From Alphaproteobacteria bacterium (GTDB lineage Bacteria; Pseudomonadota; Alphaproteobacteria; Rhodobacterales; Rhodobacteraceae): a stretch of 64,000 nucleotides of DNA. Positions 1 to 64,000 of this stretch are shown in pieces. The stretch covers positions 248,001 through 312,000 of the forward strand of contig JAUIFH010000005.1 in NCBI GenBank assembly GCA_030429495.1, in the 5' to 3' direction. How positions within the stretch are numbered: the first letter of the stretch is position 1; each line of letters starts with the position of its first letter. The notes below the pieces were generated by a model that worked only from the letters and a program-made list of their open reading frames with translations, made no database searches and was not told where the DNA came from. A program made the position numbers and the translations under genes.

Positions 1-1068
1 CCGCGCCAGACCTGGCTCATCACCCGCAACTGGGCGGGGCTTGGCGATCCGGAAGGCACGCCGGTCGTTGACGAGCTGATCCGCATCGCCCGGCAGGGCG
101 GCGGCTATCACACCTATATCTGGCCCAAGCCTTCGACGGGCGAGGAGGCACAGATGATTTCCTATGTCGTCGGGCTTCAGGACTGGCGTTGGGCGGTCGG
201 CACCGGTGTCTTTCTCGACGATGTCCTCGGTTCCGTCGCCGCCGCACGGGCCGAGACGGAGGCGCGGGTGCAGCGCACCTTCCGGTGGATCGCGGCTATC
301 GCGCTTGGAGCGGTTCTGTTCGTCTTTGCCTCTGGCCTCGGCTTCACCATCCGCGAGCGGCGGCTGGCGGATGCCAAGCTGAAGATGCTGACCCAGCGGA
401 TCATCGACACGCAGGAGGAGGAGCGTGGCCGCGTGGCGCGCGAACTGCACGACTCGATCAGCCAGATCCTCGTCGGCGTCCGCTACACGCTGGAGCTTGC
501 CCGCCGCCGCTTCGGCCTTGGCGACCCGCGCGCCGGCGAAAGCCTGACGACCGGGATCGAGCGGCTGAACGGCGCCATCGGCGAGGTCAGGCGCATCAGC
601 CGCGACCTGCGCCCCGGCGTGCTCGACGACCTCGGCCTCGGCCCTGCGCTTCAGTCCTTGGTCGAGGAATTCGGCCGCCGCACCGGGATCGAGACCGAAT
701 TCGAAACGGTCGTGTTCCGCAACCGGCTTGACCAGGACGCCAAGATCGCACTCTACCGCATCGCGCAGGAGGCGCTCACCAATATCGAGAAGCATGCCGG
801 TGCGACCCGTGTCCGGCTTATGGCGCGGGGCAACAAGAATGGCGCGATCCTCAGAATCGAGGATAATGGCCGCGGGCTCGCGGCGACGCGTGCCGATCAG
901 GGCGACGGCGGGCTTGGGCTTCGCAACATGGCCGAGCGGATCGAACAGCTTGACGGCAGCTTCCGCATCATGTCCTCCGGCTCCGGCACCGTGATCGAGG
1001 CGCAGGTGCCGCTTACCCATATGCTGCCCCCCGCCGGGCAGTCAGCCAAGACGGGAACAAACGCATGA
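1..1068 (+). CDS. Sensor histidine kinase, NarL/DegS type (5' end outside window)
   Basis: The frame is open from the first base, so the N-terminus is missing. The visible part begins in a periplasmic Cache-like sensor domain (about bases 1-240), followed by one membrane segment (about 288-347). A HisKA_3 dimerisation/phosphoacceptor region follows, with the H-box RELHDSISQ and its His codon at 448-450. A HATPase domain has the N-box around GALxNIEKHA-like residues and G-boxes DNGRGL and GGLGLRNMAER. This is the layout of kinases that phosphorylate LuxR-type response regulators. The next gene encodes such a regulator and overlaps this one by 4 bases (ATGA), so the two are a cognate pair. The signal sensed is unknown. 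Confidence 0.9.
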   Translation, partial: PRQTWLITRNWAGLGDPEGTPVVDELIRIARQGGGYHTYIWPKPSTGEEAQMISYVVGLQDWRWAVGTGVFLDDVLGSVAAARAETEARVQRTFRWIAAIALGAVLFVFASGLGFTIRERRLADAKLKMLTQRIIDTQEEERGRVARELHDSISQILVGVRYTLELARRRFGLGDPRAGESLTTGIERLNGAIGEVRRISRDLRPGVLDDLGLGPALQSLVEEFGRRTGIETEFETVVFRNRLDQDAKIALYRIAQEALTNIEKHAGATRVRLMARGNKNGAILRIEDNGRGLAATRADQGDGGLGLRNMAERIEQLDGSFRIMSSGSGTVIEAQVPLTHMLPPAGQSAKTGTNA

Positions 1069-1709
1069 CCGCTCCGATCCGGGTTCTGATCGTCGACGAC
1101 CACCCGATGGTGGCCGAAGGGATCCGCGCGATCCTCGAAACCTATGACGACATCGACGTCGTCGGGACGCTCGGCAACGGTCAGGAGGCGATCGACAGGG
1201 CCGCGGACCTCGCGCCGGACGTTATCCTGCTTGACCTCAACATGCCGCAGGTCAACGGGCTTTCGGCCACCGAGATCCTGCTGGAACACAACCCCGCGAC
1301 CCGCATCCTGATCCTGTCGATGCATGACAGCCCGGAATACATCTCTACCGCGCTGCGCCACGGCGCGCTTGGCTACGTTCTGAAGGATGTCCCGGTCGAG
1401 GAGATCCGCGAGGCCATCGACCGCGTCATGGCCGGCGAGCGCTATCTCTGCACCGGCGCCACGGCGAGCCTGAAGCCCGGCACCGCCGACGGGCGCGAAC
1501 CGCTCACCCACCGGGAGCAGACGATCCTGCTGGAACTGGCGCAGGGCAAGTCGAACAAGGACGTTGCCGCCGAACTCGACATCTCGGTCCGCACGGTCGA
1601 GACGCATCGCAAGAACATCAAGCGAAAGCTCGGCATCGCGACCACCGCCGGCCTTACCCGCTACGCGCTGGAACACGGCGTGCTTCAGGGAACCGGCAAG
1701 GGCTTCTGA
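1065..1709 (+). CDS. LuxR/NarL-family response regulator
   Basis: This is a 214-residue DNA-binding response regulator. The N-terminal receiver domain carries the acidic pair D11-D12 and the probable phosphoacceptor D57 in LLDLNMP, with the conserved Lys in YVLKD. The C-terminal LuxR helix-turn-helix (about 145-205) contains LTHREQTILLELAQGKSNKD and a recognition helix around SVRTVETHRKNI. It overlaps the upstream kinase by 4 bases, which implies translational coupling. Its target genes cannot be told from the window. Confidence 0.93.
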   Translation: MTAPIRVLIVDDHPMVAEGIRAILETYDDIDVVGTLGNGQEAIDRAADLAPDVILLDLNMPQVNGLSATEILLEHNPATRILILSMHDSPEYISTALRHGALGYVLKDVPVEEIREAIDRVMAGERYLCTGATASLKPGTADGREPLTHREQTILLELAQGKSNKDVAAELDISVRTVETHRKNIKRKLGIATTAGLTRYALEHGVLQGTGKGF

Positions 1710-1733
1710 TCAGGCGTGAAGGGGAAAGCCCCT

Positions 1734-2183
1734 TCAGCCCCGCTGGGTCAGGAACACCCCCACGGCCATCAGCGCAAGCCCCGCGATCCGCATCGGGCTG
1801 ACCTGCCGGACCAGTGCGCCCATGAGGCCGAACTGGTCGATGACGGCGGCGGAAACCAACTGGCCGAGCAGCACGCATGTGATCGCATTGCCAAGCCCGA
1901 AGCGCGGCGCGACCCATGTGATCGAGAGCACGTAGAAAGCGACGAGAAGACCCGCGAGGAAGAGGTGCTTCGGCTGGCCCGGCGCGGCGGCCAAGGCGGA
2001 CGGGCCAGTGGTCAGCGCCATCGTCAGTGCTGCACCAAGGAAGGCGACCGCGAAGAGAATCGTCGCGGCTGCCGGGGGCGAGGCGATGCGTTGTCCAAGC
2101 TGGGCGTTCAGTGCTGCAAGCACGGGGATTCCGATCCCCGCCAGAAGCATGATCGCCGCATATCGCAAGGTTTCCGCCGTCAT
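1734..2183 (-). CDS. DMT-type inner-membrane transporter (DUF606/YdcZ-like)
   Basis: This is a 149-residue hydrophobic protein with about five membrane segments. It begins MTAETLRYAAIMLLAG and includes ALNAQLGQRI, an arrangement typical of the short DUF606/YdcZ members of the drug/metabolite transporter superfamily. The ATG at 2183 is chosen; an upstream extension in the same frame is charged, non-hydrophobic sequence and was dropped. The family has half the length of classical ten-helix DMT exporters and presumably dimerises. The substrate is unknown. It is divergent from the Ca2+/Na+ antiporter gene. Confidence 0.82.
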   Translation of the reverse strand: MTAETLRYAAIMLLAGIGIPVLAALNAQLGQRIASPPAAATILFAVAFLGAALTMALTTGPSALAAAPGQPKHLFLAGLLVAFYVLSITWVAPRFGLGNAITCVLLGQLVSAAVIDQFGLMGALVRQVSPMRIAGLALMAVGVFLTQRG

Positions 2184-2348
2184 CACTGCACCTCTTCCGC
2201 AAACCGACCGGGCGATCTTGGGGGTGGGACACGGCCCTGTCCACCATTGCGCGAAGACAAGTGGCAACGCTGCCGGGAATATCTGCGACCGCCCCTTGCA
2301 AATCCGCCCCGCCCGACGATCTAGGGAGGACCCGGACAGGAGACGATT

Positions 2349-3266
2349 GTGACCTATGTGATGTTGTTGGGCGGTTTGGTGGCACTCTTCGCCGGGGGTG
2401 AGTTCCTGATCCGCGGCGCGGTCGGGGTCGCGCAGCGTTTCAGGGTTCCGCCGCTGGTGATCGGCCTGACGATCGTCGGCTTCGGCACGTCGATGCCCGA
2501 ACTTCTGGTCTCGCTCCAGGCCGCATTTTCCGGGGTGCCTGCGCTTGCCGTCGGCAACGTGATCGGCTCCAACATCTCCAACGTCCTCCTGATCCTCGGC
2601 CTGTCGGCGATGATCGTCGCGGTTCCCCTGCCGTTCGAGCGGATGCGGCGCGACTTCGCCGTCATGATCGGGGCCACGCTTCTTCTCTGGGCGATGCTCT
2701 GGAACGGCGTCGTCTCGCGCTGGGAGGGGTTCGTCCTTGTCGCCGCGCTGATCTACTACCTGCAGCTCTGCCTCCGCTGCGGCCCAGACGGAAGCGCCGA
2801 CGAAACGGAGGAAGGCCGACCGCTCTGGCTCAGCCTCGCCTTCGCCGCAGGCGGGCTGGTCGTGCTGCTGATCGGCGCCCGGCTTCTCGTCGACAGTTCG
2901 ACCGAGATCGCCCGCGCCTTCGGCATCAGCGAGGCGGTGATTGGCCTCACGATCGTCGCGATCGGAACCTCGCTGCCTGAACTGGCGACGGCGGTCGTCG
3001 CCTCCTTGCGCGGTCACCCCGAGATCGCCGTCGGCAACATCCTCGGCTCCAACATCTTCAACGTGCTTGGCATCCTCGGCGTCACCGCCGCTGTGACGCC
3101 CATTCCGGTCGAGGAACGCTTCGTCGGCTTTGACATGGGCCTCGCGCTGGCCGCGGCGCTGGCGATGCTGGGCCTTGCCGCCCTGCCCGGCCGGGTTGGT
3201 CGGCTCGGTGGCGGTGCTCTTCTTGCCTCCTATGCCGGCTATATCGGGATCCTGGGGCTGACCTAG
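2349..3266 (+). CDS. Calcium/sodium antiporter, YrbG-like (CaCA family)
   Basis: This 305-residue polytopic membrane protein has the two internally homologous halves of the CaCA exchanger superfamily. Each half carries an alpha-repeat: GFGTSMPELLVSL with GNVIGSNISNVLL in the first, and AIGTSLPELATAV with GNILGSNIFNVLG in the second. The acidic residues of the two PEL motifs are the usual ion ligands. The start is GTG at 2349, preceded by an AGGAG Shine-Dalgarno in GGACAGGAGACGATT. The length matches bacterial YrbG proteins. It is probably monocistronic. Confidence 0.93.
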   Translation: MTYVMLLGGLVALFAGGEFLIRGAVGVAQRFRVPPLVIGLTIVGFGTSMPELLVSLQAAFSGVPALAVGNVIGSNISNVLLILGLSAMIVAVPLPFERMRRDFAVMIGATLLLWAMLWNGVVSRWEGFVLVAALIYYLQLCLRCGPDGSADETEEGRPLWLSLAFAAGGLVVLLIGARLLVDSSTEIARAFGISEAVIGLTIVAIGTSLPELATAVVASLRGHPEIAVGNILGSNIFNVLGILGVTAAVTPIPVEERFVGFDMGLALAAALAMLGLAALPGRVGRLGGGALLASYAGYIGILGLT

Positions 3267-3361
3267 AGCAGGATTCTCAATCTTTCGCCAAATCCGTGGT
3301 GTTGTGAAATAAAAGTAGCTAGAAAATTTCCCCAGCGACACAATCTTGCGCATTTTGCCGG

Positions 3362-3390
3362 TTGACGCCCCTTTGAACCCTGCCTAATGT
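3362..3390 (+). promoter_or_regulatory. Promoter of the ilvBN leader
   Basis: The -35 box TTGACG (3362-3367), a 17-base spacer and the -10 box TAATGT (3385-3390) make a good sigma-70 promoter. A start near 3397 would lie about 25 bases before the leader-peptide ATG. The region just upstream is unusually A/T-rich for this genome. Confidence 0.6.
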
Positions 3391-3421
3391 CCGCTGCACA
3401 GCAGCAATGGGACCCGGGCAG

Positions 3422-3469
3422 ATGGCTTCGATCCTCGTACTTGTCAGGACATGGCGCATGGGCCGGTAA
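3422..3469 (+). CDS. ilvL: ilv leader peptide (15 residues)
   Basis: A 16-codon open frame reads MASILVLVRTWRMGR then TAA. Codons 4-8 are Ile-Leu-Val-Leu-Val (3431-3445), exactly the amino acids made by the pathway controlled downstream. It lies between a good promoter and an intrinsic terminator that precedes ilvB. This is the signature of a ribosome-mediated attenuation leader: stalling at these codons when charged branched-chain tRNAs are scarce would expose the antiterminator strand at 3453-3462. The ribosome-binding site is weak (GGG in GACCCGGGCAG). Confidence 0.85.
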   Translation: MASILVLVRTWRMGR

Positions 3470-3520
3470 CGGTAGACCATAATGGTTCCCATGCGCCCCG
3501 GATCGGATCCGGGGCTTTTT
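3453..3520 (+). promoter_or_regulatory. ilvBN transcription attenuator (antiterminator/terminator switch)
   Basis: Two mutually exclusive hairpins are visible. The antiterminator pairs GGCGCATGGG (3453-3462) with CCCATGCGCC (3488-3497), ten perfect pairs. The terminator pairs GCCCCGGAT (3495-3503) with ATCCGGGGC (3507-3515), nine perfect pairs, then TTTTT (3516-3520). They share bases 3495-3497, so only one can form fully. The antiterminator 5' arm lies at the end of the leader-peptide reading frame, so a ribosome finishing translation would cover it and allow termination. The ilvB gene follows directly. Confidence 0.88.
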
Positions 3521-3557
3521 GTTGCTAAAGGACATGGCACGGACGGAGAAAATCGAG

Positions 3558-5312
3558 ATGTCGCGGCAGATGACCGGTGCAAGGATGGTGGTTCAGGCGC
3601 TCAAGGATCAGGGCGTCGATGTGGTCTTCGGCTATCCCGGCGGCGCGGTGCTTCCGATTTATGACGAGATCTTCCAGCAGAACGACATCCGCCACATCCT
3701 CGTCCGACACGAACAGGGCGCGGTGCATATGGCCGAAGGCTACGCCCGCTCGACCGGCAAACCCGGCGTCGTCCTTGTGACCTCCGGCCCTGGCGCCACA
3801 AACGCGGTCACGGGGCTGACCGACGCCCTGATGGACTCGATCCCGATTGTCTGCCTGACCGGACAGGTCCCGACCTTCATGATCGGTACCGACGGCTTTC
3901 AGGAGGCCGATACGGTCGGCATCACCCGCCCCTGCACCAAGCATAACTGGCTGGTCAAGGACACGAACAAGCTGGCCGACACGATCCATCAGGCTTTTCA
4001 TGTCGCGACCAGAGGCCGGCCCGGCCCGGTTCTGATCGACATCCCGAAGGACGTCCAGTTCGCGACCGGCACCTACTCCGCCCCGCGCGAAACGAAGCTG
4101 GGGCACTACCAGCCGAAGGTGAAGGGCGATCTGGCCCGGATCACCGAACTGGTGGCCCTGATGGAAAAGGCCGAACGGCCGGTCTTCTATACCGGCGGCG
4201 GCGTCATCAATTCCGGCCCCGGTGCCAGCCAGCTTCTGCGCGAACTGGCCGACGCGACGGGGTTCCCGGTGACATCCACGCTGATGGGGCTTGGCGCCTA
4301 CCCCGCTTCCGGCAAGAACTGGATCGGAATGCTCGGCATGCACGGGCTTTATGAGGCCAACCTCGCGATGCATGGCTGCGACCTGATGATCAATCTCGGC
4401 GCGCGGTTCGACGACCGGATCACCGGCCGCATCGCCGATTTCAGCCCGAAATCGAAGAAGGCGCATGTCGATATCGACCCCTCGTCGATCAACAAAGTGA
4501 TCCATGTCGATATCCCGATCACCGGCGATGTCGGCCATGTTCTGGAAGACCTGATCAAGGTCTGGAAATCGCGCGGCCGCAAGGTGAACAAGGACGGCCT
4601 TGCGAAATGGTGGAGCCAGATCGAGCAGTGGAAGCTGAAGCGCTGCCTTTCCTACAAGAACTCCGACAAGGTCATCAAACCGCAATACGCATTGCAGCGG
4701 CTTGAGGAACTGACCAGGGGCCGCGACCGCTACATCACGACCGAGGTCGGCCAGCACCAGATGTGGGCGGCGCAATATCTCGGCTTCGACGCGCCGAACC
4801 GCTGGATGACGTCAGGCGGGCTTGGCACGATGGGATACGGCTTCCCGGCTTCGATCGGGGTGCAGATCGCCCATCCAGATGCACTGGTGATCTGTGTCGC
4901 TGGCGAGGCATCCTGGCTGATGAACATGCAGGAGATGGGAACCGCGACCCAGTTCCGCACCCCGGTCAAGCAGTTCATCCTGAACAACGAACGGCTCGGC
5001 ATGGTGCGGCAGTGGCAGCAGCTTCTGCACGGCGAGCGGTATTCGCATTCCTGGTCGGAAAGCCTGCCCGATTTCGTGAAACTGGCCGAGGCCTTCGGCT
5101 GGAAGGGCATCCAGTGTTCGGATCCGAAGGACCTCGACGCCGCGATCATGGAGATGATCGACTACGACGGGCCGGTCCTGTTTGACTGCCTGGTCGAGAA
5201 GCACGAGAACTGCTTCCCGATGATCCCGTCGGGCAAGCCGCATAACGAGATGCTGCTGGGCGACGCCTCGACCGAGGGCGCAATTCAGGCCGGCGGCGCG
5301 GTGCTGGTATAA
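3558..5312 (+). CDS. ilvB: Acetolactate synthase large (catalytic) subunit
   Basis: This 584-residue thiamine-diphosphate enzyme condenses two pyruvates, or pyruvate with 2-oxobutyrate, in the first common step of Val/Leu/Ile synthesis. It has the family features: VFGYPGGAVLPIYDEIF, the catalytic Glu in RHEQGAVHMAEGYAR, and the TPP/Mg-binding part from about residue 440 to 500. The ATG at 3558 (MSRQMTGARM) is chosen because a GGAG lies about 9 bases upstream and because earlier in-frame TTG/ATG codons lie in or next to the terminator U-tract. The ATG at 3534 is the alternative. It is the first structural gene after the attenuator, and ilvN follows after a repeat element. Confidence 0.95.
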   Translation: MSRQMTGARMVVQALKDQGVDVVFGYPGGAVLPIYDEIFQQNDIRHILVRHEQGAVHMAEGYARSTGKPGVVLVTSGPGATNAVTGLTDALMDSIPIVCLTGQVPTFMIGTDGFQEADTVGITRPCTKHNWLVKDTNKLADTIHQAFHVATRGRPGPVLIDIPKDVQFATGTYSAPRETKLGHYQPKVKGDLARITELVALMEKAERPVFYTGGGVINSGPGASQLLRELADATGFPVTSTLMGLGAYPASGKNWIGMLGMHGLYEANLAMHGCDLMINLGARFDDRITGRIADFSPKSKKAHVDIDPSSINKVIHVDIPITGDVGHVLEDLIKVWKSRGRKVNKDGLAKWWSQIEQWKLKRCLSYKNSDKVIKPQYALQRLEELTRGRDRYITTEVGQHQMWAAQYLGFDAPNRWMTSGGLGTMGYGFPASIGVQIAHPDALVICVAGEASWLMNMQEMGTATQFRTPVKQFILNNERLGMVRQWQQLLHGERYSHSWSESLPDFVKLAEAFGWKGIQCSDPKDLDAAIMEMIDYDGPVLFDCLVEKHENCFPMIPSGKPHNEMLLGDASTEGAIQAGGAVLV

Positions 5313-5363
5313 GGCCGGGGGCGCTGCCCCCGGACCCCCCGGAGTATTTGGACCAAGAAGAAG
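5313..5363 (+). repeat. Intergenic hairpin/AGTATTT/AAGAAG repeat, copy 1
   Basis: It starts one base after the ilvB stop. The hairpin CCGGGGGC-GCT-GCCCCCGG (5315-5333) is followed by a C-run, GGAGTATTT (5341-5349) and GACCAAGAAGAAG. The same three-part arrangement recurs at 24601-24653 and 46327-46378. There is no U-tract, so it is not a plain intrinsic terminator. It ends 14 bases before the ilvN start, so it is transcribed inside the operon. Confidence 0.8.
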
Positions 5364-5376
5364 CGAAGAGGGCAGC

Positions 5377-5937
5377 ATGTCCGCACTGAAGATCAAGAAG
5401 GGCGCTTCCAGCCATTCCGCCTATGACCTGCGCGATCCGAATGCCGAGGTCATCGGATCGCACACGCTGGCGGTTCTCGTGGATAACGAGGCCGGTGTGC
5501 TGGCGCGGGTGATCGGCCTGTTCTCAGGCCGCGGCTACAATATCGAGAGCCTGACCGTGGCCGAAGTGGACCATGAGGGCCATCGCAGCCGGATTACCGT
5601 GGTGACGACCGGAACGGCGGCCGTGGTCGAGCAGATCAAGGCGCAGCTCGGCCGGCTGGTGCCGGTTCACGACGTGCATGACCTGACGGTTGAGGGGCCG
5701 TCGGTGGAACGGGAACTCGCGCTCTTCAAGGTGGCCGGGACCGGCGAGAAACGCGTCGAGGCGCTGCGCCTTGCCGATATCTTCCGTGCGAATGTGGTGG
5801 ATTCGACGCTCGAAAGCTTTGTCTTCGAGATTACCGGGACACCCGAGAAGATCGACGCCTTCGCCGAGCTGATGCGGCCGCTTGGCCTTGTCGACGTGGC
5901 GCGGACGGGGGTTGCGGCGCTCGCCCGCGGCGCCTGA
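5377..5937 (+). CDS. ilvN: Acetolactate synthase small (regulatory) subunit
   Basis: This 186-residue partner of IlvB confers full activity and valine feedback inhibition. An N-terminal ACT domain starts at about residue 28 (HTLAVLVDNEAGVLARVIGL) and includes the conserved GRGYNIESLTV. The C-terminal AHAS_S domain follows. A GAGGG in GAAGAGGGCAGC precedes the ATG. The first 25 residues form a polar extension often seen in this family's alphaproteobacterial members. It is cotranscribed with ilvB under the attenuator. Confidence 0.95.
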   Translation: MSALKIKKGASSHSAYDLRDPNAEVIGSHTLAVLVDNEAGVLARVIGLFSGRGYNIESLTVAEVDHEGHRSRITVVTTGTAAVVEQIKAQLGRLVPVHDVHDLTVEGPSVERELALFKVAGTGEKRVEALRLADIFRANVVDSTLESFVFEITGTPEKIDAFAELMRPLGLVDVARTGVAALARGA

Positions 5938-6027
5938 GTCCGCCCGGACGGACGAATGCGGTTGTGCGGGGCCCCGGCCCTTTGGGTGCTGGGGAAGGGT
6001 TGGACGAGGCCCCGCGGCAGGCCGGAC

Positions 6028-6270
6028 TCAGCCGTCTGAGGTGAGCGTGCCGGCTTCGACCGCAGCCGTCAGTTCGGCCTCGTCCACCGCGCCGTCGGCA
6101 TTCGCGTCGATCGCGATGAAGCCTTCCTCGGTCAGCGTCGGATAGGTCGCCTGAAGTTCGGTGATCGACAGCATGCCGTCGCCGTCCGCGTCCATATCCG
6201 TGATGCCCTGCGCGAAGGCGGTTCCGGTCGCGGCAACGCCGAGGGCGAGGGTGAGTGCCAGTGTCTTCAT
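6028..6270 (-). CDS. Small secreted EF-hand protein
   Basis: This is an 80-residue protein with a signal peptide (residues 1-20, ending TAFA). Two canonical 12-residue EF-hand loops follow: D27-D29-D31-M33-S35-E38 and D55-N57-D59-A61-D63-E66. It is a probable periplasmic calcium-binding protein; the partner is unknown. The start is ATG at 6270 with a strong AAGGAG upstream. It is divergent from the sigma-factor gene, and a second EF-hand protein of the same design lies on the other side of that gene, so the three may be functionally linked. Confidence 0.88.
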   Translation of the reverse strand: MKTLALTLALGVAATGTAFAQGITDMDADGDGMLSITELQATYPTLTEEGFIAIDANADGAVDEAELTAAVEAGTLTSDG

Positions 6271-6331
6271 CGGATCATCTCCTTGATCATTTCCGAGGGG
6301 TGCCCGCGTTATCGCGGCCCTCGATAGACAG

Positions 6332-6358
6332 GACGCCGGCGGGCCGGGTTTATTCCCC
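6332..6358 (-). promoter_or_regulatory. Candidate ECF-type promoter of the EF-hand gene
   Basis: On the minus strand GGGAAT (6357-6352) and CGTC (6335-6332) are separated by 16 bases. This resembles the two-box, GGAA-type promoters read by ECF sigma factors, including the GGAAC-N16/17-CGTT class of alphaproteobacteria, with two mismatches. It is 62 bases upstream of the EF-hand start and between that gene and the sigma-factor gene. The call is tentative. Confidence 0.3.
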
Positions 6359-6531
6359 GGCTCCGAGGGCGATCCCCCGAACGCGCGACGGTCTGCCCAT
6401 CCGGGCGCCCCGGACACGCGGGATGCCGCCGAAATCAGGCGCAACCGGGCGGCGAAACCCGGCTCGGCGGGATTCCCCCAGCTTGTCGTCGCCTCATCGG
6501 GGCGCAAAGTCGGTAGGGAAAGGAGAACGCC

Positions 6532-7059
6532 ATGACGCATCCCCTCCCCTTCGGAACGGCGGCAAGTCCCGAACTGCTCGCCCTGATCCCCGATCTCCGC
6601 CGCCTGGCGCGGTGCCTGACCCGCGACCCCTCGGCCGCCGAGGATCTGGCGCAGGAGGCGCTGATGCGGGTCTGGGCGCAGCTTGCGCGCGGTGACGGCA
6701 TCGCGGACCTGCGGCCCTATCTCATGACTGCCGCCCGCAACCTCGCCCGGCGGCCGCGGCAAGCGGCGCTGCAACTCTCGGACGCGCCGGAACCTTCCAC
6801 CCCGCCGGAAGCGCCCCGCCGCATGGCGGTGCGGGCCGTGGCCGCCGCCCTCGCCCGGCTTCCCGGGACAGAAGCGCGGCTGCTGCTTCGCCATGCCGCC
6901 AGTGGAGAAAGCTATGCCGAAATCGCGCGGGCGGAGGGCCTTCCGATCGGCACCGTCATGTCCCGCCTAGCCCGCGCGCGGGCAAGGCTGAGGCTCGATT
7001 GCGGACTGCCCGAACGCGGCCCGGCCACGGCGCTTCTGACCGGCGATGACGCGGCCTGA
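6532..7059 (+). CDS. RNA polymerase sigma factor, ECF-like (sigma-70 family)
   Basis: This 175-residue protein has a sigma-70 region 2 (about 20-75, with DPSAAEDLAQEALMRVWAQ) and a C-terminal region 4 (about 105-155, with SYAEIARAEGLPIGTVMSRLARAR). Region 3 is absent, as in ECF factors. The start is ATG at 6532 behind AAAGGAG. No anti-sigma factor gene is adjacent; the neighbours on both sides are EF-hand genes pointing left. Whether it is a typical ECF factor or a short degenerate one would need phylogenetic placement. Confidence 0.85.
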   Translation: MTHPLPFGTAASPELLALIPDLRRLARCLTRDPSAAEDLAQEALMRVWAQLARGDGIADLRPYLMTAARNLARRPRQAALQLSDAPEPSTPPEAPRRMAVRAVAAALARLPGTEARLLLRHAASGESYAEIARAEGLPIGTVMSRLARARARLRLDCGLPERGPATALLTGDDAA

Positions 7060-7061
7060 AA

Positions 7062-7091
7062 CGCAAAGGCCCCGGGGGGAACCCCGGGGCC
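7062..7091. terminator. Bidirectional terminator-like hairpin
   Basis: The stem is GGCCCCGGGG (7068-7077) with CCCCGGGGCC (7082-7091) and loop GGAA. Read on the minus strand the hairpin is followed by TTTGCGTTT, which suits termination of the EF-hand gene at 7121-7354. On the plus strand, after the sigma-factor gene, there is no U-run. Confidence 0.6.
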
Positions 7092-7120
7092 TGTCCCGAA
7101 AACGGGAAAGCGGTCGCGGA

Positions 7121-7354
7121 TTAGTTCGCGATCGTGCCGGCTTCGCGCGCGGCGGCCAGTTCGTCGGCGTCGACAGCACCGTCGGCGTTCACGTCGATCG
7201 CGGCGAAGGTTTCCGCGGTCATGTCGGCATAGGCCGCGGTCAGCTCTTCGATCGAGTAGGTGCCGTTGCCGTCGGTGTCGGTGACGACGGTCTGGGCATT
7301 CGCGGCGGCGGCCAGAGCAGCGACGGCGCCGAGGGCCAGAACGAACTTTTTCAT
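7121..7354 (-). CDS. Small secreted EF-hand protein (second copy)
   Basis: This is a 77-residue protein with a signal peptide (ending at about residue 20, ANA). Its two EF-hand loops are D26-D28-N30-T32-S34-E37 and D54-N56-D58-A60-D62-E65. The design is the same as the protein at 6028-6270, including TMAE/TEEGF-like linker spacing, so the two are probably old duplicates. The ATG at 7354 (MKKFVLALGAVAAL) is chosen because it starts a proper signal peptide and has GGAGACAAGAAG upstream; a longer frame beginning MPLPGDK is rejected. Confidence 0.87.
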   Translation of the reverse strand: MKKFVLALGAVAALAAAANAQTVVTDTDGNGTYSIEELTAAYADMTAETFAAIDVNADGAVDADELAAAREAGTIAN

Positions 7355-7697
7355 CTTCTTGTCTCCAGGTAAGGGCATCTGCCCTAGAATCAGCGGCTTA
7401 CGCGCCGCCGTTGATTACATGGTCCCTCGCCGGACGCTTCGCAAGTAGGCCGATTGCATGGCCCCCGGCGCAGCCGGCGGACCGGCAAGAAGGTGCCGAT
7501 CCAATCATGCGTTCCACACATACTTCCGCCGGTTTCGCGCGGTGCGCAAGAAAATGGGGGCCGAAGCCCCCCTAAGTCTCGCCGTTCAGGCTCTCCTTCA
7601 TACCGCTCGGTGTTCTCGCCTGCGGCCTGAACGTCGTCAGGGGCGAGCGCACCCGCCCCGGAACAGTGGGTTGGGGCGGTATACCCGCCCCACCATC
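7355..7697. other. Stretch without a convincing gene
   Basis: About 340 bases. No frame with a plausible start, ribosome-binding site and conserved-looking protein was seen. It contains the minus-strand terminator at 7549-7572 and a GGGGCGG/CCGCCCC hairpin at 7675-7693 just after the 48-residue gene, which lacks a U-tract. The interval between them could be the long 3' untranslated region of that gene. Confidence 0.5.
7549..7572 (-). terminator. Intrinsic terminator (minus strand)
   Basis: On the minus strand GGGGGC-TTCG-GCCCCC is followed by ATTTTCTT. The UUCG tetraloop makes the stem very stable. It lies about 125 bases downstream of the stop of the 48-residue basic protein gene and would end that transcript. 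Confidence 0.75.
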
Positions 7698-7844
7698 TTA
7701 CTTCTTCCTATTCGGCCGCTGCGTCAGCGCCGAAGCCGCGGCTGTCTTGGCCGCTTTGCTTGATCTGGGATTGCGAAGCACCTTAGCCGCTGCGCTGGCA
7801 GCTTTTGCGCTAGTGACCTCGCTGTTTCCCTTTCGAGAGGCCAT
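7698..7844 (-). CDS. Small basic Ala/Lys/Ser-rich protein (48 residues)
   Basis: The open frame starts at ATG 7844 behind an AAGGAG with an 8-base spacer (AAGGAGAAGGTCAATG) and ends TAA at 7698. The protein begins MASRKGNSEVTSAKAAS, continues with VLRNPRSSKAAKTAAASAL and ends TQRPNRKK. It has no signal peptide or membrane segment and is strongly basic, with evenly spaced Ala-Lys-Ser. It resembles short conserved hypothetical proteins of proteobacteria with a K-x-LR(D/N)P-(K/R)-x-SK-x-AK pattern, recalled from memory and not searched. The function is unknown; nucleic-acid binding is possible from charge alone. It has its own terminator at 7549-7572. Confidence 0.72.
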   Translation of the reverse strand: MASRKGNSEVTSAKAASAAAKVLRNPRSSKAAKTAAASALTQRPNRKK

Positions 7845-7855
7845 TGACCTTCTCC

Positions 7856-7864
7856 TTATCCACA
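7856..7864. promoter_or_regulatory. Exact DnaA-box consensus TTATCCACA
   Basis: It is a perfect 9-base match to the consensus DnaA site, 12 bases upstream of the start of the 48-residue basic protein gene and next to its ribosome-binding site. There is a single copy here and another at 58862-58870. It could be chance. Confidence 0.35.
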
Positions 7865-8010
7865 GGCTCCCCCCAGGTTTTGGTGGGTAACTCCTGTATT
7901 TCTCAGCACGCTATTGATCCCTCGTCTCGTCCGTAGTCTTGCATGCTCATCGACCCGGATGGGCCGAGATTTGGTCTTCCCGCAGCGTGCTAGGCGATTG
8001 CGGGATGGCC

Positions 8011-8038
8011 GGGGCGCGAAGCTGCAACTTCGCGCCCC
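8011..8038 (-). terminator. Strong hairpin downstream of nrdJ
   Basis: Eleven perfect pairs, GGGGCGCGAAG (8011-8021) with CTTCGCGCCCC (8028-8038), lie 13 bases after the nrdJ stop. No U-run follows on the minus strand, so it may be a transcript-stabilising or Rho-assisted 3' end and not a full intrinsic terminator. Confidence 0.55.
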
Positions 8039-8051
8039 ACCCTCAAATTCC

Positions 8052-11000
8052 TCAGCTACACCCGCTCGTTCCGCCGCAGGTGTTGCACTTCATGCAGGTG
8101 CCGTTCCTGACCAGCGTGTAGTTGCCGCATTCGCCGCAGGGGTCGCCTTCGTAGCCCTGCATCTTGGCCTTGGTGCGCGCGTCCATGGAGACCGTGCCCG
8201 AGGCGATCGCCGTCGCGCCGGCCGTCAGCACCGCCTGCCCCGTCGCCGGGATCAGCGTGTTGAGCGCCGCGACCGGATCGCCGGCAAGCGCCGTCGCACC
8301 CACTCCGCCCTGAAGCACGATCAGCTCCTGCGGCAGGCGCTTGCGCATGTAGCCGGAGGACGCAACCTGCTTGAGCACTTCGAGCGACTTGGAGGCGGAC
8401 TGCTCGCTCACCTCGGCCACGTTCGGCTGGCCTTCGTCGGAACCGCCGCCGAGGTCGTCAAAGCTCGCCCCTTCCGGTTTCACATGGGCAAGGTCGGTCC
8501 GGTCAAGGTAGCTGACCGCCAGTTCGCGGAAGATGTAGTCGAGGATCGAGGTCGCCTGCTTGATCGAGTCGTTGCCCTGAACCATGCCTGCCGGTTCGAA
8601 CTTGGTGAAGGTGAAGGCGTCAACGAATTCCTCCAGCGGCACGCCGTATTGAAGACCGACGGAGACCGCGATGGCGAAGTTGTTCATCATCGCCCGGAAG
8701 CCCGCGCCTTCCTTGTGCATGTCGATGAAGATCTCGCCCAGCGAGCCATCCTTGTATTCGCCGGTGCGCAGATAGACCTTGTGGCCGCCGACGATGGCCT
8801 TCTGGGTATAGCCCTTGCGCCGCTCGGGCAGCTTTTCGCGGTGGGAGCGGACAATCTCCTTCACCAGCACCTTCTCGACGATCTTCTCGGCGAGGACAGC
8901 GGCCTTTTCCTGTGCGGAGCCGGAGGCGAGGATCTCCTCGGCCTCCTCGTCGTCCTCGACGAGTGCTGCGGCGAGCGGCTGGCTGAGCTTGGAGCCGTCG
9001 CGGTAGAGCGCGTTGGCCTTGATGCCGAGCGACCACGACAGTTCGTAGGCCGCCAGCGTCTCTTCGATCGTCGCGTTGTTCGGCATGTTGATCGTCTTGG
9101 AGATCGCGCCCGAGATGAACGATTGTGCCGCGGCCATCATGTGGATGTGGCTGTCAACGCTCAGGAAGCGCTTGCCCTTCTTGCCGCAGGGATTGGCGCA
9201 GTCGAAGACAGAGTAGTGTTCAGCCTTCAGATGCGGCGCGCCTTCCAGCGTCATCGTCCCGCAAACGTGGTCGTTCGCGGCGTCGATCTGCTTGCGGGTA
9301 TAGCCGAGATGGCGGAGCAGGTCGAAGGTCGGATCGTTCAGCTTTTCGGCAGGGATACCAAGGGTTTCCTGGCAAAACTTCTCGCCCAGCGTCCACTGGT
9401 TGAAGACGAAGCGGATGTCGAAGGCCGAGGGCAAGGCGCCGGCGATCTTGTCCAGCTCCGCCTGGCCGAAGCCGTGGCCGATCAGAGAGGTGTGGTTGAT
9501 GCCGGGGCAGTTGCCGAGCGAGGCGTGGCCGACGGCATAGGCGATGATCTCTTCGATCTCGGCGCTGCCGTAACCCAGCGTCTCGAGTGCCGCCGGAACC
9601 GAGCGGTTGATGATCTTGAAGTAGCCGCCGCCGGCGAGCTTCTTGAACTTCACCAGCGCGAAGTCGGGCTCGATCCCGGTCGTGTCGCAGTCCATGACAA
9701 GGCCGATCGTGCCGGTAGGCGCGATGACGGTGGCCTGCGCGTTGCGATAGCCGTGCTTCTTGCCCAGGTCCAGCGCTTCGTCCCAGGCGGATTTCGCAAG
9801 CGCCACAAGGCTTTGATCGGGGCAGTTCGCGTGATCGAGAGCGACCGGCTTGACCGCCAGATCCTCGTAGCCGTTCACCTTGCCGTAAGCGGCGTTGCGA
9901 TGGTTGCGGATCACCCGCAGCATGTGGTCGGCATTGCGCTCATAACCCGGGAACGCGCCAAGCTCACCCGCCATCTCGGCCGAGGTGGCGTAGGAAATAC
10001 CGGTCATGATCGCGGTCAGCGCGCCGCAGAGTGCGCGGCCCTCGTCCGAGTCGTAGCCGTAGCCCATGTTCATCAGCAGCCCGCCGATATTGGCGTAGCC
10101 GAGTCCGAGCGTGCGGTAGTCGTAGGAGCGCTGCGCGATCTCCTTCGACGGGAACTGCGCCATCAGGACCGAGATTTCCAGCGTCACGGTCCAGAGACGG
10201 GTGGCATGCACATAGGCCTCGGCGTCGAACTTGGCGTCCTTGTAGAACGTCAGGAGGTTCATCGACGCCAGGTTGCAGGCCGTGTCGTCGAGGAACATGT
10301 ATTCCGAGCACGGGTTCGACCCGCGGATCGCGCCATCTTCCGGGCAGGTATGCCAGGCGTTGACAGTGTCGTGGAACTGGATGCCGGGATCGGCGCAGGC
10401 CCAGGCCGCGTGGCCGACCTGTTGCCAAAGGTCGCGCGCCTTCACGGTCTTGGAAACCTTGCCGTCGGTGCGGCGCACCAGTTCCCAGTCCGCGTCATCC
10501 CTGACCGCCTTCAGGAAGGCATCGGTGACACGGACGGAGTTGTTGGAGTTCTGGCCCGAAACGGTCGCATAGGCCTCACTATCCCAATCGGTGTCATAGG
10601 TCGGGAATTCGATCGAGGCATAGCCCTGCTTCGCGTAATCCAACACGCGCTTGACGTAAGTCTCAGGGATCGCGATCTTTTTCGCCGATTTGATCGCGGC
10701 TTTCAGCGCCTCGTTTTTCGCCGGATCGACCGCATCCTCGGACGAGCCGTCCCACTGGCGGATCGCCGCGAAAATCTCGTTCAGCTGGCGTTCGTGCATC
10801 TTGGAGCCGGCGACGAGAGCCGCGACCTTCTGCTCCTCGATGACCTTCCAGTTGATGAAGGCCTCGATATCCGGGTGATCCATGTCGCAGATCACCATCT
10901 TGGCTGCGCGCCGTGTGGTGCCGCCCGACTTGATCGCGCCCGCCGCCCGATCGCCGATCTTGAGGAAGCCCATGAGGCCGGAGGACTTGCCGCCGCCCGA

Positions 11001-11735
11001 AAGCTTCTCGCCCTCGCCCCGAAGCGAGGAGAAGTTTGTGCCGGTGCCGGAGCCGTACTTGAACAGCCGCGCCTCGCGGACCCAGAGGTCCATGATGCCG
11101 CCGTCGGACACGAGGTCATCCTGAACCGACTGGATGAAGCAGGCATGCGGCTGGGGATGTTCATAGGCGCTGGCCGAGCGGGTCAGTTCGCCCGTCTTGA
11201 AATCGACGTAGTAGTGGCCCTGGCTCGGGCCGTCGATGCCATAGGCCCAGTGAAGGCCGGTGTTGAACCATTGCGGAGAGTTCGGCGCGGCCATCTGTTC
11301 CGCCAGCATGAAGCGCATCTCGTCGTAATAGGCCTGCGCGTCGGCCTCGGAAGAGAAGTAACCGCCCTTCCAGCCCCAGTAGGCCCAGGCACCGGCGAGA
11401 CGGTCGAAGACCTGCTTGCCGGAGGTCTCACCGACGAATCGTTCGTCGTCGGGCAGACCGGCAAGCGCCTTGTCGTCCGCCACCGAGCGCCAGAGGAATT
11501 CCGGTACGCCCTTTTCGCGGACCTTCTTCAGACGGGCCGGAACGCCGGCCTTGCGGAAATATTTCTGGGCGAGGACGTCGGACGCCACCTGGCTCCAGCC
11601 CTCGGGGACTTCAACGCTGTCATTGCGGAACACGATCTTGCCGTCGGGATTGCGGATCTCCGACACGGTCGTCGTGAAATTAATCGCGGAATAGGCGTCT
11701 GCCCCTGCCTTGGTGAACTTGCGCTCGATCTTCAT
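8052..11735 (-). CDS. nrdJ: Vitamin B12-dependent (class II) ribonucleoside-diphosphate reductase
   Basis: This 1227-residue adenosylcobalamin-dependent enzyme reduces ribonucleotides to deoxyribonucleotides without an oxygen-dependent radical subunit. Visible features are the active-site segment [20 protein letters not shown], the loop [15 protein letters not shown], and the C-terminal Cys cluster ([10 protein letters not shown], then CMKCNTCGG) that relays electrons or binds zinc. The length is usual for long alphaproteobacterial NrdJ. The start is ATG 11735 ([11 protein letters not shown]) with AAGGA 11-15 bases upstream; eight further in-frame residues are possible. A candidate NrdR site lies about 180-225 bases upstream. 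The long plus-strand open frame over this gene is its GC-rich shadow. Confidence 0.97.
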
Positions 11736-12239
11736 CTGCCCCGTCCTTCGCATTGTCACTCTTGCGGCACTCTTTCTGGGAGTTTGTCGCCGCCACTATT
11801 CACCGGGACATTGGCCAAGGCCGTAGGAAACCCTGCGGCGAAGCACATTTCGCCGCGCGCCCGCACCTTTTGCGGCACGACCTTGATGGTGTTCCCTGTC
11901 CCTGGCCGGGGGCCACTAAATCTTGTGGCGTCGTCTCCGGCCCACACAAACTGACGTATGTGCGGGGGATCGGTCAACAGGTTTTTCACGATTTTTCGAG
12001 CAGATTTCAGTTGACCTCTGAACCGTGCCCCGCCCGCGTCGGACGGCAGACGATTCACTCACAAGCCGGCGCGCGAAGGGGCAGGCGGAAATTCGCTTCG
12101 GGGCAAGGCATTTGCCCGCCGCGGCTGACACCGCATGTCAAAGTCATCCACAGGCCTGTCCGACAAAGACACCCGGAATGCGCGATCGCGGCGACCGGCA
12201 AATCTGCAACGGAGAGGATGGAGGACAGCTGGAAGATGG
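11736..12239. other. nrdJ upstream region, no gene seen
   Basis: About 500 bases between nrdJ and tRNA-Pro. No credible protein gene was found. It holds the nrdJ 5' leader (roughly 180 bases or more), a candidate promoter (minus strand TTGACC at 11977-11972, with a poor -10 TCAGTT 17 bases on) and the NrdR-like palindrome at 11913-11928. The part from 12000 to 12239 shows nothing recognisable. Confidence 0.5.
11913..11959 (-). promoter_or_regulatory. Candidate NrdR operator (one good box, one degenerate)
   Basis: On the minus strand box 1 reads CCACAAGATTTAGTGG (11928-11913), close to the NrdR consensus ACACAAGATATTGTGT type, with a CCAC/GTGG dyad. A degenerate second box, ACACAAACTGACGTAT on the plus strand (11944-11959), is centred exactly 31 bases away; paired boxes about 31-32 bases apart are typical for this ATP/dATP-sensing repressor. 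Box 2 overlaps the tentative -10. NrdR is known to control ribonucleotide reductase genes. Confidence 0.55.
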
Positions 12240-12316
12240 TGGTCGGGGCGAGAAGATTCGAACTTCCGACCTACGGTACCCAAAACCGTCGCGCTACCAG
12301 GCTGCGCTACGCCCCG
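12240..12316 (-). tRNA. tRNA-Pro (anticodon TGG)
   Basis: A 77-base cloverleaf with CCA encoded. The acceptor stem is CGGGGCG/CGCCCCG, the D arm AGCGCAGCCTGGTAGCGC, the anticodon stem ACGGT/ACCGT with loop TTTGGGT (anticodon TGG), and the T arm includes GTTCGAATC. The discriminator base is A. TGG can read several proline codons, including CCG through a modified U34. Confidence 0.97.
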
Positions 12317-12362
12317 ACATGCCGTCTCTAACGGCTCATCCGCGCGAGGGGAAGGGGCAAGC

Positions 12363-12833
12363 TTAGCCGCAGGGCCAGAGAGCGGTGGACTGTTCAAGCC
12401 TGGGGTGGCGCAGTTCCGCCCCAACATCCAGGCCGAGACGTCCGGCAAGGCCGCCGTTGACCTCAAGCACCATCAGCGTCTCGGGCGGACCGGGAATCGC
12501 CGTCAGATCACCGGGAACGGCCATCGAGTGAACACCGTTCACCCGCCCGTCCGCTCCGATGAAGATCATGTCGAGCGGGATGATGGTATTCTTCATCCAG
12601 AAGGCCACCTGCTGCGGTTCCTCATAAATGAACAACATACCCGCCCCGGACGCCATTGTTTCGCGAAACATCAATCCGCGCGCCCGCTCGCCCTCATCGT
12701 CCGCGATCTCAATCGCGAATCGGGCCTCGCCGGCCTGCCATCGGAACTCGGCGGTTCCCTCCGAACAGGCAAAGGCCGGTGCCCCCGCAAGTGCCGCGGC
12801 AAGGACCACAAACAACGCCTTGAGCACCGTCAT
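12363..12833 (-). CDS. DUF192-family exported protein
   Basis: This is a 156-residue protein with a signal peptide (MTVLKALFVVLAAALAGAPA, cleavage near residue 20). The DUF192 domain contains ERARGLMFRE, GMLFIYEEPQQVAFWMKNT and IPLDMIFIGADGRV, the family's core motifs. The biochemical role of DUF192 is not established. The start ATG at 12833 overlaps the stop of the upstream cold-shock gene by 4 bases (ATGA), so the two are one operon. Confidence 0.9.
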   Translation of the reverse strand: MTVLKALFVVLAAALAGAPAFACSEGTAEFRWQAGEARFAIEIADDEGERARGLMFRETMASGAGMLFIYEEPQQVAFWMKNTIIPLDMIFIGADGRVNGVHSMAVPGDLTAIPGPPETLMVLEVNGGLAGRLGLDVGAELRHPRLEQSTALWPCG

Positions 12834-13363
12834 TTCTGGATTCTCGCCGCGACATCCCACGAAATCACCTGCGCCGCCATCCGGCCGCGCTTTCCATCCA
12901 TCACCCGCAGGCACACCGCCTCGCCCGGCTGAAGGTCGGCAAAGCCCGAGCGGCGCAGCACCTCGATATGGATGAACACGTCTTCGGGCCGACCGAAGAC
13001 ATTGGCGAAGCCAAAGCCCTTAGTCTTGTCGAACCACTTCACCCGCGCGGGTTCAAGCGGAAGCGCCGCGATAGTATCGGCATCGGCTTCGCCCAGATCC
13101 TGAAGCGGGGCGGTCACCTCACCCTCGGGCGGAAGAATCTCGCGCACCTCCACAGCCTGCGCGCCCCGCGCCGTCTGCTGCACGATCACCTTGATCCGGG
13201 CGTTGTCCGCGACCGATCCCTGTCCGAAATTCCGCAGAACATTGGCATGCAGAAGGATATCGCCGCCGGTTCCGTCGGCCACGATAAATCCGAACCCCTT
13301 CGCCGGATCGAACCATTTCACGCGGCCTGCGATCTCCTCCTGGCCACGTTCTTCTTCCGTCAT
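12830..13363 (-). CDS. Double cold-shock-domain protein
   Basis: This is a 177-residue cytoplasmic nucleic-acid-binding protein with two CspA-type domains. The first is at about residues 11-75 (GRVKWFDPAKGFGFIVADG, RNP1 KGFGFI). The second is at about 105-170 (ARVKWFDKTKGFGFANVFG and VFIHIEVL). An acidic/proline linker joins them. Tandem CSD proteins of this size are common in alphaproteobacteria; they act as RNA chaperones or regulators. The ATG at 13363 (MTEEERGQEE) is chosen; a 20-residue longer frame lacks family support. Confidence 0.92.
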   Translation of the reverse strand: MTEEERGQEEIAGRVKWFDPAKGFGFIVADGTGGDILLHANVLRNFGQGSVADNARIKVIVQQTARGAQAVEVREILPPEGEVTAPLQDLGEADADTIAALPLEPARVKWFDKTKGFGFANVFGRPEDVFIHIEVLRRSGFADLQPGEAVCLRVMDGKRGRMAAQVISWDVAARIQK

Positions 13364-13463
13364 CGCTCGTTTCCCATACCCGACCGATCCGTCCGCGCTG
13401 CGGGACGGAGCGGCTGGTGTCAAACCTATTGCACCTCCGCTAAACTCGATACCACAAACGCCG

Positions 13464-14069
13464 CTAAGGGCTTAGCCGGGCAACACTCCACTCCGCCTCA
13501 GGCGTCTGCCTGCGCCACCGGAAACGGTCGTGCAGACGGAATGCCCCGTCCGCCCAGAACTCGATCTCCAGCGGCCGCATCCTAATCCCGCCCCAAAAAG
13601 GTGGGCGTGCCGGAGCGACGCCTTTCAGCGCCGTCACGCGTGCCACTTCAGCCATAAGCCCAGCCCGCGAGGCAAGCGGCTCGGACTGGTGCGATGCCCA
13701 TGCGCCAAGCCTGCTCTGCAACGACCGGGAGGCGAAATACTCGTCCGCCTTCGGCCCCTCTTCTCGACTGGTTACACCCCTTACACGAATCTGCCGGCGA
13801 AGCGACTTCCAGTGCATGACAAAAGCCGCCTTGCCGGCAGAGGCGATTTCTCGCCCCTTCGCCGACCCGTAATTGGTGTAGAAGAGAAACGCGTCGGCCT
13901 CAATGTCTTTCAGCAAAACCATGCGCGCGTTCGGCAATCCGTCATCATCGACAGTCGCCAGGGCAATCGCGTTCGGGTCGTTCGGTTCTGATTGCTCCGC
14001 CTCGCCGAGCCATGCCCGCGCGATAGCGAAGGGGTCATCCCCCGCAAAGATGCCGCCCCGGTCGGCCAT
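13464..14069 (-). CDS. pdxH: Pyridoxamine 5'-phosphate oxidase
   Basis: This 201-residue FMN enzyme makes pyridoxal 5'-phosphate from the pyridoxine or pyridoxamine phosphate forms. Family features include [48 protein letters not shown] and the C-terminal [15 protein letters not shown]. The length is typical. The ATG at 14069 is preceded by AAGGGA at the right distance, so it is preferred over a 9-residue longer frame. It is divergent from fabI. Confidence 0.95.
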
Positions 14070-14143
14070 AAACTGTCCCTTCGTTCTCTTTCGCAATAGT
14101 TGAGAATATTTCCTCCCCTACGCGCAAGGGATTTGTCGTGCCC

Positions 14144-14172
14144 TTGAAGCGGATTGGAAGTTAGCCTAATGG
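14144..14172 (+). promoter_or_regulatory. Candidate fabI promoter
   Basis: TTGAAG (14144-14149), a 17-base spacer and TAATGG (14167-14172) fit a sigma-70 promoter starting near 14179, about 30 bases before the fabI start. Confidence 0.45.
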
Positions 14173-14208
14173 TTCGGCACTCGATAGAAAAGTGGCATGG
14201 GGACCGAA

Positions 14209-15033
14209 ATGGCGACCAAATTGATGGCCGGAAAACGCGGCCTGATCATGGGGCTTGCGAACGACAAGTCGATCGCCTGGGGGATAGCGAAAGCCTGTGC
14301 CGAACACGGTGCCGAAATGGCTTTTTCCTATCAGGGCGAGGCGTTGAAGAAACGGGTCGAACCGCTCGCGGCGAGCATCGACGTGACTGAACTCGTCGAA
14401 TGCGACGTCTCGGACGCGGACTCCCTCGACCGGCTGTTCGCGCATCTTCAGAAGACCTGGGGAAAGCTCGATTTCGTCGTCCACGCGATCGGTTTTTCCG
14501 ACAAGAACGAGCTGCGCGGCCGCTACGTCGATACCGGGATCGAAAACTTCCGCATGACGATGGACATCTCGGTCTACTCGTTCACCGCCGTATGCCAGCG
14601 CGCCGCAGCGATGATGCCGGATGGCGGATCGCTTCTCACGCTGACCTATTACGGGGCGGAGCGGGTCATGCCACACTACAATGTCATGGGCGTCGCGAAG
14701 GCCGCGCTTGAGGCGTCCGTGCGCTATATCGCCGAGGATCTCGGCAAGGACGGCATCCGCTGCAACGCGATCTCGGCCGGGCCGATCAAGACGCTGGCGG
14801 CCTCCGGCATCGGCGATTTCCGCTACATCCTGAAGTGGAACGAGTTGAATTCGCCGCTGCGGCGCAATGTCAGCCAGGAGGATGTCGGCAAATCGGCACT
14901 CTACCTCCTGTCCGACCTCGGTTCCGGCGTCACCGGCGAAACCCATCACGTCGATTGCGGCTATCATGTCGTCGGCATGAAGGCGGTCGATGCACCTGAC
15001 ATCGACGCCGTGACGGGCCGCAAGGAGGGCTGA
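14209..15033 (+). CDS. fabI: Enoyl-[acyl-carrier-protein] reductase (NADH)
   Basis: This 274-residue short-chain-dehydrogenase-fold enzyme performs the last reduction of each fatty-acid elongation cycle. It has GKRGLIMGLANDKSIAWGIA at the N-terminus, the cofactor region CDVSD, and the Y-x6-K pair in PHYNVMGVAKAALE (Tyr157, Lys164). It is the target class of triclosan and diazaborines. The ATG at 14209 (MATKLMAGKRG) is chosen because GGGGA lies 6-10 bases upstream and the N-terminus then matches the family; ATG 14197 is the alternative. The gpt gene follows after 3 bases. Confidence 0.95.
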   Translation: MATKLMAGKRGLIMGLANDKSIAWGIAKACAEHGAEMAFSYQGEALKKRVEPLAASIDVTELVECDVSDADSLDRLFAHLQKTWGKLDFVVHAIGFSDKNELRGRYVDTGIENFRMTMDISVYSFTAVCQRAAAMMPDGGSLLTLTYYGAERVMPHYNVMGVAKAALEASVRYIAEDLGKDGIRCNAISAGPIKTLAASGIGDFRYILKWNELNSPLRRNVSQEDVGKSALYLLSDLGSGVTGETHHVDCGYHVVGMKAVDAPDIDAVTGRKEG

Positions 15034-15036
15034 ACC

Positions 15037-15543
15037 ATGAGCGACCGGCTGCCGCACGAAAAAGGGTTCCACGTCTCTTGGGACCAGATTCATCGTGACG
15101 CGCGGGCGCTTGCATGGCGGCTTGACGGCAAGGGGCCGGATGGCGGCGCATGGCGGGCTGTCGTGGCCATCACCCGCGGCGGCATGGCGCCCGCGATGAT
15201 CGTCAGCCGCGAACTCGACATACGCGTCGTCGATACGATTTCAGTGAAATCGTACAACCATCAGGCCCAGACCGAACCGCGCGTCATCAAGGCGCCGCAG
15301 GCGGAGATCATGGGCGATCAGGGTGAGGGCATCCTCGTCGTCGACGACCTTGTCGATACCGGCAAGACGCTGGAGCTTGTCCGCCGCCTCTATCCGAAGG
15401 CGCATTTCGCGACAGTCTATGCCAAGCCGGCCGGACGCGAGATGGTGCACACCTACATCACCGAAGTCAGCCAGGACACGTGGATCTTCTTCCCGTGGGA
15501 CATGGCGCTGCAATATGTCGAGCCCTATCGCGGGCGCGACTGA
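15037..15543 (+). CDS. gpt: Xanthine (guanine) phosphoribosyltransferase
   Basis: This 168-residue type I phosphoribosyltransferase salvages xanthine and guanine using PRPP. The PRPP-binding loop is [15 protein letters not shown] (about residues 98-112), with RGGMAPA upstream and the C-terminal [12 protein letters not shown] typical of Gpt. It begins 3 bases after fabI and is probably cotranscribed, though the functions are unrelated. Confidence 0.93.
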
Positions 15544-15629
15544 GACTCGGCCACCGCGAAACGCTTCGGCCTTGCCCGCGCCTGCCGGATCGGTGAACAC
15601 TCACCCGGCGTTAAGCCCGGAGAGCCGTT

Positions 15630-16808
15630 ATGACCCTGCCCCTGACACCCCAGATGGCCGCGACCTTTCCGCCCCCGGTGATGGAGGCGCGGCGCTGGCT
15701 TGAGGGCGTAACCTTCCCGCCCGACCGGCCGCTGATCAACGTAAGCCAGGCCGCACCGATGGAGGCCCCACCGGAAGGTCTGAGGCAGGCGCTGGCCGAA
15801 GCGGCGCTGTCCGATCCGGCAGCGCATCTCTACGGCCCGGTTCTCGGCCTGCCCGCGCTACGCGCCGAGATCGCGGCGCAATGGTCGGCCGCCTATGGCG
15901 GAACAATCACCGCGGAAGAGGTCGCGATCACGCAAGGTTGCAACCAGGCCTTCTGCGCGGCCATGTCCACGCTGGCCGGAGAAGGAGACGAAGTTATCCT
16001 TCCAACCCCATGGTATTTCAACCATAAAATGTGGTTTGACATGCAGGGAATCCGGACCGTCCCGCTGGCGACCGGCGACGGGCTGATCCCCGACGCTGCC
16101 GCGGCCGCCCGGCTTGTCACCGACCGCACACGTGCGATCGTGCTGGTCACGCCGAACAATCCCGGAGGGGTCGAGTACCCCGCCGAAACCGTCCACGCCT
16201 TCTTCGAACTGGCGCGGTCACGCGGCATCGCGCTTATCCTTGACGAGACGTATCGCGATTTCGACAGCCGGACCGGCGCGCCGCACGACCTGTTCGCGGA
16301 CCCCGACTGGCGCGGGACGCTGATCCACCTTTATTCCTTCTCCAAGGCGTTCCGGCTGACGGGACACCGCGTCGGTGCGATCGTTGCCGCCCCGGCACGG
16401 CTGGCCGAGACCGAGAAGTTCCTCGATACGGTCGCGATCTGCCCCTCGCAGCTTGGCCAGATCGGCGCGCTCTGGGGGATGCGGAACCTCGCGCAATGGG
16501 TCGCGGGCGAGCGCGACGAGATCCTTGCCCGCCGCGCCGCGATGGTCGCGGGCATCGCCCGCCTGCCCGGCTGGCGGTTGCTCGGCTGCGGCGCGTTCTT
16601 CGCCTATGTCGAACATCCCCACCCCCTGCCCTCGCCCGACCTTGCCCGACGCCTGGTGCGCGAGGCCGGCGTGCTGCTCCTGCCCGGCACGATGTTCATG
16701 CCCGAGGACGATCCGGACGGCGCGAAGCAGCTCAGGATCGCCTTCGCCAATATCGGCACAGATGGAATTGCCGAACTGATCGACAGGCTCGCCGCGTTCC
16801 GGGCCTGA
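15630..16808 (+). CDS. Class I/II PLP-dependent aminotransferase
   Basis: This is a 392-residue fold-type I aminotransferase. Seen are the cofactor-contact region ITQGCNQAFCAAM, NNPGGVEYP, ILDETYRDF and the Schiff-base lysine in YSFSKAFRLTGHRVG (about residue 235). It resembles aspartate/aromatic aminotransferase-like proteins; the substrate cannot be assigned. It sits downstream of gpt and upstream of ppiD with separate spacing. Confidence 0.88.
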   Translation: MTLPLTPQMAATFPPPVMEARRWLEGVTFPPDRPLINVSQAAPMEAPPEGLRQALAEAALSDPAAHLYGPVLGLPALRAEIAAQWSAAYGGTITAEEVAITQGCNQAFCAAMSTLAGEGDEVILPTPWYFNHKMWFDMQGIRTVPLATGDGLIPDAAAAARLVTDRTRAIVLVTPNNPGGVEYPAETVHAFFELARSRGIALILDETYRDFDSRTGAPHDLFADPDWRGTLIHLYSFSKAFRLTGHRVGAIVAAPARLAETEKFLDTVAICPSQLGQIGALWGMRNLAQWVAGERDEILARRAAMVAGIARLPGWRLLGCGAFFAYVEHPHPLPSPDLARRLVREAGVLLLPGTMFMPEDDPDGAKQLRIAFANIGTDGIAELIDRLAAFRA

Positions 16809-16881
16809 CGCGCCACCTTGCCCCGCCCTGCCTGCTGCCCTAAACACCCTCGGGAACGGGTCTTTCGGGAGGTATGCCGCC

Positions 16882-18735
16882 ATGTCGAGTCCGCTGCGCA
16901 GCAAGAAGCGCGGAAACACGATCATCTGGATCCTGATGGCGATGCTGATCCTCGGTCTCGGCGGTTTCGGCGTAAGCAATTTCGGCGGCTCTGTCCGGTC
17001 CATCGGGACGGTCGGCGACCGCGACATCGACGTTCGCGACTATGCGCGCGCCCTGACCAACGAAATAAACGCGTTCTCGGCGCAGGTGGGCCAGCCGCTG
17101 ACCTTTGCGCAAGCGCAGTCCCTGGGTATCGACAAGTCGGTTCAGGCGCGGGTTCTCGCCTCTGCCGCACTCGACAACGAGGCCGCGCAGATCGGTATTT
17201 CCGTCGGTGACGATGCGGTCCGCAACAACCTCATGTCGATGGAAGCCTTCCACGGACTCGATGGCCAGTTCAACCGCGATGCCTACACGCTCCGGCTGCG
17301 GCAGGAGGGCCTCAGCGAGGCCGAGTTCGAGGGCAAGCTGCGCGACGAGGTTGCGCGCACGCTGCTTCAGGGCGCCGTTCAGGGCGGCACCGCCGCACCC
17401 GAGGCATTCGTCATTCACCTCGCCGCATGGCTGACCGAGACGCGTAGCTTCACGCTGGCGGAACTGATGGCGTCCGATCTGCCGGAACCGGTCCCGGCGC
17501 CGTCGGATGCCGACATCCAGGCCTATTACGACGCCCATCCCGAAGCCTTCACCCGCCCTGAGGCGCGGCGGATCACCTATGTCTGGCTCTCGCCCGAGAT
17601 GCTGACGGAAGAGGTGTTGCTGGATGACGAGGCGTTGCAAGCCGTCTATCAGGAGCGGATCGACGAATTCGTGACGCCCGAGCTTCGTCTGGTCGAACGC
17701 CTCGTCTATCCCGACGAGGCCAGCGCGGCCGAGGCGAAGGCACGGGTCGATGCCGGCACCGCGACATTCGAGGAGGTCGCGGCCGAGCGTGGCCTCACCC
17801 TTGCCGATATCGACCTCGGAGAGATGTCGGAAGCAGCACTTGGCGAGGCCGGCGCGGCCGTGTTCGCGCTTGACACCCCCGGCGTGGTCGGCCCCTTCGC
17901 CACCGACCTCGGGCCCGCGCTCTTTGCCATGAACGGCATTCTCGAAGCCCGCGAAGTCACGTTCGAAGAGGCGCGCGAGGATCTCGCTGCCGAGGCAACC
18001 GCGGACAAGGCGCGCCGACTGATCGCGGACCGCAGCGACGGGATCGAGGATCTGCTGGCAAGCGGCGCCACACTGGAAGAGGTCGCCAACGAAACAGGCA
18101 TGGAACTTGGTGAAATCGCCTTCAGCGAGGGGACCGAAGAAGGCATCGCCGCCTATGGCGGCTTCCGCGAAGCCGCGGCTGCCGCCAAGGCCGAGGATTT
18201 CCCGGCGCTGGCCGCGCTGGACGATGGCGGCGTCTTCGCCCTGCGTCTTGACGGGATCGACCCGCCGGCGCTGCGCCCGATCGAAGAGGTTCGCGACGAT
18301 GCGGCCCGAGCCTGGACGCGGGACGAGACCGAAACCCGCCTTGCCGCGCTTGGCGAGGAGGTCGCCGCCCGTGTCGGCGCCGGTGAGCCGCTGGAATCCA
18401 CCGGCCTTGTCACCACCCGCTACGGAGATTTCGCGCGCGGCGGTTTCCTTGCCGACACACCGGCGGAAGTCGCCGAGCAGGTCTTTACGCTGGACGATGG
18501 CGCGGCTGCGGTCGTGACCGCCGGTCGCCGGGTGCACGTCGTGACCCTGACCGGCATCCATGCCGCCGACCCGGCAGGCGAGGACATGACCCGCGCGAAG
18601 GAAGGGCTTTCGGCGCAGACCGGCCAATCCCTCGCACAGGACATGGTCCAGCTTTTCGTTCAGGCGATCGAGGCGGAGGCGGGCATCACGCTCGACCCGG
18701 CGGCGATCAACGCCGTCCACGCGCAGATGAACTGA
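16882..18735 (+). CDS. ppiD: Periplasmic PpiD-like peptidyl-prolyl isomerase
   Basis: This is a 617-residue membrane-anchored periplasmic folding factor. A short basic N-terminus precedes one membrane segment (about 12-33, IIWILMAMLILGLGGFGV). A SurA_N-like chaperone region (about 35-190) and a central parvulin-like PPIC domain (about 240-360) follow, then a long C-terminal chaperone part. It acts at the Sec exit on newly translocated proteins. The ATG is 10 bases after a GGGAGG. The trpE gene starts 10 bases downstream, a gene order recurrent in Rhodobacteraceae. Confidence 0.88.
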   Translation: MSSPLRSKKRGNTIIWILMAMLILGLGGFGVSNFGGSVRSIGTVGDRDIDVRDYARALTNEINAFSAQVGQPLTFAQAQSLGIDKSVQARVLASAALDNEAAQIGISVGDDAVRNNLMSMEAFHGLDGQFNRDAYTLRLRQEGLSEAEFEGKLRDEVARTLLQGAVQGGTAAPEAFVIHLAAWLTETRSFTLAELMASDLPEPVPAPSDADIQAYYDAHPEAFTRPEARRITYVWLSPEMLTEEVLLDDEALQAVYQERIDEFVTPELRLVERLVYPDEASAAEAKARVDAGTATFEEVAAERGLTLADIDLGEMSEAALGEAGAAVFALDTPGVVGPFATDLGPALFAMNGILEAREVTFEEAREDLAAEATADKARRLIADRSDGIEDLLASGATLEEVANETGMELGEIAFSEGTEEGIAAYGGFREAAAAAKAEDFPALAALDDGGVFALRLDGIDPPALRPIEEVRDDAARAWTRDETETRLAALGEEVAARVGAGEPLESTGLVTTRYGDFARGGFLADTPAEVAEQVFTLDDGAAAVVTAGRRVHVVTLTGIHAADPAGEDMTRAKEGLSAQTGQSLAQDMVQLFVQAIEAEAGITLDPAAINAVHAQMN

Positions 18736-18745
18736 GGACCGGCAC

Positions 18746-20260
18746 GTGGTGGCGCTGACCCCTTCCTTCGAGACGTTCGAGGCCGGCTGGGCCGAGGGCC
18801 GCAACCAGCTTGTCTTCGCGCGCCTTGCCGCCGATCTCGACACACCGGTTTCGCTGATGCTGAAGCTCGCCGACGCGCAGCCGATGAGCTTCATGCTCGA
18901 AAGCGTGACGGGTGGCGAGGTTCGGGGCCGTTACTCCGTCGTCGGGCTGAAGCCGGACGTGATCTGGGATTGCCGGGGCGAGGCGAGCCGGATCAACCGG
19001 CAGGCGCGCTACGATGCCGAGGCGTTCGAGGACCTGTCCGGCCATCCGCTCGAAACCCTGCGCGCGCTGATCGCGGAAAGCCGGATGGAGATGCCCGAGG
19101 GTATCCCGGCCATCGCCGCGGGGCTTTTCGGCTATCTCGGCTACGACATGATCCGGCTGGTGGAGCATCTGCCGAACGTGAAGCCCGATCCGATCGGCGT
19201 GCCTGACGCGACGCTGATCCGGCCGACGATCATCGCCGTCCTCGACGGCGTGAAGGGCGAGGTGACGGTCTGTTCCCCCGCATGGGCCGGATCGGGCCTG
19301 TCCGCGCGCGCGGCCTACGCCCAGGCCGCCGAGCGCGTCATGGATGCCGTGCGCGATCTTGAGCGTGCGCCGGCGGGCGAGACGCGCTCTCTCGGCGATA
19401 CTGCGCATCTGGGCGAACTGAAATCGAACTTCACGCCCGAGGCCTATCGCGCCGCCGTCGAGAAGGCGAAGGACTATATCCGCGCGGGCGACATCTTCCA
19501 GGTCGTGCCGTCACAGCGCTGGTCGGCGGATTTCACGCTGCCACCGTTCGCACTCTACCGTTCGCTCCGGCGCACGAACCCCTCGCCGTTCCTGACCTTC
19601 TTCAACTTCGGCACCTTCCATATCGTCGGCGCCAGCCCGGAAATCCTTGTCCGGGTCCGCGACGGCGAGGTGACGATCCGGCCCATCGCCGGCACAAGGC
19701 CGCGTGGCCGGACACCGGACGAGGACAGGGCGCTTGAGGCCGACCTGCTGGCCGACAAGAAGGAACTGGCCGAGCACCTGATGCTGCTCGACCTCGGGCG
19801 GAACGATGTGGGCCGTGTCGCGAAGGTCGGCACCGTCCATCCGACCGAGAAGTTCATCATCGAGCGTTATTCGCACGTCATGCACATCGTCTCCAACGTG
19901 GTGGGCGAAATCCGCGACGACGAGGATGCACTGTCGGCCCTGCTCGCCGGCCTGCCCGCCGGCACCGTCTCGGGCGCGCCGAAGGTCCGCGCGATGGAGA
20001 TCATCGACGAGCTGGAGCCCGAAAAGCGCGGCATCTATGGCGGCGGTGTGGGCTATTTCGCGGCCAATGGCGAGATGGACATGTGCATCGCGCTCCGCAC
20101 CGCAGTGGTTAAGGACGAGACGCTTTATGTCCAGGCCGGCGGCGGCGTCGTCTACGACAGCGACCCGGAGGCCGAGTTCCAGGAGACGGTCAACAAGTCC
20201 CGGGCCCTGAAGACGGCGGCCGAGGATGCCGGCCTCTTCGCCAGGCGCGGCAATAACTGA
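18746..20260 (+). CDS. trpE: Anthranilate synthase component I
   Basis: This 504-residue subunit makes anthranilate from chorismate and ammonia. The chorismate-binding domain carries DIFQVVPSQRW, SPEILVRV, PIAGTRPRGRTPDEDR, AEHLMLLDLGRNDVGRV, HIVSNVVGE and LPAGTVSGAPKVRAMEIIDELEP. The N-terminal part holds the tryptophan feedback region around LMLKLADAQPMSFMLESV. The start is GTG at 18746, 10 bases after ppiD. No trp leader peptide or attenuator was seen. Its glutaminase partner trpG lies 2 kb away beyond an oppositely oriented gene. Confidence 0.97.
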   Translation: MVALTPSFETFEAGWAEGRNQLVFARLAADLDTPVSLMLKLADAQPMSFMLESVTGGEVRGRYSVVGLKPDVIWDCRGEASRINRQARYDAEAFEDLSGHPLETLRALIAESRMEMPEGIPAIAAGLFGYLGYDMIRLVEHLPNVKPDPIGVPDATLIRPTIIAVLDGVKGEVTVCSPAWAGSGLSARAAYAQAAERVMDAVRDLERAPAGETRSLGDTAHLGELKSNFTPEAYRAAVEKAKDYIRAGDIFQVVPSQRWSADFTLPPFALYRSLRRTNPSPFLTFFNFGTFHIVGASPEILVRVRDGEVTIRPIAGTRPRGRTPDEDRALEADLLADKKELAEHLMLLDLGRNDVGRVAKVGTVHPTEKFIIERYSHVMHIVSNVVGEIRDDEDALSALLAGLPAGTVSGAPKVRAMEIIDELEPEKRGIYGGGVGYFAANGEMDMCIALRTAVVKDETLYVQAGGGVVYDSDPEAEFQETVNKSRALKTAAEDAGLFARRGNN

Positions 20261-20277
20261 ACGCCCGCGGCGGCGTC

Positions 20278-22215
20278 TCAGCCCCCCGCCAGCATGACCG
20301 CCGATACCGGCGCGACAGCCGTCTGCTTCGCCCCTTCGGCGATCCAGCCGCGCAAGGCTTCGACCGTGTCAGGCGCTGTCGTCGCGAAAACGACGACCTG
20401 GCCTGAGCGGGCCGCTTCGAAGGCGGCGCGGTCCAGATCGCGGCGGATCGATGCAGCGTCCTCGCCAGCCGCATCGAGGTTGCGGAACACTTTCGCATGG
20501 GCAAGTCCCGCAGCCGTCGCAGCCTGTCCCGCCGGATCAAGGCCGAACCCATAGGTCACCAGCCCAAGACCCTCCGCCCCCATCAGCGCCACGAGGTGCT
20601 GCGCCATGCGCCGGTCGGTCTGGTGAATGGCATCAGGCGCGCCAATCAGCGCGACCGCCTCCGGCAGCGTCTGTTCGTAGCCCTGATAGCTGACTTCCAG
20701 ATCGGCGCCGGTCGCGCCCGCGGGAAGCGGCGGCGCGAGAATTGCCACTTCCAGCCCGGCAAACCGGTAATCCCGCGCGCGGCTGGCCGCGCCGGGCTGG
20801 GTCGGATCAAGGGCGATCGTCACCGGCACGCCAAGCGCCGCCAGCGCCGTTGCATCGGCGTTTCCGTCATCGGCCAGAATCACGCCGACCAGCGGCAGGC
20901 CATCCGGATTGTCGAAGCCGGCCGCAAAACGGGCCACGGCTGCGTCATCGGCGCCGAGTTCGGGCGAAGCCGGGGCGTCGGCCACGCCGCCGCCTGCATC
21001 CCCGGCCTCGGCCGAGGCGGCGCCGACCTGCGGCAACCGGTTGATCTGGACGCCGGGGACTGCGTTCGTGAAACCGATCTTCGGCGCGTTGGCGTTGCCA
21101 AGCGGGCGCTGCGGCACAAGCTCCACGACCGTGGGCGCCTGTGCGGGCGCCTCGGCGACCTCCGGGGCTTCGCTGGCCGGCTGTGGCGCGGGTGCTTCGG
21201 CGGCGGGCGCAGGTTCTACCGACGGAGCCTCGGGTTCCGGCAAGGCAGGCGTCTCGGGCAGTGCTGGCGCCGCTTCCGCGACCTCTGTCATGGCGGGCAC
21301 CTCCGGCGCTTCCGCTCCGACGTCTGCATCCGGCGTGGCGGGCGAAGTTTCTTCAGCCACCTGCGGCAATGTCGTCTCCGGCGCGGTCTCGGGCGCGACC
21401 TCCGGCAGTGCGTCCGCAGCCGCCGTCACGATCTCGGGCATCGGATCGGGCGCTTCGTCCCCGGCAAGAACGGGGGCGATCGGCGATTCCGTACCGGCTG
21501 TCGGCGTGGCCTCGTCCGCCACGGGAAGTTCGGCGATGATCGTCGGTTCGGTAGGGTCGGGTGACGCCATCGTCACCGGTGCGACCGTCTGGCCCTCGGG
21601 GATCGCAGCCGGGGCCACATCGGCAAGGGCCGGCGCGGCTTCGGGTGCGGGCGCGGCGATATCCGGCGCGGCGGACACCGCCGGCGCGGGCGCGAGTTCG
21701 GGAAGAACCGGGGTTTCGTCCGGCCGCTCGCGCGCGAACTCAGAGCCGGGGGGGACCTCGACCTCCGCGGTTTCCGGCCCGCTGTCGATCGCCGCCATTT
21801 CGGTCGCGCCTGCCTCCGGCGCGGTCATATCGGTCTCGACCGCCTCTGACGCCACCGTGTCGGCCCCGGACATCTCGGTCGTGGCCATTTCCTGCTCGGC
21901 CGTTTCCGGCGCGGCCTCGTCCTCGGCCTCGACGGCAACTTCGGGCGCCGCCGTCGTCCCCGCGACCGTCTCGGTCACGGTTTCGCCGGACGCCTCCGTT
22001 TCGGCGGCCACTTCAGGCGCGATCACTTCGGCCGCTTCTTCTTCCGCAGCCGTCTCTGCCGCCACCTGCGCCTCGGCCGGTTCCACGCTTTCCGCCTGTG
22101 GCGCGCTCGCCATCCGCACCGTATCGCCGACGGGCACCACGAGTCCCACGGCGGTCAACACGACGCCGCTGACCAGTATGCCGGCCAGCACACCCAAAAT
22201 CAGTCCTCTGCCCAC
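20278..22215 (-). CDS. Divergent polysaccharide deacetylase with long Ala/Glu/Pro linker
   Basis: A 645-residue protein. It has an N-terminal membrane segment (GLILGVLAGILVSGVVLTAVG), then a low-complexity Ala/Glu/Pro/Thr-rich region of roughly 350 residues, then a C-terminal YibQ-type divergent polysaccharide deacetylase domain (about 430-645; PLVGVILADDGNADATAL, VTIALDP, and HQTDRRM). The start is GTG at 22215, giving MGRGLILG, because a perfect GGAGG lies 5 bases upstream; a longer frame to ATG 22299 adds residues unlike the family. The substrate is unknown. It splits trpE from trpG on the opposite strand. Confidence 0.8.
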   Translation of the reverse strand: MGRGLILGVLAGILVSGVVLTAVGLVVPVGDTVRMASAPQAESVEPAEAQVAAETAAEEEAAEVIAPEVAAETEASGETVTETVAGTTAAPEVAVEAEDEAAPETAEQEMATTEMSGADTVASEAVETDMTAPEAGATEMAAIDSGPETAEVEVPPGSEFARERPDETPVLPELAPAPAVSAAPDIAAPAPEAAPALADVAPAAIPEGQTVAPVTMASPDPTEPTIIAELPVADEATPTAGTESPIAPVLAGDEAPDPMPEIVTAAADALPEVAPETAPETTLPQVAEETSPATPDADVGAEAPEVPAMTEVAEAAPALPETPALPEPEAPSVEPAPAAEAPAPQPASEAPEVAEAPAQAPTVVELVPQRPLGNANAPKIGFTNAVPGVQINRLPQVGAASAEAGDAGGGVADAPASPELGADDAAVARFAAGFDNPDGLPLVGVILADDGNADATALAALGVPVTIALDPTQPGAASRARDYRFAGLEVAILAPPLPAGATGADLEVSYQGYEQTLPEAVALIGAPDAIHQTDRRMAQHLVALMGAEGLGLVTYGFGLDPAGQAATAAGLAHAKVFRNLDAAGEDAASIRRDLDRAAFEAARSGQVVVFATTAPDTVEALRGWIAEGAKQTAVAPVSAVMLAGG

Positions 22216-22348
22216 GACTGCCTCCGACGCCTCAATCGCCCGCGAACCTCTTCTTGCCTTGACCCGGCCGCGCGGCTCTGACCATGTATAGCCCGTCATG
22301 CAGCGGGGTTCACCCCCTGATTGCACATGGTATTGCGAAGGTCCGCCG

Positions 22349-22942
22349 ATGCTGCTTCTGATCGACAACTACGACAGCTTCACCTACAACCTCGTCCACT
22401 ATTTCGGCGAGATCGGTGCCGAAGTCGTGGTCCGCCGCAACGACGCGCTGAACGTTCAGGAGGCGATGGCGCTGAACGCCGCGGCCATCGTCCTGTCGCC
22501 GGGACCGTGCGATCCCGATCAAGCCGGGATCTGCCTTACCCTGACCAAAGCGGCGGCAGAGACGCGGACACCGCTTCTGGGGGTCTGCCTCGGCCATCAG
22601 ACGATCGGTCAGGCGTTTGGCGGCAAGGTCGTGCGCTGCCACGAGATCGTGCACGGCAAGATGGGCAAGATGCATCATTCCGGACAGGGCGTCTTTGCCG
22701 GCCTGCCCTCGCCCTTCGAGGCGACGCGCTATCACTCACTGGTCGTCGACCGGGCCACTTTGCCCGACTGCCTGGAAGTGACCGCCTGGCTGGAAGACGG
22801 GACGATCATGGGGCTGAAGCACCGCGACCTTCCGATCGAGGGCGTGCAGTTCCACCCGGAATCCATCGCCTCCGAACACGGCCACCAGATGCTGCGCACC
22901 TTCCTCGAGGGCGCGGGCGTCCCGCTTGGGATGCCGGCATGA
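22349..22942 (+). CDS. trpG: Anthranilate synthase component II (glutamine amidotransferase)
   Basis: This 197-residue class I glutaminase supplies ammonia to TrpE. The triad is visible: Cys80 in LLGVCLGHQ, His169 and Glu171 in [10 protein letters not shown]. The oxyanion loop [11 protein letters not shown] is at 50-60. The start is ATG 22349 ([14 protein letters not shown]). Its stop overlaps the trpD start by 4 bases. Confidence 0.97.
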
Positions 22943-23955
22943 GCGACGATATCCGCCCGCTGATCGGCCTTGCCGCCGACCGTCCCCTGACGCGCGAAGA
23001 GGCGGAAACCGCCTTCGCCGCACTCTTTGACGGGGCCGCAACGCCAAGTCAGATGGGCGGGCTCCTGATGGCGCTGCGCACGCGTGGCGAGACGGTCGAG
23101 GAGATCGCGGCCGCCGCGCGGGTGATGCGGGCGAAATGCAACAAGGTGCGCGCGCCGGAAGGCGCGATGGACATCGTCGGAACCGGCGGCGACGGCAAGG
23201 GCACGCTGAACATCTCCACCGCCACGGCCTTCGTGGTTGCCGGCGCAGGCGTCGTCGTGGCCAAGCATGGCAACCGCAACCTCAGCTCCAAATCGGGGGC
23301 GGCAGATGCGCTGACACAGATGGGGGTCGACGTGATGATCGGCCCGGAAGCGGTTGAAAAAGCGCTGAAAGACTGCGGCATCGCTTTCATGATGGCGCCG
23401 ATGCACCATCCCGCGATCCGCCATGTCATGCCGACCCGCGCGGAACTGGGCACCCGCACCGTCTTCAACCTTCTCGGCCCGCTCACCAACCCCGCCGGGG
23501 TAAAGCGCCAGCTGACCGGCGCCTTCTCGCGCGACTGGATCCGGCCAATGGCGGAAACGCTGGCGGCACTCGGTTCCGACCGCGCCTGGCTGGTCCATGG
23601 ATCGGACGGCACCGATGAACTGTCGATCGCCGGGACGAGCTGGGTCGCCGCGCTGGAGGACGGCACGGTGCGCGAGTTCGAGGTGCATCCCGAGGAGGCC
23701 GGCCTGCCGGTCCACCCGTTCGAAGCGATCATGGGCGGCAGCCCCGAGGAGAATGCCGCCGCCTTCCGCGCGCTTCTGGCGGGCGCGGCCGGCGCCTATC
23801 GCGACGCGGTGCTGCTGAATGCCGCCGCGGCCCTCGTCGTCGCCGGCAAGGCCACCGGGCTGAAAGACGGCGCGGCGCAGGCCGCCGAGAGCATCGACAG
23901 CGGCGCCGCGAAGGCGAAGATCGAGGCGCTGGCCGCAGCCACGCAGGCGGCATGA
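22939..23955 (+). CDS. trpD: Anthranilate phosphoribosyltransferase
   Basis: This 338-residue enzyme transfers phosphoribose from PRPP to anthranilate. It has the glycine loop [17 protein letters not shown], the [14 protein letters not shown] segment, and [16 protein letters not shown]. It begins inside the trpG stop (ATGA) and its own stop overlaps the ung start by 4 bases, so trpG-trpD-ung is tightly coupled. Confidence 0.97.
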
Positions 23956-24593
23956 TCCCCGCCGCCTGGGCGCATCTTCCCTTCTTCACGCGTGACTGGC
24001 CGGGCATCGACGCCACACTGGCGAAGGAGCAAAGGCCGGTCTACCCACCGCGCGAGCGCATCTTTGCCGCACTCGACGCCTGCGCGCCGGAGGATGTCCG
24101 TGTCGTCATCCTCGGCCAGGACCCCTATCACACGCCGGGCAAGGCCGACGGGCTGGCCTTCTCGATCCCGGACGGGTTTCCGGGAAGGCTGGACAGTCTT
24201 GGAAACATCTTCAAGGAGTTGCACGACGATCTTGGCGTTGATCGAAGCCGCACCGACCTGGCCGGCTGGGCGCGGCAGGGCATCCTGTTGCTCAACACCG
24301 CGCTGACCGTGCCGGAAGGACGCCCCAAGGCCCATGCCAGGCTGGGCTGGGACCAGCTGGCGGCCGAAGTGCTGGCCGAGATCGACACCAGCCCGCGCGC
24401 CTGCCTGCTCTGGGGCGGCCCGGCGCAGGCGGTGGCGCGGCGGCACCTGCATAATCCGGGCCATCTCCGGATCGAGAGCGCGCATCCCTCGCCGCTTTCG
24501 GTCTATCGCGGCTTCTTCGGCTCCCGCCCGTTCAGCCATGTCAATGCGTGGCTGGTCGCGCGGGGGGAAGAACCGGTCCGCTGGGAGGAATAG
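23952..24593 (+). CDS. ung: Uracil-DNA glycosylase, family 1
   Basis: This 213-residue repair enzyme removes uracil from DNA. It has the catalytic motif GQDPYH (residues 55-60, Asp57) and the C-terminal HPSPLS loop (178-183) that inserts into the minor groove. LLLNTALTV and WDQL further match family 1. It is inserted between trpD and trpC with an ATGA overlap on trpD, an unexpected place for a repair gene. Confidence 0.95.
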
Positions 24594-24600
24594 CGCCGAC

Positions 24601-24653
24601 GTGGGGGTTTCCCACCCCCACACCCCCGGGGAGTATTTGCGAACAGAAGAAGG
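24601..24653 (+). repeat. Intergenic hairpin/AGTATTT/AGAAGAAG repeat, copy 2
   Basis: GTGGGGG (24601-24607) pairs with CCCCCAC (24615-24621). Then come ACCCCCGGGG, AGTATTT (24632-24638) and GCGAACAGAAGAAG. It starts 7 bases after the ung stop and ends about 44 bases before trpC. The stem bases differ from copy 1, but pairing and layout are kept, which suggests selection on the hairpin. Confidence 0.8.
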
Positions 24654-24696
24654 CGGAAGGGCTTTTCGTCCTGCGAGCGCGGGGGTAAGGAGGGGC

Positions 24697-25500
24697 ATGG
24701 ATATTCTCGACAAGATCAAGACCTACAAGCTGGAAGAGGTCGCCGCCGCGAAAGCCGCGCGGCCGCTTGCCGGGATCGAGGCCGAGGCGCGGACGGCAGG
24801 AGCGCCGCGCGGCTTTGCCCGGGCGCTGCAGGCGGCAGCCGGCACGGGTTACGGGCTGATCGCCGAGATCAAGAAGGCGAGCCCATCGAAGGGGCTGATC
24901 CGGGCGGATTTCGACCCGCCGGAACTGGCGCGGGCCTATGAGGCGGGCGGGGCCACCTGCCTGTCGGTCCTGACCGATGCGCCGTCCTTCCAGGGCGCGC
25001 CCGGGTTTCTGATCGAGGCGCGCGCGGCCGTCGCGCTACCGGCGCTTCGCAAGGATTTCATGTATGACCCCTACCAGGTTACCGAGGCGCGCGCCTGGGG
25101 TGCGGACTGCATCCTGATCATCCTCGCCTCTGTCTCGGATGCGCAGGCGGCGGAGCTGGAGGATGCCGCCTTCGGCTGGGGCATGGACGTGCTCTTGGAG
25201 GTTCATGACGAGGCGGAACTTGACCGGGCACTCGCACTGAAATCGCCTCTGGTTGGCGTAAACAACCGCAATCTCAAGACCTTCGAGGTCACTCTTGATA
25301 CAACAAGGCGGCTTGCTCCGCGCCTGCCCGCTGACCGGCACCTGGTCTGCGAAAGCGGGCTTTTCACACCCGCCGACCTTGCGGCGATGGCCGACTGCGG
25401 CGCGCGCAGCTTCCTGATCGGCGAAAGCCTGATGCGGCAGGCGGATGTGGCGGCGGCGACGCGCGCGATCCTGGCTGACCCGGCCCGGGCGGAGGCGTGA
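24697..25500 (+). CDS. trpC: Indole-3-glycerol-phosphate synthase
   Basis: This 267-residue TIM-barrel enzyme has the signature [16 protein letters not shown], the active-site lysine in [35 protein letters not shown], and SGLFTPADL. The TrpF domain found fused in enterics is absent. The ATG at 24697 follows AAGGAGG. The moaC gene starts 2 bases after the stop. Confidence 0.97.
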
Positions 25501-25502
25501 CG

Positions 25503-25976
25503 ATGCCGCTGACCCATTTCGACGCGGAAGGCCGGGCGCATATGGTCGATGTCTCCGACAAGGCGGTGACGGCCCGTGTCGCGGTGGCCGAGGCGCAGGT
25601 GGTCATGCTGCCCGAGACGCTGGCGCTGGTGACCGGGGGGCAGGCGAAGAAGGGCGACGTGCTTGGCGTTGCCCGGCTGGCCGGGATCATGGCGGCGAAG
25701 AAGACCGCCGATCTGATCCCGCTTTGCCATCCCCTGCCGATCACCAAGGTCGCGATCGAGCTTGCGGCCGATGCCGCGCTGCCGGGCGTCAGGATCGAGG
25801 CGACCGTCCGCACCACGGGCCAGACCGGGGTGGAGATGGAGGCGCTGACGGCGGCCTCTGTCGCGGCGCTGACGGTCTATGACATGCTGAAGGCGGCGGA
25901 GAAGTCGATGCGCATCGAAGGTCTGCGTGTCGTTCTGAAAGACGGTGGGAAATCAGGCCGTTACGAGGCAGAATGA
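25503..25976 (+). CDS. moaC: Cyclic pyranopterin monophosphate synthase
   Basis: This 157-residue enzyme makes cyclic pyranopterin phosphate for molybdenum cofactor. It shows [54 protein letters not shown] and the catalytic Lys/Asp in [10 protein letters not shown]. The start is ATG 25503 with GGAGG upstream. It is cotranscribed with trpC and moeA. Confidence 0.96.
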
Positions 25977-25992
25977 AGGGGCGGAGCGCGCC

Positions 25993-27177
25993 ATGATCCC
26001 TGTCGAGGAAGCCCTTTCCCGCCTGTTCGCCCTGTGCCGGCCCCTGCCGCCGGAAACCATTGCCCTCCGCCATGCGGCAAACCGCGTGCTGGCGGCCCCC
26101 GTCATCGCCACCCGCGACCAACCACCCTTCCCGGCCTCGGCGATGGACGGCTACGCGGTGCGCGATGCCGACCATGCCGCTGGCGCCGTCCTTTCGGTGA
26201 TCGGAGAGGCAGCCGCGGGGCGCGGATATTCCGGCGCCATCGGTCCGGGCGAGGCGATCCGCATCTTCACCGGCGCGCCGGTCCCCGAGGGTGGCGAGCG
26301 TGTCGTCCTGCAGGAGGACGTGACGCGCGACGGCGACCGGATCACCCTGGGTGACCGGCTTGAACAGGGCAGCAATATCCGCGCGGCGGGGCAGGATTTC
26401 CGCGCGGGCGACCGGATCGAAGCACCCCGCAGGCTGACGGCGCCCGACCTTGCGCTGGCCGCCGCGATGAATGTGGCCGATCTGACGGTCACGCGCCGCC
26501 CCGTCGTGGCCTTCATCGCGACGGGCGACGAACTGGTGATGCCCGGCGAGGCGCCGGGCCCCGACCAGATCATCGCCTCCAACAGCTTCGCCCTGGCGGC
26601 GATGGCCGAGGCGGCGGGCGCGGAGGCGCGGCTGCTGCCGATCGCACGGGACACCGAGGCATCGCTCCGCTTCACGGTCGATCTTGCCCGCGACGCGGAT
26701 CTGATCGTGACGATCGGCGGCGCGTCAGTCGGGGATCACGACCTCGTCGGCAAGGTGACGGCGGATCTCGGGATGGAGCGGTCGTTCTACAAGATCGCGA
26801 TGCGGCCGGGGAAACCGCTGATGGCGGGCAGGCTTGGCGGCGCCGTTCTGCTTGGCCTTCCCGGAAACCCCGTATCGTCAATTGTTTGCGGCCATATCTT
26901 CATGCTTCCCATGCTGGCCGCGATGCAGGGCCTGCCCCCTGCGCCAGCCCCGCAACGCCGCGCTGCGCTCGCCGAGGGTGTCGCCGCGAACGGCCCCCGG
27001 GCGCATTACATGCGGGCGCGGGTCGAAACCCGGGATGGCACCACGCTGATCCACCCGTTCGCGCGGCAGGACAGTGCACTTCTCACCGTCCTTGCCGAGG
27101 CGAATGCACTTCTGGTGCGTCCGGTCGGCGACGCGGCCCGGCCTGCCGGAACCGAGGTCGGCTATATTCCGCTTTGA
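25993..27177 (+). CDS. moeA: Molybdopterin molybdenumtransferase
   Basis: This 394-residue enzyme inserts molybdate into molybdopterin. Domains in order: MoeA N-terminal with ASAMDGYAVRD, the MoCF-biosynthesis domain with FIATGDELV, IGGASVGDHDLV and GLPGNPVSS, and a C-terminal beta domain. ATG 25993 gives the family N-terminus MIPVEEAL. It lies 16 bases after moaC. The lexA promoter follows its stop directly. Confidence 0.96.
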   Translation: MIPVEEALSRLFALCRPLPPETIALRHAANRVLAAPVIATRDQPPFPASAMDGYAVRDADHAAGAVLSVIGEAAAGRGYSGAIGPGEAIRIFTGAPVPEGGERVVLQEDVTRDGDRITLGDRLEQGSNIRAAGQDFRAGDRIEAPRRLTAPDLALAAAMNVADLTVTRRPVVAFIATGDELVMPGEAPGPDQIIASNSFALAAMAEAAGAEARLLPIARDTEASLRFTVDLARDADLIVTIGGASVGDHDLVGKVTADLGMERSFYKIAMRPGKPLMAGRLGGAVLLGLPGNPVSSIVCGHIFMLPMLAAMQGLPPAPAPQRRAALAEGVAANGPRAHYMRARVETRDGTTLIHPFARQDSALLTVLAEANALLVRPVGDAARPAGTEVGYIPL

Positions 27178-27180
27178 ACT

Positions 27181-27227
27181 GTTTTGTTTGACACAAAACG
27201 GGAACGCGCGTAGAACATAGTTTGAAC
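27181..27227 (+). promoter_or_regulatory. lexA promoter with triple GAAC operator
   Basis: The promoter is TTGACA (27188-27193), a 17-base spacer and TAGAAC (27211-27216). GAAC occurs at 27202-27205, 27213-27216 and 27224-27227, exactly 11 bases apart, giving two overlapping copies of the alphaproteobacterial LexA site GAAC-N7-GAAC. They cover the spacer, the -10 and the probable start point. A perfect inverted repeat, GTTTTGT-TTGAC-ACAAAAC (27181-27199), surrounds the -35. Confidence 0.88.
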
Positions 27228-27259
27228 GGCTTGGGCAAAGGCAAAGGACAACAGGCATC

Positions 27260-27943
27260 ATGCTGACCCGCAAGCAATTGGAACTGCTCGATTTCATCCA
27301 GAAACGTGTGGCGCGCGACGGCGTCCCCCCCTCTTTCGACGAGATGAAGGACGCGCTCGACCTGCGCTCCAAGTCCGGCATTCACCGCCTGATCACGGCG
27401 CTGGAGGAACGCGGCTTCATCCGCCGCCTCGCCCACCGGGCGCGCGCGATCGAGATCGTGAAGCTGCCCGAGGCGATGGAAAAGCCCGGCTTCAGCCCCA
27501 AGGTGATCAAGGGCGACCGCAAGGCGCCGCCGAGGGAGGCCATGCCGGTCACGGCGGATGCCCTCGAACTGCCGGTCATGGGCCGCATCGCCGCCGGGGT
27601 TCCGATCGAGGCGATATCGGAAGTCTCGCACCACGTCGCGGTGCCCGGCTCCATGCTCTCCGGGCGGGGCCAGCATTACGCGCTGGAGGTCAAGGGCGAT
27701 TCCATGATCGAGGCCGGGATCAATGACGGTGACATCGTGGTGATCCGTGAACAGACGACCGCCGATAACGGCGATATCGTCGTCGCACTCGTCGAAGGAC
27801 ATGAGGCGACGCTGAAACGGTTCCGCCGCCGGGGGGCGATGATCGCGCTCGAAGCTGCCAACCCGGCTTACGAGACGCGGGTTCTGCCGGAAGATCACGT
27901 CAAGGTGCAGGGCCGGCTCGTCGGTCTGATCCGAAGCTACTGA
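27260..27943 (+). CDS. lexA: LexA repressor of the SOS response
   Basis: A 227-residue self-cleaving repressor. The N-terminal winged helix-turn-helix (1-65) includes [20 protein letters not shown]. The S24 domain has the cleavage site Ala112-Gly113 in GRIAAGVPI, the catalytic Ser148 (KGDSMIEAG) and Lys186 (EATLKRF). RecA-stimulated autolysis would derepress its regulon. It is autoregulated through the GAAC repeats upstream. Its 3' end overlaps that of the convergent comEC gene by 7 bases. Confidence 0.97.
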
Positions 27944-30015
27944 CGCGCTGTGGGGCCGCCGCTCTTGCTGCGGGGGCGGTTCCACATCCTGTCGCCGGCA
28001 ACCGCGCGTGCCGTGGTGATTTGCAGGCTGGTAAGGTCCGAACGGATGGCGAGCGCGCCGGTCTGCCTGAGCCGCGCCGCATCGTAGATCGTGCAGTCGC
28101 CGCCCGCCGGGCCGGCCCAATCCTCCGACAGGATAAGAAGGGCGCCACCGGTGCAAGATGCGGCCGCGCGTGATGCGGCGCCCTTGCCGGTGAAGTGCCG
28201 CGCCGGAACACCGCCGACCATGGCGACAAGCGCCCCCTTCTGACCAGTGAAGCCCGCGCGCCCGAAGGCCGCGTCCTGCGCGGCCAGATCGCCGTCATCC
28301 TCCAGCCAGCTCTTGGCGACGAACCCGGCGCCCTTCGGCTTTGACAATGCCCGCCCCTCTGGCCCGATGATGCCCGCGATGGCGCCGTCGCCCGAAACCA
28401 GGAGCGCCGGACGCTCGGCCCCTGCCCAGAAGATCAGGCCCGCCGTGACGGCCACCACACCAGCGCCGCGCAGCCAGACCATGCGGGCAATCAGCGCCGC
28501 CACACCGCCAAGCGCCATGACCGGCAGCGCCGCGGCCGGCGGCGTCGGAACCGCGATCACCGCCCCGTCAAGCCCCGAGACCCAGCCCGCCACGTGCAGG
28601 ATGAACGCGGTGCCCTGCTCCATCACCCAGAGCGGCAACCCGGCAAGGCCAAGCGGCGCCAGGACCGCCGCCACGACGCCTGCCGGCATCACCACAAGTC
28701 CCATCAGCGGCACGGCAAGCAGGTTGGCCAGCAATCCGTATTCCGCGATCCGGTTGAAATGCGCGGCAGCGATCGGGGCGGTGGCGAGCCCCGCCGCCAC
28801 CGAGGACAGGACCAGCATCGCGACGGGACGGAGCGGCGCCGGAACCTGGTGCTGCACCCTCGTCCAGGGCCGGAACGCGACGATCAGCGCGACGGTCGCC
28901 CCGAACGACATCTGGAAACCCGGCTCGATCAGGCTTTCGGGTTCGATCAGGAGGACGATCAGCGCCGCGATCGAGACCGAGCGGAGCGAGATCGCCCTGC
29001 GGTCGGCAAGCACGGCGGCAAGCATCACCGCCGCCATGACGAAGGCGCGGCGGGTCGCGACGTTCGGCCCCGCCAGCATCAGGTAGAACACGGCCGCGAA
29101 CAGCGCCACGAGGGCAGCGAGCTTCTTGGTGTTCAGGCGCAGTGCGAATGGCGGAACAAGCGCCATCCCGTAACGGCAGGCGGCGAAAACGAAGCCGGTC
29201 AACAGCCCCATATGCAGGCCCGAGATCGAGATCAGGTGCGACAAGTTGGAGGCGCGCAGCGCGTCGTTCGTTGCCTGCGTGACGCCGGAACGGTCGCCGG
29301 TCATCAGCGCGGCAGCGAATGCGCCGGGTTGCCCCTCCATACCGGACTGCATTGCCCCCGAGATGGTCATCCGCACCCGGAATGCAAGCAGCGCGATCCC
29401 CTCCTCGGGCGGCGCCAGCGCCAGTACTGGGGTCCGGGTATAGCCGACCGCGCCGAGGCGCGAGAACCAGGCGAGGCGCTGGAAGTCGAAGCCGCCGGGT
29501 TCGACCGGCCCTTCCGGCGGCGAGAGGTGGGCCGAGAGGATCACGGTCAGGCCCGGCCGCAATGCCACGAAGCCCTGCGCACCGTGGAGCGCGACCCGGA
29601 CCCGTTCGGGCGTACGGTCGGACGGCACGTCCTCCAGCACGACGCGATCGAGCGTCAGGCGGAGCTGGTCGGAGAACGACCGGTCGATACCGACGACGCG
29701 TCCCTCGACCGGGCCGTAGTAGCGAAACGGTAAGACCGGTGCCGCGACCGAATGGGCACGCAGCGCCGCGAGCAGCAGCCCGCCGGTCATGAGCGCCACC
29801 GCAATTGCAGGCACGCGCAGCCGTTCCGGGCCGCGCCATCCGGCCAGTGACGACAGCAGCGCAATGCCCGCGACGGCGGCAAGCGTGCCCTGCCCCGGCT
29901 CCGTCCTTAAGGCGAAGTAGATGCCGATGCCGAAAGACATGAAAACCGGCGTCCAGGGCAGAAGACCGCCCCGCGCCGCCAGCAGCGCGTCCAGGATCGC
30001 GATCGCCGCCCGCAC
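27937..30015 (-). CDS. comEC: ComEC/Rec2-family DNA uptake channel protein
   Basis: A 692-residue polytopic membrane protein. The N-terminal membrane part and DUF4131 (about 1-200) precede the Competence domain (about 220-490) with [34 protein letters not shown] and [15 protein letters not shown]. The C-terminal part (about 530-692) lacks the HxHxDH motif of the metallo-hydrolase domain found in many ComEC proteins, so it is of the shorter alphaproteobacterial type. The start is GTG at 30015. Whether the cell is competent cannot be told. Confidence 0.9.
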
Positions 30016-30092
30016 CTTGTTTCCCCGTCCGGCATTGCCTAATGAACACGCGATCAGCCTGCGCTCTCATGGTTTCCGAAAGGTTAACGCCG

Positions 30093-31490
30093 ATGTCCGA
30101 TGTCGTGACCCGTTTTGCCCCCTCGCCCACCGGCTACCTGCATATCGGCGGCGCGCGCACGGCGTTGTTCAACTGGCTCTATGCGCGCGGGCGGGGCGGG
30201 AAATTCCTGCTCAGGATCGAGGATACCGACCGCGAACGCTCCACCCCGGAGGCCACGGCGGCGATCCTGAAGGGTCTTGCCTGGCTCGGCCTTGACTGGG
30301 ACGGCGATGTCGTCAGCCAGTTCGAGGGGCGCGCCCGCCATGCCGAGGTGGCGCATGAGATGCTGGCGCGCGGCGCGGCCTACAAATGCTTCTGCACGCA
30401 GGAGGAAATCGAGGCGTTCCGCGAAACTGTCCGGGCCGAGGGCCGATCCACCCTGTTCCGGAGCCCCTGGCGCGACGCTGACCCAGCCACCCACCCGGAC
30501 GCCCCGTTCGTAATCCGCCTCAAGGCCCCGCGTGAGGGCGAGACGGTGATCGAGGACGCCGTGCAGGGCAGCGTCACCTTCCGCAACGACCAGCTTGACG
30601 ACATGGTCTGTCTGCGTTCGGACGGGACGCCAACCTATATGCTGGCCGTCGTCGTCGACGACCACGATATGGGCGTGACCCATGTGATCCGGGGCGACGA
30701 CCATCTGAACAACGCGGCACGGCAGACCCAGATCTACCGCGCGATGGACTGGGCAGAGCCGGTCTGGGCGCATATCCCGCTGATCCACGGACCGGACGGC
30801 AAGAAGTTGTCGAAACGGCATGGCGCGGTCGGACTGGAAGAGTATCAGGCGATGGGTTACCCGGCCGCCGGGATGCGCAACTACCTGACCCGGCTTGGCT
30901 GGGCGCATGGCGATGCGGAATTCTTCACCGATGCCGAGGCGCGGGCATGGTTCGATCTGGATGGAATCGGGCGGGCGCCGGCGCGGCTCGATTTCAAGAA
31001 GCTGGAGAATCTGTCGGGCCAGCATATCGCGGCGACCCCGGACACCGATCTGCTGCCCGAAATTGAGGCATATCTTTCCGCAGCCGGCCGGGATTCTCTT
31101 TCGCATACGCAGAAAGACGGTCTCTCACGTGCTCTTTACTGTGTAAAAGATCGTGCGAAAACACTGGGCGAACTTCTTGAGAAAGCCCATTTTGTCCTTG
31201 AATCCCGGCCCCTTGTTCCTGACGAGAAGGCAGCCAAGGCACTCGATACGGTATCCCGTGGTATACTGAATGAATTGACGCCGCAGTTGCAAAATGCTAG
31301 CTGGAGCCGGGACACGCTGGAAGCCACCGTGAACCGCGTCGCAGAGGCCCACGGAATCGGGCTTGGCAAGATCGCGGGACCACTCCGGGCTGCACTCGCC
31401 GGGCGCACGGTCAGCCCCAGCGTCTTCGACATGATGCTCGTCATCGGGCGGGAGGAGACCGTCGCCCGACTGAAGGATGCCACCGGTTGA
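30093..31490 (+). CDS. gltX: Glutamate-tRNA ligase
   Basis: This 465-residue class I aminoacyl-tRNA synthetase has the HIGH-type motif [18 protein letters not shown] at residues 9-26 and the KMSKS-type KKLSKRHG near 240. The catalytic domain is followed by an all-helical anticodon-binding domain. ATG 30093 ([12 protein letters not shown]) is chosen over upstream starts. Bases about 31060-31310, in the anticodon-binding domain, are clearly richer in A/T with unusual codons (CTT, TCT, GTA, AAA) than the rest of the gene, though the frame is intact. Confidence 0.96.
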
Positions 31491-31562
31491 CGGCGCCGCC
31501 GCGACCGTGACCTACACCCGCCGTAGGAACTGTTCCATACGGCCGTCTGAAAGGGAGCCGTG

Positions 31563-32858
31563 ATGGACAAGATGATCAAGACCGCGACCCTGAGTTTCGA
31601 CGGCAAGTCGATCGAGCTGCCCATCCTGCAGCCCACGGTCGGCCCCGACGTGATCGACATCCGCAAGCTCTACGGTGAGGCCGACGTCTTCACCTATGAT
31701 CCGGGCTTTACCTCCACCGCCGCGACCGATAGCGCCATCACCTATATCGATGGCGACAAGGGCGAGCTTCTCTATCGCGGCTACCCGATCGAGCAACTGG
31801 CCGAAAAGTCGCATTTCCTCGAAGTCTGCTACCTGCTGCTTTACGGCGAACTGCCGGACGCGACCCAGATCAAGGATTTCGAGGCCCGTGTCACCAACCA
31901 CACGATGGTGCATGAGCAGATGCACTATTTCTTCCGCGGGTTCCGGCGCGACAGCCATCCGATGGCGACCATGGTCGGCGTCGTCGGCGCGATGTCGGCC
32001 TTCTACCACGACTCGACCGACATCGCCGATCCGTGGCAGCGCGAGGTGGCAGCGATCCGCATGATCGCGAAGCTGCCGACGATCGCGGCGATGGCCTACA
32101 AGTATTCGGTCGGCCAGCCCTTCGTCTATCCGAAGAATTCGCTCGATTACCCGTCGAACTTCCTGCACATGTGCTTCGCCGTTCCGTGCGAGGAGTATGT
32201 CGTGCAGCCGGCCCTCGCCAAGGCGATGGACCGGATCATGATGCTCCATGCCGACCACGAGCAGAACGCCTCGACCTCGACGGTGCGTCTGGCCGGGTCG
32301 TCGGGCGCCAACCCCTTCGCCTGCATCGCTGCCGGCATCGCCTGCCTCTGGGGGCCAGCCCATGGCGGCGCGAACCAGGCCTGCCTCGAGATGCTGCGCG
32401 AAATCGGCACCGTCGATCGCATCCCGGAATACATCAAACGCGCGAAGGACAAGTCGGACCCGTTCCGCCTGATGGGCTTCGGCCACCGGGTCTACAAGAA
32501 CTTCGACCCGCGCGCGAAGGTGATGAAGGAAAGTGCCGACGAGGTGCTGGACCTGCTCGGCATTCAGGACAACGAGACACTGAAGGTCGCGAAGGAACTG
32601 GAGAAGATCGCGCTGGAGGACGAGTACTTCGTCTCCAAAAAGCTCTATCCGAACGTCGATTTCTATTCCGGCATCATCCTTGAGGCGATGGGCTTCCCGA
32701 CCTCGATGTTCACGCCGATCTTCGCGGTCAGCCGGACGGTCGGCTGGATCTCGCAGTGGAAAGAGATGATCGCCGATCCGACCCAGAAGATCGGCCGCCC
32801 GCGCCAGCTCTATATCGGCCAGACCCAGCGGGACTACGTCGATGTGAACAAGCGCTGA
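31563..32858 (+). CDS. gltA: Citrate synthase, type II
   Basis: This 431-residue enzyme starts the TCA cycle by joining oxaloacetate and acetyl-CoA. Catalytic segments are visible: [29 protein letters not shown], and [15 protein letters not shown], with the FYSGI and RPRQLYIG segments near the end. The N-terminal beta domain typical of hexameric Gram-negative enzymes is present. The start is ATG 31563 after AAGGGAG. It is followed by an intrinsic terminator. Confidence 0.97.
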
Positions 32859-32881
32859 GGCTCTGTTCAACCGGAAATCGA

Positions 32882-32916
32882 AGATGCGCGGGTCGGTGGC
32901 CCGCGCATTCTGTTTC
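32882..32916 (+). terminator. gltA intrinsic terminator
   Basis: ATGCGCGGG (32884-32892) pairs perfectly with CCCGCGCAT (32900-32908), followed by TCTGTTT. It lies 25 bases after the gltA stop. Confidence 0.82.
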
Positions 32917-32991
32917 TGGGTAGCAAAACTGTTCCGGTCGCCCGCCAGCGCGCGCAACCATTCGGGCCGGCCGTGAAGCCTCTCTTCCGGC

Positions 32992-33600
32992 CTAGCCATC
33001 CCTCCGGGCGTAGGCAGCCGGGGCGGGCAACTCGTATCCTGCCCGATAGCATTGATCCAACAGGGATTTGCGCCGGCTTAGCGGCCCTTTGGTGCCGTAA
33101 AGAACTTCGAGCTTACGCGGGGAAAATCCAAAGTAGCCGAACGTGCCCTTGATCCAGGCGGTTTCAAGGGCGCTCAGATAGCCACCGGCAGCCATCTCAT
33201 CAGATCGCACCCCGGCCGCCACCAGGAGGATGCCCGACCGAGGGCGCTGAAGTGAAATCTCGGGATCGTCCAACTGGTCATAGGCCCAACCCCAACTCCA
33301 GACGCGATCCACCCACCCCTTGGTCATCGAAGGCATTCCCCACCAGAACAAGGGAAAGACCAGACAGACCGCGTCGGCGCGGGCGAGTCGCGCCTGCTCC
33401 TTCTGCACATCCGGAGGAACGGCGCCCCCGCCATCCGCTTCGATATCGGCCAAGCTCCACCGGGGATCGAAGCCTTCCGCATTCAAGTCCGCAAGTTCGA
33501 CGGAGTGGCCCACCGCCTCCACGCCTGCCATGAAACTTCGTGCGGCCGAGGCAGTGAAAGACTCCGGGTCGGGATGATCAAGGACAGTCAGCACATGCAT
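32992..33600 (-). CDS. NAD(P)H-dependent flavodoxin-fold oxidoreductase
   Basis: This 202-residue protein of the NAD(P)H dehydrogenase (quinone)/modulator-of-drug-activity family is a flavodoxin-like fold that binds FAD or FMN. Seen are LTVLDHPDPESFTASAA at the N-terminus, ADAVCLVFPLFWWGMPSMTKGWVDRV and a C-terminal WIKGTFGYFGF segment. Likely a quinone or nitro-compound reductase; the substrate is unknown. Nothing recognisable lies in the 164 bases upstream. Confidence 0.87.
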   Translation of the reverse strand: MHVLTVLDHPDPESFTASAARSFMAGVEAVGHSVELADLNAEGFDPRWSLADIEADGGGAVPPDVQKEQARLARADAVCLVFPLFWWGMPSMTKGWVDRVWSWGWAYDQLDDPEISLQRPRSGILLVAAGVRSDEMAAGGYLSALETAWIKGTFGYFGFSPRKLEVLYGTKGPLSRRKSLLDQCYRAGYELPAPAAYARRDG

Positions 33601-33764
33601 AGGTCAGTTCACCCAAAGCCATCGCGGTCAACCCGGTTTCTCGCATCTCAACCAAGCTTCAGGTCAAGCGCAACCTTGAGACGGCAGTTCAGGATACCCA
33701 TGGACGAGCCGGACGCGGGCCGTCACCCGTTGGCATATCTTCGCTTTGGCGGCCACGGCCGCCG

Positions 33765-34229
33765 TTACCCGCCGCTTTCGGCCTTCTTCTCCCAGCGCCC
33801 GTCGGCCTCGCTCCAGTATTGCGCGGCAATGCCGGCGCTTGTCAGGGCCTTCCACTGACCCCGCGCGCGCGCCAGCGCGGCCTCGTCATTGCCGTCAAAG
33901 ATCACGCAGACCCGTTCAAGCGCGCCGCATTCCGCGCCCATCACCTCGGCACCGTCCACGGCCATCAGGCACTGGGCACTGTTCGGCGTCTCCGTCCCCG
34001 TCGTGAGAAGGACGGGCTGCATGTCGTCATGCTTGCCGCCCGCAATCCCGTGCGGCAGGAAGCCTTCCTCCGCCCCGGCCCAGAGCTTCTGGTCCAGCCA
34101 GTCGAGCCGCGCGGGATCGGTTCCGCGCACGATGACATGCCAGCCCGCCTGCAAGGCCTTGGCTAGAAGCATCGGCAGTGTCACCTCAAGCGGTGACCGT
34201 GTGAGGTGGTAGAAGAACGCCTGCCCCAT
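33765..34229 (-). CDS. holC: DNA polymerase III chi subunit
   Basis: This 154-residue protein begins MGQAFFYHLTRSPLEVTLPM and has HVIVRGTDPARLDWLDQKLW, the usual HolC pattern. Chi links the clamp loader to single-strand DNA-binding protein. The ATG at 34229 shares one base with the pepA stop (TGATG), so translation is coupled. The pepA-holC order is widely conserved. Confidence 0.92.
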   Translation of the reverse strand: MGQAFFYHLTRSPLEVTLPMLLAKALQAGWHVIVRGTDPARLDWLDQKLWAGAEEGFLPHGIAGGKHDDMQPVLLTTGTETPNSAQCLMAVDGAEVMGAECGALERVCVIFDGNDEAALARARGQWKALTSAGIAAQYWSEADGRWEKKAESGG

Positions 34230-35698
34230 CAGCCTTCGAACATGTCGCGCACCAGCCGGTCGAGCGCCATGACCCCCCAGCCCGTCGCGCCCTTGGGTGC
34301 GAGCGTGGTTTCCTTCGGCGGCAGCGCGACCCCGGCGATGTCGAGGTGAATCCACGGCACCTCGTCCTTGACGAACCGCTTGAGGAACTGCGCGGCCGTG
34401 ATCGAACCCGCGGGCCGGCCGCCGGTATTCTTCATGTCGGCAAGCCGCGACTTGATCTGTTCGTCATAGGCCGGTCCCATCGGCATCCGCCACGCGCCCT
34501 CGCCCTCGGCCTCGGCGGCCTTCAGGAACGCCGCGCAAAGCTTGTCGTCGTTAGAGAAGACACCCGCATTCTCATGGCCAAGGCCGATGATGATCGCACC
34601 GGTCAGCGTCGCGAGGTTGATCATGCCGCTGGGCTTGAAGCGCTCCTGCGCGTACCAGAGCACGTCGGCGAGGACCAGCCGCCCCTCGGCATCGGTGTTG
34701 ATCACCTCGATCGTGTCGCCCTTCATGGATTTCACGATATCGCCGGGCCGCTGCGCCTTGCCGTCGGGCATGTTCTCCACCAGCCCGACAAGGCCCACGA
34801 CATTCGCCTTGGCCTTCCTGAGCGCCAACGCCCGCATGACGCCGGAGACGACGCCGGCGCCGCCCATATCCATCGTCATCTCTTCCATACCGGCGGCCGG
34901 CTTGATCGAAATGCCGCCGGTGTCGAAGACAACGCCCTTGCCGACAAGCGCGAAGGGTGCTTCGCCCTTCTTGCCGCCGCTCCACTGCATGACGACAACC
35001 TTGGAGGGGCTTTCCGAACCCTGCCCCACGCCCAGAAGCGCGCCCATGCCGAGCTTTTCGAGGTCTTTCTCTTCCAGAACCTCGACCTGAAGCCCGATTT
35101 TCTTCATATCTGACAAACGGTTGGCGAAATCGGTGGTGGTCAGCACGTTGGCTGGTTCGCTCACCAGGTCACGGGTGAAGCAGACGCCCTCGGCCATGGC
35201 GGCCATCGGGGCAAAGGCCTCGCGCGCCGCGTCGGGCTTGTCGGCCATGACCGTCACCGCGCCCTTCCCGCCGTCCCTGTCGCTGCGGTAGCGGTCGAAC
35301 GCATAGGCCCGAAGCGCGAGGCCCAGCGCCACGTCGGCCACCTTAGGCTGCCCGGCGGCCAGAACCGTCACGCCGCTTTCGCCCAGCGCCTTGCCGATCG
35401 CCGCGCCGGCCTTGCGCGCCTCCTGCACGCTTGCCTTCTTCGGCAGCTTCACCAGTTGTACCGCCTCAGCAGCAATCCCGGCGGGATAGGCAAGGTCGAG
35501 CGACTGGCCCGGCTTCAGCTTGTCCCAAGCCTTCCCTTCCATCGCACGCGTGACCGCGCCGCGCATCTGCCGGTCGAGCCGTCGCGCCACGGCGCCGGGC
35601 CGGCCCTCGGGCGCGAGCAGAAGCGCTAAGCGCCCTTCGGCCTTGCTCAGTGCGTCGAAATCGGCTTCGTGGAACTGGACGGCAACGGGCGCGCTCAT
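34229..35698 (-). CDS. pepA: Leucyl aminopeptidase (M17)
   Basis: This 489-residue cytosolic dizinc aminopeptidase has the signature NTDAEGRLVLADVLWYAQE, the metal/active-site regions VGKGVVFDTGGISIKPA and MTMDMGGAGVVSG. An N-terminal regulatory domain occupies about 1-165. It is also a site-specific recombination accessory protein in some bacteria, which cannot be judged here. It is divergent from the lpt operon. Confidence 0.96.
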   Translation of the reverse strand: MSAPVAVQFHEADFDALSKAEGRLALLLAPEGRPGAVARRLDRQMRGAVTRAMEGKAWDKLKPGQSLDLAYPAGIAAEAVQLVKLPKKASVQEARKAGAAIGKALGESGVTVLAAGQPKVADVALGLALRAYAFDRYRSDRDGGKGAVTVMADKPDAAREAFAPMAAMAEGVCFTRDLVSEPANVLTTTDFANRLSDMKKIGLQVEVLEEKDLEKLGMGALLGVGQGSESPSKVVVMQWSGGKKGEAPFALVGKGVVFDTGGISIKPAAGMEEMTMDMGGAGVVSGVMRALALRKAKANVVGLVGLVENMPDGKAQRPGDIVKSMKGDTIEVINTDAEGRLVLADVLWYAQERFKPSGMINLATLTGAIIIGLGHENAGVFSNDDKLCAAFLKAAEAEGEGAWRMPMGPAYDEQIKSRLADMKNTGGRPAGSITAAQFLKRFVKDEVPWIHLDIAGVALPPKETTLAPKGATGWGVMALDRLVRDMFEG

Positions 35699-35820
35699 CG
35701 GGGGACCTCCGGCATGGTTTCGCCGGACCCTAGCGCCGGGTCGGGGGCTTGGCCAGATATGAGTTTTCCCCGCCAGACGTTTCGGCTAGGGATGGGACCG
35801 GCAGACGGGGGAACGGCGAA

Positions 35821-36951
35821 GTGTCCAGATTCGACAGGTACATGCTGTCGCAGTTGATGATGCTGTTCGGCTTTTTCGCGCTCGTCCTCGTCTCGGTCTA
35901 CTGGGTCAACCGGGCGGTCGCATTGTTCGACCAGCTTATCTCGGACGGCCAGTCCGCCTGGGTTTTCCTTGAGTTCACCGCCCTGACGCTGCCCAACGTC
36001 ATTCGCCTTGTCCTGCCGATCGCGGCCTTCGTCGCCACCATATACGTCACGAATCGGCTCTCGGCAGAAAGCGAGCTTGTGGTGATGCAGGCGACCGGCT
36101 TTTCGCCTGTCCGCCTCGCCCGGCCGGTCGTCTATTTCGGGCTGATCGTCGGGCTGATGATGGCCATCCTTGTTCACGTCCTCGTCCCGGCGAGCCGCAC
36201 CAAGCTTGCCGAGCGGCGTGGCGAGATCGCCGAGAACATCACCGCGCGTTTTCTCAGCGAGGGTGCGTTCCTGCACCCGGCCAGCGGAATCACCTTCTAC
36301 ATCCGCCAGATCACGCCCACGGGCGAGATGCAGGACATCTTCCTGTCCGACACCCGCAAACCGGGCCAGCACACAACCTATACCGCTGAACGCGCGCTGG
36401 TGGTGCGCAGCGATACCGGGCCGAAACTGGTGATGTTCGAGGGGATGGCCCAAACGCTGACGACAGCATCCGAACGGCTTTCGGTCACGCGCTTCGCCGA
36501 TTTCGCCTTCGATATCGGCACGCTGATCTCTTCCAGCACGCGCCGGCCGCTTTCGGTGGAGGAGTTGCCGACATCGGCCCTTCTCGCGCCCACGGAGTCG
36601 GTGATGGCCGAAATCGGCGCGACGCGGAGCGCGATGCTCTATGCCGGTCATGAAAGGCTCACGCAGCCCTTCCTCGCGCTGATCGCGGCACTGATCGGTT
36701 TCGCGGGACTGATGACCGGAGGATTCAGCCGCTTCGGTCTCTGGCGACAGATCACGGGCAGCGTGGTTTTGCTGATCCTGGTCCAGTTCCTAGCCAATGG
36801 CGCCGCCAACCTCGCGGCTGAAAATGCGACGCTGTGGCCGGTGGTCTATGTGCCGGTCCTCGTCGGCTTCGCCATCGCTGGCCTGCTTCTGGCCTTCGCG
36901 GGGCGGGTGCGCCGGGTACGCCGGGCGGTCCCGTCCGTGGTGGCGTCATGA
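35821..36951 (+). CDS. lptF: LPS export permease LptF
   Basis: A 376-residue inner-membrane protein of the LptB2FG transporter that extracts LPS. Three N-terminal membrane segments, a periplasmic beta-jellyroll region (about 130-270) and three C-terminal segments fit the family. GTG 35821 (SRFDRYMLSQLMMLF after the start) is chosen because family members start at this point and GGGGAACGGCGAA is upstream; a 24-residue longer frame is rejected. It overlaps lptG by 4 bases. Confidence 0.94.
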   Translation: MSRFDRYMLSQLMMLFGFFALVLVSVYWVNRAVALFDQLISDGQSAWVFLEFTALTLPNVIRLVLPIAAFVATIYVTNRLSAESELVVMQATGFSPVRLARPVVYFGLIVGLMMAILVHVLVPASRTKLAERRGEIAENITARFLSEGAFLHPASGITFYIRQITPTGEMQDIFLSDTRKPGQHTTYTAERALVVRSDTGPKLVMFEGMAQTLTTASERLSVTRFADFAFDIGTLISSSTRRPLSVEELPTSALLAPTESVMAEIGATRSAMLYAGHERLTQPFLALIAALIGFAGLMTGGFSRFGLWRQITGSVVLLILVQFLANGAANLAAENATLWPVVYVPVLVGFAIAGLLLAFAGRVRRVRRAVPSVVAS

Positions 36952-38045
36952 CGCTCTCGCTTTACATCGCGCGGCGCTTCGCGACGTCCTTCCTGCTGGT
37001 CTTCTCGGGGTTTTTCGCGGTGCTCTTCCTGATCGAGATGGTCGAACAGGTCCGCCGCTTCGCCGGCGCCGGGCTCGACCTGGCCGAGACGGCGGAACTG
37101 GCGCTTCTGAAGGTGCCGGAATCCCTCTACCGCATCCTTCCCATGATCGCGATCCTCGCCTCGATCTCGCTGTTCCTGGCGCTCGCGCGGTCCTCGGAAC
37201 TGGTGGTCGTCCGCGCGGCGGGACGCTCCGCATTGCGGATGCTCGTCTCTCCGCTCGTCGTCGCGCTGCTCTGCGGGGCGGTGGCCGTCGCCGCGCTCAA
37301 TCCGATCGTCGCGGGCACCGGCAAGCGCTACGAAACCCTGTCGGACCGCTACCGTATCGGCGAGGGCAACGTGCTTTCGGTCACACGCGAAGGCCTCTGG
37401 CTGCGTCAGGGCGGACCCGAAGGGCAGACCGTGATCCATGCCGGACGCTCCAACCTCGACGGCACGACCCTCTTCGACGTCACCTTCATCGCCCTCGCGC
37501 AGGAAAGCGGTCCGGTGGCGCGTATCGATGCGGACATGGCCGAACTCACCCCCGGCGCGTGGTTGCTTCGCGGTGCGAAGGAATGGCGCTTCGCGGCCGG
37601 CGGAAACCCCGAGCAGGACGCAGTCACGCATTCGCAGTACCGGCTTGCCTCCGACCTGACCGCCGAACAGATCCGCGACAGTTTCGGCACGCCCTCCTCG
37701 ATTGCGATCTGGGACCTGCCGGCCTTCATCACGGCGCTTGAACGGGCGGGATTCTCTGCGCGCAAGCACAATGTCTGGCTCCAGATGGAACTGGCGCTGC
37801 CGCTGCTGCTGGCGACGATGGTGCTGGTCGGCGCGGGCTTCACCATGCGCCACGCGCGCTCGGGCCGCAGCGGCATGATGGTGCTTCTGGCCATCGTTTC
37901 GGGCTTCGCGATCTTCCTCCTGCGCAACTTCGCGCAGGTTCTGGGCGAAAACGGCCAGATCCCCGTCCTCGTCGCGGCCTGGAGCCCGCCAGTCGCCGCC
38001 GCACTCCTGTCGCTTAGCCTCGTTCTGCATCTGGAGGACGGCTGA
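36948..38045 (+). CDS. lptG: LPS export permease LptG
   Basis: This 365-residue partner of LptF has the same topology and begins MTLSLYIARRFATSFLLVF. It contains a central periplasmic domain and the cytoplasmic coupling segment around RSSELVVVRAAGRSALRM. The start overlaps lptF by 4 bases and the stop overlaps lptD by one (TGATG). The ATPase gene lptB is not in the window. Confidence 0.94.
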   Translation: MTLSLYIARRFATSFLLVFSGFFAVLFLIEMVEQVRRFAGAGLDLAETAELALLKVPESLYRILPMIAILASISLFLALARSSELVVVRAAGRSALRMLVSPLVVALLCGAVAVAALNPIVAGTGKRYETLSDRYRIGEGNVLSVTREGLWLRQGGPEGQTVIHAGRSNLDGTTLFDVTFIALAQESGPVARIDADMAELTPGAWLLRGAKEWRFAAGGNPEQDAVTHSQYRLASDLTAEQIRDSFGTPSSIAIWDLPAFITALERAGFSARKHNVWLQMELALPLLLATMVLVGAGFTMRHARSGRSGMMVLLAIVSGFAIFLLRNFAQVLGENGQIPVLVAAWSPPVAAALLSLSLVLHLEDG

Positions 38046-40183
38046 TGCGGCGCCTTTTCCTTGCCCTCGCAATAACCGTCGCGATGCTGGTGCCGGCAGC
38101 CGCACAGGATACGGCGACGCTGGTCGCCGATCGTGTGCTCTTGACGGGCGACAACACGCTGACCGCCGAAGGCTCGGTCGAGGTCTTCTACCAGGGCACC
38201 CGCCTCACAGCCGAGCGGATCGTCTATGACAGCACGACCGATCAGCTTGCGATCACCGGTCCGATCCGTCTGACCGATGCGGCCGGCACGGTGGTGATGG
38301 CCGACGCGGCCGAACTATCCCGCGACCTGACCGAAGGCATCCTGCACAGCGCCCGGCTCGTCCTTGACCAGCAACTCCAGCTTGCCGCGGCCGAGATGGC
38401 GCGGATCGGCGGACGCTACACGCGGCTCGACAAGGTCGTCGCCTCGGCCTGCGAGGTCTGCCCGTCGAACCCGACCCCGCTTTGGGAAATCCGCGCCCGC
38501 CGCGTGGTCCACGACCAGGCCGAGCGCCAGCTATATTTCGACCACGCCCAGTTCCGGGTGGCAGGCGTGCCGGTCTTCTATCTGCCGCGCCTTCGAATGC
38601 CCGACCCGACACTCGAGCGCGCCACCGGCTTCCTGCTGCCTTCCGTGCGCACGACATCGGCACTCGGCCCCGGCGTGAAGATTCCCTATTTCATCGCGCT
38701 CGGCGAAAGCCGCGATCTGACGATCACGCCCTATGTATCGACGGACCGGACGCGGACGCTGGAAGCGCGCTATCGCCAGGCCTTCGCCACCGGCGAGATC
38801 GAGGTAAACGGCGCGATCAGCCGCGACGACCTCCTGCCCGATACGCGCGGCTATCTCTTTGCCGAAGGCCATTTTGCGTTGCCCCGCGACTTCGAACTGG
38901 ACCTGTCGGTGCAGACCGTCACCGACGATGCCTACCTGCTCGACTACGGCATCAGCGATATCGACCGGCTGGCAAGCGGCCTTGCGGTCACCCGGACGCG
39001 GCGCAACGAACATATCGACGCGCGGCTGTTCCGCTACTGGTCGATCCGTACCGGCGACAGCAATGCCGTCCTGCCGACGCTGGTGGGCGACTTCACGTTC
39101 CAGCGCCGCTTCACACCGGCCTATATCGGCGGCGAGGGACAATTCCGGTTTCAGTCCCACAGTCATCGTCGCAGCTCCCGCGTGCCGACCGACGCCAATG
39201 GCGACGGCGTGACCGACGGGCGCGACGTGGCGCGCGCGACGCTGGCGGTGGACTGGCGACGGAACTGGACGCTGCCGAACGGGATGCTGATCGCCGGCGG
39301 GTTGCAGGCGACGGCCGACTTCTACTCGATCAGCCAGGATGCGGCCTTCCCCGGCACCGTGACCCGCTTCACCCCCGCCGCCGCGATCGAACTGCGCTGG
39401 CCCTGGGTCAAGACCGAGACGCGCTCCGGCGCCGCGCAGGTCATCGAGCCGGTCATACAGGTCGTCTGGAGTCCCGACGACACAGACACCGTCCCGAACG
39501 AGGACAGCCAGATCGTCACCTTCGACGAAGGCAACCTCTTCGGCTTTTCACGCTTTCCCGGCGCGGACCGGCATGAGCTTGGCACGCGTGTGAATGTGGG
39601 CGTCGGCTGGACCCGTCATGCGCCTTCCGGCTGGTCGCTGGGCGTCACGGCGGGCCGGGTGTTCCGCAGCCGCGACCTTGGCCAGTTCAGCGCGGCATCG
39701 GGTCTCGACGGCACATCCTCGGACTGGCTTCTGGCCACGCAGATCACCTCGGCCGACGGCCTGTCGCTGATGAACCGGGCGTTGTTCGACGATTCCTTCA
39801 ACTTCAGCCGCGATGAACTCAGGCTGGCCTACGGTGCCGAGGGGTACGATCTGTCGGCCAGCTACCTCTGGCTGGTCGCCGACCCGGCAGAGGGCCGCCT
39901 GCAGGAAAGCTCCGAACTCGTCTTCGACGCCGGCTGGAACTTCGCCCCGAACTGGCGCGGGACAGTCGGCGGTCGCTATGATTTCGAGGCATCGCGGGCG
40001 GCGCGCGCGTCGCTTGGGCTCCAGTACAGCAACGAATGCGCCACGGTTGATCTTTCCCTCTCGCGTCGCTTCACGTCCTCGACTAGTGTGTCGGCGGATA
40101 CTGATTTCAATCTGTCGGTCGCGCTGAATGGCTTCGGTGCTGGCGCGGACGGGCGGAACTATCGGCGCAGTTGCATGCGCTAG
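38045..40183 (+). CDS. lptD: LPS-assembly outer-membrane protein LptD
   Basis: This 712-residue protein has a signal peptide (MRRLFLALAITVAMLVPAAAQ), an N-terminal OstA/LptA-like periplasmic domain (about 25-170) and a C-terminal beta-barrel that places LPS in the outer leaflet. Cysteines that could form the disulfides needed for assembly occur at ACEVCPSNP near residue 137 and close to the C-terminus (NECATVDL, RRSCMR). It is translationally coupled to lptG; surA follows. Confidence 0.94.
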   Translation: MRRLFLALAITVAMLVPAAAQDTATLVADRVLLTGDNTLTAEGSVEVFYQGTRLTAERIVYDSTTDQLAITGPIRLTDAAGTVVMADAAELSRDLTEGILHSARLVLDQQLQLAAAEMARIGGRYTRLDKVVASACEVCPSNPTPLWEIRARRVVHDQAERQLYFDHAQFRVAGVPVFYLPRLRMPDPTLERATGFLLPSVRTTSALGPGVKIPYFIALGESRDLTITPYVSTDRTRTLEARYRQAFATGEIEVNGAISRDDLLPDTRGYLFAEGHFALPRDFELDLSVQTVTDDAYLLDYGISDIDRLASGLAVTRTRRNEHIDARLFRYWSIRTGDSNAVLPTLVGDFTFQRRFTPAYIGGEGQFRFQSHSHRRSSRVPTDANGDGVTDGRDVARATLAVDWRRNWTLPNGMLIAGGLQATADFYSISQDAAFPGTVTRFTPAAAIELRWPWVKTETRSGAAQVIEPVIQVVWSPDDTDTVPNEDSQIVTFDEGNLFGFSRFPGADRHELGTRVNVGVGWTRHAPSGWSLGVTAGRVFRSRDLGQFSAASGLDGTSSDWLLATQITSADGLSLMNRALFDDSFNFSRDELRLAYGAEGYDLSASYLWLVADPAEGRLQESSELVFDAGWNFAPNWRGTVGGRYDFEASRAARASLGLQYSNECATVDLSLSRRFTSSTSVSADTDFNLSVALNGFGAGADGRNYRRSCMR

Positions 40184-40241
40184 CGGCCGGGCAGCCGCAC
40201 CGGGAACCGGGACGACGACAAGAGCAGACGGACGGCAGAAC

Positions 40242-41552
40242 ATGCGCAAGACCACCCTCATTTCCATCGCCCTCGCGGCGCTGACATCGCTTGCAGGGCC
40301 CGTGACGGCACAATCGGGCCGCTTCTCGCCTGCGATTACGGTCAACGACTCTGTCATCACGCAATACGAACTCGAACAGCGCATGCTCTTCCTGCGGATC
40401 CTGCGCGCACCCGGCGACGTGGCGGAAGAGGCCCGGAAGGGCCTGATCGACGACCGGCTCCGCGCGGGCGCGGCGGAGGCCGCGGGGATCACCCTTTCCG
40501 CCGAACAGGTTGCAGCCGGAATGGCCGAATTCGCCGGCCGCGCCAACCTTGATACCGAGCAGTTCGTGGCCGCGATCGGCCAGGGCGGCGTCGCGCCCGA
40601 GACCTTCCGCGACTTCGTCAGCGCCGGCCTCGCCTGGCGCGAGGCTGTCCGCGCGCGCTTCCTGCCGCGCATCGTGATCGGCGAGGCCGATATCGACCGC
40701 GCCCTGTCGGTCACGGCGCAACGCGGCTCCGGCCCACGCGTCCTCCTGTCCGAGATCATCCTGCCGCTGACGCCCGACACGGCGGCCGATACCCGTGATC
40801 TGGCCGAGGAACTGACCGGTTCCGTCGGCTCCGCCGCCGCGTTCGCCAACGCCGCGCGCGCCTATTCCGCTGCCCCGTCGCGCGATGAGGGCGGCCAGCT
40901 TGGCTGGATACCGCTCACGAACCTGCCGCCGCAGCTGCGCCAGATCGTGGTCCAGATGGGCAATGGTCAGGTCAGCCCTCCGGTGCCGCTCGGCAACGCT
41001 ATCGCCATCCTGCGCCTGAACGGAATCGAACAGGGCGGAGAGATTGATCCGCGCAACGTCACGGTGGACTACGCGCAATACCTTATCCCCGGCGGCCGCA
41101 CCGAGGCGACACTGGCCGAGGCCGCGCGCGTGCGGGGCGAGGTCGACACCTGCGACGACCTCTACCGTGCGGCCCGCCATGCCCCGCCGGAAAACATCCT
41201 GCGCGAAACGCGGCCGCTGCCGCAGGTGCCCGGCGACATCGCGGCCGAGCTTGCGCGGCTGGACGACAACGAAAGCTCCGTTGCGCTGACCCGCGGCAAC
41301 GCGCTCGTCTACCTCATGCTCTGCCGGCGCAGCGCGACGCTGGCCGCAGGCTCGCTGCCGGCAGCGGATATCCCGGTCGTGTCTGGTCTTGTGGACCCCG
41401 ACGGCCCGCCGCGGATCAATCCCGAGCTTGGCTTTGGCGGCGGTCCGACCCGCGCGCAGATCCGTGAGGAACTGGTCGGCCAGCGCCTTGCCGGCCTTGC
41501 CGATGGCTACCTCGCCGAACTGCGGGCCGAAGCCAATATCGTCACGCCGTGA
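40242..41552 (+). CDS. surA: SurA-like periplasmic chaperone/peptidyl-prolyl isomerase
   Basis: A 436-residue exported protein with signal peptide MRKTTLISIALAALTSLAGP-VTAQ. It has a SurA_N domain with INTVITQYELEQR-like residues (ITVNDSVITQYELEQR) and one parvulin domain (about 165-265, GGQLGWIPLTNLPPQLR). SurA delivers beta-barrel precursors such as LptD to the Bam complex, which suits its place directly after lptD. ATG 40242 is the signal-peptide start; a longer frame overlapping lptD is rejected. Confidence 0.92.
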   Translation: MRKTTLISIALAALTSLAGPVTAQSGRFSPAITVNDSVITQYELEQRMLFLRILRAPGDVAEEARKGLIDDRLRAGAAEAAGITLSAEQVAAGMAEFAGRANLDTEQFVAAIGQGGVAPETFRDFVSAGLAWREAVRARFLPRIVIGEADIDRALSVTAQRGSGPRVLLSEIILPLTPDTAADTRDLAEELTGSVGSAAAFANAARAYSAAPSRDEGGQLGWIPLTNLPPQLRQIVVQMGNGQVSPPVPLGNAIAILRLNGIEQGGEIDPRNVTVDYAQYLIPGGRTEATLAEAARVRGEVDTCDDLYRAARHAPPENILRETRPLPQVPGDIAAELARLDDNESSVALTRGNALVYLMLCRRSATLAAGSLPAADIPVVSGLVDPDGPPRINPELGFGGGPTRAQIREELVGQRLAGLADGYLAELRAEANIVTP

Positions 41553-41562
41553 CGCAGGCGGC

Positions 41563-42540
41563 ATGACCAACGCCCCGATCGCGCTGACCTGCGGGGAACC
41601 TTCCGGCATCGGCCCCGAAATCGCGGTGAAAGCACGCGCCAAACTCGGCGCTGCGCTGCCGTTCTTCTGGATCGGCGATCCCGCGCATTTGCCGCAAGGA
41701 ACCGCCCATGCCGAAATCGCGGCACCGGGCGATGCGATGACCGTGCCCGCGTCGGTGCTTCCGGTACTGCGCCACGATTTTCCGGCGGCTGCCGAACCCG
41801 GCAAGCCGGCCCCTCAGAACGCCGGCGCCGTAGTCGAGGTGATCGCGCGTGCCGTGGCGCTTGTCACGCAGGGCGCGGCGTCGGCGCTTTGCACCGCGCC
41901 CATCAACAAGAAGGCGCTGAAGGACGGCGCGGGCTTCGCCTTTCCCGGCCATACCGAGTATCTCGCCCACCTTGCCGGTGTCAGGCGTGTCGTGATGATG
42001 CTTGCTTGCGAGGGCCTCCGCGTGGTGCCGGTGACGATCCATATCCCGCTGGCCGATGTCCCCCGGGCGCTGACGCCCGGGCTTCTGACCGACGTGATCC
42101 GCATCACCCATGCCGGCCTGATCCGCGATTTCGGCCTGTCCGCGCCCCGGCTGGCGGTGGCCGGCCTCAACCCCCATGCCGGTGAAGGTGGCGCGATGGG
42201 GCGGGAGGAAGAGCAGATCATCGGCCCCGCCCTCGACGCATTGCGCGCGGAAGGCATGGCGATCACCGGCCCCCTGCCCGCGGACACCATGTTCCACGCG
42301 GCCGCGCGGGCGCGCTATGACGCGGCGATCTGCATGTATCACGATCAGGCGCTGATCCCGGTCAAGACCGTCGATTTCGCGGGCGGCGTGAACGCCACGC
42401 TGGGCCTGCCCTTCATCCGCACCTCGCCCGATCATGGCACCGCGTTCGACATCGCGGGACAGGGCGTCGCGGATGCATCGAGCCTTGTCGCGGCTCTGAA
42501 GATGGCGCGCGATATGGCCAATGCGCGGGCGCGGGGATGA
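41563..42540 (+). CDS. pdxA: 4-hydroxythreonine-4-phosphate dehydrogenase
   Basis: This 325-residue enzyme of DXP-dependent pyridoxal phosphate synthesis has [17 protein letters not shown], the metal-binding [28 protein letters not shown], and [12 protein letters not shown]. It begins 10 bases after surA, and rsmA follows after 16 bases, the widely conserved surA-pdxA-rsmA order. Confidence 0.96.
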
Positions 42541-42556
42541 ACCGGAGGGGCCGCGC

Positions 42557-43399
42557 ATGGCAGCGATAGACGGGCTTCCGCCGCTTCGCGATGTCATCGC
42601 GACGCATGGCATCGCGGCGCGAAAGGCGCTTGGCCAGAACTTCCTGCTTGACCTGAACCTGACCGCCAAGATCGCCCGCGCGGCGGGCGACCTCTCCGGT
42701 TCCGACGTGTTCGAGGTCGGGCCGGGGCCCGGTGGACTCACGCGCGGGCTGCTGGCCGAAGGCGCACGCCGGGTTCTGGCGGTGGAGAAGGATCCCCGCT
42801 GCCTGCCCGCGCTGGCCGAGATTGCTGTGGCCTATCCCGGACGGCTCGAAGTTCTGAACGCCGACGCGCTTGAGGTCGACCCGCGCGACCACCTGACCAC
42901 GCCGATCCGCATCGTGGCGAACCTGCCTTACAATGTCGGGACGGAACTGCTGACCCGCTGGCTCACCCCGCCCACATGGCCGCCGGTATGGGACAGCCTC
43001 ACGCTGATGTTCCAGAAGGAGGTGGCCGAACGGATCGTCGCGAAACCCGGATCGAAGGCCTATGGCCGCCTTGCGATCCTTGCGCAGTGGCTGACCGATG
43101 CGCGGATCGTGATGACGCTTCCGCCCGAGGCATTCACCCCGGCACCCAAGGTCCACTCTGCCGTCGTTCACCTGACCGCCCTGCCCCAGCCGCGCTATCC
43201 GGCGGATGCGAAGGTCCTGAACCGGATCGTCGCCGCCGGCTTCAACCAGCGCCGCAAGATGCTCCGCGCGAGCTTGAAGGGCGTCGCGCTGGAGATCGAG
43301 GCAAAGCTCTTGTCCCTCGGCATCGCGCCGACGGCCCGGGCCGAGGAGATTTCACTTGAGGATTACTGCCGCCTCGCGCGGCTGATCGCGGCGACCTGA
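42557..43399 (+). CDS. rsmA: 16S rRNA dimethyladenosine transferase (KsgA)
   Basis: This 280-residue methyltransferase dimethylates A1518 and A1519 in 16S rRNA. SAM-binding motif I is [15 protein letters not shown], motif IV is [13 protein letters not shown], and the N-terminal [11 protein letters not shown] is typical. The start is ATG 42557 after GGAGGGG. It ends the lpt-surA-pdxA-rsmA operon. Confidence 0.96.
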
Positions 43400-43427
43400 C
43401 GGCCCCCACTTCAGCCGTGCGGAGCGG

Positions 43428-44105
43428 TCATTCCGCGGCGTCCGCCGGCGGTTCGTCGTTGCCGACCGGCGCGGACGGGGCGTCAGCCTCGGCTTCGGCC
43501 TTCTTCGCGCGCGGCTTGCGCGGCCCGCGCGGTCCGCGAGCGGGCTTCTTGCCGCCTTCCGGCGCTGCTTCAGCGCCTTCGGCCGCAAGCGGCAGTTCCG
43601 GCATCATGGATGCCGAACGCGGCCGTTGCTGCGTTTCGGGTGTCTCGACAAGGCCGGGGCCATCATCGATGTCGTCCTCACGCACGGAGGCATGCTGCGT
43701 CTGGCCACCATTGCCCGATGCCCGTTCGCCCCGCTCATCGAAGCGCTGACGCTGGTTGTGCTGACGGTCGCCGCCCTGGCCGTGGCCATTGCCGCCGTCG
43801 CCCTGACCCTGTCCCTGGTTGGGGTTCTGGGCCTGACGCTGTTCCTGTTCGCGCTGCATCTCGCGCTGCGCTTCGCCCAGCATCCGCGTGTAGTGCTCCG
43901 CGTGCTGGAGGAAATTCTGTTCCGCAACCCGGTCGTTCGACAACTGCGCGTCGCGCGCCAGCATCAGGTACTTGTCGATGATCTGCTGCGGTGTTCCCCG
44001 CACCTTGCCCTCGGGACCGGATGAATCGAAGACCCGGTTGATAATGTTACCGAGGGAGCGTTGCCGGTTCGATTTCGACCGCGAACGGGATTTGGATGAT
44101 CTCAT
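43428..44105 (-). CDS. DUF4167-domain protein
   Basis: A 225-residue protein specific to alphaproteobacteria. A very basic N-terminus (MRSSKSRSRSKSNRQRS) leads into the DUF4167 core (about 20-95; INRVFDSSGPEGKVRGTPQQ and AEHYTRMLGEAQREM). A Gln/Gly/Asn-rich disordered part and a basic Pro/Arg/Lys tail follow. The composition suggests RNA or ribosome association, but the function is unknown. The ATG at 44105 is chosen since the family begins with this basic stretch. Confidence 0.9.
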   Translation of the reverse strand: MRSSKSRSRSKSNRQRSLGNIINRVFDSSGPEGKVRGTPQQIIDKYLMLARDAQLSNDRVAEQNFLQHAEHYTRMLGEAQREMQREQEQRQAQNPNQGQGQGDGGNGHGQGGDRQHNQRQRFDERGERASGNGGQTQHASVREDDIDDGPGLVETPETQQRPRSASMMPELPLAAEGAEAAPEGGKKPARGPRGPRKPRAKKAEAEADAPSAPVGNDEPPADAAE

Positions 44106-44372
44106 GTGCTTTCGTCTGTCCAAGCCAAGGGGCTGTGAGTTGCCTTGCCCGCTTCCGCGTCCTGCGCCGAAATCGTGCGGCTGAGGTCGGCGGCGTCTCG
44201 TCGTTCTGGGCAAAGCGGTCGGGGCTGACGCGAAAGGTCCGCCCGTCACGATCCCCTTAAGGCATGATGTGCGGGCATGGGCAAGTGGAATCTCGTGATA
44301 CCGGCGGAAAACGCCGATTTTCTGCAACAATCCGGCATTTCGCGGCGGAAATGCCACCGATTGCGTGGCCCC

Positions 44373-45230
44373 TCAGGCCGCACCGCATTCGTCCGCGCTG
44401 CCGGCCTTCAGCGCCACCAGTACCCGGTCGCGCCCGTCGAGGTCACGCCGCACTTCCGGCGCGTCAAATCCATGCTCGGCAAGAAGCGCGGACACGTCGT
44501 GCGCCTGGGTCGGTCCGATCTCGAGGATAAGCCGGCCGCCGGCCATCAGCCGTGCCCCGGCCCCCGCCGCGATGGCGCGGTAGGCGTCGAGTCCGTCGCC
44601 GCCGGGCGTCAGCGCGCGGCGCGGCTCCCACTCGCGAACCTCGGGCGCGAGGCCGGCCACTTCGGCCTCGGCGATGTAGGGCGGGTTCGAGACGATGAGG
44701 TCGAAGCGCCCGGTCACGCCCTGGAACCAGTTGGCGCACTGAAACCGGGCGCGGCTGGCAAGACCAAGGCTGTCGGCATTCTCCGACGCGACGGTCAGGG
44801 CGGCCTCGGAAATGTCGGTGCCGATGCCGGCGGCAAAAGGCATTCCGGCAAGGCAGGACAAGAGAATGCAGCCGGTCCCGGTGCCAAGGTCGAGCATCTT
44901 CACGAAGGGCCGTTCGAGGGCGGTCGAGACAAGAAGCTCTGTCTCGGGGCGGGGATCGAGCGTGTCGCGCGTGACCCGGAAGCTTCGGCCAAAGAAGTCG
45001 CGCCGTCCGGTGATCTGGCTCACCGGTTCGCGCAGGAGCCGCCGGGCGATGACGGCCCCGAACGCTTCCGCCGCAGCCGGATCGATCTCTTCCGGCAGAA
45101 TCAGCGTCACCCGATCGGGCGCGATGCCGAGCGCATGGGCGAACAGCCTGCGCGCGTCCCGCGCCGCGCCGTCGATTCCCGCCCTGGCGAGCCGTTTCGT
45201 GGCCGAAGCGAGGGCCTCCGTCCCCCTCAT
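44373..45230 (-). CDS. prmC: Peptide chain release factor N5-glutamine methyltransferase
   Basis: This 285-residue enzyme methylates the GGQ glutamine of release factors. The N-terminal helical domain binds the factor; the catalytic domain has motif [14 protein letters not shown] and the NPPY active-site motif in [14 protein letters not shown]. The start overlaps the prfA stop by 4 bases, coupling the enzyme to its substrate. Confidence 0.95.
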
Positions 45231-46282
45231 GTATCTATTTCCGCCAGCCGCGCGGCCTGATCCTCGGCGATGAGGGCATCCGTCACCTCGGTCAGGTCGC
45301 CGCTCATGATTTCGCCGAGGCGATAGAGCGTGAGGCCGATCCGGTGATCGGTCATGCGGCCCTGCGGGAAGTTGTAGGTGCGGATGCGTTCGGAACGGTC
45401 GCCGGTGCCCACCTGCGCCTTGCGGTCAGCCGCGCGCGCGTCGTCGGCTTTCGAGCGTTCGAGGTCGTAGAGCCGGGCCCGCAGTACCGCCATCGCGTTG
45501 GCGCGGTTCTGGTGCTGGGACTTTTCCGACGAGGTCACGACGATGCCGGTCGGGATGTGGGTGATGCGGACGGCGGAATCGGTCGTGTTGACGTGCTGCC
45601 CGCCCGCGCCGGACGCGCGCATCGTGTCGATGCGGATATCCGTGGCCGGAACGTCGATCTCGACCTCCTCGGCCTCGGGCAGGACGGCGACGGTGGCGGC
45701 TGATGTGTGAATGCGTCCTCCGGCCTCAGTCTCAGGCACGCGCTGGACGCGGTGAACGCCGCTTTCGAACTTGAGTCGGGCAAAGACGCCCTCGCCCTCG
45801 ATCCGCGCCATGGCTTCCTTGATGCCGCCCAGCTCGGTCTCGCTGTGTTCCAGAAGCTCGAACCGCCAGCCCATGCTTTCGGCGTATTTCTGGTACATGC
45901 GGAGCAGGTCGCCGGCGAAAAGCGCGGCCTCTTCGCCGCCCGTCCCGGGGCGGATTTCCACGATCGCGGGCCGCGCATCGGCGGCGTCCTTCGGCAGAAG
46001 AGCGATGCGCAGGCGGCTTTCCATCTCGGGGATGCGGGCCTTGAGGGCAGGAATCTCATCCTCGGCCAGTGCCCGCATCTCGGGGTCGGAGAGCATCGCC
46101 TCGGCCGCTTCGAGGTCGGCGAGCGCCTGGCGGTAGGCGGCGATTTCGGCGGTGACCGGCTTCAGTTCGGAATATTCACGGCTGAGGGACGCGATCTCGG
46201 CCGGGTCGGCGCCGGCGGAAAGCTTCGCTTCGAGGAACTCGAAGCGGCGCGTGATCTGGTGAAGCTTGTCCAAAGGTACCAT
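45227..46282 (-). CDS. prfA: Peptide chain release factor 1
   Basis: This 351-residue factor terminates at UAA and UAG. The GGQ loop is [19 protein letters not shown] (about residue 230), and the PxT-type recognition region lies near [11 protein letters not shown] upstream. The start is ATG 46282 ([15 protein letters not shown]); a 49-residue longer frame runs through the repeat element and is not real. prmC follows with an ATGA overlap. Confidence 0.96.
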
Positions 46283-46326
46283 CGGGGCGGTTTCGCTCTT
46301 GTCCGGGGCGCGGTCAAGGGGGAGAG

Positions 46327-46378
46327 GCCGGGGGCTGCCTGCCCCCGGACCCCCGGGAGTATTTCCGAACAGAAGAAG
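46327..46378 (+). repeat. Intergenic hairpin/AGTATTT/AGAAGAAG repeat, copy 3 (inverted relative to genes)
   Basis: CCGGGGGC (46328-46335) pairs with GCCCCCGG (46341-46348). ACCCCCGGG, AGTATTT (46358-46364) and CCGAACAGAAGAAG follow. Both flanking genes are on the minus strand, so this copy is in the opposite orientation to transcription, unlike copies 1 and 2. It abuts the stop of the DUF1499 gene and lies 45 bases before prfA. Confidence 0.8.
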
Positions 46379-46379
46379 A

Positions 46380-46844
46380 TCAGGGGGCGAGCTGGCTAAG
46401 CCAGTCGCGGAGCCGGGCGGCGTTAGCACCGAAGTCGCTGCGGCCGAAACGGAGGCGGGCGTGCAGCGTGAGTACCGTTGCCGGCCCGTTCGCGCGGGCG
46501 GAGGCGGTCGTGTAGTCGGGAAAGCCGAAGAGCGCCGACCGGGTGATCCAGGTGATCATCCCCTCTTGCGGCGAACCCGCGAGCCGTGTCGTGCGCGGGG
46601 TTGCAAGAGCAATCCGGTCGAGACGCGAAAGGACATCCTCCGGGTCCTGCCCGGGGATGGCCAGCGCGGCGCGGGCGCCGCCGTCTTCCGCGGTCACGAG
46701 GGTGCCGCGGGAAGGCGGAAGAGTCGCCCCTGCCCCGCCCCCGGCGGGCGCAACGTGCCACCGCGCGGGGTCGGAAGGGGCAAGGCGGATGTAGGCCACG
46801 CCCCCGAGCAGGGTCAGTGCGAGAAGAACAAGCGCCGGTTTCAC
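46380..46844 (-). CDS. DUF1499-family membrane-anchored protein
   Basis: A 154-residue protein with an N-terminal membrane segment or signal anchor ([18 protein letters not shown]) and a DUF1499 domain with the typical end [15 protein letters not shown] and [19 protein letters not shown]. The function is unknown. GTG 46844 is chosen because it overlaps the agmatinase stop as GTGA; a TTG start 21 bases earlier is the only alternative. Confidence 0.83.
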
Positions 46845-47806
46845 CCCTTCCGCCGGGACCAGCAATAAAGGCAGATCAGCTCATGGGCGACATGCGCGCC
46901 TGCGATGGCCGTGGCCCCGGTCGTGTCATAGGCCGGCGAGACCTCCACCACGTCGCCGCCGACGAGGTTGATACCCGCGAGGTCGCGCAGGATCGCCGCC
47001 GCCTGCCATGAGGCGAGCCCGCCCCAGACCGGTGTGCCGGTGCCGGGGGCAAAGGCGGGATCTAGGCAGTCGATGTCGAAGGTCAGATAGGTCGGGCGGT
47101 CGCCGACGATTCCCTTGATCTTGTTCACGACTTTCGCGGCACCGGTTTCATGCACCTCGCGCGCGTCGATGACATTCACGCCCATGAAGTCGTCGTTGTG
47201 GGTGCGGATCCCGACCTGCGCGGAGGTTTTCGGATCGACGATGCCCGACTTGATCGCCTTGTAGAACATCGTGCCGTGGTCGATGCGGGTGAAATCGTCG
47301 TCTACCCAGGTGTCGGAATGGGCATCGAAATGCAGAAGGCTGATAGGGCCGTACTTCTCGGCATAGGCCTTGAGGATCGGGAAGGTGATGTAGTGATCGC
47401 CGCCGAGCGTGATGGTCCCTGGTCCGGCGGCAAGGACGCCACGGATATGGGCGGTCAGCGTGTCGGGGAAGTCGGCGACCTTGGCATAGTCGAAGGCGAC
47501 GTCGCCGTAATCGACGATGTCGAATTCGTCGAGCGGAGAGAAGGACCAGCCGTAGGGCTGATCGAACGGTTGCAGGGCGGAGGCTTCGCGCACCGCGCGG
47601 GGGCCGAAACGGGTGCCGGCCCGGTGGGTGACCGCCTGGTCGAAGGGAACGCCGGTGATCGCCAGATCGACGCCGGTCAGGTCCTTGGTATAACGCCGGC
47701 GCAGGAAGCTCGTGGCGCCGCCGAACGCGTTTTCGTAGGCAAGACCGCGACGGTCATTGCGGGTGAAGGCGAGGTCGACCTCGCTTTTCGCATCTTCCAA
47801 AGCCAT
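46841..47806 (-). CDS. speB: Agmatinase/ureohydrolase (first of two)
   Basis: This 321-residue manganese ureohydrolase shows the metal motifs LGGDHYITFP, HFDAHSDTW, and TFDIDCLDPAFAPGTGTP. It probably hydrolyses agmatine to putrescine and urea, although guanidinobutyrate or a related guanidino compound is possible. The downstream DUF1499 gene overlaps by 4 bases. A perfect palindrome lies about 100 bases upstream at 47905-47916. Confidence 0.88.
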   Translation of the reverse strand: MALEDAKSEVDLAFTRNDRRGLAYENAFGGATSFLRRRYTKDLTGVDLAITGVPFDQAVTHRAGTRFGPRAVREASALQPFDQPYGWSFSPLDEFDIVDYGDVAFDYAKVADFPDTLTAHIRGVLAAGPGTITLGGDHYITFPILKAYAEKYGPISLLHFDAHSDTWVDDDFTRIDHGTMFYKAIKSGIVDPKTSAQVGIRTHNDDFMGVNVIDAREVHETGAAKVVNKIKGIVGDRPTYLTFDIDCLDPAFAPGTGTPVWGGLASWQAAAILRDLAGINLVGGDVVEVSPAYDTTGATAIAGAHVAHELICLYCWSRRKG

Positions 47807-47894
47807 GATGGGGCTCCGTGACAGGGTCTGGCGTCGTTCAAGCCGGAGACGCCGCCGATCCGGGCAGGCCCACCCAACGGCTTTGAAGGCGATT

Positions 47895-47916
47895 CGTCAA
47901 GAAAATTTGATCAAAT
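47895..47916 (-). promoter_or_regulatory. Palindrome next to a possible speB -35 box
   Basis: ATTTGATCAAAT (47905-47916) is a perfect 12-base palindrome in an A/T-rich island. On the minus strand it lies 4 bases upstream of TTGACG (47900-47895). The matching -10 is poor. It could be an activator or repressor site for the agmatinase gene; the regulator is unknown. Confidence 0.35.
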
Positions 47917-47930
47917 CGTTCCGGCACTGA

Positions 47931-49091
47931 TCAGACCGGCTGTGCGCGTTCCACGAGGCGGGCGAAGAAGCTCGCCCCATATGGCGCGGCCTCGTCGTTG
48001 AACTCATAGGCCGCGTGATGCAGGCCCGGCCCCTCCCCCTGCCCGAGGAAGAGGTAGCAGCCGGGGCGCTTTTCGAGGAGGTAGGAGAAATCCTCGGCCC
48101 CCATCTCGCGCCCGGCATCGTCGACGACACCGGCAGCGCCGGCGACCTCGGCGGCGACGGTGGTGGCGAAGCGGGTTTCCTCGGGATGGTTGACGGTCGC
48201 GGGATAGCCCCAGTCGTAGTCGATTTCCGCCGTCACCCCGTGGGCGGCGGCGACACCTGCGACGATCTCGTGGAACCGCCGTTTCAGCAGTGCGCGCACA
48301 TCCGGGTCGAAGGAGCGGATCGTCGCGGTCAGCCGCGCCGTCTCGGGAATGATGTTCGACGCGGTGCCGGAATGGATTTCGGTCACCGACACGACCGCCT
48401 CTTTCAGCGGGTTCACGTTCCGGCTGACAATCGTCTGAAGGCTCGCCGCGATGGCAACCACGGCCGGGATCGGGTCGACGCAGTCATGCGGATAGGCGCC
48501 GTGACCGCCCCGGCCGGTCAGCGTCACCCAGGCGGTATCGACAGCGGCCATGATCGGCCCCGGCGTCGTCACGAAACGGCCCAGAGGCACCTGCGGCGTG
48601 TTGTGAAGCGCATAGACATTGCCGATGCCGAACCGGTCGAGGATGCCTTCCTGCACCATCACCTGCCCGCCGCCGCCTTCCTCTTCCGCCGGCTGGAAGA
48701 TCAGCGCGACCCGGCCACGGAAGCGGCGCGTCTCGGCCAGGTATTTCGCGGCGCCGAGGAGCATCGTTGTGTGCCCGTCATGGCCGCAGGCATGCATGAC
48801 GCCCGGCACGGTCGAGGCATGGGCGACGCCCGTCTCCTCGGTAATGGGCAGCGCGTCCATATCCGCGCGAAGGCCGATTGTCGGCCCCTCGCCCTGCCCT
48901 TCGATGATCGCCACGATGCCCGTGGTCGCGATGCCCTCGTGTATCTCGTCCACCCCGAACTCGCGCAGCCGCTCCACAACGAAGGCCGCCGTCTTGTGGC
49001 AGGCGAATTCCAGTTCCGGGTTGGCGTGAAGGTGACGGCGCCACTCCGCCATCTCGGGCGCGAAATCGGCGATGCGGTTCAGGACGGGCAT
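47931..49091 (-). CDS. M20-family amidohydrolase (hippurate hydrolase-like)
   Basis: This 386-residue dizinc amidohydrolase shows HACGHDGHTTMLLGAA and the catalytic Glu in FQPAEEEGGGG. The N-terminus MPVLNRIADFAPEMAEWRRH with LHANPEL is typical of the hippurate hydrolase/IAA-amino acid hydrolase branch. The substrate is probably an N-acyl amino acid; it is not known which one. The start is ATG 49091; the longer frame is rejected. It is divergent from mazG. Confidence 0.92.
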   Translation of the reverse strand: MPVLNRIADFAPEMAEWRRHLHANPELEFACHKTAAFVVERLREFGVDEIHEGIATTGIVAIIEGQGEGPTIGLRADMDALPITEETGVAHASTVPGVMHACGHDGHTTMLLGAAKYLAETRRFRGRVALIFQPAEEEGGGGQVMVQEGILDRFGIGNVYALHNTPQVPLGRFVTTPGPIMAAVDTAWVTLTGRGGHGAYPHDCVDPIPAVVAIAASLQTIVSRNVNPLKEAVVSVTEIHSGTASNIIPETARLTATIRSFDPDVRALLKRRFHEIVAGVAAAHGVTAEIDYDWGYPATVNHPEETRFATTVAAEVAGAAGVVDDAGREMGAEDFSYLLEKRPGCYLFLGQGEGPGLHHAAYEFNDEAAPYGASFFARLVERAQPV

Positions 49092-49154
49092 GTGGACTCT
49101 CGGCAGTCTGGTTGCGAATACTGGCCACATGATCGCAAAACCGGAAGCTTCGCA

Positions 49155-50090
49155 ATGACCCTTGACCGCACTGCGTCGGATCGCCTTGTCCAAGACCCCG
49201 ATGGCGGGCTGCTACGGCTTCTGGAAATCATGGCGCGGCTTCGTGATCCGAAGACCGGCTGCCCGTGGGACATCGAGCAGGATTTCGCGACCATCGCCCC
49301 CTACACGATCGAAGAGGCCTACGAGGTTGCCGACGCCATCGAACGCGGCGCGTGGGGCGAGCTAGAGGGAGAACTCGGCGACCTGCTGTTTCAGACCGTC
49401 TACCACACACAGATGGGAGCCGAGGCGGGTCATTTCACTTTCGAGAGCGTGACGAAGGCGATCGCCGACAAGATGGTTGCCCGCCACCCGCATGTCTTCG
49501 GCGACGAGAGCCGCAACAAGACAGCCGAGGATCAGACCCGCGATTGGGAGAAGATGAAGGCGGCCGAACGTGCCGGAAAGGCCGAAAGGGGCACGCTCGA
49601 CGGTGTCGCCATGGGCCTGCCTGCATTGACCCGGGCGGTCAAGTTGCAGAACCGAGCCGCGCGGGTGGGGTTCGACTGGCCCTCGACCGACGAGGTGATC
49701 GACAAGATCACCGAAGAGGCGCGTGAACTGAACGAAGCGCGCGGCCAGATGACCGAGACCGAGGTCTTCGAGGAGTTCGGCGACCTCCTCTTCGTCATCG
49801 CCAACCTCGCCCGCCACCTCAAGATCGACCCCGAGGCGGCGCTGAGGGCCGCCAACGCCAAGTTCACCGGCCGCTTCCGGTCGATCGAGTCGGCGCTTGC
49901 CGTTCGGGGCAAGCGGCCCGAAGATAGCGATCTGGCCGAGATGGACGCGCTTTGGGACGCGGCGAAGCGGGCTGAGAAGTCTGTGCCCGCACCGGACTTG
50001 CAGCCGGCAACGCAGCATCAGCGGCGCATGGCGGACGAGCAGCAGCAAGCATTGGACGCGCGCCGCCGGCAAGAGCAGCAACAGCAATAA
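49155..50090 (+). CDS. mazG: Nucleoside triphosphate pyrophosphohydrolase MazG
   Basis: A 311-residue protein with two MazG domains. The first (about 25-110) has CPWDIEQ, IEEAYEVADAI and ELGDLLFQTVYH; the second (about 170-250) has KITEEARELNEA and EEFGDLLFVIANLARH. It hydrolyses NTPs and dNTPs to monophosphates. It is about 35 residues longer than usual: the C-terminus is a Gln/Arg-rich tail (QHQRRMADEQQQ ... RRQEQQQQ) of unknown role. Confidence 0.94.
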   Translation: MTLDRTASDRLVQDPDGGLLRLLEIMARLRDPKTGCPWDIEQDFATIAPYTIEEAYEVADAIERGAWGELEGELGDLLFQTVYHTQMGAEAGHFTFESVTKAIADKMVARHPHVFGDESRNKTAEDQTRDWEKMKAAERAGKAERGTLDGVAMGLPALTRAVKLQNRAARVGFDWPSTDEVIDKITEEARELNEARGQMTETEVFEEFGDLLFVIANLARHLKIDPEAALRAANAKFTGRFRSIESALAVRGKRPEDSDLAEMDALWDAAKRAEKSVPAPDLQPATQHQRRMADEQQQALDARRRQEQQQQ

Positions 50091-50113
50091 ATGCCGACTA
50101 GTTTAATCAGGTA

Positions 50114-50142
50114 TTGACGCCTTCTTTGCGTTCAGCAATAAC
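50114..50142 (+). promoter_or_regulatory. Promoter of the lone substrate-binding protein gene
   Basis: TTGACG (50114-50119), a 17-base spacer and AATAAC (50137-50142) fit a sigma-70 promoter. The start ATG is 32 bases further. An A/T-rich stretch with TTTAATCAGG just upstream could hold an iron-regulator site, but no clear consensus was recognised. Confidence 0.5.
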
Positions 50143-50174
50143 GGCGGGGAAATATCCGACTAAAGGAGTCGACT

Positions 50175-51182
50175 ATGTCCATGCGGACACCACTTTTCGC
50201 CCTGTCCCTGATCGCCCTTGCGAGTCCCGCTCTGGCCGAGGAAGTCAACGTCTACTCGCTGCGCCAGCCTGAACTGGTGCAGCCGCTCTTCGACAAGTTC
50301 ACCGAGGAAACCGGGATCGCCGTCAATGTCGCCTTCGTCGAGAAGGGCATGGTTGAGCGCCTGGTCAGCGAAGGCGACCGCAGCCCGGCCGACCTCGTTA
50401 TGACGGTGGATATCGCGAAGCTGTCGCAGGTGGTCGAGGCAGGCGTGACCCAGCCGGTAGAGTCCGAAACGCTCGCCGCGAACATCCCGGCCGAGTTCCG
50501 CGATCCCGGCAACCAGTGGTTCGGCCTGACGACCCGCGCCCGTGTCGTCTATGCCTCCAAGGACCGTGTCGCCGACGGCGAGGTCACGACCTACGAGAAC
50601 CTAACCGACCCGAAATGGCAGGGCCGCATCTGCACCCGCCCCGGCACGCATGATTACAACCTCGGCCTCATGGCCGCGATGATCGAACATCATGGGGCCG
50701 ACTACGCGAAGGAATGGGCGACGGGCCTGCGCGCCAACCTCGCCAAAAAGCCCGAGGGCAACGACCGGGCGCAGGTCAAGTCGATCTGGGCCGGCGAATG
50801 CGACATCTCGCTGGGCAACACCTACTATATGGGCGCGATGCTGGCCGACCCGGAGCAGACGGAATGGGCCAATTCAGTCCGCATCGTCTATCCGGTCTTC
50901 GAAGGCGGCGGCACGCACATGAACGTCTCCGGCATGGCGCTGACGAAATCCGCGCCGAACAAGGACGCCGCGCTCAAGCTGATGGAGTTCCTGTCCTCGG
51001 ACGAGGCGCAGGCGATCTATGCCGAAACCAACCACGAGTTTCCGGTCAAGCCCGGCGTCGAACGTTCGGCGCTGGTGGCAAGCTGGGGCGAATTCACGCC
51101 GGACAGCCTGAACCTGATGGACGTGGCGAAGTCGCGGCCCGAAGCGCTGAAGCTGATGGAAGAAGTCAACTTCGACGGGTAA
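50175..51182 (+). CDS. Periplasmic iron(III)-binding ABC-transporter protein (FbpA/FutA-like)
   Basis: A 335-residue protein with a signal peptide (MSMRTPLFALSLIALASPALA). The mature start EEVNVYSLRQPELVQPLFDKF and PADLVMTVDIAKL fit class II ferric-binding proteins. The tyrosine pair in GNTYYMGAML is a typical Fe(III) ligand site. No permease or ATPase gene is adjacent, and a promoter and a terminator bound the gene, so it is a lone binding protein. Metal specificity is inferred from family. Confidence 0.9.
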   Translation: MSMRTPLFALSLIALASPALAEEVNVYSLRQPELVQPLFDKFTEETGIAVNVAFVEKGMVERLVSEGDRSPADLVMTVDIAKLSQVVEAGVTQPVESETLAANIPAEFRDPGNQWFGLTTRARVVYASKDRVADGEVTTYENLTDPKWQGRICTRPGTHDYNLGLMAAMIEHHGADYAKEWATGLRANLAKKPEGNDRAQVKSIWAGECDISLGNTYYMGAMLADPEQTEWANSVRIVYPVFEGGGTHMNVSGMALTKSAPNKDAALKLMEFLSSDEAQAIYAETNHEFPVKPGVERSALVASWGEFTPDSLNLMDVAKSRPEALKLMEEVNFDG

Positions 51183-51198
51183 ACGTATAAGAGAACTA

Positions 51199-51233
51199 GG
51201 AAACCCCGGCCGGAGGCCGGGGTTTCTTTGTTT
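51199..51233 (+). terminator. Intrinsic terminator after the iron-binding protein gene
   Basis: AAACCCCGGCC (51201-51211) pairs with GGCCGGGGTTT (51215-51225), loop GGA, followed by CTTTGTTT. The A-tract on the 5' side may also let it work for the convergent HIT gene. Confidence 0.9.
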
Positions 51234-51258
51234 CCGGATCGTCCACGCGCCGCCGCAC

Positions 51259-51687
51259 TTACAGGCGGTCGCGAAGGGTCAGCGCCGTCTGCGCAAGCGC
51301 ATCGTCCGCCGGGCTTGGCGGCAAGCTGAACGCCTCCGGCCCATCCTTCAGATAGGCAGCCGAACTGACGTCATGGCGATGATGCATCGGGACCACATGC
51401 GCGTGGGCATGGGCGACATGAATGCCGGTATAGAAGAACGACACGCGTTCCACCTGCCATTCGGCCTTCATCGCCCGCGCCAGCGCCTGCCCCGTCGACA
51501 TGATCCGCGCCGCCGTGTCCGGCGGGATATCCTCGAACCAGCGATGGTGCGCCTTCGGGATCACCAGCGCATGGCCCTCGCGGATCGGGTGGATGTCGAG
51601 CAAGGCGAGGATCTTGTCGTCCTCGAACAGCTTGTGGACCGGAAGCGCGCCCGTCGCGATCCGGCAAAACAGACAATCGTCGTGCAT
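51259..51687 (-). CDS. HIT-family nucleotide hydrolase/transferase-like protein
   Basis: A 142-residue protein beginning MHDDCLFCRIATGALPVHKL, with the histidine-triad motif HVAHAHAHVVPMHH (about 97-110). Members hydrolyse adenylated or guanylated phosphoramidates or dinucleoside polyphosphates; the substrate here is unknown. ATG 51687 has GGGAGG upstream. It converges with the iron-binding protein gene. Confidence 0.92.
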   Translation of the reverse strand: MHDDCLFCRIATGALPVHKLFEDDKILALLDIHPIREGHALVIPKAHHRWFEDIPPDTAARIMSTGQALARAMKAEWQVERVSFFYTGIHVAHAHAHVVPMHHRHDVSSAAYLKDGPEAFSLPPSPADDALAQTALTLRDRL

Positions 51688-51804
51688 CGACGCCTCCCAG
51701 CCTGAACTCCCCCTCAGACTATGCGTGTGCGCAGAGGCGGCAATGAGACGGTCTGCCGCGCCCGCATGGCCGGACCGGTTCAAGCGAAAACAATAGGTTC
51801 CGGA

Positions 51805-52707
51805 TTACTCGGCAGCGACCGCCGGCAACGCGCCGCCGACGAGATCCACACCCGGCAGCCGGGCGAGCGCGTCGAGATCGGCGATGTAGCGGCCCCGCAG
51901 ATCGGCGAGCTGGAGGCCGGCAAAGCCCTGCTCGATCCCGGTCTGCGGCTGACGCGCATGGAAGGCAAGGATGCGGTCGCGCTGTCCGGGAACGAAGCGC
52001 GCGCCTTGCCGGTAGTGGCGCTGGATCATCGCCACCGCGCTGTCGGTGACCGCAGGCGCAGGCAACGTCTCGACCGGATGGGTCAGCGCGACCCCTGGTG
52101 CGAGGTGCGATAGAAGCTCCATAGGCCGCAACCGGGCCGCGAGAACGGTGACAGACTGTGCCTCAAGCCCGTCGCGCAGCGCCGACACCATCTCGACCCA
52201 GCCGCCGGAAAAGCCCGACATGATCGGCACGAATTCCGCGAACGGCTCCATCAGCCGGTCAAGCGCGAAGCGCCGCCAGGCGCCGACGAATAGCTGGTCG
52301 TAGGGAACGACCGACACGACGACCTTGTCGACGGGCCTGCCGAGGGCCGCGCGAAGCGCCTCGGCCCGGAGCCGGACGGCGGGATAGAAGCGGCCGTTAA
52401 GCAGGTTCGCCATGCGGCCGGCAAGATCATGCTCGGACAGGATCAGTCCCCGGCCGCCGTCCTTCGGTGCGGGAAGCGCCGCGGCGATCTGGTCGCGGAA
52501 CGTGTCGGGATGCAGCCCCTGATGCTTCGGTTCCGGCAGGGCGCAGTCGAAGCTGCCGCCCGGCGCACCGCCACGACCGGGATAGGCGAGGTCGTAGCCA
52601 GCCGCCGCGATCCCCTCGCGGTTCGCCGAGAGAAACCTCTGGAAATCCTCCGCTTCGCAACAATGCGGACCGGCATGAACAAGCAGCTCATAGGAATCGG
52701 CGGTCAT
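51805..52707 (-). CDS. Sulfotransferase-like protein with altered P-loop
   Basis: A 300-residue protein with no signal peptide. The N-terminus LLVHAGPHCCEAEDFQRFLSANREGIAAAGY matches the layout of bacterial sulfotransferase-like P-loop proteins, where the usual sequence is HxGxxKTGTT, but here the Lys-Thr-Gly-Thr residues are replaced by Cys-Cys-Glu-Ala. The later part (VDKVVVSVVPYDQLFVGAWR) agrees with that fold. It may have lost PAPS binding. The function is unknown. Confidence 0.55.
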   Translation of the reverse strand: MTADSYELLVHAGPHCCEAEDFQRFLSANREGIAAAGYDLAYPGRGGAPGGSFDCALPEPKHQGLHPDTFRDQIAAALPAPKDGGRGLILSEHDLAGRMANLLNGRFYPAVRLRAEALRAALGRPVDKVVVSVVPYDQLFVGAWRRFALDRLMEPFAEFVPIMSGFSGGWVEMVSALRDGLEAQSVTVLAARLRPMELLSHLAPGVALTHPVETLPAPAVTDSAVAMIQRHYRQGARFVPGQRDRILAFHARQPQTGIEQGFAGLQLADLRGRYIADLDALARLPGVDLVGGALPAVAAE

Positions 52708-52862
52708 TGGTGTGTCCTTCCCCGGATCGTTTCCACGCTTGCAACGAAATGTGGCGAAGATTTGACACCTTTAAGTTGTGTGTCAGGCGTTTAGCCATTC
52801 CTTTCCTCCGCTGGACAAAGCCGGGTCGCCGCGCCAGTGTCGGGGCAAAACCGGAGGACAGG

Positions 52863-53801
52863 ATGCGGGCACGCAAGATCATCATCGACACCGATCCCGG
52901 TCAGGACGATGCCGTGGCCATCCTTCTGGCGCTCGCCTCGCCCGAGATCGAGGTTCTCGGCCTGACGGCGGTCGCGGGGAACGTGCCGCTGGAGTTGACG
53001 GCGCGCAATGCGCGGATCGTCTGCGAACTGGCCGGGCGGCGCGATGTCCGCGTCTTCGCCGGCTGCGACGCGCCGCTGACGCGCAAGCTGGTCACGGCCG
53101 AATATGTCCACGGCAAGACCGGCCTCGACGGCATCGCGCTGCCCGATCCCACCATGCCGCTGGCCGACGGGCACGCGGTCGACTTCCTGATTGAGACGCT
53201 GCGCGAGGAAGCGCCGGGGACCGTGACGCTCTGTCCGATCGGCCCCCTGACCAATATCGCGACAGCCTTCCGCAAGGCGCCCGATATCGTTCCGCGCATC
53301 GCCGAAATCGTGATGATGGGCGGCGCCTATTTCGAAGTCGGCAACGTCACTCCGGCGGCGGAGTTCAACATCTATGTCGACCCCGAAGCCGCAGACATCG
53401 TGTTCAAGTCCGGCGTGCCGCTGGTTGTCATGCCGCTCGACGTCACCCACAAGGCGCTGACGACCCGGGCAAGGGTGGAGGCGTTTCGCGGCCTCGGCAC
53501 AGCGGCGGGCCATGCGGTCGCAAGTTGGACCGACTTCTTCGAGCGCTTCGACATGGCGAAATACGGCTCCGAAGGCGCGCCGCTGCACGATCCGTGCACG
53601 ATCGCCTACCTTCTTGACCCCGACCTCTTCTCCGGCCGCCATATCAACGTGGAGATCGAGACCGACGGCCGCTTTACCGCCGGCATGACCGTCGCGGACT
53701 GGTGGCGCGTGTCGGGGCGGGCGGAAAACGCGATGTTCATGGGCGATGTCGATGCGGACGGCTTCTTCGCGCTTCTGACCGAGCGGATCGGCAGGCTCTA
53801 G
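52863..53801 (+). CDS. Inosine-uridine preferring nucleoside hydrolase family protein
   Basis: This 312-residue Ca2+-dependent N-ribohydrolase starts MRARKIIIDTDPGQDDAVAILLA, the calcium-binding motif of the family (DTDPGxDD), with AEFNIYVDPEAADIV and the C-terminal HVNVEIET-like HINVEIETDGRFTAG. It cleaves ribonucleosides to base and ribose. ATG 52863 follows GGAGG. It converges with the membrane protein gene 10 bases away. Confidence 0.93.
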   Translation: MRARKIIIDTDPGQDDAVAILLALASPEIEVLGLTAVAGNVPLELTARNARIVCELAGRRDVRVFAGCDAPLTRKLVTAEYVHGKTGLDGIALPDPTMPLADGHAVDFLIETLREEAPGTVTLCPIGPLTNIATAFRKAPDIVPRIAEIVMMGGAYFEVGNVTPAAEFNIYVDPEAADIVFKSGVPLVVMPLDVTHKALTTRARVEAFRGLGTAAGHAVASWTDFFERFDMAKYGSEGAPLHDPCTIAYLLDPDLFSGRHINVEIETDGRFTAGMTVADWWRVSGRAENAMFMGDVDADGFFALLTERIGRL

Positions 53802-53811
53802 CGTCCGCGTT

Positions 53812-54459
53812 TCAGCGGCGGAACTTGCGGAACAGCCGGCGGTTGGCCTGCACGAATTCCTGCAACAGGCCCGACAGACCCGCGACATCGCGCCGCTTGA
53901 GATAGAGATATCCCGAAAGCGCCCCGATCCCGGCCCCGGCCGTGTCCACGATCAGGTCCCACATCGTGTCGACAAGGCCGGTCTTCTGCATGTTGAGACC
54001 GAATATCCCGTCCATCGCGAACTCGAAAATCTCCCACATCGTGCCGATCGACAGCGCGAAGCAGAAGCTGACGAAGGCGATGGCCCAGGCCGGAGCGGCA
54101 TACCGGTCGCCCTCGAACAGCATGAAGACGAAAAGGAAGCCGGCCAATCCAAAGGCCAGCGCGGAGCCGCCATGAAGCGCAATGTCCCACCACCAGATGC
54201 GGTTGTAGAAGTCGAACGCCTCGCCAAGGAAGATCGTCGCGAACACGAAGACCACGATCCCGGCCACGAACCGCATCGGCAGGTGGATACCGAACCGGCC
54301 CGAGAAGAGAACGGGGAGCAGCGACAACCCGAAGGTCGCAGCGGACACGAAGGCCAGCGACCAGCGCGCGCTGACAAGGGCGACCGCGAAGGCCACGACG
54401 AGCACGACCCAGATCGCCTGGGCGATGTAGGGCTGGGCGCGAAGGCGTCGATACCACAT
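53812..54459 (-). CDS. Polytopic membrane protein, DUF2238/YjdF-like
   Basis: A 215-residue protein with about six membrane segments. The motif FYNRIWWWDIALHGGSALAFG and the later TMWEIFEFAMD with DTMWDLIVDTAGAGIGAL are characteristic of the DUF2238 (YjdF) family. Conserved Asp, His and Glu inside membranes suggest a metal or proton site, but no function is established. Start ATG 54459. Confidence 0.8.
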   Translation of the reverse strand: MWYRRLRAQPYIAQAIWVVLVVAFAVALVSARWSLAFVSAATFGLSLLPVLFSGRFGIHLPMRFVAGIVVFVFATIFLGEAFDFYNRIWWWDIALHGGSALAFGLAGFLFVFMLFEGDRYAAPAWAIAFVSFCFALSIGTMWEIFEFAMDGIFGLNMQKTGLVDTMWDLIVDTAGAGIGALSGYLYLKRRDVAGLSGLLQEFVQANRRLFRKFRR

Positions 54460-54524
54460 GCGGCCAAGCTAGGCGGGGTGGTTCTTCGCTTCAACCCTGC
54501 GGGATGAAGGGCTATGTCGATGGG

Positions 54525-55229
54525 ATGAAGCTGCGCCTCGCCACCTACAACGTCCACAAATGCGTTGGCCTCGACCGGCGGCGCCAGCCGGAGCGGATCG
54601 TCTCCGTCATCGCGGCGCTCGACGCCGATATCGTGGCGCTGCAGGAGGTCGACCTCCGGCTTTCGCCGCGCCCCGCCGCGCTGCCCCGCACGCTGATCGA
54701 GGACAGGACAGAGCTTCGCACCCTGCCCTTCGCGCTTTCTGCGCCGAGCCTTGGCTGGCACGGTCAGACGATGCTGGTTCACCGCGACCTCGACGTGACC
54801 GCGATCCGCAGGATCGAATTGCCCGGGCTGGAGCCGCGCGGCGCGATCCTGGCGGAGATCGCGACCGAAGCCGGGCCGCTGCGCGTCGTGGGCGTACATC
54901 TGGGACTGATCCGGCGCTACCGCACGATGCAACTGGCCGCAATCCGCGCGGCACTCAGCCGCCGCGCGGAAATGCCGACCGCCATTCTCGGCGACTACAA
55001 CGACTGGTCGGCGCGTGGCGGGGCGGAAGCGCTCGGCTCCGGATTCCGGCTGCACGCGCCGGGTGCGAGCTTTCCGGCGGCGCGGCCGCTTGCCTCCCTC
55101 GACCGTGTGGCGCTTGGCGGCGGCGTGCATCTGCGCGATGCGGGCAGCCATCGCGGCGCGCCCGCGCGGATCGCCTCCGACCATCTGCCGGTCTGGGCTG
55201 ATGTCTGGATCGGCACGGAACCCGACTGA
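54525..55229 (+). CDS. Endonuclease/exonuclease/phosphatase-family protein
   Basis: This 234-residue EEP-superfamily metal-dependent phosphoesterase begins MKLRLATYNVHKCVGLD and has LQEVDLRL, VVGVHLGLIRRYR, ILGDYNDWS and the terminal ASDHLPVWADV. The family covers nucleases and phospho-lipases; no specific substrate is evident. An ATG 21 bases upstream (54504) is also possible. Confidence 0.87.
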   Translation: MKLRLATYNVHKCVGLDRRRQPERIVSVIAALDADIVALQEVDLRLSPRPAALPRTLIEDRTELRTLPFALSAPSLGWHGQTMLVHRDLDVTAIRRIELPGLEPRGAILAEIATEAGPLRVVGVHLGLIRRYRTMQLAAIRAALSRRAEMPTAILGDYNDWSARGGAEALGSGFRLHAPGASFPAARPLASLDRVALGGGVHLRDAGSHRGAPARIASDHLPVWADVWIGTEPD

Positions 55230-55298
55230 CGCCGAAAACCGTTGCGAATGTGCTCGTTCCCGGCGAGCATCGCGCCCGAAACTGACCGGAAGACAGCG

Positions 55299-56279
55299 AT
55301 GCACAAGACCCTGGCCGCCGTTGCCGCCTACGACATTCTCGCGGATGGCACGGCCCGACCGCTGGAGGACGCATGGCCCGCCCCCGGCCCGGCGGATGGG
55401 GCGGCATGGCGCTGGCTCCATTGCGACCGCTCCACACCAGCGTTCGCAGCCTGGAGCAAGGAGCATCTGCCGCGCCCGGTCCGCGCGGGCCTTCTGCAGG
55501 CCGAAACGCGGCCGCATTGCGAGGTCATCGGGGACGGGCATCTGGTCACGCTGCGGGGAATGAACCTCAACCCCGGTGAGGAGGCCGAGGACATGGTGGC
55601 GATCCGGCTCTGGATCGGACAGGGCCTTGTGGTCTCGACCCGGCTCCGGCGGGTTTTCGCGATGGACGAGATCAGGGCGGACATGGATGCGGGCCAGTCC
55701 CCCCTGACCCCCGGCGCATTCGTCGCGCGCCTTGCCGACGAACTGACGCGGCGGATCGAGACGGCCTCGGCCGAGCGCGAGGAAGCCACCGACGAGATTG
55801 AGGAAGAACTGCTGGACGACCGGCCGGACATCCTTGGCCCGAGCGAGATCAAGGTGTCCCGCCTCGCACGCTCGGTCATCAAGATCCGGCGCTACATCGC
55901 GCCGCAGCGCGAGGCGCTGAGCCAGCTTGCCGCGACGAAATCCGAGCTGATCGGAGCGTCGGAACTTTACGAACTGCGCAGCATCGCCAACCGCACGACG
56001 CGCGCGATCGAGGAACTCGATACCGTGCGCGACCGCCTCGCCTCACTGCGCGCCCATATCGACAGCCTTCACGCCGCCCAGCTTGGCCGCAACGGCTTCG
56101 TTCTGTCGGTCGCGGCGACAATCTTCCTGCCGCTCGGCTTCCTGACCGGGCTTCTCGGCATGAATGTCGGCGGGATGCCGGGTACCGACTGGCCCTGGGC
56201 CTTCGTGGCCGTCACGGCGGGAATGGCCGCGCTTGGCCTTGGCCTCTGGCTTCTCTTTCGCTGGCTCAAGTGGTTCTGA
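55299..56279 (+). CDS. CorA/ZntB-type divalent cation transporter
   Basis: A 326-residue protein with a large N-terminal cytoplasmic funnel (1-265), a long helix, and two C-terminal membrane segments. The first ends in the pore signature GMN (FLTGLLGMNVGGMPGTDWP). The sequence lies on the ZntB side of the CorA superfamily, so zinc transport is more likely than magnesium, by family only. Start ATG 55299; a longer upstream frame is rejected. Confidence 0.9.
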   Translation: MHKTLAAVAAYDILADGTARPLEDAWPAPGPADGAAWRWLHCDRSTPAFAAWSKEHLPRPVRAGLLQAETRPHCEVIGDGHLVTLRGMNLNPGEEAEDMVAIRLWIGQGLVVSTRLRRVFAMDEIRADMDAGQSPLTPGAFVARLADELTRRIETASAEREEATDEIEEELLDDRPDILGPSEIKVSRLARSVIKIRRYIAPQREALSQLAATKSELIGASELYELRSIANRTTRAIEELDTVRDRLASLRAHIDSLHAAQLGRNGFVLSVAATIFLPLGFLTGLLGMNVGGMPGTDWPWAFVAVTAGMAALGLGLWLLFRWLKWF

Positions 56280-56338
56280 GCGCAGCCACCCGCTTGCCCC
56301 TTGCGCCGTGCCCGCGCCCGCGCTAAGCAAATCCTCGC

Positions 56339-56412
56339 GCGGGTGTAGCTCAATGGTAGAGCAGAAGCTTCCCAAGCTTACGACGAGGGTTCGATTCCCT
56401 TCACCCGCTCCA
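56339..56412 (+). tRNA. tRNA-Gly (anticodon CCC)
   Basis: A 74-base cloverleaf with encoded CCA. Acceptor stem GCGGGTG/CACCCGC, D arm GCTCAATGGTAGAGC, anticodon loop TTCCCAA (anticodon CCC) and T arm GAGGGTTCGATTCCCTT. The outer pair of the anticodon stem is a G-A mismatch. Confidence 0.97.
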
Positions 56413-56462
56413 ATCCCTGGGACTACGGTTTTGACCAACCACTGGAAAAGGGAGAACATCCG

Positions 56463-56702
56463 ATGAAGAAGACACTGTTCGCGACCGCGCTGACATTCGC
56501 ACTGGCAAGCCCGGCCTTCGCGCATCAATGCCCGTCGCTGATGGCCGAGATCGACGCCGCAATGGCGACGACCACCGCCGACGAGGCTGTCAAAGCCCAG
56601 GTGACGGCGCTTTACACCTCAGGCAAGGCAAAGCACGAAGCCGGCGATCACGACGGATCCGTCGCCGATCTGGATGCGGCGAAGGCTCTGCTGGGAATCT
56701 GA
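56463..56702 (+). CDS. Small exported protein of unknown function
   Basis: A 79-residue protein with a clear signal peptide (MKKTLFATALTFALASPAFA). The mature part, starting HQCPSLMAEIDAAM, looks helical and contains YTSGKAKHEAGDHDGSVADL. A single cysteine remains. GGGAGAACATCCG precedes the ATG. It lies between tRNA-Gly and a RidA gene and may be monocistronic. No family was recognised beyond similarity to small periplasmic proteins of Rhodobacteraceae. Confidence 0.78.
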   Translation: MKKTLFATALTFALASPAFAHQCPSLMAEIDAAMATTTADEAVKAQVTALYTSGKAKHEAGDHDGSVADLDAAKALLGI

Positions 56703-56783
56703 CACCAGCGCGCCTTCTGGCGTTTCCTTCCGCAGGTCCAGCGGATAGGAGGGGGTGCCTCTTCCCTAAGCAAGGACACGGAT

Positions 56784-57140
56784 ATGAGCACCCCCATCAA
56801 GCGGCTTGAAACCGGAACCCGGATGTCGAACGTCGTGATCCATAACGGCGTCGTGCATCTTGCCGGTGTCGTCGGCGAACCGGGCGGCGACGCCGCGCAG
56901 CAGACCCGCGACTGCCTGAAGGAAATCGACCGGCTGCTGGCGCTCGCCGGTTCTGACAAGACGCGGATCCTGCGCGCGCAGATCTGGCTGGCCGACATCA
57001 ACGCCGATTTCGCCGCGATGAACGCGGTCTGGGACGCCTGGGTTCCCGCCGGTCACGCCCCCGCCCGCGCCACCGGCGAGGCGAAGCTTGCCGCGCCGGA
57101 ATATGTGGTGGAGATCATCATCACCGCTGCGCAGGCCTGA
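56784..57140 (+). CDS. RidA-family protein (enamine/imine deaminase-like)
   Basis: This 118-residue YjgF/YER057c/UK114 protein starts MSTPIKRLETGTRMSNVV and has GEPGGDAAQQTRDCLKEI, ILRAQIWLADI, and the terminal PARATGEAKLAAPEYVVEI. The arginine in PARAT is the usual carboxylate-binding residue of active RidA deaminases. AAGGA precedes the ATG. It converges with a ureohydrolase gene 9 bases away. Confidence 0.92.
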   Translation: MSTPIKRLETGTRMSNVVIHNGVVHLAGVVGEPGGDAAQQTRDCLKEIDRLLALAGSDKTRILRAQIWLADINADFAAMNAVWDAWVPAGHAPARATGEAKLAAPEYVVEIIITAAQA

Positions 57141-57149
57141 TCCCGCGGA

Positions 57150-58106
57150 TCAGAGCGCCGCGGCCATGACGCAGAGCATCTCGAACATCAGCGAGGCGCC
57201 GAGCCAGGCCGTGCCGCCCGACGGATCGAAAGGCGGCGAGACCTCCACAAGGTCCGCCGCCACGATGTTGAGACCGGCGCATTCGCGCACCACCTGCATC
57301 GCCTGATAGGCATTCGGTCCGCCCCATTCCGGCGTTCCGGTTCCCGGCGCGACCGAGGGGTCGATGAAGTCGATATCGTAGGACATGTAGGCCGGCTTGT
57401 CGCCGACGATGGAGCGCGCCTCGGCCATCACGTCCCTGACCCCGCGGTCAAAGAATTCCTCGATCGTGACGATGCGGATGCCGTGTTCCTCGGCGAAGTC
57501 GCGGTCGATGCTGTCATACATCGTGCCCCGGATGCCGATCTGGATCATCCGCTTGGGGTCGAGCAGGCCCTCATCCACCGCCGCGCGGAAGGGGTTGCCA
57601 TGGGTCAGCGTCTTGCCACCGAAATAGGCCGGGAAGAGGTCCGTATGGCTGTCGAAATGCACGAGGCCGAGGGGCGCGTCCTTCGCGATGCCGCGCAGGA
57701 CGGGCAATGTGCAGAGATGATCGCCCCCGGCGATCAGCGGACGGACACCGCGCGCCTTCAGCGCGGCGAACGCGCGCTCGAACCGGGCCAGCGTGTCGGG
57801 GTTGTCGACCGGATTCGGCCCGACATCGCCCAGATCGGCACAGTTTGCCACCTCGAACGGGCGCAGGCCGGTCACCGCGTGCTGCGCGCGGATCATCGTC
57901 GAGGCGTCGCGCAGCTGGCGCGGTCCGTGGCGCGGGCCGGGCCGGTTCGACACGCCACCATCCCAGGGCAGACCGATCAGGCCGATCTGAACGTCGCCCG
58001 CCCGCGGGTGATCCTCGGGCACATGCGGCAGGCGCATGAAAGTCGGGATGCCCGCGAAACGCGGAAGCTCCATCCCCGAGATCGGTTGAAAGAATGCATC
58101 TGCCAT
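57150..58106 (-). CDS. Agmatinase/guanidino-compound ureohydrolase (second)
   Basis: This 318-residue manganese ureohydrolase has AGGDHLCTLP, HFDSHTDLF and YDIDFIDPSVAPGTGTPEWGG. It differs from the 46841-47806 protein at most positions outside the metal motifs, so the two are old paralogues. The N-terminus PISGMELPRFAGIPTFMRLP resembles the guanidinobutyrase/guanidinopropionase group, so agmatine may not be its substrate. Start ATG 58106. Confidence 0.87.
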   Translation of the reverse strand: MADAFFQPISGMELPRFAGIPTFMRLPHVPEDHPRAGDVQIGLIGLPWDGGVSNRPGPRHGPRQLRDASTMIRAQHAVTGLRPFEVANCADLGDVGPNPVDNPDTLARFERAFAALKARGVRPLIAGGDHLCTLPVLRGIAKDAPLGLVHFDSHTDLFPAYFGGKTLTHGNPFRAAVDEGLLDPKRMIQIGIRGTMYDSIDRDFAEEHGIRIVTIEEFFDRGVRDVMAEARSIVGDKPAYMSYDIDFIDPSVAPGTGTPEWGGPNAYQAMQVVRECAGLNIVAADLVEVSPPFDPSGGTAWLGASLMFEMLCVMAAAL

Positions 58107-58190
58107 GTCGCCCCCCAATGTGATCCGGCGAGATTAGCCACCGGGCGGCAAAGGTAAAGGCGTGTCGGGCACTACACCGCACCCAGGACG

Positions 58191-58790
58191 TCACGCCTCG
58201 AGTTCGGCATCCCAATAGAGGAAGTCCACCCAGCTGTCGTGCAGGTGGTTCGGCGGAAAGCGCCGGCCGGCGCGCTGCATGGCCTCGGCATCGGGCTGGT
58301 AGGGCGGGCGGCGCAGCGCCATGCCCGACTGCCGCAGCGATTTGTTGGCCTTTTTCAGGTTGCAGGGCGCACAGGCGGCGACGACGTTGTCCCAGCTGGT
58401 CACGCCGCCGCGCGAACGCGGGATGACGTGGTCGAAGGTGAGGTCACCCTTCGATCCGCAGTACTGACAACAGAATTCGTCCCGCAGAAAAAGATTGAAG
58501 CGCGTGAAGGCCACGCGCTTCTGGGGTTTGACGTAGTCCTTCAGCACCACGACCGACGGTATTCGGATCGCGGCGCGCTGGGACCGCACCACCTCCTCGT
58601 ATTCGGCGAGGATCAGCACCCGGTCGAGAAACACCGCCTTGATCGATTCCTGCCACGGCCAGAGCGAGAGGGGGTAGTAGGAAAGCGGCCGGAAATCCGC
58701 GTTGAGGACCAGCGCCGGGCAATGCCTCAGCGCCGACGGTTCGCGCACGAAGCTGGTCCTGAATTCAGCGTCAGTCGATCTGTCGAGCAT
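58191..58790 (-). CDS. HNH endonuclease-domain protein
   Basis: A 199-residue protein with a zinc-bound HNH nuclease domain in its C-terminal half: CQYCGSKGDLTFDHVIPRSRGG and WDNVVAACAPCNLKKANK, giving two CxxC pairs and the His-Asn-His residues. The N-terminal half (LVLNADFRPLSYYPLSLWPW) is typical of a widespread housekeeping HNH family of unknown role. ATG 58790 follows AAGGAAG; an extended frame is rejected. Confidence 0.9.
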   Translation of the reverse strand: MLDRSTDAEFRTSFVREPSALRHCPALVLNADFRPLSYYPLSLWPWQESIKAVFLDRVLILAEYEEVVRSQRAAIRIPSVVVLKDYVKPQKRVAFTRFNLFLRDEFCCQYCGSKGDLTFDHVIPRSRGGVTSWDNVVAACAPCNLKKANKSLRQSGMALRRPPYQPDAEAMQRAGRRFPPNHLHDSWVDFLYWDAELEA

Positions 58791-58861
58791 ACTCTGCTTC
58801 CTTGCCGTCCTGCACCGGGCCGGGGTCCGGCCACTGCGCGGGGCGGGAGCACCGCCCCAGC

Positions 58862-58870
58862 TTATCCACA
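58862..58870. promoter_or_regulatory. Exact DnaA-box consensus TTATCCACA
   Basis: A perfect 9-base match lies in the 166-base divergent region between the HNH and VOC genes, beside A/T-rich ACTATATC. It is single and may be fortuitous. Confidence 0.35.
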
Positions 58871-58956
58871 ACTATATCTGGCGTTTTGCTTCTGACAAGC
58901 CCCGCTATCTGCGATACCCTGCTACCGCAGCAACGTGACAGCGAAGTGACATACCG

Positions 58957-59373
58957 ATGCCCGCACCGCCTGTTCTCGGCACCCTTGAATCCGCCCTCTA
59001 TGCCGCCGATCTGGATGCGGCCGAAGCGTTCTATTCCGGCATTCTCGGCCTGCAGGTCATCGCGCGGCAGGCAGGGCGTCATGTCTTCTTTCGTGTCGGC
59101 GCCTCGGTTCTGCTTGTCTTCGATCCCTCGGCCACGGACCATCCGCCGCAGCCCGGCGCGGCCTTGCCAGTTCCCGGCCACGGCGCGCACGGACGCGGCC
59201 ACTACTGCCTTTCGGTCGCCGCCGAGCATCTCGACGGCTGGCGCGCGCATCTGGAGGAGGCCGGCGTGACGGTCGAGGCCGATTTCCGCTGGCCGAACGG
59301 GGCGCGGTCGATCTACGTACGCGACCCTGCCGAAAACTCGGTTGAATTCGCGGAACCCGGCTTGTGGGGCTGA
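58957..59373 (+). CDS. VOC (glyoxalase/bleomycin-resistance) superfamily protein
   Basis: A 138-residue protein of one vicinal-oxygen-chelate module pair: ESALYAADLDAAEAFYSGILGLQV opens the first beta-alpha-beta unit and NGARSIYVRDPAENSVEFAEP closes the second, with conserved His and Glu for metal binding. The substrate is unknown. It is divergent from the HNH gene. Confidence 0.88.
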   Translation: MPAPPVLGTLESALYAADLDAAEAFYSGILGLQVIARQAGRHVFFRVGASVLLVFDPSATDHPPQPGAALPVPGHGAHGRGHYCLSVAAEHLDGWRAHLEEAGVTVEADFRWPNGARSIYVRDPAENSVEFAEPGLWG

Positions 59374-59389
59374 CGCTTTATGGACGAGA

Positions 59390-59500
59390 TCAGTGGCGGC
59401 GGTCGCTCCGAACCGGGATCCGGCGCAGCTCGCGCCGGGACAGGAAGGCGGCCGAAAGGGCGGCGACAAGGCCCAGAACGGTCAGAGCGGCGATTTCCAT
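59390..59500 (-). CDS. 36-residue single-span membrane peptide
   Basis: The open frame starts at ATG 59500 with a perfect AGGAGG five bases before it and stops at 59390. The protein starts MEIAALTVLGLVAALSAAFL (one membrane segment) and continues with a basic tail SRRELRRIPVRSDRRH. It follows the esterase gene at 59554 on the same strand. The positive tail predicts N-out/C-in orientation. No homologue was recognised; the strong ribosome-binding site is the main evidence. Confidence 0.65.
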   Translation of the reverse strand: MEIAALTVLGLVAALSAAFLSRRELRRIPVRSDRRH

Positions 59501-59553
59501 GGCGGCCTCCTGATGAGTGCGACAGACCGAAGGTAACGGTCGCAGCGGCGGAA

Positions 59554-60219
59554 TCAAGCCCCCGGCAGCTTTTCTTTCAGGAACCCCAGAGCCACGGAAA
59601 GCCCATCCGGCGCGATCCCGTGGCCGGTTCCCTTCATCACATGACCGTAGGTCTCGAACCCCGCATCGGTCAGCGCGCTTCCGGCAAGCCCCATATCCTC
59701 GAACGGCACCATCGGGTCCTGATCGCCGTGCAACAGCAGGACCGGCGGCTTCGACACTGCCTCCGCAGCAAGGCGCTCCGGCTCCAGCAGGCGGCCGGAG
59801 AAGCCGACGATGCAGGCGACAGGCTCTGCGCGACGGGGCAGCACATGCAGCGCCATCATCGTGCCCTGCGAGAAGCCCACCACGGCAAGGCGGTCGGGCG
59901 TCAGCCCCTCTTCGGCAAGGCGGGCGTCGATGAAGGCGTTGATATCGGCGGCAGAGCGGACGAGCCCTCCGGCTGCCGCTTCCTGCGTGGATCCGTCGAG
60001 CCAGGGGATCGGGAACCACTGAAAACCGAAGGGATTGTTGGCGCAGGGTTCGGGCGCGTTCGGCGCGGTGAACACCGTGTCGGGCATGTGCGGCGCCAGC
60101 GGATCGGCAAGACCGAGCAGATCGGCACCATCCGCGCCGTAGCCGTGCAGGAAGATCACGAGGGACCGCCCCTGCCCCGATTTTGCGGCCTTGCGGCCGA
60201 ATTGCAGCTCCCGCGTCAC
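59554..60219 (-). CDS. Phospholipase/carboxylesterase, alpha/beta hydrolase
   Basis: A 221-residue serine hydrolase of the acyl-protein-thioesterase/carboxylesterase group. It has LVIFLHGYGADGADLLGLA, nucleophile elbow GFSQGTMMAL, LLHGDQDPMVPF (Asp) and GTGHGIAPD (His). The start is GTG 60219 with GGAGG upstream and a 4-base GTGA overlap with the glycosylase stop. Natural substrates are unknown. Confidence 0.92.
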   Translation of the reverse strand: MTRELQFGRKAAKSGQGRSLVIFLHGYGADGADLLGLADPLAPHMPDTVFTAPNAPEPCANNPFGFQWFPIPWLDGSTQEAAAGGLVRSAADINAFIDARLAEEGLTPDRLAVVGFSQGTMMALHVLPRRAEPVACIVGFSGRLLEPERLAAEAVSKPPVLLLHGDQDPMVPFEDMGLAGSALTDAGFETYGHVMKGTGHGIAPDGLSVALGFLKEKLPGA

Positions 60220-60845
60220 CTTATCCCCTCCCGGCTTTTCATCAGCCGGTAGTAGGCCCAGAGCGCGCGGGCCGCAACCGCCCTCCACGGGCTCCAGTCA
60301 TCCGCCATTTCGCGGAGGGCGCGTTCGGACGGGCGGTCGTCCAGTCCGAATAGCAGCCGCGCCGCTTCTTGCAGCGCAAGATCGCCTGGCGCGAAGACGT
60401 CGGCCCGGCCGAGCGAGATGATCGCATAGACCTCTGCGGTCCAACGGCCGATGCCCGGCAGGGCGGTCAGCGAGGCGACGACCGCATCGTCCGGCATGTC
60501 CCGCAACCCGTCATAGTCGAGGCCGGCGCGGGAAAGCGCATGGGCATAGCGGATCTTCTGGCGGCTGAGTCCGCAGGCGCGCAGTTCATCCTCCGTCGCG
60601 GCGGCAACGGCCGCCTCCGTCGTCAGCCCCGACGCCTCCATCCGCGCCCAGAGCGCATCGGCCGAGGCGGTGGAGACCTGCTGCCCGAGGATCGCGTCGA
60701 GAAGCGCGCCGAAACCGTCGGGCCGCCGGCGAAGTGGCAGAGGCCCGGTTTCTTCCAGCAAAGCGGCGAAATGCGGGTACCGTGCGGCAAGCCACGCGGC
60801 GCCTTCGGCCACGCAGTCATCGGTCGCGATGATGCGTCCCACCAT
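60216..60845 (-). CDS. DNA-3-methyladenine glycosylase II (AlkA-like)
   Basis: This 209-residue base-excision enzyme of the HhH-GPD superfamily has LDAILGQQVSTASADALWAR, the hairpin LPGIGRWTAEVYAI and the catalytic Asp in DVFAPGDLALQ. It lacks the Fe-S Cys cluster of the Nth branch and the N-terminal regulatory part of enteric AlkA. It removes alkylated purines. It is translationally coupled to the esterase gene and starts 3 bases after the MocR stop. Confidence 0.93.
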   Translation of the reverse strand: MVGRIIATDDCVAEGAAWLAARYPHFAALLEETGPLPLRRRPDGFGALLDAILGQQVSTASADALWARMEASGLTTEAAVAAATEDELRACGLSRQKIRYAHALSRAGLDYDGLRDMPDDAVVASLTALPGIGRWTAEVYAIISLGRADVFAPGDLALQEAARLLFGLDDRPSERALREMADDWSPWRAVAARALWAYYRLMKSREGIR

Positions 60846-60848
60846 CGC

Positions 60849-62270
60849 TCAGACCGGCAGATCGCCGGGAGGATTGCGCAAGAGCCGCGCCATCGTCTCG
60901 AACGCCGTGGCGAATTCGCTTTCGGGTAACGCGCCGTTCAGCGCGATCCGCACTGCGTTCGGCGTATGGCTTTCGATCAGAGCGAATTCGTCGGCGGAGC
61001 GGACCAGAACACCATGGGTTTCCAGTTCGCGCGCATAGGTCGACGCGCGCCAGCCCTGCGGCAGGCGGAGCCAGATGAAGGCCAGTCCCTTCTGCCAGGA
61101 CAAGTCGTGGCACCCAAGGATGTTCAGCGCCATTTCCAGCCGCCGCGCATAGACCTTCTGCACCCCTTCGCGCAGCCTGACCGCCTCACCCGACGCAAGA
61201 AGGGACTGAACGATGTCGGTGACCGGGCGGGCAAGACCGAAATAGGAATGCTGGGCCGCAAGGCGGCCCGCCTCGCCCAGCCCGGTCGGGCAGACGATCG
61301 CACCAAAGCGAAGTCCTGCCACCAGCGACTTCGAGATGCTGGTGATGTGCCACGTCCGCTCCGGCGCGAGCGCGCGCAGTGCGGGCTCGGTCGCGGTCTG
61401 AACCGAATAGCAATCGTCCTCGATGATCTGGAGGTCGTGGCTGCGCGCGACCGAAATGATCTGCGCCCGACGCTCGGCCGGCATCCGGACCGTCGTCGGG
61501 TTCTGCGCATCAGTCGTGACACAGACGACCCGCGCGCCGGTCCGGCGGCAGGCCGCATCAAGCGCATCCGCCCGCATCCCCTGCGCGTCAATCTCAACAG
61601 GAACGATCTCTGCCCGGTTGAGCCGCGCGGCGTGGCGAAATCCGGGATAAGCCAGCTCCTCGCAGATGATCTGCGGCCGCGCGCCCTTCAGGCAGCATTG
61701 CAGCGCAAGGTTGATCCCGTTCTGGCCGCCTTGTGTCAATACAATATCATCGGCCGAAATCGAGCCCAGCACACGATCGGCGAGCCAGTCGGCAAAGAGC
61801 GCCCGCAGTGGACCGTCGCGGCGCAGACCGGGATATCCGAGATAGCCGCCACAACCTTCCGCGGAAAGCCGCGCAAGGGTTGCCGCGATTGCCGTCCCCT
61901 GCCCGACATCGGGCAATTGCGGCGTCCGCAGGTCCAGCAATCCGCCGCCGGACGTCGTGACCGGAGCCCCGAATGCCTTCGGCTCCGCCATAAGCGGTTG
62001 AGAAGGCCCAAATCTCGGCCGTGTCTCGGCAACATAGGTGCCACGCCCGACTGCGGCCTCGAGCAGCCCCTCCTGCGTACCGATCTGATAGGCCCGCGCA
62101 ACGGTCCCCGGCGTGATTCCGAGGCGCCAGGCGAGGTCGCGCACTGGCGGAAGCCGTTCGCCACGCCCCAGCCCGCCGCCCCGGATCGCCTCACGCAGCG
62201 AATGGGCGAGCGCGAGATATTTCGGCCCATCGAAATCGGAAAGGTCGGGCAGCCATTTTGTATCTGGCAC
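60849..62270 (-). CDS. MocR-type transcriptional regulator (GntR helix-turn-helix plus aminotransferase domain)
   Basis: This 473-residue PLP-dependent regulator has an N-terminal GntR winged helix (about 10-80; RGERLPPVRDLAWRLGITPGTVARAY) followed by a fold-type I aminotransferase domain with the PLP lysine in ITSISKSLVAGLRFG. The start is GTG 62270 behind AGAGG. It is divergent from a DUF1127 gene; two identical palindromes lie between them and one overlaps its likely -10 (TACAAT). It probably senses an amine or amino acid as a PLP adduct. The alkA-like and esterase genes follow closely downstream. Confidence 0.92.
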   Translation of the reverse strand: MPDTKWLPDLSDFDGPKYLALAHSLREAIRGGGLGRGERLPPVRDLAWRLGITPGTVARAYQIGTQEGLLEAAVGRGTYVAETRPRFGPSQPLMAEPKAFGAPVTTSGGGLLDLRTPQLPDVGQGTAIAATLARLSAEGCGGYLGYPGLRRDGPLRALFADWLADRVLGSISADDIVLTQGGQNGINLALQCCLKGARPQIICEELAYPGFRHAARLNRAEIVPVEIDAQGMRADALDAACRRTGARVVCVTTDAQNPTTVRMPAERRAQIISVARSHDLQIIEDDCYSVQTATEPALRALAPERTWHITSISKSLVAGLRFGAIVCPTGLGEAGRLAAQHSYFGLARPVTDIVQSLLASGEAVRLREGVQKVYARRLEMALNILGCHDLSWQKGLAFIWLRLPQGWRASTYARELETHGVLVRSADEFALIESHTPNAVRIALNGALPESEFATAFETMARLLRNPPGDLPV

Positions 62271-62299
62271 AATGTACCTCTGGAAGAGTTTGCGCGCTT

Positions 62300-62345
62300 A
62301 TTGTAGCCGTACAAATAACAGAACAACAGACTTGTATCAATACAA
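62300..62345. promoter_or_regulatory. Double operator TTGTA-N4-TACAA in the MocR/DUF1127 divergent region
   Basis: Site 1 is TTGTA-GCCG-TACAA (62301-62314) and site 2 is TTGTA-TCAA-TACAA (62332-62345), with half-sites identical and 31 bases between matching positions. Site 1 overlaps a minus-strand -10 TACAAT (62305-62300). Site 2 touches the AAAGG ribosome-binding site of the DUF1127 gene. The likeliest ligand is the adjacent MocR-type protein, acting on itself and on the DUF1127 gene. Confidence 0.75.
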
Positions 62346-62355
62346 AGGCAAAACC

Positions 62356-62574
62356 ATGAACCGCGCGACCCAGGCCAACCCGCAAACCCTTCTCTCGCTG
62401 GGCATTGCCGGACCGCGCGTAGTGTTCGGTGGATTCGTGCGCCAAATGAAACACTGGTCGGAACGCCGGCGCAGCCGCGCCGCTCTGGCCCGGATCGATG
62501 ACCACCTGCTGCGCGATGTGGGCCTTGATGCCCTTAGTGTCGAGCAGGAGGCCGCCAAGCCATTCTGGAGCTAG
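62356..62574 (+). CDS. DUF1127-domain small protein
   Basis: A 72-residue basic protein with the Arg-rich C-terminal DUF1127 motif SRAALARIDDHLLRDVGLDALS. DUF1127 proteins are known as small regulators in alphaproteobacteria, including RNA-binding CcaF1 of Rhodobacter sphaeroides, so RNA binding is plausible. The ATG at 62356 follows AAAGG. It is directly controlled, by position, through the palindromes upstream and ends in its own terminator. Confidence 0.92.
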   Translation: MNRATQANPQTLLSLGIAGPRVVFGGFVRQMKHWSERRRSRAALARIDDHLLRDVGLDALSVEQEAAKPFWS

Positions 62575-62611
62575 CTCCCGGGTTCCGCATATCCCCAGCG
62601 GAACTCTTCCC

Positions 62612-62641
62612 TCGGCCGGGCTTTCGCCCGGCCCTTTTTTT
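62612..62641 (+). terminator. Intrinsic terminator after the DUF1127 gene
   Basis: GGCCGGGC (62614-62621), loop TTTC, GCCCGGCC (62626-62633), then CTTTTTTT. It is a textbook intrinsic terminator separating the gene from the downstream kinase-headed gene. Confidence 0.93.
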
Positions 62642-62678
62642 GACCTGCGGCCGGTGCCGAAACTGCCCATAAGGGGCC

Positions 62679-62707
62679 TTGCCTGAACCGAAATAAAAAC
62701 GTTTATA
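62679..62707 (+). promoter_or_regulatory. Promoter of the kinase-headed multidomain gene
   Basis: TTGCCT (62679-62684), a 17-base A-rich spacer and TTTATA (62702-62707) fit a sigma-70 promoter; the ATG is 28 bases further. Confidence 0.5.
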
Positions 62708-62734
62708 TCACTTCGCCACCCGGAGGAGGACGCC

Positions 62735-64000
62735 ATGACCACGTTCGACAATCTGCCGCCGATGCTTGACGCCGACGCGCTCAACGCTCTGGCCCAGCGT
62801 CTGTGGGGACTCGACGGCACGGTCCGGCCCCTCGTGTCGGAGCGCGACCAGAACGCACGAATCGACACGGATGCCGGCAGTTTCGTGCTCAAGATTGCCA
62901 ATTCGGGCGAAGATCCGGACCAGATCGCATTGCAGAACGCTGCCATGACGCATCTAGCCACGGCTGGCGTCGCCGGCGTGCCGCGCGTGGTGCCGACCCT
63001 TCAGGGCGACATGACCGAGACCGTGGAGGCTCGCGGGGAATCCTGCATTGCCCGCCTCGTGACATGGCTGGATGGTCCCCTCCTCAGCCAGTCACAACGC
63101 AGCGCCGCCCAGCTCCGCGATCTCGGCGCTTTCATGGGCCGCCTGACCCGGGGCTTTCAGGGCTTCGGCCACCCGGCCGCCTTCCGGAAGGACTTTCTCT
63201 GGTCGCTCGACCATGTCGCGGGTCTGCGCCCCTGGCTCGCCGATATCGGGGACCCTGCCAGCCGCGCATTGGTCACGGCGCTGTTCGACCGCCATACGGC
63301 GACCATCCAGCCACGGCTGGCAGCGCTGCGCGCGTCAGTTCTGCATCAGGACGCCAATGATAACAACGTGATCGTCGATCCGGCCGACCCTGCCCGCATC
63401 GCCGGGATCATCGACTTCGGCGACATGGCCTTTGGCCGCACGATCAACGAACTGGCGATCACGCTGGCCTATGCATTGCTGGATGCGCCGGACCTTTACA
63501 CGGCGATGCGCGTGGTGATCGAAGGCTATACCGCCGAATTCGCGATCACCGAGGACGAGGCGGACGTCGTCTATGACCTCATGCGGATGCGGCTTGCGGC
63601 AAGCGTCGCGATCTCCTCCCACCGGATCAAGGAGCATCCGGAGAACGAGTACCTCCTGATTTCTCAGGCACCCGCCTTTGCGCTGCTCGAACGGCTGGAC
63701 GCGATTGACCCCGGCTTCATGATCGCGCTCTGCCGAAGGGCTGCGGGCTTTGCGGCGACTCGGGCGGAACCGGCCGTCCGGCAGTATCTGGCTGAAGCGG
63801 TGTCCTCCCCCCTTTTCGTACCGGACGTGGCGACGTCGGCGCGGATCGCGGTGCTGACGGGCGGGGTGCATGAGGGGATGCCGGCATTTTCGGACCACGC
63901 ATTCGATGGCTGGTTCGCCGCACGACGTCCGGCCGGACTGCCCGGGAATGTGGGTTTCTACGGACTTGGCGCCTATGGCGAGGCGCGCAGCGTCTATGCC
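62735..64000 (+). CDS. Aminoglycoside-phosphotransferase-fold kinase, N-terminal part of a probable multidomain aminotransferase (3' end outside window)
   Basis: The frame is open for 422 codons to the last base. Residues 1-330 form a small-molecule kinase of the APH/choline-kinase fold: ATP lysine K53, catalytic loop H204-Q-D206 to N211 and metal Asp227 in IIDFGDMAF. After residue 330 the sequence (ending GFYGLGAYGEARSVYA) matches my recollection of the linker before an M23-like domain in roughly 1000-residue alphaproteobacterial proteins that end in a class III aminotransferase. If so, it would couple phosphorylation of an amino alcohol or hydroxylysine-like substrate to a PLP-dependent phospholyase. 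GGAGGAGG precedes the ATG. Confidence 0.78.
   Translation, partial: MTTFDNLPPMLDADALNALAQRLWGLDGTVRPLVSERDQNARIDTDAGSFVLKIANSGEDPDQIALQNAAMTHLATAGVAGVPRVVPTLQGDMTETVEARGESCIARLVTWLDGPLLSQSQRSAAQLRDLGAFMGRLTRGFQGFGHPAAFRKDFLWSLDHVAGLRPWLADIGDPASRALVTALFDRHTATIQPRLAALRASVLHQDANDNNVIVDPADPARIAGIIDFGDMAFGRTINELAITLAYALLDAPDLYTAMRVVIEGYTAEFAITEDEADVVYDLMRMRLAASVAISSHRIKEHPENEYLLISQAPAFALLERLDAIDPGFMIALCRRAAGFAATRAEPAVRQYLAEAVSSPLFVPDVATSARIAVLTGGVHEGMPAFSDHAFDGWFAARRPAGLPGNVGFYGLGAYGEARSVYA

What the first reader, a model, noticed from the sequence alone, without database searches (positions are those of the whole stretch)
3362..3558. Complete ribosome-mediated attenuator in front of ilvBN
The sequence shows all parts in order: promoter (TTGACG-N17-TAATGT), a 15-residue leader peptide with consecutive Ile-Leu-Val-Leu-Val codons (3431-3445), a ten-pair antiterminator (3453-3462 with 3488-3497), a nine-pair terminator with TTTTT (3495-3520) that shares bases 3495-3497 with the antiterminator, then ilvB. 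The leader stop at 3467-3469 is placed so that a ribosome finishing translation would mask the antiterminator arm. That the system responds to branched-chain aminoacyl-tRNA is inferred from known ilv leaders. The leader gene is too short for usual gene callers.
Basis: partly seen in the sequence, partly recalled or inferred. Interest (0 to 1): 0.72.

Follow-up and report, generated by a model that had tools for sequence, protein, structure and literature searches.

The report
Branched-chain amino acid attenuator before ilvB
A short coding leader and two hairpins in front of ilvBN very probably let ribosomes sense the supply of isoleucine, leucine and valine; this is a known kind of switch, but the same RNA layout also sits in front of efflux-pump genes in other bacteria.

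Summary
It is conserved: 72 of 80 fetched ilvB loci keep it and 168 of 198 family genomes hit a model of it. Leader codons are biased (GTA 102 of 177 Val codons, against 121 of 3218 in ilvB), and arms of divergent relatives pair best with their own partners (90 of 20000 permutations as good). Ribosome-mediated attenuation of ilvBN is the best reading, a known kind. One correction: stem and terminator share only 2-3 bases and can stand together, so the stem more likely steals the terminator's closing pairs. Less expected: the same layout precedes Bcr/CflA-like MFS exporter genes in 19 loci outside the family, 4 inside it and 3 on named Rhodobacterales plasmids, and the Rfam 'sRNA' Atu_C8 lies before such genes at the 2 loci over its cut-off that I saw. 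No expression data were available.

The parts
3362..3390 (+). sigma-70-like promoter, TTGACG-N17-TAATGT
   Evidence: Letters. In 73 aligned loci a TTGAC..TAnnnT pattern lies upstream, 71 with no mismatch and 2 with one, 71 at the same spacing (no shuffle control was run for this count).
3422..3469 (+). leader ORF, MASILVLVRTWRMGR and TAA stop
   Evidence: Start aligned in relatives; 68 of 73 have an SD-like 4-mer 3-15 nt upstream. The window's own SD is weak (by eye).
3431..3445 (+). regulatory codons Ile-Leu-Val-Leu-Val
   Evidence: In 73 of 73 leaders 4 or 5 of these five positions are I, L or V; 62 of 73 hold all three residues. Codon bias.
3453..3462 (+). 5' arm of stem P1 (proposed antiterminator), inside the last codons of the leader
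   Evidence: 9 of the 10 pairs kept in 68 or more of 73, the outermost in 42 of 73. Third base of codon -5 is G in 73 of 73 although the residue varies.
3463..3472 (+). nested hairpin CCG-GUAA-CGG; the stop codon is the last three bases of the loop
   Evidence: 96.8% of cells paired; outer pair changed on both sides in 3 sequences. Stops TAA 55, TGA 17, TAG 1 of 73.
3475..3487 (+). possible second inner hairpin (GACCA-UAA-UGGUU)
   Evidence: Pairs in the window's own fold; not in the consensus fold. CC at 3477-3478 is invariant in the 73.
3488..3497 (+). 3' arm of stem P1; 3495-3497 shared with the terminator
   Evidence: 3491-3497 are invariant in 73 of 73.
3495..3520 (+). intrinsic terminator, 9-bp stem and T5
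   Evidence: Five pairs with changes on both sides, 28 cells, 0 of 500 shuffles as high.
3558..5312 (+). ilvB, acetolactate synthase large subunit
   Evidence: TPP-enzyme N, M and C domains (Pfam). Start at 3558 inferred from relatives that match from residue 1.
5377..5937 (+). ilvN, acetolactate synthase small subunit
   Evidence: ALS_ss_C and ACT domains (Pfam).

Best explanation
A ribosome-mediated transcription attenuator of ilvBN. When charged Ile-, Leu- or Val-tRNA is short, the leading ribosome stalls in 3431-3445 and leaves 3453-3462 free. P1 forms, with the stop codon held in its nested hairpin, and takes the 2-3 bases (3495-3497) that close the terminator; the terminator then gains little by completing itself and RNA polymerase reads on into ilvB. 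When the amino acids are plentiful the ribosome reaches the stop at 3467-3469, covers the 5' arm of P1, the full terminator forms and transcription ends near 3520. Shown here: anatomy, conservation, codon bias, paired arms, computed energies. Inferred: translation of the leader, stalling, termination near 3520, direction of the response. The capture of the closing pairs is the least certain step (about 0.5).
For: Element in 72 of 80 ilvB loci and 168 of 198 family genomes. I/L/V class kept at codons -12 to -8 while the bases vary. Codon bias against ilvB of the same genomes: GTA 102/177 v 121/3218, CTA 32/105 v 35/3420, CTT 56/105 v 370/3420, ATT 36/67 v 317/2590. G of codon -5, third position, in 73 of 73; it pairs with C3496 at the terminator foot. 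Stop-codon hairpin with changes on both sides in 3 sequences; terminator covaries. In 15 divergent loci own arms pair better than swapped arms, 90 of 20000 permutations as good; L189 has a different, fully complementary stem, 0 of 28 swaps as good. Completing the shared pairs is worth a median 9.9 kcal/mol without P1 and 1.5 with it.
Against: P1 and terminator can stand together; in the window itself the terminator foot pairs at 0.78, and at 1.00 in one of the settings with P1 free. With a 15-nt footprint the last two regulatory codons already cover part of P1 (terminator foot 0.94-0.99). P1 has no pair changed on both sides in the 73 rows, and 'pairs with a change on both sides' is reached by 159 of 500 shuffles for P1 plus stop hairpin. 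In the swap test 2 of 15 loci (L185, L190) pair worse than the swap mean. Six of six Paracoccus loci lack the element. In L193 the stem and terminator do not overlap at all.
Confidence: 0.82

Rival explanations
1. The terminated leader RNA or its peptide also acts in trans, which would explain the nearly invariant P1 and the RMGR end.
For: Arms and C-terminal codons vary far less than pairing alone needs. The trp leader of Sinorhizobium is described as a dual-function sRNA with a functional peptide (passages).
Against: Divergent relatives change arms and peptide end while keeping I/L/V codons and pairing. Position before ilvB is kept. No trans target was looked for.
Confidence: 0.12
2. A constitutive or otherwise regulated terminator (for example a small-molecule switch); the leader ORF is incidental.
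For: The terminator stem is the best-covarying part. No expression data.
Against: I/L/V class and codon bias of the leader; stop codon fixed inside P1; no Rfam family at gathering score.
Confidence: 0.04
3. The 10-bp inverted repeat is a DNA operator for a repressor.
For: Perfect inverted repeat in DNA.
Against: Several changes keep only G-U pairs, spacing of the arms varies from 23 to 27, and the arms are replaced together in L189.
Confidence: 0.02

Closest known systems
ilv attenuators of Alphaproteobacteria: Caulobacter ilvBN, 'ilvB leader peptide', S. meliloti ilvIH cis element
   Same: Leader with branched-chain codons before acetolactate synthase genes, read as attenuation (passages of PMC4117421; PMC1273637; PMC2573895, which cite Tarleton 1994 and Vitreschak 2004).
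   Different: The two primary papers are not held, so sequence, overlap of stems and stop-codon hairpin could not be compared; whether they cover Rhodobacterales is not known to me.
trp, his and leu type attenuators of Escherichia coli (recalled)
   Same: Regulatory codons, antiterminator and terminator, stop codon near the switch.
   Different: Recalled: those stems share a whole arm and there is a 1:2 hairpin; here the shared part is 2-3 bp and no conserved 1:2 hairpin shows.
uORFC-8-2 motif before cysS in Rhodobacterales
   Same: Short ORF, two stems, terminator, proposed as ribosome-mediated attenuation (section 24 of PMC8632094).
   Different: Cysteine codons, which lie inside the first stem.
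Rfam RF02502 Atu_C8, 'Rhizobiales sRNA'
   Same: Stem with GCGCAUGGG, nested hairpin around an in-frame stop, then terminator; an I/L/V-rich short ORF at both loci over the cut-off.
   Different: The window scores 21.7 bits against a cut-off of 50; in L193 the stem does not overlap the terminator; the next gene is an MFS exporter.

Membership tests
ribosome-mediated transcription attenuator | leader ORF rich in codons for the operon's product | tested here: met
   73 of 73 leaders have 4 or 5 of five I/L/V; bias.
ribosome-mediated transcription attenuator | intrinsic terminator before the first gene | tested here: met
   Covarying stem and T-run.
ribosome-mediated transcription attenuator | antiterminator that excludes the terminator | tested here: inconclusive
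   Overlap of 2-3 bp only; both can stand together, but completion energy falls from a median 9.9 to 1.5 kcal/mol.
ribosome-mediated transcription attenuator | ribosome at the stop masks the antiterminator arm, a stalled one does not | tested here: inconclusive
   Geometry fits for the first regulatory codons; for the last two it depends on the footprint assumed.
ribosome-mediated transcription attenuator | read-through rises on starvation for the amino acids | not testable with these tools
   No expression data.
Rfam RF02502 Atu_C8 | score at or above the gathering cut-off of 50 bits | tested here: not met
   21.7 bits, E 0.03, full length of the model.
classical attenuator with a 1:2 pause hairpin | conserved hairpin upstream of the antiterminator | tested here: not met
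   None in the consensus fold of 73 sequences.

The most novel reading that the evidence does not exclude
One RNA chassis (I/L/V-run leader, stem over its last codons, stop codon in a nested hairpin, terminator at once behind) serves two outputs in Alphaproteobacteria: ilvB with mixed Ile/Leu/Val leaders, and Bcr/CflA-like exporters with mainly valine leaders; the orphan Rfam sRNA Atu_C8 is the terminated product of the second. In the exporter form the trigger would be slowing of ribosomes in the leader, by valine shortage or by a compound that acts on ribosomes.
Probability: 0.5. Interest if true: 0.66.

Novelty: new variant of a known kind. Interest (0 to 1): 0.46.

Why it matters
The ilvBN switch is ordinary biology of a known kind. 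What would matter is that a recognisable attenuator layout is reused before genes of another purpose, that an uncharacterised Rfam sRNA gains a testable role as a cis-acting leader, and that the very small overlap gives a clean test of how little an antiterminator must take from a terminator.

Tried and rejected
Rfam at gathering score over the window: two tRNAs only. R1 class-level hits below 34 bits other than L104 (L102, L103, L105-L110, 8 loci) look like plain terminators and were not counted as members. L192 could not be assigned to ilvB or exporter. A strict GNRA-loop rule for the stop-codon hairpin was dropped: TAG stops occur in L021 and often in the exporter set. Covariation in the exporter set A3 gives no support beyond shuffles (266, 149, 149, 475 and 75 of 500 as high). 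The pairing of the 5' region with the terminator in the window's own fold is absent from the consensus. True ilvB loci in ten genomes with exporter-type elements (L116-L125): my script printed six upstream regions in the right orientation; none has leader, stem and T-run together, though L121 and L123 have short ORFs with three successive I/L/V; four were printed on the wrong strand and not read. Both models run over all ten gave at most 18.0 bits. The swap test kept L181, whose terminator the script misplaced. Searches that found no paper: ilvB, leader peptide and Roseobacter; leader peptide, Bcr CflA and attenuation; Atu_C8 names (two unrelated papers). Nothing wider is claimed about print.

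Full report
Observation. ilvB (584 aa from 3558) and ilvN follow, and a sodium/calcium exchanger gene lies upstream.

Conservation. In 72 of 80 a script found the leader, P1 and a T-run in order. The misses are six Paracoccus loci, which keep a TTGACC sequence upstream but give no model match at E 10, L035, cut by its contig end and still 45.5 bits, and L063 with 14.8 bits. A covariance model, R1, built from these 72 and the window hits 168 of 198 family genomes. Of the 168, 14 with weak or double hits were followed up: 16 places, 11 before ilvB, 4 before an MFS exporter, 1 unassigned. G001, G004 and G008 have only an exporter-type hit, so at most 165 are ilvB-type. Nine further family loci (L083-L091) and both copies in G024 (L111, L112) hold ilvB; the rest were not inspected. 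The window's own genome has one copy; its nearest exporter homologue (41% identical) has none.

Peptide and RNA. Codons -12 to -8 keep I, L or V at 4 or 5 of five positions in 73 of 73, and 62 of 73 hold all three, while the bases vary. Synonyms are skewed away from those of ilvB in the same genomes; in five genes of the window GTA is 1 of 135 Val codons. Codon -5 varies in residue but ends in G in 73 of 73; that G pairs with C3496. Elf and Ehrenberg note strong codon bias in attenuation leaders, not always towards rare codons (passages of PMC1183508). The hairpin around the stop codon is paired in 96.8% of cells, three sequences changed on both sides of the outer pair. The terminator covaries at five pairs. 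P1 is too invariant to test in the 73 rows: no pair changes on both sides, and the count of such pairs for P1 plus stop hairpin is reached by 159 of 500 shuffles. In 15 divergent loci own arms pair better than swapped ones (mean -18.5 against -16.5 kcal/mol; 90 of 20000 permutations as good); 13 of 15 beat their own swap mean, L185 and L190 do not, and L189 has a different, fully complementary stem.

Mechanism. P1 begins in the last codons of the leader, so a ribosome at the stop covers its 5' arm. Exclusion of the terminator is weak. The shared part is 2 bp in 31 and 3 bp in 42 of 73; the consensus fold shows both stems together; with P1 free the terminator foot pairs with mean probability 0.64-0.73, with P1 covered 0.99. 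In the window the value with P1 free is 0.78 in most settings and 1.00 in one. But completing the shared pairs is worth a median 9.9 kcal/mol (4.4 to 9.9) without P1 and 1.5 (from 3.4 gained to 1.0 lost) with it. Closing the foot of the hairpin against the RNA-DNA hybrid is generally held to drive termination (recalled), so P1 may remove that drive. No conserved hairpin upstream of P1 was found, so an untranslated leader should read through (inference).

Same layout before exporters. The class-wide R1 search hit 23 of 385 genomes: 5 in the family, 11 with a real-looking element (L092-L101, 43-77 bits, and L104, 31 bits), and 7 with only weak hits that look like plain terminators. A search of the order of G345 added 8 loci (9 of 17 genomes hit). 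In all 19 outside-family loci a homologue of one MFS exporter begins some 20-60 bases beyond the element, and no ilvB was found in the stretch held. Four of these proteins were scanned: TIGR00710 (Bcr/CflA efflux) is the best family for each, over the cut-off in three and just under in one (199.3 against 200.9). A second model from the 19 (R2) hit 19 of 385 class genomes, among them the same 11 and the five of the family. Inside the family four loci are exporter-type, and G086 carries both types. Of six plasmid records opened, three named Rhodobacterales plasmids (Roseobacter denitrificans, Phaeobacter piscinae, Leisingera caerulea) have the element at 74-80 bits before the exporter, with no leader gene in the PLSDB table, which is incomplete. 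Of 20 family exporters fetched as best protein matches only 2 have the element, so most lack it. Exporter leaders are mainly valine (66 V, 11 I, 7 L in 225 residues of 23 leaders). The exporter alignment has conserved pairs but no covariation beyond shuffles, so common descent rests on model scores; convergence is not excluded.

Atu_C8. The best weak Rfam match of the window is RF02502 over its full length (21.7 bits, E 0.03). RF02502 passes its cut-off in 1 of 385 class genomes (G304) and below it hits ilvB leaders in G448 and in G385, a genome of another family. It also passes in Rhizobium lusitanum (111.5 bits). At both loci over the cut-off an I/L/V-rich short ORF lies inside and the exporter homologue follows. 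I read Atu_C8 as an attenuator leader; that rests on two loci. Its stem and terminator do not overlap in L193, so capture of the closing pairs cannot be general. Atu_C8 as a detected RNA is recalled from its Rfam naming; the source paper is not held.

Verdict. A well-supported member of a known kind, in a form with a very small overlap and a stop-codon hairpin, and part of a wider set of similar leaders that also precede exporter genes.

Noticed in passing
L092-L101, L104, L136-L143; L179, L186, L190, L191; L200-L202: The same RNA layout precedes Bcr/CflA-like MFS exporter genes instead of ilvB.
   Followed up: partly
L193 1501-1620; L203 757-876: Rfam 'Rhizobiales sRNA Atu_C8' holds an I/L/V-rich short ORF and lies before an MFS exporter homologue.
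   Followed up: partly
window 3477-3478: CC in the inner part of P1 is invariant in all 73 sequences although its GG partner is missing in some; unexplained.
   Followed up: no
L029, L047, L054, L062, L074, L075: Six of six Paracoccus ilvB loci lack the attenuator but keep a TTGACC sequence upstream.
   Followed up: no
L199 824-940 (Agrobacterium tumefaciens plasmid pAt2): A TPP riboswitch match (74.6 bits) stands before a related MFS gene.
   Followed up: no
L111 and L112 (genome G024): One genome has two ilvB copies, each with the element.
   Followed up: no
L116 and L119, upstream of ilvB: Terminator-like hairpins with T-runs but no recognisable branched-chain leader; model scores 13-18 bits.
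   Followed up: no
L194 1501-1624: ilvB of another family has a leader MSLLIVPCAPNEGLA and, by eye, a stem of quite different sequence with the stop codon in a nested hairpin and no overlap with the terminator.
   Followed up: partly
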